Position numbers and translations under genes: made by a program. This document shows, piece after piece, positions 1-64,000 of a DNA stretch of 64,000 nt (positions are counted from its first letter, which is position 1; the number at the start of each line of letters is the position of its first letter). This DNA is from Heterodera schachtii (taxonomy: Eukaryota; Nematoda; Chromadorea; Rhabditida; Heteroderidae), in contig SIJG01000112.1 in assembly GCA_023374025.1 (NCBI GenBank), positions 169,278 through 233,277 of the forward strand, written 5' to 3'. Below the pieces are notes generated by a model. It was not told where the DNA came from and searched no databases. It saw only the letters and a program-made list of their open reading frames with translations.

Positions 1-1459
1 GAGCACACATAGAGCATTCAAATGATGCCAGTTTTGTTAACGTGAACTGACAAAGAAAAAAGTTATGGCTGTTTAAAATTGGCGGCGCCGAAACGGTCCG
101 CGCCGAACTGACCCCGACCCAAATTTAATGGTTGTTTTTCCGCCTTTATGAATTTAATTATGGAGCATTTTTAAAAATTGAAAATTCCATTTACCTAAAA
201 TCTTTGATATTATTGTTATGTTTCAAACTGAAGATCGAGTCCGGCATCCAGCCAAGTGCCCCCTTCCCGATTGCCGCTGGAAATGTACCAAATGCCCTTC
301 GGTTCGCCAAATTATGCCTTTATATTCTCATGTCCATAATACACAAAATTTGCTTGACTTTTGTTTATAAAAATTAAAAACTTGATCATGCAAAGAAATT
401 TTTCAATTATTTGAAAAAACAAAAACAAATTTGCAATTAAAATGGGAAAAAAAAATTAAGATGCTCATCACTAGGGATGATATTTATAGTTGCTAAAAGT
501 GCCAAAATAGTTAGTTTTTATTTTCTAAAAAACCCCAAAAATAGGTGCTAAAAATGGGAAAATAGTTGCTAAAAATTTTCAAATTTAGGGGTGTAAAATC
601 GTAAAATTTTACCAAAAAAGGTAACAAAATTAAGTTAAATCAGTATTGAGATAAATAATTTTTAAAATCACAAATTCTTGCCAATAAATAAATAAATAAA
701 TTTTGGAGATGAATTTTTGAGAAATTTTTCATTTCTCAGGGGGTGTGTTTTTGAAAATTTTCGGGTCGATTCTTAGGGGTGTATTTTTTTGAATTTTAGG
801 TCGATTCTTAGGGGTGTATTTTTTGTTTTTATTGCATTTTGTTAATAAGTTTTGGGAAAAACGCCAAAATAGTTGAAAATATTTTTTTCAAAATTTTTAG
901 GTTTTTAGATGCTAAAAATAAAAAACAAGAAAATATTTGCCAATAAATCGAAAAGTAGCTTAACAACAACCGAAAAAAACATGTTCTTCGTTTTTCAGGC
1001 CACGAGGAGCTCAGGAAAAAATAGTGAAAAAACTATAAATACATCCCTACTCATCACTCTTTCATCCCGATGAAGTCTTAAAAAATATTTTTATAAAAAA
1101 TTCTGCTGTAATATGTAGGTCCTATCATACATTCTATTAATTTTTAAGGATTTTTATGGTGTTAAGACTTAAACTCTTTATTGTATTTTTTGCGTAAAAC
1201 TTTTAAATTAGAAAAATATTATTTTTTTTTTCGTAACGGAATCCCATTTTATTAAGGCAATTGTGCGAAAGCATTTTTTCATATCAATAATAATTAAATT
1301 GGAAAAATTTTTTGCTTCATTATTAATGTTGATTAAGTTGGCATAATCTAACGTGTCATTCATGCTGGGACCCCAAAAACCAAGCCCTCCTCCCTCCCCC
1401 TTAATTTGTTGACTGTGGAGTAAGAGGGAGATTAAAACATTGGAGGATTGATGAATTTT
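1..1459. other. AT-rich non-coding stretch
   Basis: I see no supported gene here. Short open frames are AT-rich and show no family resemblance. A phrase resembling CTTAGGGGTGTATTTTTT occurs twice around 771-835. The stretch from about 1060 to 1340 is a diverged copy of a dispersed repeat that recurs near 12560-12850 (listed separately). Confidence 0.6.
1060..1340. repeat. Dispersed repeat, copy 1 of 2
   Basis: This stretch resembles 12560-12850. Shared phrases in the same order include CTGTAAT, a TTTTTAAGGAT or TTTTTCAAGGAT phrase, a TTTTTTGCG phrase, a GCAATTGT phrase and a final TTTTTTGCTTCA. Divergence is high, so it is an old interspersed repeat with no coding content that I can see. Confidence 0.5.
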
Positions 1460-1479
1460 TTACAGAAAATAAAGAAATG

Positions 1480-1483
1480 GAGT

Positions 1484-1565
<82 letters not shown>

Positions 1566-1972
1566 CAGAGAGAGATAGAGAGAGAGAGGAGGGAGAGAGA
1601 GAGAGAAGAGTATAGAAGTGAAGAGATAGTGGAGAGATAGCGAGAGATGAGAGATGAAGAGAGATGAGAGGAGAGGAGAAATGGTAGAGGAGAGATGGTG
1701 AGGAGATGGGTAGAGAGAGCGATGGAGAGAGAAGAAGATGAGTGAGAGGATAGCGTAGAGAGAGAGGATTGAGAGAGAGAGAGAGAGAGAGATGGAAATG
1801 TAGAGAGAGATGGTGAGAGATGGGGAGAAGCGAGATGGAGAGGATAAGATATGAGTGAGAGATAGCGAGAGAGAGAGAGATTGAGATGAGAGAGATGGAG
1901 GGATAAGAATAGGAGAGGAGAGGAGAGAGAGAGAGAGGTGGGAGAGAGAGAGAGAGAGAGAGAGAAATATAG
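1480..1972. repeat. (GA)n-rich microsatellite
   Basis: About 490 bases consist almost entirely of GA dinucleotides with scattered T and G interruptions. The long open frames on the minus strand here read as runs of Ser-Leu and are a by-product of the simple repeat, not genes. Confidence 0.95.
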
Positions 1973-2030
1973 AAAGAAATGATTTTATGCGAATTTGCTC
2001 CTTTTTGGAAACTGATAAGTTCCTCTGCCT

Positions 2031-3042
2031 TACGGACATTTGCGGACGGACACTTGCGGACGGACTTTGCGGACAATTTCGGGAAAAAATAAAAAAATTT
2101 GTAAAAAAAATTTCTGAAAATATGGAATGGAGACTGAAAATTAAATAAAACTTTGTTTTTGCCTTTTAGACCTAACATCTTATTTTTAAATTTCTAAGAA
2201 ATTAATTTCACTACTGGTATTTTAAGTGATTAAAGTAAAATTGGTTCCAAACATCGGGAAAGTGTGAATGTCGCCTGTTACACTCAAATTCGGTGAAGAG
2301 TGCTATATATCTTTAGGAAAATCTAAAAATTTATGAAACTTTATTTTCCAACGAGGATTTTTTCACTGACATTTTTAAATTTCTCTAGCCATACAGACAA
2401 AACTTGTAGGGGAATTTGCTACCCGCCCACTGAATTTTCTTTTCCTAATTTGTTCGGGATGGAGAAGAACCCAAGACACATAAGTCTTGATCTACTTTTC
2501 ATCAGCAGGGAAAGCATTTGAGGCCCCAAAAATTTTCAGAAAAGAAAACCGGAAATCAGATGCCAGAAAATGTCGGGAATCGGGTTTTAGTACAGCTGGT
2601 GTTCAGCATTTATGTATATAATAATAGGCTGTTCATTTTGGAATTGCAAGCAAATTTTTTCGCGATTAAGCAGGTCTCAGAATTTTTTCTAAAGAAAAAA
2701 ATAGCACTCTCACCGAATTTGAGTGTAACAGGCGACATTCACACTTCCCCGATGTTGGGAACCAATTTTACTTTAATCACTTAAAATACCAGTAGTGAAA
2801 TTAATTTCTTAGAAATTTAAAAATAAGATGTTAGGTCTAAAAGCCCAAAAACAAAGTTTTATTTAATTTTCAGTCTCCATTCCATATTTCAGAAATTTTT
2901 TTTACAAATTTTTTTTATTTTTTCCCGAAATTGTCCGCAAATGTCCGTCCGCAAATGTCCGTCCGCAAATGTCCGTCCGCAAGTGTCCGTCCGCAAATGT
3001 CTGTCCGCAAATGTCCTGTCCGCAAGTGTCCGTCCGCAAATG
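2031..3042. mobile_element. Foldback / long-inverted-repeat element
   Basis: The stretch 2031-2307 is repeated in inverted orientation at about 2697-3042. Shared phrases include CCGAATTTGAGTGTAACAGG, the AGTAGTGAAATTAATTTC region and GTCTCCATTCCAT. The arms flank a middle of about 390 bp. The outer ends carry a subterminal minisatellite built from TGTCCGTCCGCAAA: two to three units on the left and about eight on the right. Long inverted arms with internal tandem repeats at the ends are typical of foldback-type DNA transposons. No transposase is visible, so the copy would be non-autonomous. The neighbouring (GA)n tract abuts the left arm. Confidence 0.75.
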
Positions 3043-3673
3043 TTCCACTGCGGTTCCTCTAGCTAAATTTTAGTCCGTCCGCAAAGGAGTCCATTTGAAA
3101 AGCCCGGAAGGGGTTATTTTTTCAATCTAGTTGTAGGCGTCTCCGGAAAACTTTTAAAATTTATTTTTTAATGCTACCGTTATGTCCGATTTGTTGCAAC
3201 TATGTATATAACAAATTACTATCACTAATTTTATTTTTTATAAAAACATATTATTTTTTATGAAATTGGCAATTTCATAATCAATAAATATCATATTAAA
3301 CATACATAAATACATACGTATGTATATGCATATTATACATGAAGTAAGTGGGTGGTGTCATCAGCATAAGCCAACAGCAGCACATCCGTTTATTAATTCG
3401 TCGTAATGCTTGTTAATGGGGGGGGGATGAGGCGAAAACATTGTTCGTTGATGGTTCTGGCACTTTATAAAATCCATTGAATAGTATTTTTACAAATTCT
3501 TTGATTAGAGAGAGAAAGGGAATGAGAAAGAGAGATGATGCACGCATTAAATGCCACGTTTGATTTGTGCCAAAAAAAAGGCAATTTAAGCGCGGCGAAA
3601 AGGGAAAAAAAATCAGAATTTAAAATCATAAAAATTTCAAACTCATCAAATTCACTCATCATCATCACCAACC
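3043..3673. other. Non-coding stretch upstream of SKP1-like gene
   Basis: AT-rich sequence with short simple-sequence pieces, including a G run near 3420 and a GA tract near 3507-3535. It leads into the start codon of the secreted SKP1-like gene and must hold its promoter, but no core promoter motif stands out. Confidence 0.4.
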
Positions 3674-6600
3674 ATGGACATTATGCTGAGGTTTGTTCTC
3701 TTCATTTCCATTTTGGCACTGTTTGGTGATTGCATGGACATGGGAAAAAGAAAAGCAGGAGGAATAAGTAAAAATAACAAAATTACAAATAAATTTATTA
3801 TTTCCTAAAAAATTTAGGTATTAATGAGCCAATTAGAGATGAAATCAAAGAAAAAGCATTTGTCGCAACAAGTAAAATATTTGTAAATAAAAAGTGAAAT
3901 TTAATAAAATTAATATGAATTTAGGCAGAAAAGGCAAAGAAAAGGTCGGCGAAAAAATAAGTAAACATTAAATAATAAATAAATTTATTTATTTAAATGT
4001 TTATAAATTTAGATGTTATGGACACAACTGAACATATTGCCCAAATGGGTAAAATTTAAAACATAATTTAAAATTAAGAAATAGGGATTGTGAAACCCTG
4101 AAATAAAAATTTATGAAATTTACACATATAAAAATTTAAACATTTACGCAAATTTAGACATTGCCCAAGACAAAGCTAAAATGGGTAAAATTATTAATAC
4201 TTTAAATGAATTTTTGAAAAATTAAAGTATGAATTAAAATATATTTAATTTTACATTGATTTAGACACCAATGTCAAACCCAAACAAAATGAGGAAAATG
4301 GTAAATTATTAAATAAATAAAGAATTTTTATTCAATTAATTGAATAACACCTTTTATGAAGATTTCAAAAAATTAGATAGGATTTTCATTAAAATAAGGT
4401 TCGCATTTTTTCAATTTTTTTGATGGGCATTGGCCGTCGGCGCCGAAAATTTTTTGAGTAATAAATTTGTGCTTTTTTTAAAGAAAAAAAATTTTTGGAA
4501 ATTTAAATTTAATGAAAAATTCGTTCATTCCAACTTCCAAATTTGCTAAAAAAAAAATAAAAACGAAAGAAAAGTGTTTTGACTCGCACAATTTTAAATA
4601 TATGTTAAAATAATATAAATCCAAAAATTCTCCACAAAATTTTAAATTTAAATTTCAGCTCCTCCAAGATATGTTTTCATTTGGAGAGGCAATGATAAGA
4701 AGAACTTTGAGGTTGACCATGAAGTGATCCGTCACTCCAAAGAACTCAGCGAATTATTCCGTGGTATTAAAAAACTGAATATTTTACCCAGAGCTAATCA
4801 TTAAATTTTTCATTTATTAAGTCAAAGATGATCAACAAGTCAAAAGTGATGAATCCGTCAATGCAAAACACGGAAAACAGGTCCATAACCAGGAAAAAGC
4901 TGGAAGGGTCAATCAGAAGAATTTTTTGTTCAATATTAGCCCATAAAAAATGGACACTAAAAGGGGGGGGGGTGGGGGTGAGTGGGATAATTCAACAATT
5001 CATTTGGTGCTATATGTGGGACGAGTGGCAAAATTCTGTAATTCATTGATCCGCCGGATATGTGGTGGAAAAAGGCTGTAATGGAATGGGGTTGGATAGA
5101 AAAATGCATTTTTTTTAAAAAAAATATAGTATCGGATATGAAAATGTATGTTATCCACAATTCATTATTTAAAAAATTTTTTTAGTTTCCCGCGGGTATT
5201 TCGCCCTCCCCATCCGGGGAGCTAAACAAAACGCAGGCCGAAACGTTGCCGGACCAAATTAACAACAACCTGGGCCTTTTTTTAAAATTTTTATGTAAAT
5301 ATTTCAGATTTAGGCATTTTTAGTAAATATTTCGCATTTTTCGAAAATTCAAAAAAATGACCGAAAAACGAAGAATACACGCACCTAAACGGTTTAATTT
5401 TTTAAATAAAACCCCTAAAAGGAGAAATTTCAAAAATTTATTCTAATTTTTCATAACAAATTAAAAACATGAAAAATTTGTCGTTTTTTTTTTGGTTTTT
5501 AAATATATTCAAGAGATTTGACGCCTTTATTTTGTTGGTGCGGTGGGCTTTGTTCAAAAATTTTTGGCCACCGGGTAAATTTTTTGAAAATCTAGCCCCG
5601 ATTTATTTGTAGAGTTTGTCCAAAAAGTGCCCAAATTTCGGTGTTTTGGTTCACTTTTTTTTATTTTAAAATGAAAATGAGCAAAAATGAAGAATTCTTG
5701 GCTAAAATCAGTCAAACAGGGTTTTCAATACAGGCTATAAATGATCCTATGTGGTTGAGCAAATTGGGGGCTGGAAAGGGCATGGTCAGTAGTTCAGCTG
5801 GTAAAACCTTGGTCCGGAAAGCCGGAGACGCCGGTTCAAAGCCGGCCCGCCCCATAAATTTTCCCTCAAAAATGTTCCACACTCGTTCATATATTCACAC
5901 CTCTCCCCTTTCCATACACAACGCGGTTAACGGTTGGGCACTCGACTTTATTTAAAATATTTTCAGGAAACATTGCCGGTTCCGAAAGAGGAAGCAGAAA
6001 AAATGCTGAAGGAAGTGGAAGAATGGTTCAAAAAAAGTGACTCTGATGAATTTAAAAACGGTAAATTTTGAATATTTTTGGTTAATTTAAATTAAAAATA
6101 TATTATTGTTTTCTTAGAGATATTATATAAAACAAAAATAAATAAATCGAAATTCTTTTTTTGAAAATTCTTTCCTGCTGATCGGGTGCTTTTCCTTGAA
6201 TGGTGTTCCTTGACTTCTGCTCAACTTTTTGCCTGTTGTTCCCCAACCTTTCATATATTTCTGTGATTTTAATCTGGGATATTATTATTATCTTTATTTA
6301 TTAAATTATTGAAATTAAAAAGGTAAAGTCAACAAACTTCACCACTAGTCATATAATTTTTAAAATTATGCCTTTTAAAAATATGTTTTTTGGAAAAAAA
6401 ATTTCCCGATCGGATTCCTTGGCTCTCCTCGTCTTTTTGGCTGTCCCGAAGCCTTTCTCTGTCATTTCATGAATTTCTTAGGTTTTAATCTGGGATATAT
6501 ATTACGCATGAAAGTTACGTATATTTGATTTATTTTTCATTTTACTCAAATCTTTCATTTCTTTAAATTTTATTTAGCGAATAATATTGCAATAAAAAAA

Positions 6601-8988
6601 TTGCTAAAAATATTTATTTTCCTAAAAATTTCAATTTTTCAGCTCCAGTTTTTGTGTTCAAGTGTAAGGACAATGTCAGTCTGGTGATCAATGTTCATCT
6701 TGATGCTTACCGGCTTTTTACGGAGTTGTCAAGTGTGCTTGAAGGTATTAATTAGAATGCATTTTATTTCAACTCTTTCAGATTTATCATTTTTTTTTCA
6801 TTTTTAAGATACTGCCGACGAAGGATATCTGGTTTTTATTAAATATATGTATTATTAATGTTTTGATTTTTCTTTTTGATATTTATACTCCCAACCGGAA
6901 GGATTTTAAACTTCGAAATTTAAAAAAAAATTCTTAATTTTTTGCTAAAAAAAAATAACTGACTATAAATAAAAATGTTCCAGAAGCCAATCCTGATTCC
7001 GGCTCAGAATTTCAAAAGTGACATCATGCTGAAACTGATTAAATTGTGTGAAGACTACAAGTACAAATTCGGTTCGTGTGGGAATGGGACAACGGGGGAC
7101 CATTAATAGAGATCATAATTTGGGAAAATGCGGGAACTGAGTCCGTCCCCATACCGTCATTAATATTAATTAAATAAATCCTACCCCTCATATTATTTCT
7201 AATTAACTAAATACAATAATATTTTGGACGAATTGTACAAAATAGAATCCGACAAGGGTTATGACAATTATCCGGGAGTGCAGCATAATTTATATAATTT
7301 CATTTTTATTGTATTTTTATTGGATTATCAAATACAACATTCTAAATTCATTTAATCCATTTCCAAAAATATTCAGATAGTTTAAAGAAAACTGCTGCTG
7401 TGCCCAATGATCTGGATGTGCCAACTGGAGAAGTCGCAGAGGCATCGGCTTCAAATGTCAAGGCTGAAACAATTGTGGAAGAAATCCAAAAATTCGTACC
7501 TCCGCCACACATCATGCAATGGGACGTGAAAACAGACCTTGAGATGGTTAGGGTAAGTTGGTTTTTTATTTAACGATTACCAACTCCCTAATCAGGGTAG
7601 GGTGTTCACATTTAATGAACGATTCAATTTCCTAAAAACCGCCACTTTTGGCGTTTCCTAAATCCGCCAAGGAGTAGGAAAACAAAAATGTAAGACATCT
7701 AAATTCATAATTTGGCTCAATTTAAACCAAATTAATATTTTAATCATATTATTCGATAATCTAAATGTTCTCTATAAGAATATTAATATTCAAAAATTGT
7801 TTAAATAGTATAAAAAAAGTTATGATTCTTAAATTCCAAACATTTCGGATGATATTAATTAACTTTGGCTTAATTGCATTTTAATGACTTGAAAATCTTA
7901 AATGTTTATAATTATATTTGCATGACCATGGCAAAAAAACATAGCCTGTTCAATGCTTTATAACTTTTTTTCAGAAGCAATTAGATTAAATTTTCTTTTT
8001 AGAACTTCAAGTCCTCAATAAAATTTCAATAAATTTCATCGAATTTCAAAAAAGTTCTGGTCAAGTAATATTTTGACTCAAGACTTATTGAAAATTTGTG
8101 ACCATATCTTTTTTATTTTGTAAAAAAAAAATTCTAAAAGAACACCTAGAGCTATTGAATGAAACCATGAAATATTATTTGGTTGAAATTGATCCAAGTT
8201 ATGAATTTATATGTTATACATTTTTTGTTTTTCGACCCCTTGTCGGTTATTAGGAAACTCCCAATGTGGCGGTTTTTAGGAGACGACCTAGCACCATATT
8301 TTAATTGGAGCCAAAATAATAAATCCAGGGTTTATTTTATTCTAATTTTTCACATCTTATAAACTCTATTCCTAAAGTTTATAATAAAAAGAAATTAATA
8401 AAAAATCTGATTTTTATAACATAAAAATAAGAAAAACCATAAAAAATAGACCTGGACTTGAAAACCAAGTCAATTAAGCCTATTTTCTTTAAATGCCCAA
8501 ATGACGACGTTCCCATTGGCATTAAACAAAAAATTATTTCTGTGAATGTTAAGGCCGCGGATTTTTATGCAATTGAACGTTTGACAAACGATAAATACAT
8601 TGACAATGTGTACGAAATCGTGAAAGTCAAATGGATCAATGGCAAAACGCCGCAGGAAATCCGCAAGGCATTCGGCGTCGAAGAGCCGTACCCACCGGGA
8701 CATCCGGAATGGGAACGAGTTGAGAAGGAGAACGAATGGGAAGAATCGGACGAGGAACGTGAGGCACGCCATGCAAAGGAACGAGAGGAGGAAGAGGAGC
8801 GTGAGAGAAAGGAAGAACAGAAGCGTAAGGAAGCGGAAGCAGAACGCCTCCGTCAGGAACAATTGCAACAACAGAATCAGGAACAGGAACATCAGCAGGG
8901 ACAGCAGCATGATGAAGAACAGGAACACCACGAAGACGTGAATTATGAGTGGCAAGAGGATGATGATGAACAGGAAGATGATGAATGA
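3674..8988 (+). CDS. Secreted protein with repeated SKP1-like modules
   Basis: The start at 3674 gives a hydrophobic signal peptide (RFVLFISILALFGDC). Readable exons are 3674-3767, 3818-3871, 3925-3960, 4013-4048, 4158-4184, 4265-4300, 4659-4763, 4822-?, 5967-6060, 6643-6744, 6809-6831, 6984-7071, 7377-7552 and about 8450-8988. The early exons are tiny with phase-1 introns. Exon 4659-4763 reads like the start of an SKP1 fold (FEVDHEVIRHSKELSELF). Exons 6643-7071 repeat it (VFKCKDNVSLVINVHLDA, then FKSDIMLKLIKLCEDYKYKF). The last exon holds a third start-like piece and the SKP1 C-terminal helix (INGKTPQEIRKAFGVEEPYP), then an acidic Glu/Gln-rich tail. SKP1 is the adaptor of SCF ubiquitin ligases. 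Secreted SKP1-like proteins are known among plant-parasitic nematode gland products, so an effector role is plausible. The 4822 exon's end, and the phase between 7552 and 8450, are unresolved. Confidence 0.7.
5766..5855 (+). repeat. tRNA-derived (SINE-like) sequence in an intron
   Basis: A box-A-like TAGTTCAGCTGGTAAAAC at about 5790 is followed by a clean T-arm (GCCGG-TTCAAAG-CCGGC) at about 5830-5846, with correct spacing for an internal RNA polymerase III promoter. The sequence upstream of box A does not pair with CCGCCCC after the T-arm, so a functional tRNA is unlikely. It lies in an intron of the SKP1-like gene. Confidence 0.5.
7631..8280. mobile_element. MITE in last intron of the SKP1-like gene
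   Basis: The end CCTAAAAACCGCCAC at 7631 reappears inverted at 8266-8280. The match extends inward with GTTTCCTAA on both sides, giving terminal inverted repeats of about 35 bp on a 650-bp AT-rich element without an open frame. It explains why this intron is far longer than the others. Flanking target duplications were not resolved. Confidence 0.6.
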
Positions 8989-9159
8989 TTAGGATGAAAA
9001 AGATGATGACGACGAGGAGGATGTAACGGTGTAAAATAATGTGATGATTAGTGATTGCGATGAACCGATGATACGCCCAAAAAAATTTTTGGGTCGTTGT
9101 TGCATAAAACTTGTTGCTTTTTGTCATGAAAATTTACATTTTTGATTTTGTGTGTTTGT

Positions 9160-9520
9160 TTTTCCTTATTTAGGTATTGGGGCATTTTTTGAGAATTTTA
9201 AATTAATTACACTTAAAAATTTTTGTTAGATATGATTATGTCGAATTGGTTTCTTTTCATTAACCGCCTAAATTTTTATTATATTTCGCCCATTTTTCTT
9301 GGAGGAACGAATCTTTTTGATTTAAAATTATTCAAGAAAATTTAATTTCACAGATTGCTAGCACATATGCCAAATTATTTCCTGCAAGAAAAAAAAATAT
9401 TTTTTTTGACAACAATAAACAAAGTAAAAAAATTTGCTCGATATGAATGAAATTTTGTGCATGAAATTCCGCGCTCTCTACGAATTATATTTATGAATGG
9501 AAATTTAAATTTAAAAAATA
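9160..9520. repeat. Segment downstream of SKP1-like gene, duplicated at 16.0 kb
   Basis: Phrases such as CCTTATTTAGGTATTGGGGCA, ACCGCCTAAATTT, TTTCTTGGAGGAA and CAGATTGCTAGC recur in the same order at 16010-16370. This is either a dispersed repeat or a sign that the 3' part of the gene locus was duplicated, like the exon copy at 18.6 kb. Confidence 0.65.
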
Positions 9521-12335
9521 TATATATGGACACTCTAAAAGTTGTGATTTTCCCTCCTCAATGAGAGTTCTGAAAAATACAAGAAAACATTAATTTTTAT
9601 CTACTGCCGTAAGCGTCGCATTGACCGGACGCCGCAAATGTCGTAAATGAAAAATTTCTTTTTTGAATAATTGTGTCGGATGAACAGATGTTTAGTTTCA
9701 AAATTATATATCAAAAAAATATATTTACTTTTTTTAAAAAGAAAAAGAAGATTCGGACATGTATTTTTTGTTCAAGGAATAATAGACTGGAAAATAAGTC
9801 TAAGTCTAATTAGTCTAAAAAACTTAGTAATAATAAATAGGGAAATGAAAATTTTTATGACCTGGTTGATTAGTGAATAGGTTTGCACATTGAAACAGAA
9901 GCCAAATATAAAACTTATTAGAATAAACTAAAAAAAATTTTATGCAAATGAATTTATCTGGAGAGAAAAGAAAAAAGGAAATAAAAAACTATCATAAAAG
10001 GGTCAAAAAATTCAAAATGTTATACATAATTTTAAAAATAATAAAATTTTAAAAATTATTTATATGAAAACAATTTGGGTGAATAGAAAACTCAGATATT
10101 TTATTTTTAAATGTAAATTATGGTTTTTATTTTAATTTTTTTTTTCGTTTAAAAAAACATTTTTTTAGCAAAAAATGCCTGAAATTCTCAATCACCAACC
10201 GAGGTCGGGCCAACAGATGGCCATCTTTAGCAGTGACTGATCAAATTAGCGAAAATTCCAATGGACAAATTTTTATAATGATTATTATTTGAAAAAATTG
10301 CACGAAAATAGACCTAAAGGGGATGTGCGAAAAATGATGCCATTCTCCATTGGAAAATTTAAAAATTTGTAAAAAATTTATGTTTTAAATTATTATGATG
10401 TCGTTGATGGTGAGTTAATCAATTTATTTCAAGAATAGCGCTAAATTTTTGAAGAATATTACGTACACCATGCCTGAGGAGGAAAACTTTGGCACTTCGA
10501 AATTCAAGTAAATTAATTCTCAAATTAATAAGCCAGCGGATTTTAATCGAATCGTTCATTTTAATCATTGTAGCAAATTCGATCTGATGGACAACAAACG
10601 AAGAAAGAGGAACTCATTCATTCATTCAGAGATGCTTTCGCATATTATTGTACTCGAAATTCATGAAAAAATTTTTTTTTTTTTTTGATTTTGGCGATAA
10701 AATTGGAGTTTTTGGTAATATTATTCAAAAGTAGAGAATTTTTGGGGTGTTTCATAATTGTACGAATGCCTTGGAGGGTAAAAAATGAACAATTTCCTCA
10801 AAAATTTATCTTCAAAATTATTTATTTAACAAAATATTTGGTTTTAAGAATTATTTATCTTAATACTGGTTTCGCTTCATTTTTTACTTTTTGAATAGCT
10901 GTTGACATTTTACACCCGCCCCCCTAAATCTGAGGCTTTTCAGAGCCTATTGTATTCGGAATTCATGAAAAAACAAACTTTTTTTTTTGATTTTGGCGAT
11001 AAACATTTTTGGTGATGTCTCATATTGTCCGAGTGCCTTGGAGGGGTAAATTTAAACACAAAGCAAAAAGTATCTGCTGGGAGAGGATCTAAGCTAGTCT
11101 GCTTTCTAAAAAAGTTTAAAAAATTCCAAGCCTCTATCTATAATATGGGGTTCGAGCCCCGCCCCCGTCTGGCATATTCATGGGATAAAAGGCAAAAAAC
11201 TTACACAATTTTGAATTTTTTTTAACCATCTTGACATAATTTTTATGAAATAAAATAAATTTTGCATTTATTTATTAATATATTTGTGGATTAGTGGTTA
11301 GTGCTTCAACACTAACAGTACTTTTGTTATGAGTGCGATACCGGTTGACGTTTTCTTTTGAATTTATTTTTTTATGATTAATAGACAAAAAACACCAAAA
11401 AAATTGACCATTCTTTGCATAATTTGTTGACAAATTGAACTCTAGGCGCCGCCGGATGAAAATTTGGTTGAAATTAAAAAGTTCAATTTTCCTTAAGTAA
11501 ATCATAAAATTTAAAATATTTTAACAAAATACCGAAGAAAAACAAAAATTTACCGAAAAATCTTAATTTTTTGGTGAATATCTGTTAGAAAATAGAGCTT
11601 AAATTTCAAAATTGGCCCGGCGGCGCAAAAGGCGCCAGCCAGCCACCCCAAAAAAACCTATTTTTTCTTTAAAAATTAGCCCCAAAATCCCTAAATTTGG
11701 TCATTTTTTAGACAAAATCTGTGCAATTTATGCCAAAAGGAATTACCCCCGCCCCCGCTACTCTGACCCCCGCCCCCGCGAAAAGCCACCCCCCGCCCAC
11801 GGGGCTCGAACCCTATATAATAGTAAGGCCAACAGAAAACTGAGAAATTCAGTACCCTTTGTCCGATTCAGTCCTAGGCGAATAACCCGCAAAGATTTTC
11901 TCACAATTTAGGCTGGGCAGTACAGTTATTGTAGGAACTCATCAATGATCTATAACAAGTCATTTTTGTTTTTTGAAAATTTTCAGAAATTTAGAAGCAT
12001 TTTCGTTATGAATTTTTCGAAAATGCGAGATTTTATCAAAAATTGTTAATAAAATAAACTATTACGTAAAATTAAAAATAAGACCCAGCATATTTGTTTA
12101 TTTTTATGGGTTTATGATGTTAAAACGAAGAATTTCCGCGCGAAGCTTGTTTTTCGTGCATTTCTCAGCAAAACAAAAAGAATATTTTTCAACTTTATAT
12201 AAATCCTCGTCCTTAGTGATGACATACAAATTTTTAAGGTATATGTGTCTGTGTACCTTTAGCTTTTTACATTTTTTTCTGCAGTTAGCATTTTCCGAGA
12301 GAAGCATGAAAAACAAAATTTGTTTATTTTTGTGT
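9521..12335. other. Non-coding stretch with tRNA-like fragments
   Basis: No supported gene. Box-B-like pieces occur at about 11148 (GGGGTTCGAGCCCC, plus strand) and about 11800 (GGGCTCGAACCC, minus strand). A weak box A/B pair sits at about 11286-11345. The phrase TTTTGGCGATAAA with flanking sequence recurs at about 10690 and 10990. These look like old SINE or tRNA-derived debris. Confidence 0.5.
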
Positions 12336-12404
12336 AGGGTTTGGGGTTTGAACCCGGACCTCCAAAAATGCGAATTTAACCAACTGATCCACTAAAACTC
12401 GCTC
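12336..12404 (-). repeat. tRNA-derived (SINE-like) sequence
   Basis: On the minus strand a box A (TGGATCAGTTGG) is followed about 35 bases later by box B (GGGTTCAAACCCC). This is the split internal promoter of tRNA genes. The acceptor ends do not pair convincingly, so I read it as tRNA-derived repeat rather than a working tRNA. Confidence 0.5.
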
Positions 12405-12559
12405 ATTTTTTGCAAAATTTAGTTTCAAATGAAAAAGTCAACAAAAATGTTTTTGCGGAGCGATTTTTCCAAAAAACAAAAAAAAAAGGGTTCGGCAGTG
12501 CCAATAGGCGCCGATGCGATTTTTTTTGTTGAAAATTTGGAAGTTTTTGATAGCAGTTT

Positions 12560-12850
12560 TACATGTTAATAAATCTTTCACTCCAATGTTTTTCTTATTG
12601 AAATTTATAATTTTTTTTACAAAATTCTCCTGTAATAGATGCTAAATTCTATGAATTTTTCAAGGATTTGTAGGTGTTGAGCCTAACATCATAGTGTGTT
12701 TTTTGCGGAAATTTTTGAAAATTATTTAAGAAAAAACTTTTTTTTCTAGAAAAACATACAGTTTTTTAACGCAATTGTACAGAATCATTTTTTGCAATTA
12801 AATAAAAATTAGGTAAATAACGATTTTTTGCTTCACGGTTTGTCCATGAC
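12560..12850. repeat. Dispersed repeat, copy 2 of 2
   Basis: Diverged copy of the stretch at 1060-1340, sharing ordered phrases ending in TTTTTTGCTTCA. No coding content is visible. Confidence 0.5.
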
Positions 12851-13313
12851 TTCATCCAGAACATCAGCACGACAACCAACAAGTGCTTCATTTGCTTCGA
12901 GCTTCAAGAGTTCTCAGTTTTCTTTATTTTAATTTTTTTTTCTTTAAGAAGGGACACGGAAAAAAGACTGCAGTAGGGCGCAGCTCAGACTGCAGTTTGA
13001 GGACATCCGCCGGAGCTTTGGGAACTCTCAACGCGACTGACCCGGACAATGCAAAAACCTACTGGGCCTCTTGGGATGGCGCCCGTGATGGTGCCGTTCG
13101 GCGCCATCATTACATGCAGCTGGGCGAGGAAGGAAGGTATTTGCATACCCACGCCTTAATATGCAAAATGATGAGCGGTGCTTGATTAGACTGCAGTTTG
13201 CTTTTTGTTATTTTTAATTTTCTTCATACTGCATGGCCGGCGGGCGCCCGAATTTTGTGAAAAAAAAATTCGTTCACCAGGCTCCTCAAAAGCGAGGCGT
13301 CTCTAACCCAAAC

Positions 13314-13329
13314 GGCCCTCTTTAGGGCC
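13314..13329 (+). promoter_or_regulatory. Histone-mRNA-type 3' stem-loop
   Basis: The sequence GGCCCT-CTTT-AGGGCC forms a six-base-pair stem with a four-base loop, preceded by CCAAAC. This matches the form of the stem-loop ending replication-dependent histone mRNAs, bound by SLBP. No histone reading frame is visible directly upstream, so the element is orphaned or coincidental. Outer bases (AACCCAA and TTGGGTT) can also pair and extend the structure. Confidence 0.45.
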
Positions 13330-13595
13330 GTGAGAGAGTTGGGTTCGCCGGCCACTTTTTTTGTCCCTCACTCACATAAAGGCCCCAGCGCCGTTTCCCA
13401 TTGGGTTTTTACCGGCGGGCCTGTCCTTTCCCCCACTCACATATTTTTTTCTTCACTCATTAATTGGGTTCCACCATTTATTTGTTTTTATAAATTTATT
13501 TTCTCTTGAATTTGTGTTACATGAAAACTGTATGATCTTAATCACCTTTATGGTTTTTTATTTGTTTTATTGTTATTAAATTGTTTTTTACGACC

Positions 13596-13748
13596 ATGAC
13601 TATTACAGAGACCGACAGAAACGAAGCCAACCGACTGGTAGCGACATGGGTTTTGAACAACCAACGTGCACTTGCAGCCTGGCTTGTCAAGCAGAACGTA
13701 CATGTTCTTCGTTATGAGACTGCAGAGAACCAGACTGCAGCTGAGTAG
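13596..13748 (+). CDS. Small open frame, 50 codons, unidentified
   Basis: An ATG at 13596 opens a 50-residue frame with balanced composition (ANRLVATWVLNNQRALAAWL) that stops with TAG directly before a good splice donor (AG|GTAAGC). If the donor is used the stop stays in the exon, so this could be a short protein or the damaged exon of a larger gene. It resembles no family I know. Confidence 0.3.
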   Translation: MTITETDRNEANRLVATWVLNNQRALAAWLVKQNVHVLRYETAENQTAAE

Positions 13749-13799
13749 GTAAGCGTGAGGGATGAGATGGAATTGAAAGGGTTACGGCAATTAGTATAC

Positions 13800-14060
13800 A
13801 TCCCCTTACCAATAACTATGGGGATGGTATCCATCCCCCTAGTAAATGGTATGGGGATGGTATCCATCCCCCTAGCAAGTGGTATGGAGATGGTATCCAT
13901 CCACCTAGCAAGGGGTATGGGGGTGGTATCCATCCCCATAGTTATTGTTAGGGGGATGGTATCCACCCCCTAGCAAGAGGTATGGGGATGGTATCCATCC
14001 CCCTAGCAGTGGTATGGGATGTTATCCATCCACCTAGCAAGTGTTTGGGATAGTATATCT
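13800..14060. repeat. Hairpin minisatellite
   Basis: About seven units of roughly 35 bp each contain GGGGATGG-TAT-CCATCCCC or a close variant, an eight-base-pair perfect stem with a three-base loop. Units are separated by CTAGCAAGTGGTAT-like spacers. A degraded version appears near 14560. Both strands are open in short frames only because of the repeat. Confidence 0.85.
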
Positions 14061-14690
14061 AGTAATTTAAATCGTTTTAAGGACCATCGGCTGGAGCAAG
14101 TCTCGCAGGGATCGACTTGGCCACCAAAAGAAGCGATTGCGAGCGCAGCTTTTCGTGAAATTTATGGCGGAGAGACTGAAGCTTCAAAGACTTCAGTTGC
14201 GATCAGGAAAGGGTGGCGCCAAAGATTGCTGCACAGTTTATAACCTGCAAGACGTGAAGCGGCAAACAGGGCTCGCATTGCCAATTACATCGTCATCAAT
14301 GAGAACGACGGACGCCGCTTCGACAAAGCTCCCGACCCAAAAGACAAAGACAGAAATGTCAAGCATGGCAAGCTGTTAACCTTTCAATTGGACAGAGCCT
14401 TGGTGAAACATCCGGTGGTTCAGGAAATTATGGCACGGCAGACTGCAGCAGATGCGGCAGTAGGGGGTGGAGAGGAAGATCAGGAGGAAGAGGAACAGCG
14501 GCAGCCTAACTTCTTGGATCCGGCGGAACAATTCAAAGTGCAGGTTGTTTTATCTATCCCCATAAAAATAATTAAGGGGATGGTTCCCATATTAGGTTTA
14601 CTAATAATTGGGAATGTGATTCGTTTCGTTAAAATAATGACCGGTGTTTTAAAGGGTGGTGTCATTCCGCTGAAGACGTGCAGAATTTGA

Positions 14691-15284
14691 CGCGTGGCTG
14701 GGCCCAGCTTGAGCTCAATACGAAAGTTGGATCACTTAGAAAAATGACCCAAAATCACAAAATTTGGTAAATTTTTCGCGAAAATCTATTAAAAATTGCA
14801 CTCAAATTTTCAAAATTGTTCCCGGCGGTGCTACCGGCGCCGCAAGCCCCCTCTTCCCAAAAATTTTTTTGGAAAAAGCGCGCCGCAAAAAACTTTTTAT
14901 TATTTTTAAATTTGGAAAAAAATTTTACAAAATGATGATTTTTAACCCCAAATGCTGATTTTTTACGCTAAATGCTGATTTTGAAAATTTTCGTTGGCAG
15001 CCCTGGTTTTCGGCTTCTAGGTCCAACTTTTTCATTTGGTTTTTTGCTTTATGATTTTGAGTATTAAAAAAGTGTAGAAAAAAATTCGCTTTCGCGTTTT
15101 GCAATTTCGTGTTTTTTGGAATTCGCGTTTCGCATTTTATTTTCCGATTTGGCCCATCCCTGTTATGAACGTCTTTACACACATCCGCATTAGCACACAC
15201 TTATTACATGCTTATTCGAAACCAAACATCACCCGGTACGATGGCAACTCGTAACAAAAGACAACTCATATTTTACAAAATAAA
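14691..15284. other. Non-coding stretch
   Basis: AT-rich sequence with no supported gene. A GCTGATTTTT phrase repeats at about 14953-14985. The last 60 bases, with AACTCGTAACAAAAGACAAC, are roughly mirrored in inverted form on the far side of the telomere-like array. Confidence 0.4.
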
Positions 15285-15366
15285 TCCTAAGCCTAAGCCT
15301 AGACCTAAGAAAGCCTAAGCCTAGGCCTAAGCCTAGGCCTATGCCTAAGCCTAGGCCTAACCTAAG
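15285..15366 (-). repeat. Interstitial telomere-like array (TTAGGC-type)
   Basis: The plus strand reads CCTAAGCCTAAGCCTAG and variants for about 80 bases, which is TTAGGC on the minus strand. TTAGGC is the canonical nematode telomere repeat. Units are degenerate (AGGCCTAGGC interruptions), so this is an old internal array. Short sequences on either side are imperfect inverted copies of each other. Confidence 0.75.
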
Positions 15367-16009
15367 CAATTGTACGAGTTGACTTTTGTACGATTTGTCA
15401 TGACTAGGATTTTATGTAACAAAGTTTGCAAAAATATGTAAATAAAATATGTATAAAACCTCGAAATATGTAAATAAAAGTTCCAACTTTTGCTCGCAAA
15501 CACAAAAAAGAAAGTGTTTTTCCTACTGTTCAGAGCATGGAAAATCTAGGAAAAATATGCATTTTACATAAAATTCCAAGCCCTAGTCATGTCACTATAA
15601 AAAGCTGGCAAAATAAATTTAAAAATTGCTCAGAAATGGAAAAAATTTCAAACTTTAAGCTCCTTCATTAAGTCTTGCATCACGAGACGCTGAAATAAAA
15701 TTAAATCTATTTCTGAGAAATATTATCATACTGCTAATTGAAGCGGAAGCCTAAAAAGAATAATAAAAAAAATCAAAAACTATTAACACCTTGGTGCAAC
15801 GACAAAGCGCTCTTTGGATTGTTTCGCCACTTTAAAATTGTATGGGCTCGCAATTTTCTTTATCACCACGCATGTCGGCGCCCAAATCAGTTTTTGGTTG
15901 AGTTGGCGAAATGAATGTTTTTGGCCGAGTTGGAGAAATGAATGTTTTTGTCTGAGTTGGAGAAATGAATGTTGGCGAGATGTCAGTTGGCGAAATGTCC
16001 GCACATCAT

Positions 16010-16370
16010 TTTCCTTATTTAGTTATTGGGGCATTTTTGAGAATTTTAAAAATTACACATAAAATTTTTTAAATTATGATTATGTCAAGTTGATCTTTTC
16101 CTTTACCGCCTAAATTTGTATTAAATTATTTATTCTTTTATTTATTTTCGCCCATTTTTTCTTGGAGGAATGAATCTTTTTGAATCAACATTATTGAAGA
16201 AATTTCACAGATTGCTAGCCTATATGTCAATTTCCTGCAAAAAAGTAATTTTTCTGACAACAATAAAAAAAAATAACAAATTAATTTACTCGGTATGAGT
16301 GAAATTTCGTGAATAAATTTAGCGTTCTCTACGAATTATGTTTTGAATTGAGATTTAAATTAAAATATAT
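16010..16370. repeat. Second copy of the SKP1-gene downstream segment
   Basis: Ordered match to 9160-9520 with small indels. The preceding 100 bases (15895-16005) hold a short minisatellite around GTTGGAGAAATGAATGTTTT. Confidence 0.65.
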
Positions 16371-16372
16371 AT

Positions 16373-17580
16373 AATAAATTAAATTGTAAAACAGAAACTG
16401 AAAATGCGCATTTTTCTGGAAAATAAATTACAATTGTAAAATACTATAGGAAAATGCATCTTTTCTGGAAATAAATTAAATTGTAAAACAGAAACAGAAA
16501 ATGCATATTTTACGAAAATTTAATTACAATTATAAAATACTATAGGAAAATGCGCATTTTTCTGAAAAATAAATTACAATTGTAAAATACTATAGGAAAA
16601 TGCACATTTTTTGGAAATAAATTAAATTGTAAAACAAAACTGAAAATGCATATTTTACGAAAATTTAATAACAATTTAAAAATACTATAGGAAAATGCGC
16701 ATTTTTCTGAAAAATAAATTACAATTGTAAAATACTATAGGAAAATGCACCTTTTCTGGAAATAAATTAAATTGTAAAACAGAAACTGAAAATGCATATT
16801 TTACGAAAATTTAATTACAATTATAAAATACTATAGGAAAATGCGCATTTTTCTGAAAATAAATTACAATTGTAAAATACTATAGGAAAATGCACATTTT
16901 CTGGAAATAAATTAAATTGTAAAACAGAAACTGAAAATGCATATTTTACGAAAATTTAATAACAATTTAAAATACTATAGGAAAATGCGCATTTTTCTGA
17001 AAAATAAATTACAATTGTAAAATACTATAGGAAAATGCATCTTTTCTGGAAATAAATTAAATTGTAAAACAGAAACAGAAAATGCATATTTTACGAAAAT
17101 TTAATTACAATTATAAAATACTATAGGAAAATGCGCATTTTTTCTGAAAAATAAATTACAATTGTAAAATACTATAGGAAAATGCACATTTTCTGGAAAT
17201 AAATTAAATTGTAAAACAAAACTGAAAATGCATATTTTACGAAAATTTAATTACAATTATAAAATACTATAGGAAAATGCGCATTTTTCTGAAAAATAAA
17301 TTACAATTGTAAAATACTATAGGAAAATGCACATTTTCTGGAAATAAATTAAATTGTAAAACAGAAACTGAAAATGCATATTTTACGAAAATTTAATTAC
17401 AATTATAAAATACTATAGGAAAATGCGCATTTTTCTGGAAAATAAATTACAATTGTAAAAAACAAACTGAAAATGCATATGTTACGAAAATTTATTTACA
17501 ATTGTAAAATACTAACGGAAATGCGCATTTTTCTGGAAAATAAATTTAATTGCAAAACACGAACTAAAATGCCCATTTTC
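16373..17580. repeat. Palindrome-rich satellite, higher-order period about 145 bp
   Basis: Three related monomers of about 47-50 bp alternate in a higher-order unit repeated about eight times. They are marked by AAAATGCACATTTTC, AAAATGCATATTTTACG and AAAATGCGCATTTTTC. AAAATGCGCATTTT and TTACAATTGTAA are perfect palindromes. No coding content. Confidence 0.9.
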
Positions 17581-18164
17581 CATAGATATTTTTTTCATAG
17601 ATTCTCCATGCTCTAAATAGTAGGAAAAATACTTTCTTTTGTGTGTTTAAGAATAAAAGTTGGGACTTTTATTTACATATTTCGGGGTTTTTATTATATT
17701 TACATATTTCGGGATTTTATACCTATTTATTCATATTTTGGACTTTTTCTTACATATTTTCAAATTTTTACATATTTTGGGGATTTTTTACTGAAATTTT
17801 TGGAAATCTTGAAAAAATCCAAAATTTCGGCAAATTTTTTTATATATTTCATATATTTTTATATTTTGGGAATTTGAAATTATAGGGAAAGTTAATTTTT
17901 TTTTTTTTGAAAATGTATCCCTGAAAATATCAAAAATTAATTTTTGAAAAACTAATATTTAGGACATTTTTATGGCATTTTGTGTCTATCATCCTTTACG
18001 AAGGATTTTTTCAAAAAAAAATAATTATTTTAAAAATTTTATTTACGTATTTTCGTACATATTTCGCTTTTTTACATATTTTGCAAATTTTCTTACAAAA
18101 TTTCCAGCCCTAGAGATAAGATATGCTTTGAACGGAGCTAAAATGCTGCAAGCAACCATAAAAT

Positions 18165-18310
18165 GTGATCAATGAATCGGTTTTCAAGACTACAAATAAT
18201 TTTAAAGCAATGAATTTATATAATTTGGTCTATGATTTTTCGAGAAAATCCACCAAAATATCTATCTTTTTGAGAAAATCTAAAATGTACAGAGGGACGC
18301 GTAGCGACTT
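18165..18310. repeat. Direct repeat, left copy
   Basis: Nearly identical to 19184-19332 (shared GATCAATGAATCGGTT, then AAATCTAAAATGTACAGAGGG and GACGCGTAGCG). The pair brackets the broken SKP1-like exons at 18588-19005. Confidence 0.85.
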
Positions 18311-18587
18311 AATTTTGAATTTTTGATTAATTTAAAAAAAAATTAAATTAAAAATATATTCGGTTAAAGTAAAAAAAAATTTAAATATTATTTTCTTTAA
18401 AGACATTATATTAAAAAAATAAATAATCCTATATCAGTCATTTCATATATACTGTGATTTTAATCTAGGATATTGTTGTCTCTATTTATTTTATTATTGA
18501 AAATAAAATGTGATATAATAATGATTTTTTATATTTTTAAGAATAATATTGTAAAAATTTACAAAAATCCTAACAATAATTTTGCAG

Positions 18588-19491
18588 CTCCAATTTTTGT
18601 GTTCAATTGTAAGAAGGATAATGTCACTCTGGTGATAAATGTTCATCTTGATGCAGTCCGGCTTTCCCAAAGAGATCCAAATGTGATTGAAGGTATTTAC
18701 AAGCATTTATTTCAATTTTCAAATTTAAATGATCATTATTTTCCATTTTTAAGATACTGCCGATGAGGATATCCGGTTTTTGTTAAAATATAATTAATGT
18801 TTTTGAACCTTTTTTGTGATATTGATGGCCTATTCGGCTGATTTGAAACGTCTAAATTTTTAAAAATTCTTAATTTTCTCTTAAAAATATAATATCTGAC
18901 GATAAAAAATATTCCAGAAGCCAATCCGCATTCCTGTCCGGGATTTCAAAAGTGACATCATGCTAAAACTTATTAAATTGTGTGAAGACTACAAGTACAA
19001 ATTCGGTTCATGTGGGAGTGGGACACGGGGGACCATTAATAATACCAATTTGGAAAAATGAGGGAGTTGATAATTAAAGTCTTCATTTAGAACCACAAAA
19101 AGGGTGATACATATATTCGTTATGCAACACTCCTTAAAATGGCATGAGCACGACAAACCAAAACCCAGTTTATAGTTTTTTTAAGCCTGATCAATGAATC
19201 GGTTGTCAAGACTACAAATAATTTTAAAGCAATGAATTTATATAATTTGGTCTATGATTTTTCGAGAAAATCCACAAAATATCTATCTTTTGAGAAAATC
19301 TAAAATTGTACAGAGGGACGCGTAGCGGCTTGTTCTTTTTAAATCTTTGATAAAATCCTTAATGAAAATGCATAGAAGAAACAGAATTCTTGCAGTTTTG
19401 CACCAAATTCCTGGTTTGCGCCTAGAAATAGCAAAGAAAAATGAATGATGAGGAGGAAGAGAATGATGATGAAGAGGAAGATGAGTGATGA
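18588..19491 (+). pseudogene. Broken SKP1-like exon cluster
   Basis: Three exons correspond to exons 6643-6744, 6809-6831 and 6984-7071 of the gene at 3.7-9 kb: 18588-18692, 18754-18775 and 18918-19005. Residue runs such as VINVHLDA and the nucleotide run coding for KLCEDYKYKF are conserved. The second exon is one base shorter than its counterpart, which breaks the frame. The downstream coding exon is missing, but 19440-19491 resembles the acidic 3' tail. It is a partial, decayed paralog interrupted by the right direct repeat (19184-19332). Confidence 0.7.
19184..19332. repeat. Direct repeat, right copy
   Basis: Second copy of 18165-18310, about 1 kb downstream in the same orientation, inside the remnants of the SKP1-like paralog. 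Confidence 0.85.
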
Positions 19492-19499
19492 AGCGATCG

Positions 19500-20941
19500 T
19501 AATGGAAGATGGAGGATAAATTATGTGTTGATTAGTGATTATGATGAACCGAAAAAAAGGGTTAAAAATTCAGCTTTTCGATTTAAATTTGCGTTTATTT
19601 CATGGAAAATTTTATTATAAAGGGAAAAATCAATAAAAAAAATTTCAGCGGCGCCTTCCAAAAAAAACTTTCTGGAAACAGGGGCCGGATAAAAATTAGA
19701 AACTGAGGGCAATTTTTTAGCAGATTTTCACCAAAAATGACCATATTTTGCGATTTTGAGCGTTTTTAAGAAAAAATAAATAAATTTTTGGGACCAGCAA
19801 TGCCGTAAAAAAATTTATTTTCATCACACACCGTAATATTAAAATTCAGAATAGAATTACTATCGATACAAAATTTAATTACAAAGTAATTATATTACAA
19901 TCATGCAAAATAATATTAAATCTCATGGACCATTGAAACGGGACACGTTACGCCTGCACAAGTGTCAGTGGATTAACAATAGCTACAAGAGAAAGATAAT
20001 TCCTCTCTCTAGGCAGAAAATTTATAATTCTATGAAATTGATAAGAAGAAATAAAGAAAGTTATCAGAAAAAATAAGATAATAAATCAAAAATGTGAATA
20101 ATTTTTTTTAATAAATAATGAATAAATTATGAGGAAAAATAATCAAATAAAATGGATGAATGGATCAAATATTCTGAGTTTATACAAACATTAATATATG
20201 CTCTTTTAAAATACAAAATTTATTTAATAATAAATTGAAATTATATAAAAATAAAAACATGAAAAATATCGGAAAACGAAAGGCTTCTCTATGATGGGAG
20301 GATTGTGGGAAGTAGTATGAGGACTGCAAAAGATAACGATAAATTTTAATTTATATGCTTTTTAAAAATAAAAATTTTTAAATGTTTAAAAAAATATTCA
20401 TTTGCGAAATTTTGAGAAAATTTAATTAACAGAAAAATAGGAAAAGTTCCATAATGAATCAGAGAAAAGAAAAAAAAATAATATCATAAAAATCAAAGCA
20501 ACTAAAAGAATAATAGGGCACTCCTGACTTATCCGGGGGATTTAAAACAATCGAAACCTGACAAATTTGGTATCATTCGAATGAGTGCAACCAATTGGGA
20601 ATAAAAATAATAAAATCAAGAAAACTGGTTATATTCAAGGCAAAGGTAAATAAAAAAACAATAATAGAAAATGTTTCCTTATTTTATCCATAAAAAGAAA
20701 TGTATTAAAATAAGGAACTGACTTATCAGATTAACTTAAAAACACAGCAGCTTACGGTAGCAATAAGGGAATGTGGCAAGACGGAGGCAATTACCGTACT
20801 GATATTGCCGCTGTGTGGTGGTGGTGATGTGGAAATATCGAAGACATGGGCAGGGGTAAAAGTTTAATTAATTTTAAAAATTTTACAAATGTATACATTT
20901 ACTAAAATATAAGTAGGCTAAATATTGTGATAATGAAAAAT
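19500..20941. other. AT-rich non-coding stretch
   Basis: No gene is supported. Composition becomes strongly AT-rich with many AATAAATAAA phrases and stays so into the duplicated block. I see no ordered motif. Confidence 0.5.
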
Positions 20942-23900
20942 TAGATTAAGAGATATTTATCGCTTTGGACATTATAAAAATATGGAAAATAAACAGACAA
21001 TAAATAAAATAAATAAAAAAGAAAGAAAATAATAATAAAATTAAAAAATAACTACATCAATAAGCAACACAAATAAACAACAAATTTTTAAAACAATAGA
21101 ATCCAGCTGAACAACGATCAAACAATTGAGGTCGTAATGTACATGAATATTAATTACTCTTTATTAAAATAACTGAAAATCGAAATAAAAAATTGATTTT
21201 TTCAGTCGGAAAAATGGAGTAAATAGATAATGAACGAGAACACAAATGAATTATTTAAAACAAATTTTTAAGCTACAGATTTTGAAATAATTATTTTTTA
21301 AAATAAAATTTATATATGACTGGAAATATTATTTGATATAAATTAATTAAGAATGGAAGCAAAATCATGAATTAATAATAATTATAGAAATTTAATAAAT
21401 AAAACAAAAGACAGAAAATTTATGATGATTAATCTAAACAGTAAAAAAGATTACAAAAATAGAAGGTACATAAAATATAAAATATATTCAAAACACAAAT
21501 AAAAATAAAATTTTTTATCATTTTTCATTCAGAAAAATGAAGTAAATAGAAAGCATAAAAATTGAAAAATAAGCTTATAGTTCAAGGTTAAATATAATTA
21601 TAATTAAAAATCAGATTAAGAGATTTACCGCTTTGGAAACTATGGAGCTCGGAACACGAGTGTTAAATAAATTTTGAAAATAAATAAAATATAAAATAAT
21701 TTAAAAGCTTATTAATCTCATGACAGTATGCCCAGAACATATTGCAATAGCGAAGGCAATGCTGAAACATATAAATATAATTATATTTACCATAAAGATG
21801 CCATTATGTCGCACAAATGCTATAAAATTAAAATATATTTAAATGAAAGAGCTGTGATTTAAACAGAGAAAAATTAAATTGAAATACAAAAAAAAAATTT
21901 CTTTTAATAAATAAAACTCGTATTATCGAATTCATTTTTATAAATAAAATATGAATACATTGAAAAACGAAATTATTTTTGATTTAGGTGCAAAATATTA
22001 AACGAATGATCACTTATGGTGGAGAATAAAACTTTTACAAAAAAAGAGCTGATTAAATATTTTAAATAATGTAATTAAATATTTTAAAAAAATTTTTAAT
22101 CTCTAATGAAAAGAATAGCATATATATAAATAAAAAATACAAATGCACTGCAAAAAATTAAACTGGATGATTGGGTTGGCGAAAAGATGAGAGCTACACT
22201 GATTTATCGGAACCTGGTAACAGGAGGAGGAGGGAGGATTACGAAATAGGAGGATGAGGATTCAAGCACAAGATTAATGATTAAAGTAAAAATAAAATTT
22301 AACATAATTAACTCATAAAATGAGGAAAAATGCATAAAGCCATATATTATCAGCAAAAATAATTCAACCACAAATGAAACGTGTAAAATTATATGTACCA
22401 AATTATTATTATGAAAATTAATAGACTTATTTCATTCAAATAAATTTTAAAAAATTTTGCAGAAAATAAATATTGAGAATTAAAATTTTTGTCAACTTGA
22501 TTAAATTTTTTCCAATGCTACGAAATAAGAAAGGTCAAAAAACATACTGGCTTAAATTCAATATTGTATGAAAAATTTAATTAAAATTTTTATTTTTGGT
22601 ATTTTATAAAACATGTGGAAAGGATATCAAGGATATCATCCCGAAGCATCCACATCCGAGCCTTTAGAACATTTGAAGGAGCCAAAGTGCTTTTGGAAGA
22701 GTTCAAAAAATGAAAGTAAAAAATAATGAAATAAATAAAATAATTTATTAGAAAAAAGAGCCAAAACACTTTTCAATACTACAAAAATGGTAACAGAAAA
22801 AAATAAAAAAATAAATAAACAAACCAATAAACCACTAATGAAGAAATTAATAATAATTAATAAACATTACGTTTATAAATACATTACAGACAAAGGGTCA
22901 ACGAAGATAAAGCCCAAAAGTGGGATAAATAATAAAATTAATTTAAAGAATTTAAGGCAGGAAAATAAATATGCATTTAAAAATATAACAATTAAATATT
23001 AAAAATCTATTAATAAAAAATTAAAGCAATACAAAAAAAAAACTAATTCAATTACATATTTTTTAAATAAATTAAAAATTATTTTTTACAAAATAAAATA
23101 GGGTGACCACTACTTCTGGTCTTCAAAAACATAAACAATTCATACGCCAGGGCTATCTGAAACAGAATTAAGATGACTGGACAATTAAGTAGTGGATAAA
23201 AAAAAGTAATAAATAATATAAAAATTTTTAAAATCAAAAAAAAAAGTATAAGAATAAAGTCAATCCACGAAAATAATAATATTAGAATCAGAATTAAACG
23301 TAAATAAAAGATAAATTCAAGCTAAAAATTATTAAAAACCAAAATGAGAGCCAAATAAATAACTTGAAATTGATAAGAGTTTAAAACAACATTAAAAGAA
23401 ATTATTATTTTTTTTATAAAATTATTTTTAATAAAAAACAGATATACTTATTATCAAAATATTTAATGAAAAATCTATTGAAATTTGGATATAAGCAGAA
23501 ATTATTTTTTGTTTTTGTTTATCAGAATGATGGAACCACTGAAAGCGCAAGACAAGAATTGAAAATAACCAATAAATAAATAAATTACTGTGAAAAGATA
23601 ATATATTTAAAAAATAAGAAGTTATAATCGATTGTATAAAGAACTCGAAAAAATATTTTAGATGAAAGATAAACCAATGAAAATATTTAAAAATATTTTA
23701 ATATTTCTTCAACGACATACCAAAAATCACACAAATTAATTAAAATGGAGAATGAACAATATAACATAGATCATCACTCCTTAATTATCAATAGCGAAAT
23801 TGAAAAAATATATGAACGATTAGTCATTTTTGTTCAAATTAATTTTAAAATTGAACAAATATCAAAAACATCAAACCACTTCGAACTGGAAGAAAAAGTG

Positions 23901-25119
23901 GAGGTCCGACCACTTCTGATACATAAGTCATGAATTAAAGATGCTCAAATATAAATTAAAATCTTTATTTGAAAAATTTAAAAAAATAAAAAGATATTTA
24001 TTCAGCAGTTAATAAGAAAATGTTTTAATAGAAAAAGTTATATTGGAATTGTGAAAGCATTGAAAAAACGAAATTTTAAAAAGGATATATAATTTAAATG
24101 AAGTAATATAAAAAATGAAATAAAATTATTAAATTAATAATTGAATTCGATAAATTCTTTTATGAATAAATAATGAAGGTAATAAAAAAGTAATCTTCTA
24201 TGAATTATAAAAAATGTCTTTAACGGGATGATGGAGTTTCTGATTTTTTTAAAATTCTAATTATGTATATAATATACTAAATATATAAATGAATATACTA
24301 AATATATAAATGATATAATTTATTAATAATAAACAAAAGATGAAAATTTAAAAACTAAATTTCTAGGAGAAAATAAAGAAAATAATTTTATATGATAAAC
24401 AATTGGAATGATAAAGAAATGAATAATGAACTTTGAGTATATTTATTGTTATTACAAATTTTAAATATCATGTAATTTATATTTAAATTCACTGGTAAAA
24501 AATAGAAAAAGGACTAAAATGAAAAAAATATGAAAAATATTTAAGTAATAGATCATGCTACCATCTCAATTTTGTTGGGTGGGATATTCTACATTTAAAT
24601 AAATAATCTAAATAAAATTCATAAAAAAGGAAGCATGAAATATAATTAATTTAAGAATTAAAAATTAATTAATCGAAAAAATATAATAAAACCAAAAATA
24701 CTAAGAAGAATATTGTTTACATAATAAAAATAGCAAAAAATTAATTAAAATTTTTAATACTTTTAAATTTTTTAAATACTTTAATCTGCCAAAATGTTAG
24801 GTTCTTTTCTCATTTGAAACATATTCCTTCAGCTATTCCTACAAATGACCATATCAACAATCATTTTGGAATTTCTAGACTTTGAAACATTGTTAATGAA
24901 AATCAATAAATATTAATAATAAATAAAAAATGTTAATGAAAATAAATAAATATTAATAATAAATAAAAAACAATAATAAATAAATAATTAATAAAACATT
25001 GTGAGCAAATTGCATTCTTTAATTTCAAAAAATTTTATATTGTTTTTTAAAAATGATAGTAGAAAGAATAAGAGATATAATAAAAATAATAAAAAATAAT
25101 CAGTTTAATAAAAGTTTAA
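20942..25119 (+). repeat. Large duplicated AT-rich block, copy A (4178 bp)
   Basis: Nearly identical in order and sequence to 28913-32966. The main difference is about 124 bp present here around 22840-22970 and absent in copy B. Short frames of 60-70 residues occur in both copies but are AT-driven and resemble nothing I know. The sequence has no recognisable gene. High identity implies a recent duplication. Confidence 0.95.
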
Positions 25120-27606
25120 CTAGCGGGTGCGTGAACCGTCGGATCTGGGCCTGGGAAAAAGCGCTTCGCGCTTCTTGAGCTTCGCTACCTAGGCTTTAAA
25201 ACGATTCAAATTGATCGAATTTGTTGGGGAGATTTTTTTGTTGTGAAAAATTTGGATTAAAAAAATTCAGTGATTTTTAGGCCGCTTCGCGGCCTTGAAT
25301 GGGCGCTTCGCGCCCGTTTTAAATTTAGTTGGACTCAGACGGGCACTTCGTACAACCATGGCGGAAGGGGTACAACCACAGGGGAAGTGGTACAACCACG
25401 GGGGAAGAGGTACAACCACAGTGATTAAAAGAGGTACAACAGTAATTAGAAGAGGTACAAAAGTGATGAGAAGAGGTACAAAAGTGATTAGAAGAGGTAC
25501 AAAAGTGATGAAAAGAGGTATAAAAGTGATTAGAAGAGGTACAACCACAGTGATTAAAAGAGGTACAACAGTAATTAGAAGAGGTACAAAAGTGATGAGA
25601 AGAGGTACAAAAGTGATTAGAAGAGGTACAAAAGTGATGAGAAGAGGTACAAAGTGATTAGAATAGGTACAAAATTGATGAAAAGAGGTACAAAAGTGAT
25701 TAGAAGAGGTACAACAGTGTTAAGAAGAGGTACAACAGTAATGAGAAGAGGTACAATGGTGATAAGAAGAGGTGAAACAGTGATTAGAAGAGGTACAACC
25801 ACAGTGATTAAAAGAGGTACAACAGTAATTAGAAGAGGTACAAAAGTGATGAGAAGAGGTACAAAAGTGATTAGAAGAGGTGAAACAGTGATTAGAAGAG
25901 GTACAAAAATGCATTAATTATTTTTGAAAATTGTAAAATAAATTCCTTTTTTTATTCCTTTTTTTATTAATTAAAAATAATCTTTAAAGCTTACAATAAT
26001 TTAAATTTATTTAAATTGAAATTAAATTAATTTCTGACTAACTCAAATAAAAAAATATATGTAATGCTTTAATTAAAAAAATATTAATTAATTTTAATAA
26101 AATTTTTGACAAAAAAAAATAATTTAAAATTAAAAAATTTTATTTTTTATTAAAACAACAAACACTCTTTTAAATGAATTAAAAGCATTGAAAATAAACT
26201 CAAAAAAATAAATAGAAAATAATGTACACCGCCCGGATTCGAACTCCCCCCCCCCCCTCAAAATGATGCCTCAGAATCCCCAATCACACAGGGATTCTGA
26301 GGCCTTAACGATGCCTAAACTAAAACCTAATTTCATATTCGTGATCAGCGACCTAAAATAGCCCTAAAACATGTTTTTGGAACATTTTATGTGAAAAAAT
26401 TTTTTCACTCAAAAATCATGGTCACCCCCCTTTGGTCCAGAATCCCAAAATCACTTTTATTTTTATAACAATTTTTAAAAAAGTGATAAAAATTTAAAAT
26501 AAATTTTATCTTCTAGAGCAAAAAATTGCGGATTTTTGTAGTATTTTAATTTTCCAGAATGACTTTTCAGAACTGAGTTATAAAAAAATTTCTGATAAAA
26601 TTTATCAACCCTTCGATTTGTTATGAATTTTCAAAAATTAGCTCAAAATCTCGAGGGCCAAAAAATTGCCAAAAAATAAAGAATTTTTAAAAAATTCCAA
26701 AAAATATGAAACTGAAAATTAACATCATATTCGTGCTCAGCACCATAAATTACCCCAGAAAAATATTTTTGTCCACTATTTTCCTACGAAAAAAAATTCC
26801 GGAAAATTTCTAGGGGGCCTAGCTCGAAAATTTTTGAAAATTTCCGCCCATATAGCACACCGTTCGATAGAGTTCAAAAAGCTCTACAATTTTGCTCTAA
26901 GCCAATTTTTGGCTAAAACCGACTCCTGACGAGTTATGGGCCCGGGACTCAAATGTCCCGCTCAGGCCAAAAATTTTTTCTATTTCCGAGAAAAAATCAA
27001 AATTTTTTCGAAAAAAATACCATTCGATAGAGCTCGAAAAACTGTTGCTTGAAAGTGGTCTCCGTTTTTCTGGGAAAAATCGGCTAAAAATCCTAAAATT
27101 CAAAAATTGAAAAACCGAATTTTAGGCCTAACTCGAGAAATTTTGAAAATTTTCAAAATTTTAAAATCTGGAAAAATCGGGCTTTCAAAACTCAATAATA
27201 AGTCTGCTGGCGACCCCCCGCTCAGATCAAAGCTTAATGAGTTATTCGACGAGGACTGAACTGGACAAAGTTGGTACTGAAAAAGTCCACGAACCTACAG
27301 CCTTCTCTATTGCAGGTAGAGGCCTGAAATTTTTTTTGTTTTTTAGAAAACACTTCAACTTAGGTCCCTACCAGCGGAAACTTTTTGATAAGAGTTTCAA
27401 AAAAAAAGTTACGGGCCCTCAAACGCAAGCAAAAATGGAAAATTAGCCGCTGGCACTCAGTTAGCACTCTGATCAAAAAACCTATAGTTTTCCCAGATGC
27501 CCCGTCCCGAGCTGCATAGGTATGCAAAATTTCAGCCCCCTAGCTATTCCCCAACTTGAGATATCCTTTTTGCTAACGAAACCCCTTGTCGATATAACAT
27601 ATATTG
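25120..27606. mobile_element. 2.5-kb insertion defined by an uninterrupted copy
   Basis: In copy B the block ending AGTTTAA runs straight into AAAATTGCAAAAACC (32961-32975). In copy A the same two sequences are separated by 25120-27606. The insert begins CTAGCGGGTGCG, with GCGCTTCGCGC palindromes near 25160 and 25300, then a 21-bp minisatellite. A tRNA-like box B (GGAGTTCGAATCC on the minus strand, about 26235) and a hairpin at 26267-26302 follow, then AT-rich sequence. On the minus strand its ends read TC...CTAG, a Helitron-like pairing, but the junction is ambiguous by one or two A residues. No protein is visible. Confidence 0.55.
25360..25916. repeat. 21-bp minisatellite, open on both strands
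   Basis: About 25 units of AGAGGTACAAAAGTGATTAGA and variants. Because the unit is a multiple of three, plus-strand frames read as (RGTKVIR)n and minus-strand frames as (LLITFVP)n. That periodicity explains the long open frames. A leading ATG exists at 25295 but there is no evidence of expression. Confidence 0.85.
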
Positions 27607-28026
27607 AAAAATTGCAAAAACCTGTAAAAATTATAATTTTTTTTATAATTTATGGGAAAAAATTAAAAAATAAATCTATGGAAAAACTAAATCAAACTAC
27701 AATCCTAAAAGTTACAATATATTGTGTTTATTTTGCTCGTGAAAACAAAAATTCCAAAGTTTAAAATTAAAAATGTTTTTTAGCATAAATATTTTCATTA
27801 CATTTAAATTAATGCGCTTTTAAGTGAATATTTTTTGAGTAATTAATTAAACATGCATTCGATATGTGTTCAAAGCACAAAAACAATCAAAAATCCTATC
27901 ATGAACAACAATATTTAAATGCAAATTCTTAAATTATATTACGGATTATAGCTTGATGTTTGATTTGATATATTGAGCGTTTAATAATATTTAAAACCTT
28001 TCATATATGGATTTCGCAGAAGGGAA
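27607..28026 (+). repeat. 420-bp repeat with intact Polinton target site
   Basis: Nearly identical to 32967-33386. Here the sequence continues GGGAACAACGGAGATATT without interruption, whereas the other copy is cut after GGGAACA by the Polinton terminus. This is the empty-site allele of that insertion. Confidence 0.9.
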
Positions 28027-28912
28027 CAACGGAGATATTAGCGGAAATGAATCATGAGATTAAAAATGAACCCTTAATGAAATTAAATTATGCATAACAG
28101 AAGAACGAAAGGAATTTGAATATAAAATCTGATAGTAAATTATAAAAAATTAAAATTAATTAAAAACAAAAATTTCGAATACAAATAATAATTAAAGAAT
28201 GTAAAATAAACAAAATGATTAATCTCAACATAATTTAAATGATGGAGAATCAACCTGAATTAAAATTTAATTCGAAATTTAACTTTCAATAAAAAAATGT
28301 ACCAAAAATATTGTTCATTTAAAATTTGAAACTTAGATAGAATGAATTTAATATTAAAATTTGCTTACACAACTTAATCAGCCAGTGATGGAGCTCTTCT
28401 GCCACTTTAATGAAAAAGTATTATACCTATTTAAAAAATTACTTTTTCATCAAATCTATATTTAAGAGATTAATAAAAATAAGCAGGTAAATGAAGGTAC
28501 TAAAAAAATAATTACAATTTAGCTATTCATTTATTATTGCAGAGACTAAGAACTTTAAATAAAATATTATTTTGTATTTTCACTTTTTTGAAAATTCATT
28601 CAGCAAATTATTGTGCAACTTAAAAAATATATTAAAATGAAAAAATTAAAAATAAAATTGTAAACAAAACAAAAAGAAAAATTTTTGTTTTTCAAATACC
28701 ATTTATAGATTGTGCTCTATCAAAATTAACTTAGTTAACTTGAATTAAAAAAAGAAAATTTTAAAACATTATTTAATTACAAAATAATATTCAAAAAATT
28801 CTCGAAAAAGAACTTAAAGATAGCAATAATCATAATAATTAATAAAATCTACACTAAATGAAAAACTATACAAAATACGCTCATTCATTAAATTAACAAC
28901 AACTAGCAAGAA
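28027..28912. other. AT-rich non-coding stretch
   Basis: No gene or ordered motif seen. It links the empty target site to the second copy of the large duplication and so forms part of a roughly 5.5-kb tandem unit. Confidence 0.5.
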
Positions 28913-31900
28913 TAGATTAAGAGATATTTATCGCTTTGGACATTATAAAAATATGGAAAATAAACAGACAATAAATAAAATAAATAAAAAAGAAAGAAAA
29001 TAATAATAAAATTAAAAAATAACTACATCAATAAGCAACACAAATAAACAACAAATTTTTAAAACAATAGAATCCAGCTGAACAACGATCAAACAATTGA
29101 GGTCGTAATGTACATGAATATTAATTACTCTTTATTAAAATAACTGAAAATCGAAATAAAAAATTGATTTTTTCAGTCGGAAAAATGGAGTAAATAGATA
29201 ATGAACGAGAACACAAATGAATTATTTAAAACAAATTTTTAAGCTACAGATTTTGAAATAATTATTTTTTAAAATAAAATTTATATATGACTGGAAATAT
29301 TATTTGATATAAATTAATTAAGAATGGAAGCAAAATCATGAATTAATAATAATTATAGAAATTTAATAAATAAAACAAAAGACAGAAAATTTATGATGAT
29401 TAATCTAAACAGTAAAAAAGATTACAAAAATAGAAGGTACATAAAATATAAAATATATTCAAAACACAAATAAAAATAAAATTTTTTATCATTTTTCATT
29501 CAGAAAAATGAAGTAAATAGAAAGCATAAAAATTTAAAAATAAGCTTATAGTTCAAGGTTAAATATAATTATAATTAAAAATCAGATTAAGAGATTTACC
29601 GCTTTGGAAACTATGGAGCTCGGAACACGAGTCTTAAATAAATTTTGAAAATAAATAAAATATAAAATAATTTAAAAGCTTATTAATCTCATGACAGTAT
29701 GCCCAGAACATATTGCAATAGCGAAGGCAATGCTGAAACATATAAATATAATTATATTTACCATAAAGATGCCATTATGTCGCACAAATGCTATAAAATT
29801 AAAATATATTTAACGAAAGAGCTGTGATTTAAACAGAGAAAAATTAAATTGAAATACAAAAAAAAAAATTTCTTTTAATAAATAAAACTCGTATTATCGA
29901 ATTCATTTTTATAAATAAAATATGAATACATTGAAAAACGAAATTATTTTTGATTTAGGTGCAAAATATTAAACGAATGATCACTTATGGTGGAGAATAA
30001 AACTTTTACAAAAAAAGAGCTGATTAAATATTTTAAATAATGTAATTAAATATTTTAAAAAAATTTTAAATCTCTAATGAAAAGAATAGCATATATATAA
30101 ATAAAAAATACAAATGCACTGCAAAAAATTAAACTGGATGATTGGGTTGGCGAAAAGATGAGAGCTACACTGATTTATCGGAACCTGGTAACAGGAGGAG
30201 GAGGGAGGATTACGAAATAGGAGGATGAGGATTCAAGCACAAGATTAATGATTAAAGTAAAAATAAAATTTAACATAATTAACTCATAAAATGAGGAAAA
30301 ATGCATAAAGCCATATATTATCAGCAAAAATAATTCAACCACAAATGAAACGTGTAAAATTATATGTACCAAATTATTATTATGAAAATTAATAGACTTA
30401 TTTCATTCAAATAAATTTTAAAAAATTTTGCAGAAAATAAATATTGAGAATTAAAATTTTTGTCAACTTGATTAAATTTTTTCCAATGCTACGAAATAAG
30501 AAAGGTCAAAAAACATACTGGCTTAAATTCAATATTGTATGAAAAATTTAATTAAAATTTTTATTTTTGGTATTTTATAAAGCATGTGGAAAGGATATCA
30601 AGGATATCATCCCGAAGCATCCACATCCGAGCCTTTAGAACATTTGAAGGAGCCAAAGTGCTTTTGGAAGAGTTCAAAAAATGAAAGTAAAAAATAATGA
30701 AATAAATAAAATAATTTATTAGAAAAAAGAGCCAAAACACTTTTCAATACTACAAAAATGGTAACAGAAAAAAATAAAAAAATAAATAAACAAACCAATA
30801 AACCACTAATGAAGAAATTTGCATTTAAAAATATAACAATTAAATATTAAAAATCTATTAATAAAAAATTGAAGCAATACAAAAAAAAACTAATTCAATT
30901 ACATATTTTTTAAATAAATTAAAAATTATTTTTTACAAAATAAAATAGGGTGACCACTACTTCTGGTCTTCAAAAACATAAACAATTCATACGCCAAGGC
31001 TATCTGAAACAGAATTAAGATGACTGGACAATTAAGTAGTGGATAAAAAAAAGTAATAAATAATATAAAAATTTATAAAATCAAAAAAAAAAGTATAAGA
31101 ATAAAGTCAATCCACGAAAATAATAATATTAGAATCAGAATTAAACGTAAATAAAAGATAAATTCAAGCTAAAAATTATTAAAAACCAAAATGAGAGCCA
31201 AATAAATAACTTGAAATTGATAAGAGTTTAAAACAACATTAAAAGAAATTATTATTTTTTTTATAAAATTATTTTTAATAAAAAACAGATATACTTATTA
31301 TCAAAATATTTAATGAAAAATCTATTGAAATTTGGATATAAGCAGAAATTATTTTTTGTTTTTGTTTATCAGAATGATGGAACCACTGAAAGCGCAAGAC
31401 AAGAATTGAAAATAACCAATAAATAAATAAATTACTGTGAAAAGATAATATATTAAAAAAATAAGAAGTTATAATCGATTGTATAAAGAACTCGAAAAAA
31501 TATTTTAGATGAAAGATAAACCAATGAAAATATTTAAAAATATTTTAATATTTCTTCAACGACATACCAAAAATCACACAAATTAATTAAAATGGAGAAT
31601 GAACAATATAACATAGATCATCACTCCTTAATTATCAATAGCGAAATTGAAAAAATATATGAACGATTAGTCATTTTTGTTCAAATTAATTTTAAAATTG
31701 AACAAATATAAAAAACATCAAACCACTTCGAACTGGAAGAAAAAGTGGAGGTCCGACCACTTCTGATACATAAGTCATGAATTAAAGATGCTCAAATATA
31801 AATTAAAATCTTTATTTGAAAAATTTAAAAAAATAAAAAGATATTTATTCAGCAGTTAATAAGAAAATGTTTTAATAGAAAAAGTTATATTGGAATTGTG

Positions 31901-32966
31901 AAAGCATTGAAAAAACGAAATTTTAAAAAGGATATATAATTTAAATGAAGTAATATAAAAAATGAAATAAAATTATTAAATTAATAATTGAATTCGATAA
32001 ATTCTTTTATGAATAAATAATGAAGGTAATAAAAAAGTAATCTTCTATGAATTATAAAAAATGTCTTTAACGGGATGATGGAGTTTCTGATTTTTTTAAA
32101 ATTCTAATTATGTATATAATATACTAAATATATAAATGAATATACTAAATATATAAATGATATAATTTATTAATAATAAACAAAAGATGAAAATTTAAAA
32201 ACTAAATTTCTAGGAGAAAATAAAGAAAATAATTTTATATGATAAACAATTGGAATGATAAAGAAATGAATAATGAACTTTGAGTATATTTATTGTTATT
32301 ACAAATTTTAAATATCATGTAATTTATATTTAAATTCACTGGTAAAAAATAGAAAAAGGACTAAAATGAAAAAAATATGAAAAATATTTAAGTAATAGAT
32401 CATGCTACCATCTCAATTTTGTTGGGTGGGATATTCTACATTTAAATAAATAATCTAAATAAAATTCATAAAAAAGGAAGCATGAAATATAATTAATTTA
32501 AGAATTAAAAATTAATTAATCGAAAAAATATAATAAAACCAAAAATACTAAGAAGAATATTGTTTACATAATAAAAATAGCAAAAAATTAATTAAAATTT
32601 TTAATACTTTTAAATTTTTTAAATACTTTAATCTGCCAAAATGTTAGGTTCTTTTCTCATTTGAAACATATTCCTTCAGCTATTCCTACAAATGACCATA
32701 TCAACAATCATTTTTGAATTTCTAGACTTTGAAACATTGTTAATGAAAATAAATAAATATTAATAATAAATAAAAAATGTTAATGAAAATAAATAAATAT
32801 TAATAATAAATAAAAAACAATAATAAATAAATAATTAATAAAACATTGTGAGCAAATTGCATTCTTTAATTTCAAAAAATTTTATATTGTTTTTTAAAAA
32901 TGATAGTAGAAAGAATAAGAGATATAATAAAAATAATAAAAAATAATCAGTTTAATAAAAGTTTAA
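28913..32966 (+). repeat. Large duplicated AT-rich block, copy B (4054 bp)
   Basis: Second copy of 20942-25119, differing by one 124-bp deletion and scattered substitutions. No gene is recognised. Confidence 0.95.
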
Positions 32967-33386
32967 AAATTGCAAAAACCTGTAAAAATTATAATTTTTT
33001 TTATAATTTATGGGAAAAAATTAAAAAATAAATCTATGGAAAAACTAAATCAAACTACAATCCTAAAAGTTACAATATATTGTGTTTATTTTGCTCGTGA
33101 AAACAAAAATTCCAAAGTTTAAAATTAAAAATGTTTTTTAGCATAAATATTTTCATTACATTTAAATTAATGCGCTTTTAAGTGAATATTTTTTGAGTAA
33201 TTAATTAAACATGCATTCGATATGTGTTCAAAGCACAAAAACAATCAAAAATCCTATCATGAACAACAATATTTAAATGCAAATTCTTAAATTATATTAC
33301 GGATTATAGCTTGATGTTTGATTTGATATATTGAGCGTTTAATAATATTTAAAACCTTTCATATATGGATTTCGCAGAAGGGAACA
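32967..33386 (+). repeat. 420-bp repeat interrupted by the Polinton
   Basis: Second copy of 27607-28026, ending where the Polinton terminus AGTAGTTAG starts at 33387. Confidence 0.9.
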
Positions 33387-33690
33387 AGTAGTTAGAGCAT
33401 ACAATTCCACCGGATTACGGTAATGACGTCACCCAAGCCAAAACCTATTGCAAGGGTGCAGGCCATCTGAGCGCCAGGTATTGGCAGCCTGCCAGGGCCA
33501 TCTGAGCGCCAGGCCAACTGAGGCCCAGAACCCATACCTATTGCAGGGGTGCGCAACTTTTTTTCTGCAAACCTAAACCTATTGCAGGGGTGCGCGACTT
33601 TTTTTGTAAAATTTTTTCTGAAAATTAATTATTTTTTTATTATTATTATTTAAAATAATTTTTTTATTTTTTCAAATTTTTTTTATTCGA
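33387..33690 (+). repeat. Left terminal inverted repeat of Polinton copy 1
   Basis: The order AGTAGTTAG, CCACCGGATTACGGTA, several TCTGAGCGCCAG-type phrases, AAACCTATTGCA and GTGCGCGACTTTTTT is mirrored at 49430-49721. The repeat therefore exceeds 290 bp, with an extra AT-rich insertion here at about 33620-33690. Confidence 0.85.
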
Positions 33691-33699
33691 AAAATTCTG

Positions 33700-34195
33700 T
33701 CGCAGGCTTGTGGACTCGAACTTTTGCTCTGCCACCAAACCCAACACACTACCACTCGGCCATGAGACCACTTGCCAGAAAAAGGATAATTGTCAACTAT
33801 ATGCTGCAAAGATGATGACGTCACCACTGCGAGGGGTACGGTAGTCCGGTGAAAAATGGCAATAAATTACCCGCAGGCAACCGGACTCGAACTTTCGCTC
33901 TGCCACCAAACCCAACACACTACCACTCGGCCATGAGACCACTTGCCAGAAAAAGGATAATTGTCAACTATATGCTGCAAAGATAATGACGTCACCACTG
34001 CGAGGGGTACTGTAGTTCGGTGAAAAATCGCAATAAATAAGCCGCAGGCAACCGGACTCGAACTTTTGCTCTGCTACCAAACCCAACACACTACCACTCT
34101 GCCACGCGAGCACTTGCCAGAAAAAGATTAAATGTCCACTATATGCTGCAAAGATGATGACGTCACCACTGCGAGGGGTACTGTAGTACAGCCAA
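33700..34195 (-). repeat. Three tandem tRNA-like units in the terminal repeat
   Basis: Three units of about 170 bp (box-B positions about 33712, 33883 and 34054) each carry, on the minus strand, a box A (TGGCCGAGTGGTAG) and a box B (AGTTCGAGTCC). Each also carries a short copy of the element's terminal motif (GATGACGTCACC with a TCCGGTG-like phrase). They face outward. The anticodon arm cannot fold properly, so they are not tRNAs. The inverted repeat at 49430 has the same tRNA-like piece, also facing outward. They could serve as RNA polymerase III promoters, which is an inference. Confidence 0.65.
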
Positions 34196-34388
34196 AAAGT
34201 TTGAAAATACGCAAAATAGGACAAAACGCCACAATATATACATAACGCCATAATTTATTGAAACGAAAACCTTTCGCGTTAAATTCAAATTCAAAAAATT
34301 GGCGGGAAAAGTGGCGTCGTTTTTGTTTCTATCCTTACTCCTACCCTTTTTTCAAAATCATTCTTATCTTCTTTCATTATTTATTAAC

Positions 34389-34907
34389 ATGAATATTTTC
34401 TGTTTCTGTCTTTTACAATGCTGTTTAGCCAAACCAAATATGAATTTCAACAATTTGACTACGCCTATTGATGAACACACAATGATTGAGAGCCTGTCTT
34501 TGGATGAACCATCAAACGAGCTACTATCTGTTGAGGTTAACCTTTATTAATATTATCAAATAGAAATAATATTTTAGAAAATGGACGAAGAACTGAACAA
34601 AAAGGAGGAGACGTTCACTCTCGCCGAATGTTGCACAGCCTTTGATTTGGTTGCGGTCATGTTTGACTGCAAAATCCCGGTGCCATACGAGGAGGAGCGC
34701 AAACGTTACGTTTTCGAGCACCAGGACAAGCCGCGTCTCATCTACATCACCGAAGAAGGAGACCAAATTGTGTTCAATGGAATTGTCAAGCAGTTTGGAT
34801 ATGTGCTAAGCGTTGAGACTATTTACTTCGACAAAGAAAAGGGAATTGATGAATTCTATAACTTCCTCCGTAACAATGTCATGTGTTTCTTCAGTGTTGA
34901 TTCATAA
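34389..34907 (+). CDS. Small Polinton left-end protein A
   Basis: Exon 1 from the ATG at 34389 to 34535 (short hydrophobic start, NIFCFCLLQCCLA, possibly a signal peptide), intron 34536-34577 (42 nt, GT-AG, phase 0), exon 2 34578-34907. An alternative start is the ATG at 34581. Readable motifs include FTLAECCTAFDLVAV and EGDQIVFNGIVKQFGYV. It is a paralog of the next gene, which supports it being real. I do not recognise the family. It lies between the terminal repeat and the capsid block, a typical place for accessory genes. Confidence 0.55.
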
Positions 34908-35006
34908 AGTGCTTTGAAATGCTGATTATTTCGCATACTGTTTACTTTTACTGTACACATATTTTTTTATTGTGTTTAATTTTATTTTACGATTTTTATT
35001 GAAAAA

Positions 35007-35457
35007 TGACCGTCACATCCAACACCGAATTCCGACTCATCGAATGTGTGCCAATGCTTGAGGAAGTTGCTCGTGAATTTGGCTGTATTACGCCGCTACC
35101 AAACCTTGGGTATGTTTCTTTTGTTTTACAACACTAACTCCAGCATACAGTAGCCATCGTGACTATCGTGTTAGCGGTTGTATGATGATTCGCACGCTTA
35201 CATCGTTGAATCGGCTCTACATTTTTGATGCTGAGGACTGTATTGAAGTTAATTAAAAATATGTTTCATTTTTATTCCTAATTTTAGGTGAAGGGTTTCT
35301 TAAGGCAAGAAGACGGCACGAGCAAAAAGTGGTCAACGAATATTATGAAAAATATGATGGACTAAATGGATTTACTGAATTTATTCGGAATTGGGCATTT
35401 ACTTTTTTCTGTTTACATGCCTTTGATGATGACGACACTTCAGATGATGAAGACTAA
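35007..35457 (+). pseudogene. Small Polinton left-end protein B, paralog of A, frameshifted
   Basis: The ATG at 35007 opens exon 1, with a donor after CTTGG at about 35108 and an acceptor before TAGCCATCG at about 35150. A second intron of about 40 nt ends in TTTTAG before 35288. Motifs parallel protein A in order (FRLIECVPMLEEV, LNRLYIFDAEDCIE, and at the end GFTEFIRNWAFTFF matching its DEFYNFLRNNVMCFF). The frame of the third exon changes near 35335, between KKW and the conserved tail, so one base appears lost or gained. The C-terminus is acidic (DDDDTSDDED). Confidence 0.45.
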
Positions 35458-35469
35458 TTTTGTTAATAT

Positions 35470-35958
35470 TTATTGTATGCTTTTTGTTACAAATCGATAA
35501 ACAAATCCATCAGGGTTATTAGAACGATTTAAAATTTGCATAATATTTTCGAAACCCAATCCGACAGACATAAAATAAACGAAGGTAATTACATAGTGAC
35601 CACAGACATTGGACAACACCGATTGAAATCTCCTCTTATTATAATAAATCTTTTTAAAATTATCTGATAAATATTTTTTAATCAATCTAATAGGCATCTC
35701 TCCATACGAGTCAAAGAAGTAGGCAACAGCAGGAGACTGTGCCCATATCGCACACCAATGAGTTCCCGGCATCCCTGCAGGGTCCTGAATGAAAATACGA
35801 TGAGCGAATTAAGCAAAAATTAAGCGTACCAGGTTAACAATCAGACTGCATGGAAATCTTGAACACCTTGGCAACCCATCCGCAGGATATGTGCCGCTGA
35901 AGTACCTTTTCGTCGCAGGATTCTCAAAGAGAAGTCTGTCGATGAATCTGTTGTCCAT
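35470..35958 (-). CDS. Adenain-like cysteine protease (capsid maturation)
   Basis: Exon 1 is 35830-35958 and exon 2 is 35470-35784, joined across a 45-nt GT-AG intron (35785-35829, acceptor TTCAG, phase 0), giving about 147 residues. The family's catalytic pattern is present: His in GTHWCAI, an Asp in YFFDSYG, and Gln-x6-Cys in FQSVLSNVCGHY. Such proteases process capsid precursors in adenoviruses and Polintons. The start overlaps the end of the membrane-protein gene by 35 bases, and the N-terminal FIDRLL-type motif matches the copy 2 protease, supporting this start. Confidence 0.88.
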
Positions 35959-36148
35959 TACGAATTCTTCTCTCTCGCAGAAACAAATAGAAGCCAACAG
36001 CAGCCGCCCCAGCCGCACCGAACAGATACACAAGGCAGAAAAGAAAGTTTATTGGCGACTTCTCAATAACTTCGGGAAAGCACATCACTATCCCGTCCCT
36101 CGGAGGCACGTCCATCAGAATGTTTTCAGAGGAATAATTCAGACTCAT
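35924..36148 (-). CDS. Small single-span membrane protein
   Basis: Seventy-four residues with one membrane segment (INFLFCLVYLFGAAGAAAVG) followed by a basic stretch (RERRIRNGQQ). Its ATG overlaps the stop codon of the capsid gene in an ATGA, and its tail overlaps the protease start. Copy 2 has a longer membrane protein in exactly the same slot. Role unknown. A virion membrane or assembly function is possible given the position, but no fusion-protein features are seen. Confidence 0.65.
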   Translation of the reverse strand: MSLNYSSENILMDVPPRDGIVMCFPEVIEKSPINFLFCLVYLFGAAGAAAVGFYLFLRERRIRNGQQIHRQTSL

Positions 36149-37530
36149 ACTGTGAGGTCACTAGTGATCGACCGGTTACGATCAATAAGAATGAGCCCGT
36201 CTGCCTCTCCGTACGCGACCAATGTGACTCCCTCGTTGGGTACGGCTTCAGTGAATCGGATGTTCACTGCAGTACAGCCCTCTTTGATCAGCTCAAAGCC
36301 TGGCGAGTCCTCCTGCGCGTTGGTCATTTGGAAGACATAAAGGCAGTAGGCCGTCTTGAACATGCTGTAGCTGATCCCGTTGCTCTCCGTTGTGCACGCC
36401 ATGCCGAGGTGCTCTTGGGCATCGTGATAGGCTCTTGCGTATCTGTTGTTCTTGTAGTCCAGATTGTACGGGTACTGGGGATATGTCCTGCCAGAGGCCG
36501 TAAGCTCAATGTCCCGCACCTGAAGAATCTGATTCATAACCAGCTGCCAAGTGGCACTCACGTTGTGGTGATTAAAATAGAAGGGATTCTTCTGATTATG
36601 GCCAATGTAATTCTGGTTGGACACCAGGCCAATGACGACCCTTCGTGGCACCTCCTCCGTGAATAGGTTGGCCGAGAAGTCATAACGACCACCAGTGACG
36701 AAAAGCGATTTCATGAATGACTTCCGAATTCCGTATCTGGCAGGCTCAGTGTCCAACTTCCTGGCAATGTCAAGACTCAGCCCGTCCATCAAATCGACAG
36801 TCTTCACGATCAGTCTGCAGTCAACAATCTCAAACGTGTACTTGTCCTTATTCGCAGCGTCCTGGTGTATCATAAAATCGTCCGACTGCAGCGCGATCTC
36901 AATGTCAATCTCGACATTGCTGATCATGTACAAGTCCTGGTTGAATATGTCAGCACTCAGCTTGCTTATCGCTTGAAAACTCTTGCTCTCCTCCACCGCC
37001 TTTTTCCGTTTTTCGTTCACCTTTGTCGGGTCACTGTCTCGAAAATAGCCCGCCACGCCAAAGTAGGCGTCTTTTGCCGCCGCCGGGTAGCTGAGCTCAG
37101 TATCCAGGTACACCTTGTAGCTGTACAGCTGGTTGGAGTCGTACACCTCCCGCTGGTTGATGTGCACCTTCAGATTGCGGATGAACGTTGCACCGGGCAT
37201 TTGAATAAGGCCAACAGCCGCATTCGCAGGCATGTCGACGACCACTCCGTCTTCTGCGATCTTTTTGACTTTGAACTCCGTGCACACAAAGACTTTGCTG
37301 AGGTCTATGTAGCTGGTGATCGGATGAATCTGAACAACACTGATGAAAATAGTAAGACTTTGCCAAATATTTGCCTTAAAGTGGAAAGGCCTAGAGCTGA
37401 TCGGGTTCAGCGTCAAGTACTCGCGATAGTTGGAGTTGGACACCGCACAGTTTGTTGGCGGTGTACTGAAGAAGTCCAATCCGCTATTGACCACCTCTGC
37501 ACTCGCAGCATCAACTTTTTTATACAACAT
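36145..37530 (-). CDS. Major capsid protein (double jelly-roll, F54H12.2-like)
   Basis: A frame of 461 residues with the conserved course of the nematode F54H12.2-like family, which I take to be the Polinton hexon-like major capsid protein: FSTPPTN near the start, NPISSRPFHFK, YSYKVYLDTELSY, FNQDLYMISNVEIDIEI, RVVIGLVSNQ and DGLILIDRNRSI at the end. Relative to copy 2, 15 residues are inserted after PFHFK. They correspond to 37330-37374, 45 nt beginning GC and ending CAG, which looks like an in-frame GC-AG intron. Removing it gives 446 residues, close to the 438 of copy 2. Confidence 0.85.
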   Translation of the reverse strand: MLYKKVDAASAEVVNSGLDFFSTPPTNCAVSNSNYREYLTLNPISSRPFHFKANIWQSLTIFISVVQIHPITSYIDLSKVFVCTEFKVKKIAEDGVVVDMPANAAVGLIQMPGATFIRNLKVHINQREVYDSNQLYSYKVYLDTELSYPAAAKDAYFGVAGYFRDSDPTKVNEKRKKAVEESKSFQAISKLSADIFNQDLYMISNVEIDIEIALQSDDFMIHQDAANKDKYTFEIVDCRLIVKTVDLMDGLSLDIARKLDTEPARYGIRKSFMKSLFVTGGRYDFSANLFTEEVPRRVVIGLVSNQNYIGHNQKNPFYFNHHNVSATWQLVMNQILQVRDIELTASGRTYPQYPYNLDYKNNRYARAYHDAQEHLGMACTTESNGISYSMFKTAYCLYVFQMTNAQEDSPGFELIKEGCTAVNIRFTEAVPNEGVTLVAYGEADGLILIDRNRSITSDLTV

Positions 37531-37535
37531 GCCGA

Positions 37536-38046
37536 TTAATAATATCCAAGGGAATCAAATCTTTTCTTTTTCAACAGAGCTCTCTGGGGAACAGTTTGTC
37601 CAACAATATCTGAGGGTTTTAAAATGATCTCGGCTTTCGTCCCTCTCTTCCTCCTTCTTCTCCCTCTGCCCTTCTGTAACGAAGAAGACGCCTTGTCCAG
37701 CAGCGTTTTCATTCCTTCTCTTCCCTCTGCGAGTAGCGCTTCCTTCACATCTCCGCCTCTGGCAGCCTCGCCAAGCACTCGTGCGCCGCGCTCATAGCCC
37801 TTCTTTGCCAACTTCAGCTGCTATGTTTGTTGCGTAGGGCTTCGCCGCAGCGATCATAGGGCGGAGATAGCGCCAAAGATTACGCAGTACCGCTCCCACT
37901 CCCGCTCCCTTCTGTCTTGGGATTCCAAGGAAGTAGCCATAGCCACGCTGGAAGGTTGGGGCTCCCTCAAAGTACGAGATGCTTCCACCCTGCTGAAGAT
38001 ACTTCTCCAACCGCAAGTTCGACCCGTTGAATATAACTCGGACCAT
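37536..38046 (-). pseudogene. Core-protein-like gene, frameshifted
   Basis: An 84-residue frame (37792-38046) and a 91-residue frame (37536-37811) overlap and together match the course of the copy 2 gene: FQRGYG, a short hydrophobic/basic stretch with LRNLWRYL, then a region rich in Lys and Arg (KGRGRRRRKRG) and a VPQRALLKKKRFDSLG ending. Gly-rich starts followed by very basic tails recall adenovirus core peptide X and similar Polinton proteins that condense DNA. No splice sites bridge the frames near 37800-37811, so a one-base indel is likely. Confidence 0.6.
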
Positions 38047-38050
38047 CGTA

Positions 38051-39779
38051 TCAGAAGGTTACGACCTTTTTAAACTGAAGAGTCAGCACAACTTGGCCAA
38101 ATTCAAAAGGCACTTCTCTTAAACCAAAAAAATTGGAAAATATTTTGAAAATCTCAACACTACCGTCCGGTCAGCGTACGAATCTCAACGTCCAGCACGT
38201 CCACCTCTCTAGCCACAATTTTGTGGAATAACGGTGACTGAAAGTCCTTCTCTACCACACTGCCTGACGTGCCCTCAACTGCAATCACTTGAAGGAGATT
38301 GGCGAAGGTGTTGCCAAAAATCATGCTTTCGATGATTCCGCTGTTTAAGTAAATGCACAGGTGACTGACACCACCGGCCAAGTCAACAGCGTACTTGGCT
38401 TGATCTTCGTTATGAATTTCTTGCTGCTGCTCGTAGCCCAACACGTAGGCCAGCTGGTCCGTCAAAGTGATGTGTGATATTTTGTCGCTGAAAATCCTTA
38501 GCGTAAAACGTCCAATCTCATCTGCGAAGTAGAATCGGAATCCCTTGACCAGCTCTATCAGCTCGTTCTTCTCCTCTCTTGTCTTCAGCGCATAATTTTC
38601 GTCGAACACCTCGCGCTCAAAGATTTCCCGGAACTCTGCAATGTTTTGCTGAATGTTTGCTGATGGGTTAAACTCCGGCGAGTCCCATGGCAGTTCCGGG
38701 TGTCGGACCATGTACTTGTGCACTGCATTCACAAAGTGATAGTCATCCTTTTCGTGCAGATAATGCACGTCAGGGGTTGGATCCTTGCCATGGACCAGTC
38801 GCATGTAGCCGCCACGCCACGGCTTCAGCTCTTTTAGCAGCTCCAACTCTCGCTGCTTTAACCTGGCCAAGCGATCTTCCTCCGCCTTTTTCTCTTCTTT
38901 TTCCTTCTTCGCTCTAGCCAAGCGTTCATCCTCAGCCTTCTTCTTCTCTCTAGCCAAGCGTTCATCTTCCTTTTTCTCATTGGCCAATCGTTCATCCTCC
39001 GCCTTCTTCTTTGCGAGTCGTTCTTCTTCTTCCTTTGCTAACCGCTCCTTTTCTGTCTTCTTCTCTTTGGCTAAGCGGTCCGCCTCAGATTTCTTTGCCT
39101 TCTCTTGTTCTTTTTCTTGCTGCTTTCGCTGCTGTTCTCCTTGATGTTTTCTCTGCTCTTCTTCCTGCTGCTTTCTCTGTTGCTCCTCTCGCTGTTTTCT
39201 CAGCTGCTCCTCTCGCTGCTTCCTCAGCTGCTCTTCTCGCTGCTGTCGCCGTTTATCCTCCTCCTCCCTCTCTTTTTGTCTCGCTCATGCTTAAGGCTAA
39301 GTTGAGCGAGTTTTGTGCGATTTTTCAACGGATTTATTGGCGCTTCTTCTGTTTCTTCCTCCTCAACGATTTCCATGTCAAGAATTTCTCCCTCATCCGG
39401 GTACTGTATTGACCTTTTTCGGGTCAGGTGTCTTTCCATTTCCGATATCATGCCATGGTGCATTCCGCGTTCGAGCTGCTGAGGAGAAAGGAAGCTACCC
39501 CTTGGCACTCTGAACCGGAACTTGCGACCATCGCGCAGGTGAACCACTACGTATTGCCTCTCCAGGGTCCCTACAGTCGCCCAACTAAATCATACAATGG
39601 CAACGAAAACTGTGCAAGACAACTAACCTGTTGGGATATATTATGCCAGACATGCCCACCATCCATCCAGGCCCATCAAACACTAATTTCTTTGGCAAGT
39701 GTACTTTGAACTTATTCGTTTTATTTCCGACAAATCCCGGCGTATTGCTGGGCAAAATTACAAAGAATGAGTTGCTCAT
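38051..39779 (-). CDS. Penton-like minor capsid protein with coiled-coil insert
   Basis: The ATG at 39779 starts NSFFVILPSNTPGF, the family's N-terminus. An intron at 39585-39627 (43 nt, AACAG|GTTAGT to TTTAG) restores the WATVGT motif. A second intron at 38118-38163 (46 nt, ending TTTAAG) restores the C-terminal VPFEFGQVVLTLQFKK. Between them is a long Lys/Glu/Gln-rich coiled coil with repeated DERLA(R/N)EKK units. The conserved end includes DLAGGVSHLCIYLNSG and DVEIRTLTGR. Near 39270-39280 (rich in A on this strand) the frame changes by one base, so there is either a sequence error or real damage. Single jelly-roll pentons close capsid vertices in this virus lineage; the assignment rests on family resemblance. 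Confidence 0.7.
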
Positions 39780-39813
39780 TTCAACGAAAAATCAATGAGT
39801 GAATGATCAGAGA

Positions 39814-40530
39814 TCACTTTTCCATCTTGAAATAGGTGTTCCGTCCTCCGTTCTTCTGTGGCACGTCATCCTTCTTTTGGTGTTTCATGATCAGGTCGGT
39901 GCAGTCAAAGTTCAACTTGGCACAGTCATGGCAGAATGTTTGGGTGAACTCCAGCTTCTCTTGGCCACTGCCGGTGTTGAGAAGGAAGCGCTTGTCGCCT
40001 CGCTTGAAGTTTTCGTTACGGCAATCATTGCACATAAAGGTGAACACCCCATACTGCAACGGAAGAGAAATATTGCAGTGATGACTCCAATGCCAACATT
40101 ACCTTTGGGCGTGCGAGCTTCCAGAAAATGGTCGGGTATTCGAACACGTTGGCTGCTTTGTGTTCCTCGACTTCTGCGACTTCGACCTCTGCGGTATTTG
40201 ACTTCTTTGCGTTGTTCACGTCCTCCAGCAGCTTTTCCCAGCGAGACTTTCGGCCCCTCTTCTTGAGCGCAGGACGTTCCTCGGCGTGAGACGACTGCGA
40301 GTCGACCAACTTCACTTCATCATCAATATCTGAAATATGAAAAAATGAGAAAAAATCAAAAAATTTTGAAAAATTTATGAAAAATTTTACCCATTTTATG
40401 TTTTCTTTGGTTATTTGGTGCTTCTTCCACGTGGTTCATTTCTAGAAATACTTATGTTTTGTTTGTTTGTTTTCTAAAATTTACTCTGAATTTCGTCCAA
40501 AAGCTGCTCATTCTGCTTACGGGGAGCCAT
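39814..40530 (-). CDS. Zinc-ribbon-like protein, four exons
   Basis: Exons 40485-40530, 40391-40441, 40103-40329 and 39814-40053, with introns of 43, 61 and 49 nt, all GT-AG, give 187 residues in one frame. The N-terminal part is charged (LKKRGRKSRWEKLL). The last exon has two paired cysteines, CNDC and CHDC, 39 residues apart, suggesting a zinc-binding ribbon. It heads the minus-strand capsid block, divergent from the PAZ gene 212 bp away. I do not recognise the family. Copy 2 has no counterpart in the visible part. Confidence 0.6.
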
Positions 40531-40741
40531 TTTCGAGTAATATTTTGTGTGTTAAGATGAAAATGAGAAGGGAAAAGTGCGGGGGTACTGTATGTGTAGA
40601 GGGGGTGTCACGTGGGAATAGGCCACGCCCACTCAAGTGTCAGCACGCAGGGACCTCCAGACGGGAGGATTTCGAAATCCATCCACAGTATGCCCTCCCA
40701 GGCCACGCCCCTTATCATTCACTTCCCTGTCAGTCATTTAG

Positions 40742-41287
40742 ATGCCCCCATTGACAACAGCCTTATCCAAGCTGCTGAACTGTAAAGCTGAGAATTTGGC
40801 AGAGTACTTGAATAACCCGGAAGCTGTGAACAAGGCGAGTGCATACCTGCGAGGAAAGAAGCTCAAGACAACCTACTCGAACAAGGGCGGCACTACAAAG
40901 GAGGTCGAGTTTGGCAACTTCTCGCTAAAGTCCGCTTCGGAGACCTACGCCTTTGAGGGATTCCTTGGCAAGTGTCCTTTCTGCAAACATTCTCTCACTT
41001 TGAAAAGTTCAGAGGTCAAAGTTCACCAATACTTCTACATAAAGCACCGGATCCGCCTGCTGTACCCCCAGCTGAAGTGCATCGTTGAGTACCACAGCAA
41101 AGGGCATTGCAAATACTATCCCTTGGGTAAGAAGCGTTCAGCTGCGATGAATGACCATAATCTCTCGGCTTAAGAGTTATTGGCCATCGAGGACAGTGCA
41201 GAGGGAACAGGCGAGAAGCCAACAGACACCAACTACTTGGACTACTTGGGCTTCCGAAGTGTTTGGCAGCCAACCCCCGTCTATTGA
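40742..41287 (+). CDS. Free-standing PAZ-domain protein
   Basis: Exon 1 40742-41126, intron 41127-41174 (48 nt, GTAAGA to TTAAG, phase 1), exon 2 41175-41287; 165 residues. The core reads as an Argonaute PAZ domain: LRGKKLKTTYS, then SASETYAFEGF, then HQYFYIKHRIRLLYPQLKCI, then KYYPL, with the splice adding ELL as in the PAZ ending YPLELL. No PIWI, MID or Dicer sequence follows. Compared with copy 2, about 17 residues with a CPFC pair are inserted after FEGF, either a real insertion or an unspliced short intron. PAZ domains hold the 3' end of small RNAs, so a decoy or helper in small-RNA silencing is plausible but inferred. It opens the plus-strand block. Confidence 0.8.
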
Positions 41288-41293
41288 GCAGAG

Positions 41294-41764
41294 ATGAAGC
41301 GTTCGAGACCGTCGCAGGAGTTCCCCGAGATTGAGTTCAACGTAAACACGATGGGTGTCACGGTGTACAGCCCGCGCCGCCTGAAGACCCCTCGGTTTGT
41401 GCCGTGGGATCAGCCCGGTCGGTGTACACGCTGCAAGAGTGGGAACGTGGAGTTGGACTACTTCATCCAGCCGGAGGGAGTGACCATTTTCTCTTCTCGG
41501 CTCAAGGATGACGGAGAGAACTTTTTGCCATTTGACGAGATCGGTAAGGGGTTGGAATACTGCGAAAGATAATCAACATCTTAAGTGGACTTTGGCGACA
41601 ACGCCAAGTTTCGTGTCCGGTCCCGGAACAAAATGTTCACCCTTCCACTGAGACACCCGGAGGTTCATCAGGTTGCACAAGTCGCAGCGGAAGCGATTGG
41701 ATTGCTGGCAGATGTTCCACCGATGGCTGAGCCCAATGATGATGATAATGTTGACCCAAAGTGA
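41294..41764 (+). CDS. Small CxxC protein, unidentified
   Basis: Exon 1 41294-41543, intron 41544-41585 (42 nt, GTAAGG to TTAAG, phase 1), exon 2 41586-41764; 142 residues. It has one CTRC pair (GRCTRCKSGN) and an acidic end (NDDDNVDPK). Position, six bases after the PAZ gene and just before the ATPase, and the matching intron style show that it belongs to the element. I do not recognise it. Confidence 0.6.
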
Positions 41765-41800
41765 TAACCCAGTTGATAAGCGATTTTGTTATCATTTGTG

Positions 41801-42501
41801 ATGGATTATCCGAGAATAAATGAACGTGAACTCAAATTTCCCATTCCCTCCGGGATTGTTGTCAGCGGGCCCTCCTCTTCGGGTAAGACTCAGCTGGTCC
41901 TGCGCCTGTTGGCACATGCCAGCGAGATGTTTGATCCCCCGCCAAAGGTTATAGGTAAGTCCACATTGCCATGGTCTAATGAGCCGTCCCATTCGGTTAA
42001 GTTTGGGCGTACGGTGAGTACTCCTCGCAGATTCCTGAGCTCGAGAGGCAGGGTGTAGTCCCGCACGCAGGCCCTCCCTCCGAAGAAATGATGAAAAAGT
42101 TGCCAAAGCCCTTCCTCATTGTCTACGATGACCTCATGGGCGACATTGACGCGAAGAAGTTGGCCGATCTGTACACCAAAAAGTCCCACCACAACAACTT
42201 TTCGGTGATATTCCTTACCCAAAACCTGTTCGACAAGGCGATGAGAGTGCCGAGGTCCAATGCGCAGTACATTTTCCTGATGCGTGCACCCAGCGATATG
42301 TTGAGCATACGTAATTTGGCCAGTCAAATGTTCCCTCGTGAGCACGGGTTTCTGATGGACGCCTACAAGCAGGCGTGTGCCGACCCGTACGGTTATCTGT
42401 TGGTGACTCTTCACGCAAACAGAGACAACCTTTTACGACTGAGGACAAACATTTTCCCAGACGACGAGGAGAAGATAATCTTTGTACCCAAAAATGGTTA
42501 A
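41801..42501 (+). CDS. A32-like (FtsK/HerA) DNA-packaging ATPase
   Basis: Exon 1 41801-41954, intron 41955-42001 (47 nt, GTAAGT to TTAAG, phase 1), exon 2 42002-42501; 217 residues. Walker A is GPSSSGKT near residue 30, WAYGEY follows the splice, Walker B is PFLIVYDDLM, and the sensor-like VIFLTQNLF comes later. Family members pump genomic DNA into the capsid. Length is normal for Polinton ATPases. The next gene starts inside its last codons (8-base overlap). Confidence 0.92.
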
Positions 42502-42862
42502 GAAGCAGATGGTTGGACAGAGGGTGTTGGACAACTACGAGTATCTGAAGTCCCTTGGGGGGACGACATCTCACAAGAAGAGACGTCATTTGTTGAGCAC
42601 TGCAGGTTGTGAAGAGCTGTTGACTTTGGTGGAGATTTGCCTAAACCTTCTGAACGGGTCCTTCTGTTTGACACGTAAACAGAAACAAAAGTTGTTGCCG
42701 TTTGCCAACACCATTCGACGGTTGGCACGCGTGAGAAGTGAGCAGAGTGCGAGAAAGCTGATCTTACAACAACCACAGCAGGAGGGAGGATCACTGTTTG
42801 TTCCTTTGTTGGCACCCATACTGTTAGAGGCGGCGCGTTATCTGCTAGGCAATGGCCAATAA
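42494..42862 (+). CDS. Conserved Polinton small protein (basic, helical)
   Basis: A 122-residue frame from the ATG at 42494. The central HLLSTAGCEELLTLVEICLN, LTRKQKQKLLPFANTIRRLA and the terminal GGSLFVPLLAPIL follow the pattern of a small protein widely seen in Polintons and adintoviruses, whose role I do not know. It overlaps the ATPase by 8 bases and the next gene by 11. Confidence 0.65.
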   Translation: MVKKQMVGQRVLDNYEYLKSLGGTTSHKKRRHLLSTAGCEELLTLVEICLNLLNGSFCLTRKQKQKLLPFANTIRRLARVRSEQSARKLILQQPQQEGGSLFVPLLAPILLEAARYLLGNGQ

Positions 42863-43613
42863 GCTTATTCTCCTGCCATTTGAGCATTACCGGGGTTTAG
42901 TTGCAGCAAAAGAGGGTGTCAGCGGTGTGAAAGGAGATGACGATGTGGCAGGGCAGACCAATTTGGGGTTCATTAAACAACAGCTGGAGACCGTGAAGCG
43001 GAAACGGGCAGCAAATGTCAGCGAACGAAACGTACTGTACAACCAGCAGCTGAGGAGATATTTGAAGCTGAGAAAGGAGGCAAAGGACAGGCCCCTCAAG
43101 GTACAGCTAAGCAACGGTGCCCAACTGCTGAATAAGACGGTGGAGACGGGCGTACAGGTACGGCCTGGTCCCGACGAGCCGAAGGACAAGTCCGTATTGA
43201 TTGCTGGCGAAGATGAAGATGAAGAGATTGAAGTGCGCACGCCGACGCAGGGAAGCAGCCGATCACCCAGGACCAACAAGAAAGCGATCAAGCAGCAGGA
43301 AATAAACGAAAAGAAGGACCATCTGTTGGCAATCATTATGTCTGACCCGCAGAGCTTCGGTGCAACGGACCGTGGGAAAATATTAAACCCAAAGACGGGG
43401 CGAGAGTTCATCGACTCGGACCTGAACTGGTCAATTGAACGCCTAGTAGACCCTCGCCCAGAGAATGCCCCTTCACCAAGCGGAACCAAAGAGCTTATGA
43501 GGAAGCTCGCACATAATCCGCTCGCCAGTAGCCTACTAAATCGAGTATTTGTTGGGTCTGGAAAAGTCAAACAAACGGGAGGATTTATTCCCTCAAAATG
43601 GACGAAAAAATAA
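42852..43613 (+). CDS. Conserved Polinton protein with LLPFEHY-type start
   Basis: A 253-residue intronless frame. The N-terminal LILLPFEHYRGL and a following charged helical stretch, then an acidic linker (GEDEDEEIEV) and a Gly-rich end with GGFIPSKWTKK, match the layout of a Polinton/adintovirus late protein of unknown role. It overlaps the integrase start by 16 bases, so three genes in a row overlap. Confidence 0.55.
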   Translation: MANKLILLPFEHYRGLVAAKEGVSGVKGDDDVAGQTNLGFIKQQLETVKRKRAANVSERNVLYNQQLRRYLKLRKEAKDRPLKVQLSNGAQLLNKTVETGVQVRPGPDEPKDKSVLIAGEDEDEEIEVRTPTQGSSRSPRTNKKAIKQQEINEKKDHLLAIIMSDPQSFGATDRGKILNPKTGREFIDSDLNWSIERLVDPRPENAPSPSGTKELMRKLAHNPLASSLLNRVFVGSGKVKQTGGFIPSKWTKK

Positions 43614-44325
43614 ACAAAATATACAATGATCCGGCCAATCCGGGTGGGTTTGCGGGTGCGAGTGCACTGTACGCAGCGGTCAAGAAGAAGCACCCGAAGC
43701 TGAAGAGGACCGAATTTGATGACTTTTTGCAGCGAAACACCACCTACACGCTGTTTAAGCCAAAGAGGGAGAAGTTTCGACGCCTACGCACTGTACCTAC
43801 GGGGTTCATGACCGGTGAGTTTGTGCACCTTATTTTCACGTGATCGGCTCAGACGTTCAGGCAAACTTGGCAGACTTCCAAGCCCTTTCGCGAAAGAACA
43901 GCGGCTATCGGTACCTGCTGTTGGCGGTGCATGTGCTGTCGAGGCGGATGTTCGGCTCACCCGTAAAGAGCAAGAGGCCGGCGGACGTTAAAAGGGCATT
44001 TGAGGAGGTGTTTGGCCAAATGCCAAAGCTTCCGGAAACACTGTACACGGACCGAGGGTTGGAGTTTGTAGCCAAGCCCATGAAAGAGTTCTTCGCAGAG
44101 AATGGCATAAAGAAGTACGAGACGAACTCAAAGAAGAAGGCAGCCGTCGCAGAGAGAGCCATCCGTACGCTGAAGACCCGGCTGTACAAGTATTTCTCTG
44201 CCAATAACACATCTGCGTGGGTGGATGTCTTGCACAAGTTTTTGTCTGCGATCAATAACTCTGTGTGCCGTGCGACGGGACTTAGGCCTAACGAATTATT
44301 TTTTGCTTTAATGAATAATATTTAA
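43598..44325 (+). CDS. Retrovirus-like DDE integrase, C-terminus missing
   Basis: Exon 1 43598-43814, intron 43815-43852 (38 nt, GTGAGT to CTCAG, phase 1), exon 2 43853-44325. The N-terminus (DEKINKIYNDPANPGGF) is the family's usual start. The catalytic triad is visible: Asp in NLADFQAL, Asp in LYTDRGLEF, Glu in KAAVAERAIRTLK, with 33 residues between the last two. After LRPNE the frame runs into AT-rich DNA and stops, and the SH3-like and chromodomain parts expected downstream are absent. It catalyses insertion of the element. This copy is probably inactive. Confidence 0.88.
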
Positions 44326-44388
44326 TTTGAGCGACTTTTTTTTAATCTCTTTCATAATCTGACAGTTTTCCATAATTTACTTTTGTAG

Positions 44389-46449
44389 CTGAACAAAATA
44401 AAGCTCATACTCGGCTCTCCAATGGTAATGTACCAATAATTAATTTTATATTAAAAATTTTATAAATTAAAATTATTTTTTTTTTGTTGCTTTAAAAAAT
44501 ATTTAATTTATGCAACTTTCAGTTGTTTTTCGTGAAAACCATGTCTTAGCAATTCAAGACAAAGGTAAAATAAGTCAGTTTTTAATTATTGGATACATTG
44601 CCAAATTAAAAAAATAAACTGATTATTTTTTTAATATTGAAAATTAAATTATAAAAAAATAGCGGATAAACAATGAAAGAAAGGCATGCGGAATTAACAT
44701 TCTGCAGTTTTATGTGAGGCCTTTATTTCAGAGCTCATAATTTATTCAGCATTTTTTCAAGGCTTCATATAAATTATTCCAAAAATTTATTAGTAATAAC
44801 CCAAAAATTAATTAAAATATATTATAAAAATTTAGAGAAAAAGGTACAAAAAGTACAAACATCAAATGGCCCGGCATCTGAATATCACAAAAAGTTGGCG
44901 AAAGGTGAAAAAATTATCAATAATTTTTTCCAAGAATTTAAATTTATTAGTAAATAAAACCAAAAAAAAAATAAGTTAAAATTTTGTTAACAATTTTAGA
45001 AAAAAATGAAGAAAATGCACAAACATCAAAGGGTTCAGCATGTGAAAAACTCACAAAGAGTTGGCGAAAAGTGAATAAATGTCGCCAAAAAATATTAATT
45101 TATAAATAAATTATTTCAACACTTAAATTTATTAGTAAATAAACCAAAAAATAAGTAAATTTATTAACAATTTTAGAGATAAATGTACAAAAGGCCGAAA
45201 CATCAAAGGACCCGACATCGGCTGGTGATCAAAATGAAGCAATCGCAAAAAAGCCGAGCCCCAAGGCGAAGCCGAAAAGTGGTTTCGGCCGAAACTTGGC
45301 CAAAGCTTATTCAAGTCCTCTCACTAAAGGTAGCATTAGTCATGGGGATTAATTTATAGGGCTGCCCCCCGAAATCATCATTTTCTCAGTTCTCGAGTTG
45401 AGAAATTTCTCATGTTTTTCGTTTTCCGGGTCCCAGTGAATTGCAAAAATGGGGCAAAATTTAAAACATAAATATTTTAAAACTAAAATCTTAATTTATT
45501 AATAAATAAACAAAAAAAATTTACTAAAATTTATTAATAAATTTTAGATAATAATGTACACAATGCACAAACAACAAAGGACCCGGCATCGGCGGGAGGT
45601 CAAAATGAAGCAATCGCAAAAAAGCCGAGCCCCAAGGCAAAGTCGGAAAGCGATTTCGGCCAAACCTTGGCCAAGGCTTATTCAAGTCCTCTCACTAAAG
45701 GTAGCATTAGTCATGGGGATTAATTTATAGGGCTGTCCCCCGAAATTATCATTTTCTCAGTTCTCGAGTTGATAAATTTGTCAGTTTTTCGTTTTTCGGG
45801 TCCCTGGCTTTGGCTAGGCAGCCCTAAGAATTGGACCACCCTTTTATCACTTGGGCATGAGTTTTTGGGCCTAGAAAATTGTCAAAATAGGCAGGATTTT
45901 GGAGACTTAAAAAGGCATCTAAAAGTATTTCAAGATCCCTTCTAATTCTGGTCCTATTATTTATTCACACATTTGATTTTACAAAATTTTGTTTTTAAAT
46001 TACAGTATCATGACTAATTCCTTAATCCATCACCTATACGATAATTAGAGCTCATTAATTTGTTATTTTCTTATCACTTTTACCAATTTTATAGCGTAAA
46101 AACTTTGAGAAGAAGCTCAGTCATTAACTGATCCGACAATGAATGACAAACTTTGTGTAATCTGTTCGGAGGATGCATCGCATAAAGATGACATTAAATA
46201 TTGGAGATGCAATGTCATAAAACAAATTATTAAATTGATAATTAATTTTTTTAAACTAATTTTTTAGCATCGCTTTCACTGGAAATGCGCGAAAAGCGTC
46301 GATGGATTGTAATTAATTAATTACCTAATAATATTTGCGTTTTAAATCAAATGATTACAAGGATTCTCATCGATCTCAGATGTCCTATTTGTCGTGAAGA
46401 AGTTGATGGAAAAAATTTATTCAGTAAGGAGTTGGATAGATTAAAATAA
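44389..46449 (+). CDS. RING-H2 finger gene, 5' part missing
   Basis: Exons 44389-44424, 44523-44564, 44836-44904, 45000-45070, 45177-45329, 45548-45700, 46110-46213, 46268-46308 and 46362-46449. The RING-H2 pattern is complete across the last three: C-x2-C (CVIC), C-x-H-x2-H-x2-C (CNHRFHWKC) and C-x2-C (CPIC), then stop. RING-H2 proteins are ubiquitin ligases. Small phase-1 exons resemble the SKP1-like gene, and secreted RING-H2 proteins are known from plant-parasitic nematodes, but no signal peptide is visible because the gene starts mid-phase beside the broken integrase. Exons at 45177 and 45548 are duplicates (each 153 nt). The phase after 45070 and the start of the 46110 exon are irregular, so some decay is likely. 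Confidence 0.6.
45330..45840. repeat. Duplicated exon-plus-intron unit of the RING gene
   Basis: The block running from exon 45177-45329 into its intron (GGTAGCATTAGTCATGGGGA, then TTTCTCAGTTCTCGAGTTGA) is repeated after exon 45548-45700. Part of the intron phrase recurs near 47380. The gene grew by internal tandem duplication. Confidence 0.8.
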
Positions 46450-46929
46450 TATTGAAATTTCGTAACATTTTTATAATTGAGTGAGGTAAAAAATCGTTTA
46501 AAATCTTTTTTATTTTGCATAACCGGAAATTCCAAACTTGCGGTTCCGCTACGGTATTGGAACTCAAAATTTTTGACGGAACAGGATCCCGCGGGATAAA
46601 TACCCAGAAAATTCGGGATTGGCGACTTGAAAATCCCGCAAAATCCCATGTGTGACCCATTCCCGCGCCGGTCTCTTAAAATATAATAAAAAATCCCATA
46701 CATATGTCAAAATTAAAAATTTAATTGATAAAATTACTTATTAAAAAAAATTGAAAATTATATTATAAAAAATTATCGCAAGACAATTTAAGATCAAGCT
46801 TGGTTCGTCCGTGGTAATGTGATAAATGAATTTATTTTAAAAATAAAAATTAATTTTTTATTTTTTTCATTATTAAAAAAATTTTAATTTTTCAAAATGA
46901 GTTTGTTTTTCATGAATTTATTATTACAG
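46450..46929. other. Non-coding stretch between RING copies
   Basis: AT-rich, with one GC-richer piece at about 46525-46680 (TGGCGACTTGAAAATCCCGC). Minus-strand frames there resemble nothing I know. Confidence 0.4.
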
Positions 46930-47903
46930 CTAGACAATATGAAGCTCAAACTCGAATGGCCATTGGTAATTTGAAAAATTAAAAGCAAATAATTTTGTAT
47001 TTTTGTAGGACTATCTCGCTTCTCTGGTTTGTTATAATGGATTTATGATATAATATTGATCAAATTTATGAATTAGAAATAAATTATAAATTATTGATTG
47101 CTTAAATATGCACCAAATTTTCGGAAAGTTTTTGTAATCAATATTCAAATAGACAGATTTTTGGTAAATTTGTTTATTTAATGGTTCAAGAAATTAAGAG
47201 AAATTAGGAGACTCAAAAAAGCCATTAAAAATGTTTCAAAATTCCCTTTATTCCTGCTTCTATTTATTTAATAAATTAGAAATAATGAAGTGCTGAAATT
47301 TGTAGCGAATTTTATTGGAAAGTTTTGTTATTAATATTCAAAATAGATATATTTTCGTTGAATTTTCATTTTTTTCGTTTCTCGAGTTGAGAAATTTCTC
47401 ATGTTTTTCGTTTTCCGAGTCCCTGGCTTTGGCTAGGCAGCCCTAACAATTGAACCACCCTTTTTGCCTGATGCATGAGTTTTTGGACAAAAATATGGAA
47501 GATTCACGAGACTCAAAAAAGTATTTCAATATCCATTCTAATCCTGGTTTATTTATTTATTCATACATTTGATTAACAGAATTTTGTTTTGAAATTACAG
47601 TAACATTGACGATTTCCAGTAATCCATCATTAATATGATAATTAGAGCTTATCATTTTGTTACTTTTATTATCATTTTTATCAATTTTAAGTTAATATTT
47701 TATAGTAAAAATTGGAGAAAAACTTCAGTCACCAACTGATCCGGAAAAGAAGAAAAACTATAATTGTATAATCTGTTTGGGTCGTACATTGGATGGCGTT
47801 GAATATAGCAAATGCAACGTTATAAAATAAATTATTTAAATTGATAATTAATTTTTTAAAATATTTTTTAGCATCTCTTTCATCGCAAATGTATCAATAA
47901 ATT
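46930..47903 (+). pseudogene. Partial duplicate of the RING-H2 gene
   Basis: Exon 46930-46965 parallels 44389-44424 (same length and phase). Exon 47706-47818 carries CIIC and ends in a Cys-Asn pair. Exon 47872-47903 carries HLFHRKC. The last exon with the second cysteine pair is missing: after the acceptor ACAAG at about 47962 the sequence is unrelated. The repeat phrases of the first copy's introns also occur here. Confidence 0.6.
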
Positions 47904-48141
47904 GTAATTAATTAATTTATTATCAAATTAATATTTGTATTTTAAATCAATTGATTACAAGGTTTACCAGTAGTAATGGGTTACAAGGGCAGGGGTCCAG
48001 GGCCTTACCGCCAGAGCTAAAGTCCTTAATCCAATTAACTCTAATTCTCACGCAATTGTTTTAATTAAATTTATTTGTAAATTTGTTTTGTTTTTAAATT
48101 TAAATTATTAAAATGCGCGAGAATTTTAATAAAAATTAAAT

Positions 48142-48206
48142 CTGCCACGGGCTGGGGGACTCGAACCCCTGGAAGCGGGAGCTCTAACCATTCGGCCACG
48201 GAGGCG
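48142..48206 (-). repeat. tRNA-like sequence
   Basis: On the minus strand GGCCGAATGGTTAGAGC (box A) is followed by GGGGTTCGAGTCCCC (box B with a perfect T-arm). The acceptor halves I can align do not pair, so it is either a decayed tRNA or a SINE head. A covariance-model search would decide. Confidence 0.45.
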
Positions 48207-48246
48207 GTTAAAAGAAAGGGAGTAAATGTTGAATATATGCCGATAA

Positions 48247-48360
48247 TTTCCCCTCCCCCGGACCCCCTCTTCCGGACCCCCCTCTTCCGGACCCCCCTCT
48301 TCCGGACCCCTGCCCCTCTCCCTCCCCGTCCCCCTCTCCCGGACCCCTCCCCCCTCCCCG
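48247..48360. repeat. C-rich minisatellite
   Basis: Tandem CCGGACCCCCCTCTT units followed by a run of C-rich variants. The Gly/Arg-rich minus-strand frame is a by-product. Confidence 0.8.
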
Positions 48361-48476
48361 ATTTTTTCTCAGGCATTTCAACCGACAATCACATCCTATC
48401 TTTCTCACGCTCAAATCGTCCAAACCATCAGAAAGCAATTAATAAAATGTGAAGCATTTCCTAAGTTTTTTTTTTT

Positions 48477-49429
48477 NNNNNNNNNNNNNNNNNNNNNNNN
48501 NNNNNNNNNNNNNNNNNNNNNNNNNNNNNNNNNNNNNNNNNNNNNNNNNNNNNNNNNNNNNNNNNNNNNNNNNNNNNNNNNNNNNNNNNNNNNNNNNNNN
48601 NNNNNNNNNNNNNNNNNNNNNNNNNNNNNNNNNNNNNNNNNNNNNNNNNNNNNNNNNNNNNNNNNNNNNNNNNNNNNNNNNNNNNNNNNNNNNNNNNNNN
48701 NNNNNNNNNNNNNNNNNNNNNNNNNNNNNNNNNNNNNNNNNNNNNNNNNNNNNNNNNNNNNNNNNNNNNNNNNNNNNNNNNNNNNNNNNNNNNNNNNNNN
48801 NNNNNNNNNNNNNNNNNNNNNNNNNNNNNNNNNNNNNNNNNNNNNNNNNNNNNNNNNNNNNNNNNNNNNNNNNNNNNNNNNNNNNNNNNNNNNNNNNNNN
48901 NNNNNNNNNNNNNNNNNNNNNNNNNNNNNNNNNNNNNNNNNNNNNNNNNNNNNNNNNNNNNNNNNNNNNNNNNNNNNNNNNNNNNNNNNNNNNNNNNNNN
49001 NNNNNNNNNNNNNNNNNNNNNNNNNNNNNNNNNNNNNNNNNNNNNNNNNNNNNNNNNNNNNNNNNNNNNNNNNNNNNNNNNNNNNNNNNNNNNNNNNNNN
49101 NNNNNNNNNNNNNNNNNNNNNNNNNNNNNNNNNNNNNNNNNNNNNNNNNNNNNNNNNNNNNNNNNNNNNNNNNNNNNNNNNNNNNNNNNNNNNNNNNNNN
49201 NNNNNNNNNNNNNNNNNNNNNNNNNNNNNNNNNNNNNNNNNNNNNNNNNNNNNNNNNNNNNNNNNNNNNNNNNNNNNNNNNNNNNNNNNNNNNNNNNNNN
49301 NNNNNNNNNNNNNNNNNNNNNNNNNNNNNNNNNNNNNNNNNNNNNNNNNNNNNNNNNNNNNNNNNNNNNNNNNNNNNNNNNNNNNNNNNNNNNNNNNNNN
49401 NNNNNNNNNNNNNNNNNNNNNNNNNNNNN
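48477..49429. other. Assembly gap (953 N)
   Basis: Unknown sequence. All open frames spanning it are meaningless. The gap separates the RING region from the inverted terminal repeat, so the true distance and order are uncertain. Confidence 0.99.
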
Positions 49430-49721
49430 GAGTGGTAGTGTGTTGGGTTTGTGGCAGACCAAAAGTTCGAGTCCGCTTGACTGCGAAAGAATTTTTCGAA
49501 TAAAAATTTACATAAAAAGTCGCGCACCCCATGCAATAGGTTTAGGCTTGCAGAAAAAAAGTCACGCAATAGGTTTTGGTTTCAGTACTGAAAATTTTGG
49601 CGCTCAGATGGCCCGCGCTCACTTGGCAGCGCTCAGCTGGCTGGCGCTCAGTTGGCCGTGCACCCCTCCCATAGGTATGGGAGGCTACCGTAATCCGGTG
49701 AAATGTACGCCCCTAACTACT
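49430..49721 (-). repeat. Inverted terminal repeat matching Polinton copy 1 left end
   Basis: Read on the minus strand from 49721, the order AGTAGTTAG, CACCGGATTACGGTA, GAGCGCCA phrases, AAACCTATTG, GCGCGACTTTTT, TTCGAAAAATTCT and then the tRNA-like piece is the same as at 33387 onward. The inner side runs into the assembly gap. Its outer end lies inside integrase coding sequence of copy 2. Confidence 0.85.
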
Positions 49722-49993
49722 ATCTTCCCAATTATTCGGATGAAATTTTCCAAGTTTATGATATTAAAAAGGCAAATCCTAATCGGTATGGGATAAAGGA
49801 CGACAATGAAGAGCCGTTTGACACACGTTTTTATGCTGAAGACTTGGCGAAAACCAGAAAAGACGCGGAGACAACATACAGAATTGAGAGAGTGCTGAAG
49901 ACACGGACAAGGAGTGGGCAGAAAGAACATTTGGTGAAATTTTATGGGTATAAAGAACCGGAGTGGATTAAAGACAGTGATATTGAGATATAA
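49703..49993 (+). CDS. Integrase C-terminal remnant with chromodomain
   Basis: Ninety-six residues. From about residue 7 the sequence follows the Polinton integrase tail: YLPNYSDEIFQV (SH3-like region), FYAEDL, then a chromodomain (YRIERVLKTRTRSGQKEHLV, then KFYGYKEPEWI). Chromodomains read histone marks and can steer integration. The catalytic domain is missing. The ATG and first six codons come from the inverted terminal repeat that abuts it, so this start may be accidental. The penton gene follows 43 bases later. Confidence 0.75.
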   Translation: MYAPNYYLPNYSDEIFQVYDIKKANPNRYGIKDDNEEPFDTRFYAEDLAKTRKDAETTYRIERVLKTRTRSGQKEHLVKFYGYKEPEWIKDSDIEI

Positions 49994-50036
49994 CACGTAT
50001 TTAAGTGTATTATATTATATATTTTAAGAAAATAAA

Positions 50037-52184
50037 ATGTCTAATTTGTTTTATATTCTTCTCCCAAGTGATACCCCTGGCTATCAGAATAAGCCAAATA
50101 AATTTAGAGTTCATCTTCCTCGTAGTTTAACTTTTTCCGGGCATTGGCTGTGTGGGCTTCATAGCATAATATATACAAATTCATGGCCCGCTGTTGGAAC
50201 TAATGAAAATCAATGGGTAAAGGTGCATTTTCGAAACGGGAACACAATTAAAATTGACATTCCCGCTGGTTCTTACCAAAATGAAGAAGAATTGGAAAAT
50301 GCTATAAACGATGTGATAATTACTCGAACAACAAAATCATTTGAGGCGGCTCGATTTAAGAGGCAACAAAATTTGGCGGAAGATGGTGTCGATTTGTTTT
50401 TCCATTATAACCCTGATGATTACTGGGAAAGAATTGAGGAAGAAAGACAAAAATATAATGAAACGATGAAATCTATAGAGATAAAATCATCCGAACGTGC
50501 TAATGAAAAGGACAATGATAGAAAAAGAAAAATAGAGGAAGAAATCGACCCTCTTCAAAAACAATCTTTGATTAAGAAGGCTCGGCTGGATGCGCTAGTG
50601 GCAGAAGCCAGACAAAGGGACGAAGGAAAAGAGGAGAAAGAGGATAGAACAGGGCAAGAATTTCTCAAAATGTATTCTGATGATTATAAGGAGAAATTGA
50701 ATGAAGTTCGACTAGAATTAATAAGAGATTTATTCAAAATCCAAGACCATATGAAAAAATATCAGGACATTACTGACGGTAGAAAAATTCAAGAATTAAA
50801 TGAAGAAGCATTACGAATGAGAACAGCAATGAAACATAGAAGGAAAAATTTAAATGCTTTTAGCAAGGCTGTCTTTAATAAAGACTTACAAATATCAGCC
50901 GAAGAATTCGAAAGAACAAATTATGAACAGAACAAAGACTATGTTGAATCGTTTTTTGATAGTTATCCAACTGATTACTGGGAGCAAATTCATAAAAAAT
51001 ATCAAGGGCTTCAAGAAGATTATAGAAAAGTTCGTGAATTAAGAGAGCAACAACAATTTATAACTGAAGAACAAAAGATAAAATCAATACAGAGTGATAT
51101 TGACCAACTCCGACGTCTTATCGATTATAGAAGAAAGAGATTCGCAGCACTAGAGTATGAAGCTAAAAGCAGGGATGCTAAACAACAGCCGGTAGCGCTA
51201 GCTTTAACCAATGCTGATGTATTGAAGGAGCGAATAAGTCAAGTTATAGAAACCAGACAGTCTGAGTATGATGATCAAACGACAAAAACCCATGGTCAAT
51301 CATTAGTTAGCTTAATAGAGCAAGTGCAGAGAGAAAGAGATCAGAGCAATGCTGTAAGTGAACAGGAAACCCAAGGGGACAAATTAGCCATTAAATCGAA
51401 GGATGACGTCTTAGGAGAAGGAAAGACGCGTGGAGATGTATTAAAAAATAAGATAGAAGAAATTGGTCATAATGAAGATGGTGATGACGAAAAGACAAGA
51501 GGAGAAACTTTAGCTGATAAAATACGTAACCGTTCTGAAAATGAAGAAAAAATTGAAGGAAAGACGCATGGAGAAATTCTAAAAGAAAAGCTTTCATTGG
51601 GTAGTGATGATGTACAATTAGTTAAGACAAAAGGTGAAATATTTAAAGAAAAAATTGAGACTACCAAAACAACCGATAAAACTGAAAATAAAACCCATGG
51701 CGATTTATTACAAAATATAATTACATCAAGGCATGTTGAGCGAATAAGATTTAAATATTTAAAAGAGCGACGAAAATTTTCTGTTTATTTTAACGAACAA
51801 AGTATTGCTTATATTGAACTGTCAGCTCAGCTTGGATATATACTAGGATTCGATGATCCATCTAAAATACATAACGAGGACATGGCAAAATATTATTGTG
51901 ATTTAAAGGGAGGAATCGACAGCTTTTGCGTTTATATTAACGGAATTACTGAAAATGTTATAGTTGGCGATCAATTAGCGTCACTCCTCCGAATTGTAGT
52001 CGTTGAAGGAAAATTTGGTGATGTGATTGAGAAGATATATAACTCACCAATGTATATTAAAGTTGCGGTGAAAGAAATTAATGAAATTGACATTGAGATT
52101 AGAACGAGAGAGGGAAGACTGATACCGTTTCAGTGGGGTACAACATTACTTGTATTGGCATTTAAAAAGTCTATAGTATTTTAG
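50037..52184 (+). CDS. Penton-like minor capsid protein with long coiled coil
   Basis: A 715-residue intronless frame. Residues 1-100 (NLFYILLPSDTPGY, IIYTNSWPAVGT) and about 565-715 (AQLGYILGFDDPS, DLKGGIDSFCVYING, RLIPFQWGTTLLVLAF) are the two halves of the conserved Polinton penton-like family. Between them, residues about 110-400 are Glu/Lys-rich and helical. Residues about 410-560 hold roughly six repeats of a KT(H/R/K)G motif followed by a short helix. The insert makes it longer than the usual family member and matches the coiled-coil position in copy 1, though the repeat sequence differs. Confidence 0.75.
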   Translation: MSNLFYILLPSDTPGYQNKPNKFRVHLPRSLTFSGHWLCGLHSIIYTNSWPAVGTNENQWVKVHFRNGNTIKIDIPAGSYQNEEELENAINDVIITRTTKSFEAARFKRQQNLAEDGVDLFFHYNPDDYWERIEEERQKYNETMKSIEIKSSERANEKDNDRKRKIEEEIDPLQKQSLIKKARLDALVAEARQRDEGKEEKEDRTGQEFLKMYSDDYKEKLNEVRLELIRDLFKIQDHMKKYQDITDGRKIQELNEEALRMRTAMKHRRKNLNAFSKAVFNKDLQISAEEFERTNYEQNKDYVESFFDSYPTDYWEQIHKKYQGLQEDYRKVRELREQQQFITEEQKIKSIQSDIDQLRRLIDYRRKRFAALEYEAKSRDAKQQPVALALTNADVLKERISQVIETRQSEYDDQTTKTHGQSLVSLIEQVQRERDQSNAVSEQETQGDKLAIKSKDDVLGEGKTRGDVLKNKIEEIGHNEDGDDEKTRGETLADKIRNRSENEEKIEGKTHGEILKEKLSLGSDDVQLVKTKGEIFKEKIETTKTTDKTENKTHGDLLQNIITSRHVERIRFKYLKERRKFSVYFNEQSIAYIELSAQLGYILGFDDPSKIHNEDMAKYYCDLKGGIDSFCVYINGITENVIVGDQLASLLRIVVVEGKFGDVIEKIYNSPMYIKVAVKEINEIDIEIRTREGRLIPFQWGTTLLVLAFKKSIVF

Positions 52185-52219
52185 TATTTAAATCCGTTGT
52201 ATTTATTAGTTTTGAATAA

Positions 52220-52594
52220 TGTCATGGAGTACCTCCTTATCAAAGAGGGTATGGCCGTCAGCGAGGGGGTGGAGTAGGAGATGTTTTACGATTTTTATGG
52301 AGAGCAATCCTACCGAAAATAAAATCTGTTGGAACATTGTTGGGTAAAGAAGCACTGGCAACCGGTTCCCGTGTTTTAAACACCATCGAGAATGGAGAAT
52401 CTCCGAAGAATGCAATTATTAGCCAAGTCAAGAAGGGAATTGATAATTTAACAGAAAATGGTGGGAGTGGAAGGCAATATGGAACTGGTGTAAGAAGAAA
52501 AAGTATTAAAAGAAAAAGAATTGTAGGAAAAACTATTCCTAAAAGAGCAATTAAAAAGACAAAGAGATCAGATATATTTGGCGGTTTATACTAA
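52220..52594 (+). pseudogene. Core-protein-like gene without an in-frame start
   Basis: The frame from 52220 reads GVPPYQRGYGRQRGGGVGD, then LRFLWRAILP, then a Lys/Arg-rich tail ending IPKRAIKKTKRSDIFGG, parallel to copy 1. A stop precedes it at 52217 and no ATG occurs in frame (only TTG at 52337). Nearby ATGs at 52219 and 52224 are in other frames, so a small indel probably removed the start. It ends two bases before the capsid start. Confidence 0.55.
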
Positions 52595-52596
52595 AT

Positions 52597-53913
52597 ATGG
52601 TTTTTAAGAAAATCGACCAAGAGTCCATGAATTCAATAACATCAGCCTTGTCTATTTTTACCCTTCCACCTACAAATGTTTCTATAAGTAGTTCTTGTGT
52701 ACGTGAATATTTGCCGCTTAATCCGTTAAGCGATATCCCTTTCCACTTTAAAATTCATCCAAGTTCAAATTTTATTGATTTAAATAAATGCTATATCTTA
52801 ACCGAAATGTCCATTAAAAAGTTCGACTCTGCTACCAATAAATATGTTACCCTCAAAAATAACGAACAAGTGGCTACAATCAATATGATAGGTTCGACTT
52901 GGATAAAGAACCTAAAAATTAGCGTTCAAGGGCGCGAGATTTATGACTCTAACTCTCTGTATGCTTATAAAGCATACTTTGACGCGGAATTATCATACTC
53001 TAAAGATGTTAAACACTCACATCTCCAAGCTAGTGGTTATTACGCAGACAGTGACAACCAGGACGGAACTGATAGCACCCACCAAGGATTTGATTGTAGA
53101 CGAAAATTATTTTCTGAAAGCCAGAGTGTGCAATTTCTTGCAAAATTGGATGCTGATGTGTTCAACCAGGACAGATATATGGTTAATGGAATTGAGATTG
53201 ACATACAAATTACACCGAATGACAATGATTTTATGATAATGGCAGCGGCAGACGATAAATATAAGATTGAGATCAGTTCATGTAAGCTATATGTTAAGTC
53301 GTTGGAAATCGTTGATGGTCTCGCTTTGGATCTACAGAAGAAGCTTGAAAGCAAAGAAGCAAAATATGCCCACAGAAAAACATTGATTAAATCGGTGTTC
53401 ATCAGTGAGAATCGGACTGAATTTAATGGCACATTGTTTACAGGGCAACTGCCTAAAAGAGTGATTCTCGGAATGGTTGAAAATTCTGCATATGTAGGCT
53501 CACAAAAGAAGAGCCCGTTTAATTTTAAGCCCTTTAATGTTCGATCAGTTTCGATGATCGCTAATGGAAAACAATGGCCCGCAGCACCTTTTGAACTTAA
53601 TTTTGATAAAAATTTATATACGCGCGCATTCCATGAAATGAATGAATCTTTGGGAATGAATTCCACCACTGACAGTAACGGAATCACACTAGAAAAATAT
53701 CGAAGTGGTTGGACAATTTTTGTATTCAATATGACGAATAGCATGGAAGAAAATGAGTGTATTGATCTTATCACCGAAGGTACGACCACCGTTTCGGTTC
53801 AGTTTCGAAAACCCGTTCAGTCAGGAGGGATTACTCTAATTGCAATGAGTGAGATGGATTCTATCTTAATTTTGGACAAAAACCGTACCGTTATGACAGA
53901 CACTACCGTTTGA
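52597..53913 (+). CDS. Major capsid protein (double jelly-roll, F54H12.2-like)
   Basis: A 438-residue intact frame with TLPPTNVSIS, NPLSDIPFHFKIHP, AYKAYFDAELSYS, FNQDRYMVNGIEIDIQI, PKRVILGMVENSAYVG, SPFNFKPFNV and DSILILDKNRTV, the ordered motifs of the family. It aligns with copy 1 throughout, with no equivalent of the 45-nt insertion there. It forms the capsid shell. The gene follows the core-like gene by two bases and precedes the membrane protein. Confidence 0.88.
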   Translation: MVFKKIDQESMNSITSALSIFTLPPTNVSISSSCVREYLPLNPLSDIPFHFKIHPSSNFIDLNKCYILTEMSIKKFDSATNKYVTLKNNEQVATINMIGSTWIKNLKISVQGREIYDSNSLYAYKAYFDAELSYSKDVKHSHLQASGYYADSDNQDGTDSTHQGFDCRRKLFSESQSVQFLAKLDADVFNQDRYMVNGIEIDIQITPNDNDFMIMAAADDKYKIEISSCKLYVKSLEIVDGLALDLQKKLESKEAKYAHRKTLIKSVFISENRTEFNGTLFTGQLPKRVILGMVENSAYVGSQKKSPFNFKPFNVRSVSMIANGKQWPAAPFELNFDKNLYTRAFHEMNESLGMNSTTDSNGITLEKYRSGWTIFVFNMTNSMEENECIDLITEGTTTVSVQFRKPVQSGGITLIAMSEMDSILILDKNRTVMTDTTV

Positions 53914-53956
53914 TGTATATTTAAGTGACTTGTTTTAGAGTATTCTATTTGTCAAA

Positions 53957-54463
53957 ATGTTTTTATTTATTTTGTATTTACTACTTTTAATAAATATTTC
54001 CTTGTGTTTTAACGGACCAATACTTGTGCCGGAACGATCAAGGGATAGAGAAATGACAGACATTTATTATAAAATTGCTTCCTTCAATAAGTCATATTTA
54101 ATTCAGAAAAATCAAAGCGAATTATTAAGTTTAATTGACGGATTAGTAAGCCATTTTGAGACTTGTAAAGCCGTTGAAAATAAAACTTTGGCCGAATGGC
54201 TATACTGTATTTTAGTGTCCCTGTTTTGGTTAGTGGCACTAATAACTGGAATTTTTTTATCTTTAAATTCCTTAATACAAAGAATATATAAACTATTCTT
54301 TTTACATAGAGAAAAAAATGGAGACTACGACAATAAATCAGATTTTATCACAGAACGTCAAGACGAGAAGGGAATATTTGGGATGTTTTCCTTGCGACAA
54401 AATCCCATACAAAAACAACAAATTTCCGTCAGCTCTGGTAGCGAACAACGATCCGTCAAATAG
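53957..54463 (+). CDS. Type I membrane protein between capsid and protease
   Basis: 168 residues: N-terminal signal peptide (FLFILYLLLLINISLCF), an ectodomain of about 75 residues with possible N-glycosylation sites (NKS, NQS, NKT), a membrane span (CILVSLFWLVALITGIFLSL) and a basic/polar tail of about 60 residues. The last 146 bases overlap the protease start in another frame. Copy 1 has a much shorter protein with one span in the same slot. No fusion peptide or heptad pattern of a fusogen is evident. Function unknown. Confidence 0.7.
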   Translation: MFLFILYLLLLINISLCFNGPILVPERSRDREMTDIYYKIASFNKSYLIQKNQSELLSLIDGLVSHFETCKAVENKTLAEWLYCILVSLFWLVALITGIFLSLNSLIQRIYKLFFLHREKNGDYDNKSDFITERQDEKGIFGMFSLRQNPIQKQQISVSSGSEQRSVK

Positions 54464-54776
54464 GGAGGGCTCACATTGGATCGCGATTTTTATTGAAGAT
54501 GACGAAACAGTATATTATTTTGATAGCTTAGGCCGAAACCCGAATAAATGTATTAATATGTTTTTGAGAAAATTTAAACAAATAATTTTAAATAAACCTA
54601 CTTTTCAAACGATTTTTAGCGAAAATTGCGGGTATTATTGTATTTATTTTATTTATCGCATGTGTTGTGGAGGAGAAAATTATAAAAAAACTTTTGAAAA
54701 TTTGTCTCTTAAATTGGTAAATATGGATGATTCTGATTTGTTTGTAGTTATGTTTGTTAAACGAATGTTGAAATAA
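54318..54776 (+). CDS. Adenain-like cysteine protease (capsid maturation)
   Basis: 152 residues. His in GSHWIAIF, Asp in YYFDSLG and Gln-x6-Cys in FQTIFSENCGYYC fit the C5/Ulp1-like catalytic set. The N-terminal INQILSQNVKTRREY aligns with copy 1, supporting this start despite a 146-base overlap with the membrane-protein gene. No intron, whereas copy 1 has one. Confidence 0.88.
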   Translation: METTTINQILSQNVKTRREYLGCFPCDKIPYKNNKFPSALVANNDPSNREGSHWIAIFIEDDETVYYFDSLGRNPNKCINMFLRKFKQIILNKPTFQTIFSENCGYYCIYFIYRMCCGGENYKKTFENLSLKLVNMDDSDLFVVMFVKRMLK

Positions 54777-54820
54777 AAGTATTTAAAGAATGTGTATTTA
54801 ATCATTATTTTTTTGTAAAA

Positions 54821-55303
54821 ATGGATCGCTTAGATACAATAATAGCTTCTCTTCTTAGCTGCACTGCAAGAAATTTATGCGACCGTCTAAATCATCCAGA
54901 TGAGATTCAAAAAGTAGAAAAATTCCTCGATGGAAAACAATTTCAAACTACCTACAAAAATCATTTGGGGGAGCAGAAGGAATTTATTTTTGGCGGAATC
55001 ACGAAGGAAAGCGCCCGAAGGAAGATGGCATACAACGGGTTCAAAAATGTTACTGTTGATCAGCACTTTTATGTACGACATCGCATTTGCCTGCGCTACG
55101 CAAACAACCCTTGTGTTATCGAGAAGAGCAAGAACGGACTCGAACGTTATTACCCTATGGAACTTGTTAAAGTGAAAGAAGCCGATAAAAGCGATATTTT
55201 TTTAGGGAAAAACTTTCCCAGCAATAATAAGAAAATCAGTTCGAATGAAAAATTTATCGAAGTAAACGAAGAAAACTGCTATGAATATTATCCTTATTGG
55301 TGA
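54821..55303 (+). CDS. Free-standing PAZ-domain protein
   Basis: 160 residues, intronless. Residues 1-35 are helical. About 35-120 form a PAZ domain: LDGKQFQTTYKNH, KEFIFGGITKESARRK, VTVDQHFYVRHRICLRYANN, PCVIEKSK and RYYPMELVKV, an order I know from Argonautes. The C-terminal 45 residues (polar, ending EYYPYW) are element-specific. There is no MID/PIWI. It aligns with the copy 1 protein. It follows the protease by 44 bases and meets the TBP-like gene tail-to-tail with three bases between. Confidence 0.85.
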   Translation: MDRLDTIIASLLSCTARNLCDRLNHPDEIQKVEKFLDGKQFQTTYKNHLGEQKEFIFGGITKESARRKMAYNGFKNVTVDQHFYVRHRICLRYANNPCVIEKSKNGLERYYPMELVKVKEADKSDIFLGKNFPSNNKKISSNEKFIEVNEENCYEYYPYW

Positions 55304-55306
55304 AAA

Positions 55307-55859
55307 TTAATGCTTATAATTACACAAAATTGAATAAAAATTGTTGAATGCAAAATCGATATCATATTTTGATTTGGCGCCGGTCAAGTTAATCTTTCCG
55401 CTTGAGAATACGATAATTGACACTTTAGGATCAGCATTTCTGAAGACGAGACCAGGAAAAAGTTCGGGTGCAAAAGAGCATTGTTTTGCTCCAAGATAGT
55501 CAGAGAGTGGTCCAAGCTTTATATGGAAGCGCACATCCGTTGTTGCTACCAGATTCTGTACGGCAAACTCTCTGATTTGGGCATTGTAGTAGCCACATTG
55601 TTGTATTCGTTCAGTCACTTCCTTCGCAGCTGATTTGCATTCGCTCTCGCTACTTGCACCCGTGCAAACAAATTTTCCCCGTTGAAAATATGACTGCTGT
55701 TGCGTTCGGACTATACACCTTCATGATTACGGCATTCATTCGCTGAGGAGTGTATTTGGTCGAAGGAGCCACAATATAAATTTTTTGCAGGTCCAGTCGG
55801 GTTTTAAGGTCAATAACGGCAACACAATTTTTTATTATTGGAGATGTAGGGACGGACAT
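55307..55859 (-). CDS. TATA-binding-protein-like core (frameshifted once)
   Basis: About 184 codons make up just the two-repeat TBP saddle. Repeat 1: IIKNCVAVIDLKTRLDL, YTPQRMNAVIMKV, TAVIFSTGK. Repeat 2: FAVQNLVATTDVRFHIKL, PELFPGLVFRN, IIVFSSGKINLTGAK, FNNFYSILC. The N-terminal tail of cellular TBP is missing. A single extra T near 55665, between GK and TGA, shifts the frame and yields the two frames 55650-55859 and 55307-55618. In repeat 1 the usual DNA-kinking Phe of RFAAVIM is Met. TBP nucleates promoter complexes; a TBP within a Polinton would let it recruit or divert polymerase (inference). Intronless and three bases from the PAZ gene, it looks like part of the element. Confidence 0.8.
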
Positions 55860-57203
55860 TTTTAAAATGAAATATCAGGAAAAATTTTTACTATTTATAT
55901 AAAATATGTATACCGTATTTGAAGTTTTCGTTTCAATATTTCGTGTCAAAATTAATTTAAATTTTTGCGTCAAAATTTAACGAATTTAAAAAAGTGATAG
56001 AATGAAAATTAATGGGTAGAGAGATAGATAGATAGATAAGAAATATAATTTTTATATATTTTTTATTTTTAGTTAATTTATTTTCATTTATTATTATTCA
56101 ATTTCATTTTATTTATTATTTTTTATTTTTTATCAATTTTTTTATATATTTTTTAAAATTTAGCTATTTTATTTAATTAATTTTATTTTTAATAAAGCGT
56201 ATTTTTATTTATTTATTTTATTAAATATTATTTTCTTTATGATTCAAAATATTTTTTAAAAATACAAATTAGTTTTATTATTTTTTATTATTTGCAAATT
56301 AAAAAAAAATTTTTTTTTAATATTATTATTGTTTTAGAAATTTTAATGTAAAATTTTTATTATTTAATTTATTATTATTCATTAATTTTTTATTTTAAAA
56401 TTTATTTATTACTATTTTTATTATTTTTAATATTTTTTATAGTTAATTTTAGCAATTTTAATTTAAAATTTTTATTATTTAATTTATTATTATTCACTAA
56501 TTTTTTATTTTAAAATTTATTTATTACTATTTTTATTATTTTTTATAGTTTATTTTAGCAATTTTAATTTAAAATTTTTATTATTTAATTTATTATTATT
56601 ATATTTTTTTTAATTGTTATTATTTTAAATTTGAATTTAAAAGTTTTATTAATTTTATTATTTAATAATTTCTATTAATTTTATTTATTATTATTATTAT
56701 TATTATAAAATAGTTTTAATATTTTTATTTATTATTAATATAAAATAATTTTAATATTTTTTTAATTGTTATTATTATTTTAAGTTTTAATTTATTTTTA
56801 ATTTTTAATTACTATTTTTAAAAATGTAATTAATTATTATTATTTTTATTTAAATTTTAGCGTGGGGGGAGATAGAGAGGGAGAGAGAGAGAGAAATGGT
56901 CAGTTTTCGCACATTTGCTTTTTGTGGCCCTAATGAGGACCGTTTGGATGATATTGATCCAAAATCAAAAAACAAACACAAAATTTGATCAATTTTTGGT
57001 CATTCATTCATTCATTCTTTCTTTTCATTGCATCATTCTGGGCCAATTTTTTCAAATTGTCGCGGCGCACAAAAATGCAAACTTAACTTTTTTTTTAAGT
57101 TATTTCATTATTATTTTTTATTTGTATAAATAATCATTTTTATTACATTTATTTTTTGGATTTTATTTTATATTTCTAATAAATTATTAATTTTATTTAT
57201 ATT
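55860..57203. other. AT-rich low-complexity stretch
   Basis: From about 56040 to 56860 the sequence is nearly all A and T with TTATTATT and ATTTTAATTTAAAATTTTT repeats. A phrase of about 95 bp recurs at about 56355, 56450 and 56550. A GATA microsatellite lies at about 56020 and a GA tract at 56873-56893. The frame at 56915-57133 is not convincing as a gene. Confidence 0.6.
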
Positions 57204-57440
57204 TTAACCTTTCTTTTTCCCCATAAATTGCTCAAGCATTTTCTTCTCTTTTTTCTCTCTCTCTTTCTTTTTATTTTCTCGTATTTTTTTATCTACGAGA
57301 ATGACGCGTTGTACGTCCTTCTCATAAATTTGCCGCCTTCGTCTCCCTTTCGCCCACTTTGTTTGTGCCAATTTGGCACAAATTGGGGCGTTTTCCTTGT
57401 CGTCCTCCTCCTCCTTTTCCTTCTCCTCTATACCATCCAT
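57204..57440 (-). CDS. Small charged protein, unidentified
   Basis: Seventy-eight residues from an ATG at 57440: acidic start (EEKEKEEEDDKEN), a possible CAKLAQTKWAKGRRRR basic region and a Lys/Glu helical end. It lies within the presumed copy 2 borders. Low complexity makes coding status doubtful. Confidence 0.3.
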   Translation of the reverse strand: MDGIEEKEKEEEDDKENAPICAKLAQTKWAKGRRRRQIYEKDVQRVILVDKKIRENKKKEREKKEKKMLEQFMGKKKG

Positions 57441-57540
57441 CCAATTGTCAGAGGTGTAATCGAAAAATGGTGTATTATATTTATTTTATTTTTTTATATT
57501 TATTTTATTTAATTATTTTTATTAATTTTATTTTTTACAT

Positions 57541-57823
57541 CCCTTCAATAGTTATAGGATTCGCCCCCACTCCTCTCCAATAGGCTTTGGCTTCTCCTCC
57601 CCACCCCTCCAATAGGCTTTGACTTCTCCTCCCCAGCCCTCCAATAGGCTTTGGCTTCTCCTCCCCACCCCTCCAATAGGATTTGACTTCTCCTCCCCAG
57701 CCCTCCAATAGGCTTTGGCTTCTCCTCCCCAACCGCCCAATAGGTTTAGGTTTCACCCAATAGGTTTTGTTTTTCCCTTACCCACAGGCTCTGGACCCGG
57801 ACCGGGGCTCAGCCCTTACTACT
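57541..57823. repeat. Minisatellite and possible right terminus of Polinton copy 2
   Basis: Five units of about 32 bp built on CCAATAGGCTTTGGCTTCTC are followed by CCAATAGGTTTAGG and CCAATAGGTTTTG. The terminus CTTACTACT follows at 57815-57823. The AATAGGTTT phrases match those inside the copy 1 terminal repeat (49530-49580), so this is likely a diverged terminal repeat. Confidence 0.55.
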
Positions 57824-60800
57824 AAAATTAAAAACAAATTTAATGGATGAAGTTGAAATGTGAAGTAAACTAAATGTGCTAATTTTGATAAGTAATACAA
57901 AAACACGAAAAAGTGATGTGAGCCGGAATCATGAGTAAGTAAATGATAGAATTTGCAGTATCAAATAACACTAAAATCAACAACTTAAAGAAACAAAATA
58001 TATGAATGAAATTAGTATTATTTAATAATAAATAGATTATTTTAGGTTGAAAATATAGTATAAAAAAAATTCCAATACAAATTATGCAACTTAAAGTTTT
58101 CAACTATGCTTAATATAATAAAAAATATCATTATAAGTTTATAAAAAGAAATAATTGTTGATATTGATACCTGCCTAGGGCGCGGTAGACATCCATTCCT
58201 CCGTACGGATGGAGAGGACATTTTTAAACAAAAATAATATTAATAAATCCAAAAAGTTAATCCTTAAAGTGGTTATTGATGAAATTTTTCATCCTAAACA
58301 ATTATTATTAACCTAAATATTTTCGAATAAATAAATCTTTATTTAAGAGAAAAGTTTCAGCGGAATGACAAAATGCATTTTAAAATATTAACTAAAGTAT
58401 TTATAATGGAAAATCTTTCATAATAAAAATAAAATACTTTTAAAATTAATCTGATTTGAACAAAATTAAAAAAACACCAGTTTATACTAAATGGAATATG
58501 TTTAAATATGTAGGTTTTTATTAAAAACAAATAATAAAGTATTATTTTTAAATTCTAAAAGATAAATTAGAAAATAAATAATTTTATAGTATAGTTAAAC
58601 TCATGAGCATCATTAGTGCTTAATTATTAGAGAAACCCTCGAGAGCACAGCATCTGAGTTTCCATAAGAATTAGACAAATGCAGTTGATTGATTTTAAAA
58701 CACGGATTTAAAATCCATTTTAAATTTTGATTAAATATTATTGCTTAATTTATGCTTAAAAATCAGATCCCAAAAATTTACATTATTATAAAGGCAATTT
58801 ATATGTTAAGTAAATTCTTTAGTTAACAGAAGAAAAAAATATTACTACCAGAAAAAAATTTGATATTTATTAAATAATAAAATAAAGATTTAATAGGAAA
58901 TAAAAATTTCAACTTTTATTTTTAAAATAAAATTTAAAATTAATCATAAAATAGATAATTAAACAGTCAACTTTCATAGAATAACACCTATATACTGCTG
59001 TATCAGAAAATAAATACTATATTTCAAGGCACTCTGCAGAATTGCAGAAAAACACGGTTCTACAAGAGAAAAGAGAAAAATTTAGATTGTATTTGCAAGA
59101 ATATGACTCCGACACACTTGAATAATAATTAAATTAAAGCAATTAATGCCGTAAGAGTTTTCCACAATTTGTTACAATTCATATAGTAAAATGTTAAATT
59201 ATTTACTAGACGTGAAAAACATTTAATGAATTGGGATATTTGACGCTAACAAATAAAAAATAAAACAAATAAATTTCATTCATATTAAAAAAAATTTTCT
59301 TCATATAATATGCAAAAACTAAACATGCAATAATTCGTCATAAAATTTATTAGTTTTTGGCTTAAATAAATAATTACATTATATGAAATCAAAATCTGAA
59401 AAAAGAACTATTGAATACGCGGCCTACGACGAGAGAAGAAAGTTAAATAACTTAGATTTAATTATTATTTAAAATGAATTTCTCATTGTTGAATAAGTAA
59501 AGAGAAATTTCTAATTATTTAAAAATTAATTTCTTTTGAAACTATTAATAAATAAATACACGTTAAAATTAATAAAAAAAATATCAAAATTAAACTATGA
59601 TTTAGATGTTAAAATAAAACAATTATATTCAATAAAAATTAAATGGAAACTAATTATAATAAATTCAAATAAAAATAAAATGAATATGAATAAAATAGTT
59701 TTCATAAAATATCTTGTCAATATTATATAAGATAAAAAGGCATTATTGATCCTAAAAATTTTATTTGAGAATATAATATTAACAATTGATTAAAATATTA
59801 TTATAAATAAAAAATTAGCGAAAGTTTACTAAACAATTGGATTAAAATTAACAATTTTACAAAACATTCGGGCTACAAGAGAAATATCATTGAATGAATC
59901 ATGAATGAATGAATGGATATTAGACTCTAGCAAATAAAAAATAATAGAAATAAAAATTCAAATGGAAAAAATCATTAAATTTTATTCATATTTTATGTAA
60001 AAGGAAAAAATGCAAGAATTCCATAAAAGTTAGTAATTTTTGGTTTAAATAAAAAATTAGATTAAAGGTAAGCGATAGCTCAAGAAAGCAACTTCTATGG
60101 TGATCCTATCATCGACGACGAGAATAAAGTTATAACTTATATTTAAATTTCCTTGTTTAATTTTAAAATGAATTTCTCATTGTTGAATGAAAATAAATGA
60201 AATTTTTTATTTATTAAAAAAAATAAATTTCTTTTTAAACTACTAATTAACATATAATAAAAATAATAAAACCAGCAACAAAATTTAACTTGATGATTAA
60301 GATTTTGAAAGAAAATATCATTTTAATAAATTAAAGTTAAAAAATAATATTTGAATAACATTTGTGATTATAAAGATAAGATTTTTTTAATTAGAATTAT
60401 TTTTATGTTGAAATAATTAGACATTCTAATAAAAATAAAAATGATTGTTTGAAATACATTAAGTAAGCTTAATATTAAAAAAAATGAAAAATAAATTATC
60501 AATATAATGCTATAGAGAGAAATAATTGTTAGTGCCAACTTCTGAATGAGGCTCATAGGCAAATGAAGGCTGTCTTCGACAACAATTTTACTCTACTTAT
60601 CAGAAAAAAGATCAGCGAAAAATATATCGTCTGACGCGCAGTATTAAAATTTAACAAAACGCGTTTTAAAAAAATTAATTAAAGTATATATATATATTAT
60701 ATTAAACAATATTAATATAAGGATTATTTATAAAAAAATTTCTTAAAATATTTTATGAAGGTAACTTTTGAAAGTTAACAAAATTCGAAAGTTTAATGAC

Positions 60801-63800
60801 TTGTAGAGAAACCTAAAATTAAATAAATTATGACGCATACAAAAGAATATAAATAATAATGCTTTTAAAAAAAATTTAATTTATCATACTTCAGAGTTAA
60901 TAATAAAAAATATGATACAGAGAAAGTTAAGAAATACTGAAAAAATTAATGAGCGTTTATAAACATTTAACATTTATAAAATATGGATGTACAACTATTA
61001 ATATTAAGCATCACCAAAAAGGGGACACAATACAGCCATACGAATAATTAAATCAAAAATAGAAAAAATAGCATAATTTGCTTCTACAAAAACCAATTTT
61101 CAAATTTCCAATCAATCTAAGGTTTTTTTGTCATTGTATACATTAAGGATCATAATAAGGCACTTACAAAGAAAATAAATCGAATTATAGTTTTTACCAT
61201 ATTTATTTTAGTAAAATTACATAAAAAAGCCAATTTTCGATAAAAAAAATCCAAAAGAATACCGCTGCGATAGAAATGGAACAAAATTAGACATTTTTAT
61301 AGACATCAATAGATTTATGACAGCCAAACCGAAATATGCAAAAGAAAATTGAATAAATGTGCCGTTTTTTATAAAGACAAATGACCATTTAACAGGACCA
61401 CTTATATCCTACTCCAATGAAAATATTTATTTTTCAATTTGAATAAAAATATTATAAGTTTAAATACTATAAATAAATTCATATAAAAATATTCCTTCCA
61501 GATTACAAAAAGCGTGACCATAAAATTTCCTTTAAACAAAAATGTTTTACATAAAAAAAGAAATGCATGCCAAAAGAAGGTGATAATTATTAGAAGAAAA
61601 AAATAAATTTTTATTATACAACTTTTAAAATAATTATTTTTTGAAATTTTTAAATAAATTTATATAGGATTCGAAATAATATTATATAAATTCACTTGCA
61701 AACCCCTCACAATACGTAGAATTGGAGCCAAAACACAAGAAAAGCAAGAAAGAAAGAATGAATTTGGAAGAACATTTTTAAGCAATTTGAAAACTAATAA
61801 AATCAAAAAAAAATAAAAAATAAAATGACAAAATTAAAGAAAATATTTTTAGTTTACATAAAATGAATAAACTCAATAAATATAATATAAAAAGACCCAG
61901 TTAGATGTTAAGAAACGAACGGAAAAATTGACAAGCGATGCCAAGGCAAATGGGAAAGAAGATAAAGGGAACAAGAAAGAAAAAATCCAATGAATCTCAA
62001 TATTCATGGATCCAGAAGAAACTACGTAGGAAAGTATAAGAAATATTAGAAAATAACCAAATTATAAAAATATTAACTAATGAAAATAAAAAAGTTTTTG
62101 AATAAATAAATAATAATGTAGACAAAAATGTTGGATTAAATTGAAACCAACGGAGCATCTAAACAAACAAATTCGGCTTGACATTCTATGCTGCGAGATT
62201 ATTTTTACGAAGTATTTAAATAAAATTGGTAGTGAATCCGTTTTTTATTCTGTAACGAACTGCCATTTTTATTAAAATAATATTAAAATAATGTAAATTT
62301 TATTGCTAAACCAAAATTGATCATTAAATATCAAATGCACGAAAAATGTCACCTAAAAATAGTAATAATAATAAATAAACTGCAGCAAATCTGAAATTTA
62401 CATAAATGATATATAAAAAAAAATGAAAGAAAGTAATAATTTTGAAAATAATTATAAAATCCTAGAATTAATTAAATTTTTTAAAATTAAACTTGAATTT
62501 GGGTATGAAAAGACCGCTTATCATTAACAAAATAAAATCTTAAATATTCTAAAACTTTAAAAAATGCATATTATTTGCTGAAATATATATATTTATTATT
62601 AATTTTACAAACTATGGTTTGCACAAAAATAAACAAAAAGATAATCCTTCATTATTTAAAAACATCAAAACATAACTAACTATGTAAATAAATTTAGACT
62701 CTATGAAAAACAAAACTTAAACTCCAAAAAAGGTTTATACATAATCATTATGCAATAGTCCCTACGAGCACTTATCAGATGACATCAAGATTACATGAAA
62801 ATAGAAATAATTTATTAAAAGATATAGAAAAAAATACAATAATTAAGAGCATCATATATTTAAAAAATATACAAAAAAATGCAATAATAAATAAATTAAT
62901 TCCAAAATAAGAAGCAGTAAAATTCAAGTAAAAAATGATAAAACTATATTTTCTAACTAATTTAGTACTTTTCGATTGAAGAGATAATTATTAATTTTGG
63001 ATTAAAATGTAAAAAAAAATTAATTTAATAAAGATGAAAAAATATAAACAAATAATTTTTTTATATTTGAATATTTAATACGAACATTGGAAGAAATAAA
63101 CGATTGGATCAATGACGCTTATTATTCTCATGAGAGTTTGTAAACATCGAAGTTAATAACAATTAATAAATAATTATAAAGCGGTATTTGTAATAATATA
63201 TTTTTTATTAAATTTTACGATTATATAAATGCTTAATAACCTTTGAATCATTTTAAACACTGAATAAGATAAAAAATTACGCACAATATATTTACTAAAT
63301 TCATAAATGATATTGATATAAAAAATTAAATAAAACTAAAAAAATTAAATTGTGCATAAGACAAAACCCAGAAATTTAAAATAAAATAAAAAAACACCTT
63401 CAAGACTACAAAAATGAAAATAGAAAAAAAGAAAATAATAATTAACCAAAAATGAAAAATTTAATAATTATAAAAAATACATTTATAAATAAATTACAGA
63501 CAAAGGCTCAACGATTCATCTCATAAAAGTAGGATAATAATAAAATTAAATTTAAATATAAAATAGTTTAAAGCCAATGTATCAATCAAAGTTATCCAAA
63601 ATGGGATAAGTAAATAGATTTTAAAAAATAAATTAATAAACTACTTGCAAAGGGTCAAATCAGCAAAAAAAGTGGAATAAATAAAAATAATTAAAAAATA
63701 TTATTTACAAAAATATGTTTTAAATTTAAAGGGCCAATGTGCGTTCCTGCATACACAACATTATGTGCAAGTTTTATTAAATCGTTAGCGTCTCAAGAAC

Positions 63801-64000
63801 AACTGTGAGTGATCGCAATTTCACAAAACAAATTATTTTAATCTTATAATGATAATACTGTATTTCAGAATCTAAAAAAGGATGATTAATTGAGAAAAAT
63901 ATAAGGGAAGACGACGTGAAATAGGGAAACCTAATATTTCATGTAATAAATAATTGGTGAAAAACAGCATATTCAATTTGGATTTAAACATAAAATACAT
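57824..64000. other. AT-rich non-coding stretch to the window end
   Basis: Composition and phrase style equal the 19.5-33 kb blocks. A stretch near 63480-63560 (ATTACAGACAAAGG, TCAACGA, then AAAAGTAGGATAA) is a diverged match to 22880-22945, so this is probably an older relative of the same repeat family. No gene is supported. Confidence 0.55.

What the first reader, a model, noticed from the sequence alone, without database searches (positions are those of the whole stretch)
54821..55303. Virus-like transposon encodes a free-standing PAZ domain
The protein between the Polinton protease and the TBP-like gene reads as an Argonaute-type PAZ domain without MID or PIWI. Visible in order: TTY after the first strand, GGITKESA, the FYVRHRICLRY helix-strand and the YYPMELV ending. 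PAZ pockets bind small-RNA 3' ends. Nematodes depend on small RNAs to silence such elements, so a lone PAZ could be a silencing decoy, a guide-RNA sequestering protein or a recruiter of host Argonautes. I know of no described Polinton with this gene.
Basis: partly seen in the sequence, partly recalled or inferred. Interest (0 to 1): 0.95.

Follow-up and report, generated by a model that had tools for sequence, protein, structure and literature searches.

The report
Argonaute PAZ domain in virus-like transposons
Virus-like mobile elements in a plant-parasitic nematode carry a stand-alone copy of the Argonaute domain that grips the ends of small RNAs, probably to blunt the worm's own RNA-based silencing of transposons.

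Summary

It is no one-off. The Heterodera-type genome holds 110 matches; 53 of 101 distinct places lie within 15 kb of a Polinton integrase, about 1.6% being expected. A second PAZ sits in the neighbouring Polinton. Relatives also lie behind a phlebovirus-like envelope in BEL/Pao retroelements (7 of 7 loci fetched, two lineages). Copies are under purifying selection.

Best explanation: a captured host Argonaute domain used as counter-defence, holding the 3' ends of the RdRP-made siRNAs that silence transposons in piRNA-less cyst nematodes. Domain, association and constraint are shown; the anti-silencing role is inferred. No held paper found describes it, but two key nematode Polinton papers were not held.

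The parts
54821..55303 (+). Free-standing PAZ protein of Polinton class A, 160 aa: PAZ body about residues 1-122, then a low-confidence, slightly acidic tail ending in Trp
55076..55081 (+). Codons R86-H87 of the PAZ, aligned with AGO2 R315-H316 of the RNA 3'-end pocket (H in 30 of 30, R or K in 30 of 30 family members)
55298..55300 (+). C-terminal Trp codon; the last residue is Trp in 13 of 30 A1 rows (classes A and C, and P0005)
54318..54776 (+). Polinton cysteine protease (Peptidase_C5 / C48), overlapping the 168-aa ORF
53957..54463 (+). 168-aa ORF with hydrophobic segments (by eye), conserved beside the protease in class A copies
52597..53913 (+). 438-aa conserved element ORF, capsid-type by gene order only (no family over its cut-off)
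50037..52184 (+). 715-aa conserved element ORF, function not identified
49694..49993 (+). Weak chromodomain-like ORF, in the place expected for the end of a Polinton integrase
   Evidence: 14.6 bits, below cut-off 25.1
55307..55618 (-). TATA-binding-protein-like gene beyond the PAZ in Polinton A
40742..41173 (+). Second PAZ-family ORF (143 aa) in the neighbouring Polinton B; PAZ 17.7 bits alone, below the cut-off of 28.8; 37% identical to the first
43819..44325 (+). Polinton B integrase core (rve, 39.4 bits)
41786..42501 (+). Polinton B packaging-ATPase-like ORF pieces (Pox_A32 18.1 bits, below cut-off 22.8)
36148..37554 (-). 469-aa ORF of Polinton B, homologue of the 438-aa ORF of Polinton A (about 40% identity)

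Best explanation
The ORF is a complete PAZ domain captured from a host Argonaute and kept as a separate gene by several Polinton lineages, and as a domain behind the envelope by BEL/Pao retroelements, of a cyst nematode. Most likely the protein is a counter-defence. Its pocket holds the 3' ends of small RNAs, so abundant free PAZ would sequester the RdRP-made siRNAs (or their precursors) that the worm uses against transposons in place of piRNAs, and so weaken Argonaute loading. Shown here: PAZ identity and predicted fold, conserved pocket pair, no PIWI nearby, repeated association with virus-like elements of two replication classes, purifying selection. Inferred: origin from a host Argonaute, RNA 3'-end binding, siRNA sequestration, benefit to the element.
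Against: No RNA-binding or expression data. The position of AGO2 Y311 is H in 24, Y in 4 and L in 2 of 30 members, so the pocket is not identical to AGO2's, and the pairing of residues 45 and 71 with H271 and F294 is by eye (the HMMER alignment shifts this stretch by about one residue). 45 of 98 integrase places used have no PAZ match within 15 kb, and 48 of 101 PAZ places, 13 of them retroelements, have no listed integrase within 15 kb. An isolated PAZ may bind 3' ends only weakly (recalled). Constraint is looser in classes C, E and G (finite dN/dS 0.12-0.43, many pairs saturated). Some loci are broken (L014, L015, L041, L055-L057).
Confidence: 0.5

Rival explanations
1. The PAZ serves the element's own nucleic-acid metabolism: it binds free 3' ends of element DNA or RNA (for example displaced strands of protein-primed replication or packaged nucleic acid), as a general 3'-end-binding protein.
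For: pPolB pieces lie near the PAZ in class C, E and F loci; body net charge +6; DNA has been reported to bind the AGO2 PAZ domain (PMC6361761, passage seen).
Against: The same family sits behind the envelope of BEL/Pao retroelements, which replicate by reverse transcription; no pPolB match in the fetched class A stretches or in the 4.5 kb class D locus L058; 45 of 98 integrase places have no PAZ match within 15 kb.
Confidence: 0.2
2. The protein acts by protein contacts, not RNA: PAZ plus the tail with its terminal Trp docks on host Argonaute, RdRP or a GW-type partner and competes with or recruits them.
For: Terminal Trp kept in 13 of 30 rows with otherwise different tails, in classes A and C and in P0005; tail residues 127-145 under pLDDT 50 in the model.
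Against: The class B, D, E, F and retroelement rows do not end in Trp (the three retroelement rows are pieces cut by me), while R/K86 and H87 are kept in all 30; one Trp at the very end is not a described Argonaute hook (recalled).
Confidence: 0.15
3. The PAZ lets the element bind and use host small RNAs positively, for example to silence host genes or rival elements.
For: Fold and pocket as above.
Against: No PIWI match within 50 kb of any of 101 places, so no known way to cut a target.
Confidence: 0.05
4. Passenger gene fragment without function, copied along with the elements.
For: Some copies are broken.
Against: Class D: dN/dS 0.05-0.22 in 10 of 10 pairs; class A: 0.05-0.11 in 8 pairs, 2 saturated; R/K86 and H87 kept in 30 of 30 members that fall to about 25% identity.
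Confidence: 0.04

Closest known systems
PAZ domain of animal Argonautes AGO1-4 (PF02170; PDB 8thq, 6ra4, 1si2)
   Same: Whole fold from the N-terminal helices to the last strand; R315/H316 pocket pair; best sequence and structure hits
   Different: Free-standing, no PIWI nearby; about 19% identity; position of Y311 mostly His; own tail
Polinton/Maverick self-synthesising transposons
   Same: rve integrase, adenovirus-type protease, pPolB and ATPase-like genes round the PAZ in one or another class
   Different: A PAZ gene is not among the Polinton genes known to me (recalled), nor named in the listings; PMC11071308 has 0 occurrences of PAZ or Argonaute
BEL/Pao-type retroelements with phlebovirus-like envelope, such as Atlas virus of hookworm (PMC9094657; start of abstract and term counts seen; its place in Belpaoviridae recalled)
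   Same: Pao peptidase, integrase and phlebovirus-like G1/G2 envelope
   Different: A PAZ domain follows the envelope here; the Atlas paper's main text has 0 occurrences of PAZ or Argonaute
Viral suppressors of RNAi that bind small RNAs (p19, B2 class; recalled)
   Same: Proposed way of working: withhold small RNAs from Argonaute
   Different: Those are unrelated folds; here the binding domain is an Argonaute module

Membership tests
PAZ domain (PF02170) | Profile score over the curated cut-off | tested here: met
   34.5 bits against 28.8; 30 of 30 members match at E up to 1; the window's second copy alone is below the cut-off, 17.7 bits
PAZ domain (PF02170) | OB-like barrel with beta-alpha appendage | tested here: met
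PAZ domain (PF02170) | Pocket residues for the RNA 3' end | tested here: met
   R86/H87 aligned ungapped to R315/H316; H 30 of 30, R or K 30 of 30; Y311 position H 24, Y 4, L 2 of 30. Pairing of 45 and 71 with H271 and F294 is by eye and unsure
PAZ domain (PF02170) | Binds small-RNA 3' ends | not testable with these tools
   needs a binding assay
Argonaute protein | MID and PIWI domains in the same gene | tested here: not met
   0 of 101 family places within 50 kb of 31 PIWI matches; MID not searched on its own
Polinton/Maverick | rve integrase with the PAZ in one element | tested here: met
   53 of 101 places within 15 kb of an integrase; for the window's own class A copy the expected stretch is withheld and could not be read
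Polinton/Maverick | Protein-primed DNA polymerase B | tested here: met
   PF03175 78.5 bits (class F, L060) and 55.1 bits (class E, L059), homologues in 6 of 7 class C loci; none found in the fetched class A stretches or in L058 of class D
Polinton/Maverick | Adenovirus-type protease and packaging ATPase | tested here: met
   Peptidase_C5 24.2 bits over cut-off 21.3 in element A; ATPase only weakly, below cut-off, in Polinton B
Polinton/Maverick | Long terminal inverted repeats round the window copy | tested here: inconclusive
   four AT-rich pairs of 45-54 nt, 70-77% complementary, at 44-64 kb; part of the left side withheld
Viral/element suppressor of RNA silencing | Reduces silencing when expressed | not testable with these tools
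   no assay; context only

The most novel reading that the evidence does not exclude
A captured Argonaute PAZ domain is a tradeable anti-silencing module, passed between unrelated virus-like elements (dsDNA Polintons and envelope-bearing BEL/Pao retroelements) in cyst nematodes. It would form a class of RNAi suppressor that turns the host's own guide-binding domain into a small-RNA sink, in an arms race with the worm's Argonautes.
Probability: 0.42. Interest if true: 0.95.

Novelty: new variant of a known kind. Interest (0 to 1): 0.86.

Why it matters
Nematodes are the classic setting for small-RNA silencing of transposons, yet element-borne counter-measures are hardly known there (recalled). 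A lone PAZ carried by two unrelated element classes would be a suppressor made from the defence machinery itself, and it makes a clear, testable prediction (3'-end binding dependent on R86/H87). It would also give an unusually simple natural PAZ protein for biochemistry, and would bear on how RNAi works in cyst nematodes.

Tried and rejected
Chance resemblance: rejected. Pseudogene of a host Argonaute: rejected, no PIWI nearby and element genes on both sides. Dicer or PIWI-clade PAZ as origin: the profile search listed only Argonautes at E up to 1, but PIWI PAZ structures appear lower in the fold lists, so this is not excluded. Tree of element and host PAZ halves: 37 rows, 69 columns, 7 of 34 inner branches well supported; it could not decide one capture against several. 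Host exons L045-L049 score a little better with the family profile (35.6-41.7 bits) than the ALG-like L044 (32.6), but over a longer stretch, so this is only a hint. In one search the L021 row of set G was out of frame; its three pairs are dropped. The search of the protein database with a BEL-type piece scored none of 348 candidates at E up to 0.01. The viral-contig scan with the window PAZ confirmed no relative; PHROGs no family for 4 window proteins. tRNA genes at 33-50 kb: none. In one search, 98 of the 149 integrase rows were used (51 second fragments and weak rows left out; only 150 of 310 candidates had been scored), and 101 of 110 PAZ rows (9 second fragments left out). Class labels were assigned by eye, for unfetched loci from the match pattern alone and after both lists had been seen, so the offsets by class are partly circular; the count 53 of 101 does not depend on the labels.

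Full report

Pocket. In the profile alignment the AGO2 stretch TVAQYFKDRH meets the family's TVxQHFYVRH without gaps, so R315/H316 correspond to R86/H87; an AGO2 chain with exactly these two changed scores 33.3 bits against 45.9. In the 30 members: H87 30 of 30; R 27 or K 3 at 86; Y 27 or F 3 at 71; Y 21 or H 9 at 45; at 82 (AGO2 Y311) H 24, Y 4, L 2. That these AGO2 positions hold the RNA 3' end is recalled, not a result here; the pairing of 45 and 71 with AGO2 residues is by eye.

Surroundings in the window. Left to right: a weak chromodomain-like ORF (49694-49993), a 715-aa ORF, a 438-aa ORF, a 168-aa ORF, the protease, the PAZ, and on the other strand a TBP gene. Five other loci with an intact class A PAZ in this arrangement were read (L009-L013) and two with a broken one (L014, L015). 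By the usual class A offset the integrase of the window copy would fall in a withheld stretch. A second Polinton (B, about 35.5-44.3 kb) carries its own PAZ relative at 40742-41173, 37% identical, below the Pfam cut-off when taken alone.

Host. The named protein hits are Heterodera trifolii and H. schachtii gene models; two are labelled 'PAZ domain-containing protein' by UniRef. Of the 17 proteins, P0001, P0004 and P0005 have no organism given and the other 14 are Heterodera. So the window is from a Heterodera-type cyst nematode (inference), family Heteroderidae.

How widespread. The window PAZ has 110 matches at E up to 1e-3 in its own genome. With a Polinton integrase as second query (149 rows, 98 used; 150 of 310 candidates scored), 53 of 101 distinct PAZ places lie within 15 kb of an integrase; about 1.6% is expected. 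By class (labels by eye, see Tried and rejected): A 6 of 8, five of them at -5.7 to -5.9 kb on the same strand (the sixth, the window copy, has as nearest the integrase of Polinton B); B 12 of 25 at +3.0 to +3.3 kb, same strand; C 8 of 17 at +8.4 to +12.3 kb, opposite strand; D 14 of 17, thirteen at -5.0 to -5.2 kb, same strand; E 8 of 9, seven at -7.1 to -7.9 kb, same strand; F 3 of 4 at +10.3 to +11.3 kb, opposite strand; retroelement class G 0 of 13; unclassed 2 of 8. pPolB pieces lie near the PAZ in 6 of 7 class C loci read, and in the one long locus of E (L059) and of F (L060). Against universality: 45 of 98 integrase places have no PAZ match within 15 kb.

Retroelements. Giant frames among the matches are BEL/Pao elements. 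Pfam, run on pieces of two of them, gives Integrase_H2C2, rve (below cut-off in both), DUF5641, Phlebovirus_G1/G2 glycoprotein (G2 182 and 179 bits; G1 below cut-off in L025) and then PAZ (29.4 bits in L022, over cut-off; 26.0 in L025, below), with Peptidase_A17 at the left edge of L025. In the 7 such loci fetched (L021-L027; 9 of 13 class G places) an envelope G2 piece lies upstream of the PAZ, and integrase is seen in 5. L021-L024 are 99-100% alike in the G2 and PAZ pieces, so these are two lineages, not seven events. A database relative of this type (P0014) is predicted to fold as PAZ, Foldseek E 1.4e-5 to AGO2 PAZ, though its model is weaker (mean pLDDT 60.1, PAZ blocks 67-90).

Not an Argonaute. 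PIWI (PF02171) gives 31 matches; 0 of the 101 family places lie within 50 kb of one, while 7 of 13 other PAZ places lie within 2.6 kb. Those 7 are taken as host Argonautes (inference).

Selection. Nei-Gojobori dN/dS: class D, 10 pairs of 5 loci, 0.05-0.22 with unsaturated dS; class A, 8 pairs 0.05-0.11 and 2 saturated, near the 438-aa ORF (0.04-0.05 in 7 pairs, 3 saturated) and below the protease (0.11-0.25 in 8 pairs, 2 saturated). Looser: class C 0.12-0.39 (6 of 21 pairs finite), E 0.15-0.35 (5 of 10 finite), G 0.18-0.43 (3 pairs kept). Between L009 and L011 the 438-aa ORF has dS 0.37 but the PAZ 1.87, which suggests that the PAZ end has been exchanged between elements (inference).

Terminal Trp. 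In 13 of 30 rows the last residue is Trp although the tails differ (classes A and C, and P0005); 17 of 30 do not end in Trp, three of them retroelement pieces cut by me. A docking motif is possible; nothing tests it.

Mechanism. Clade IV nematodes lack PRG-1/PIWI, and in the cyst nematode Globodera pallida 20-26 nt 5'-triphosphate RNAs lie mostly antisense to transposons (PMC4323106, passages seen). G. [quoted passage not shown] What Polintons and BEL/Pao elements share is not a replication mode but this host defence. A free PAZ with its pocket kept is therefore best read as a small-RNA 3'-end sink. This last step is inference; RNA binding and effect on silencing are untested.

Literature. Searches for PAZ with Polinton, Maverick, Bel-Pao, Heterodera and RNAi-suppressor terms, and for nematode Polintons and envelope-bearing BEL/Pao (listings seen) named no PAZ-bearing Polinton or BEL/Pao element in title or shown abstract start. 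Passages or term counts were seen in PMC6361761, PMC4901422, PMC9094657 and PMC11071308. The papers with DOI 10.1093/molbev/msad274 and 10.1126/science.ade0705 were not held, so absence from print is not shown.

Verdict. Domain, context and constraint are firm; the anti-silencing role is the best-supported explanation at about one in two.

Noticed in passing
window 40742-41173: A second PAZ-family ORF in the neighbouring Polinton B, with a longer loop before the pocket helix and a different C-terminal end.
   Followed up: yes
L041, L055, L056, L057 (own genome): Relatives of Polinton B in which the PAZ is split over two or three frames; at four contigs such matches stand as inverted pairs 5.4-7.2 kb apart (L041 and L055 are 99.6% identical over 801 bp, inverted).
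   Followed up: partly
L022, L025 (own genome): BEL/Pao retroelements with a phlebovirus-like envelope in a plant-parasitic nematode, with long open frames.
   Followed up: partly
window 55307-55618 and class A copies: A TATA-binding-protein-like gene on the opposite strand beside the PAZ of Polinton A, 83.8 bits to PF00352; a Polinton with its own TBP seems unusual (recalled).
   Followed up: no
L061:90-314 (-): A further PAZ-type frame (37.6 bits) with Asn at the pocket His position; element or host origin not determined.
   Followed up: no
P0017, P0006, P0009 (Heterodera trifolii gene models): Predicted proteins that join a PAZ piece to a SET domain or to the protease start; may be gene-model errors or real fusions.
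   Followed up: no
window 33550-34083 and 49445-49568: Inverted repeat copies 15-16 kb apart bearing a tRNA-like T-arm motif (recalled); ARAGORN finds no tRNA at 33-50 kb.
   Followed up: partly
L009 and L011 (own genome): 438-aa ORF and PAZ give discordant dS (0.37 and 1.87), a sign of exchange between elements.
   Followed up: partly
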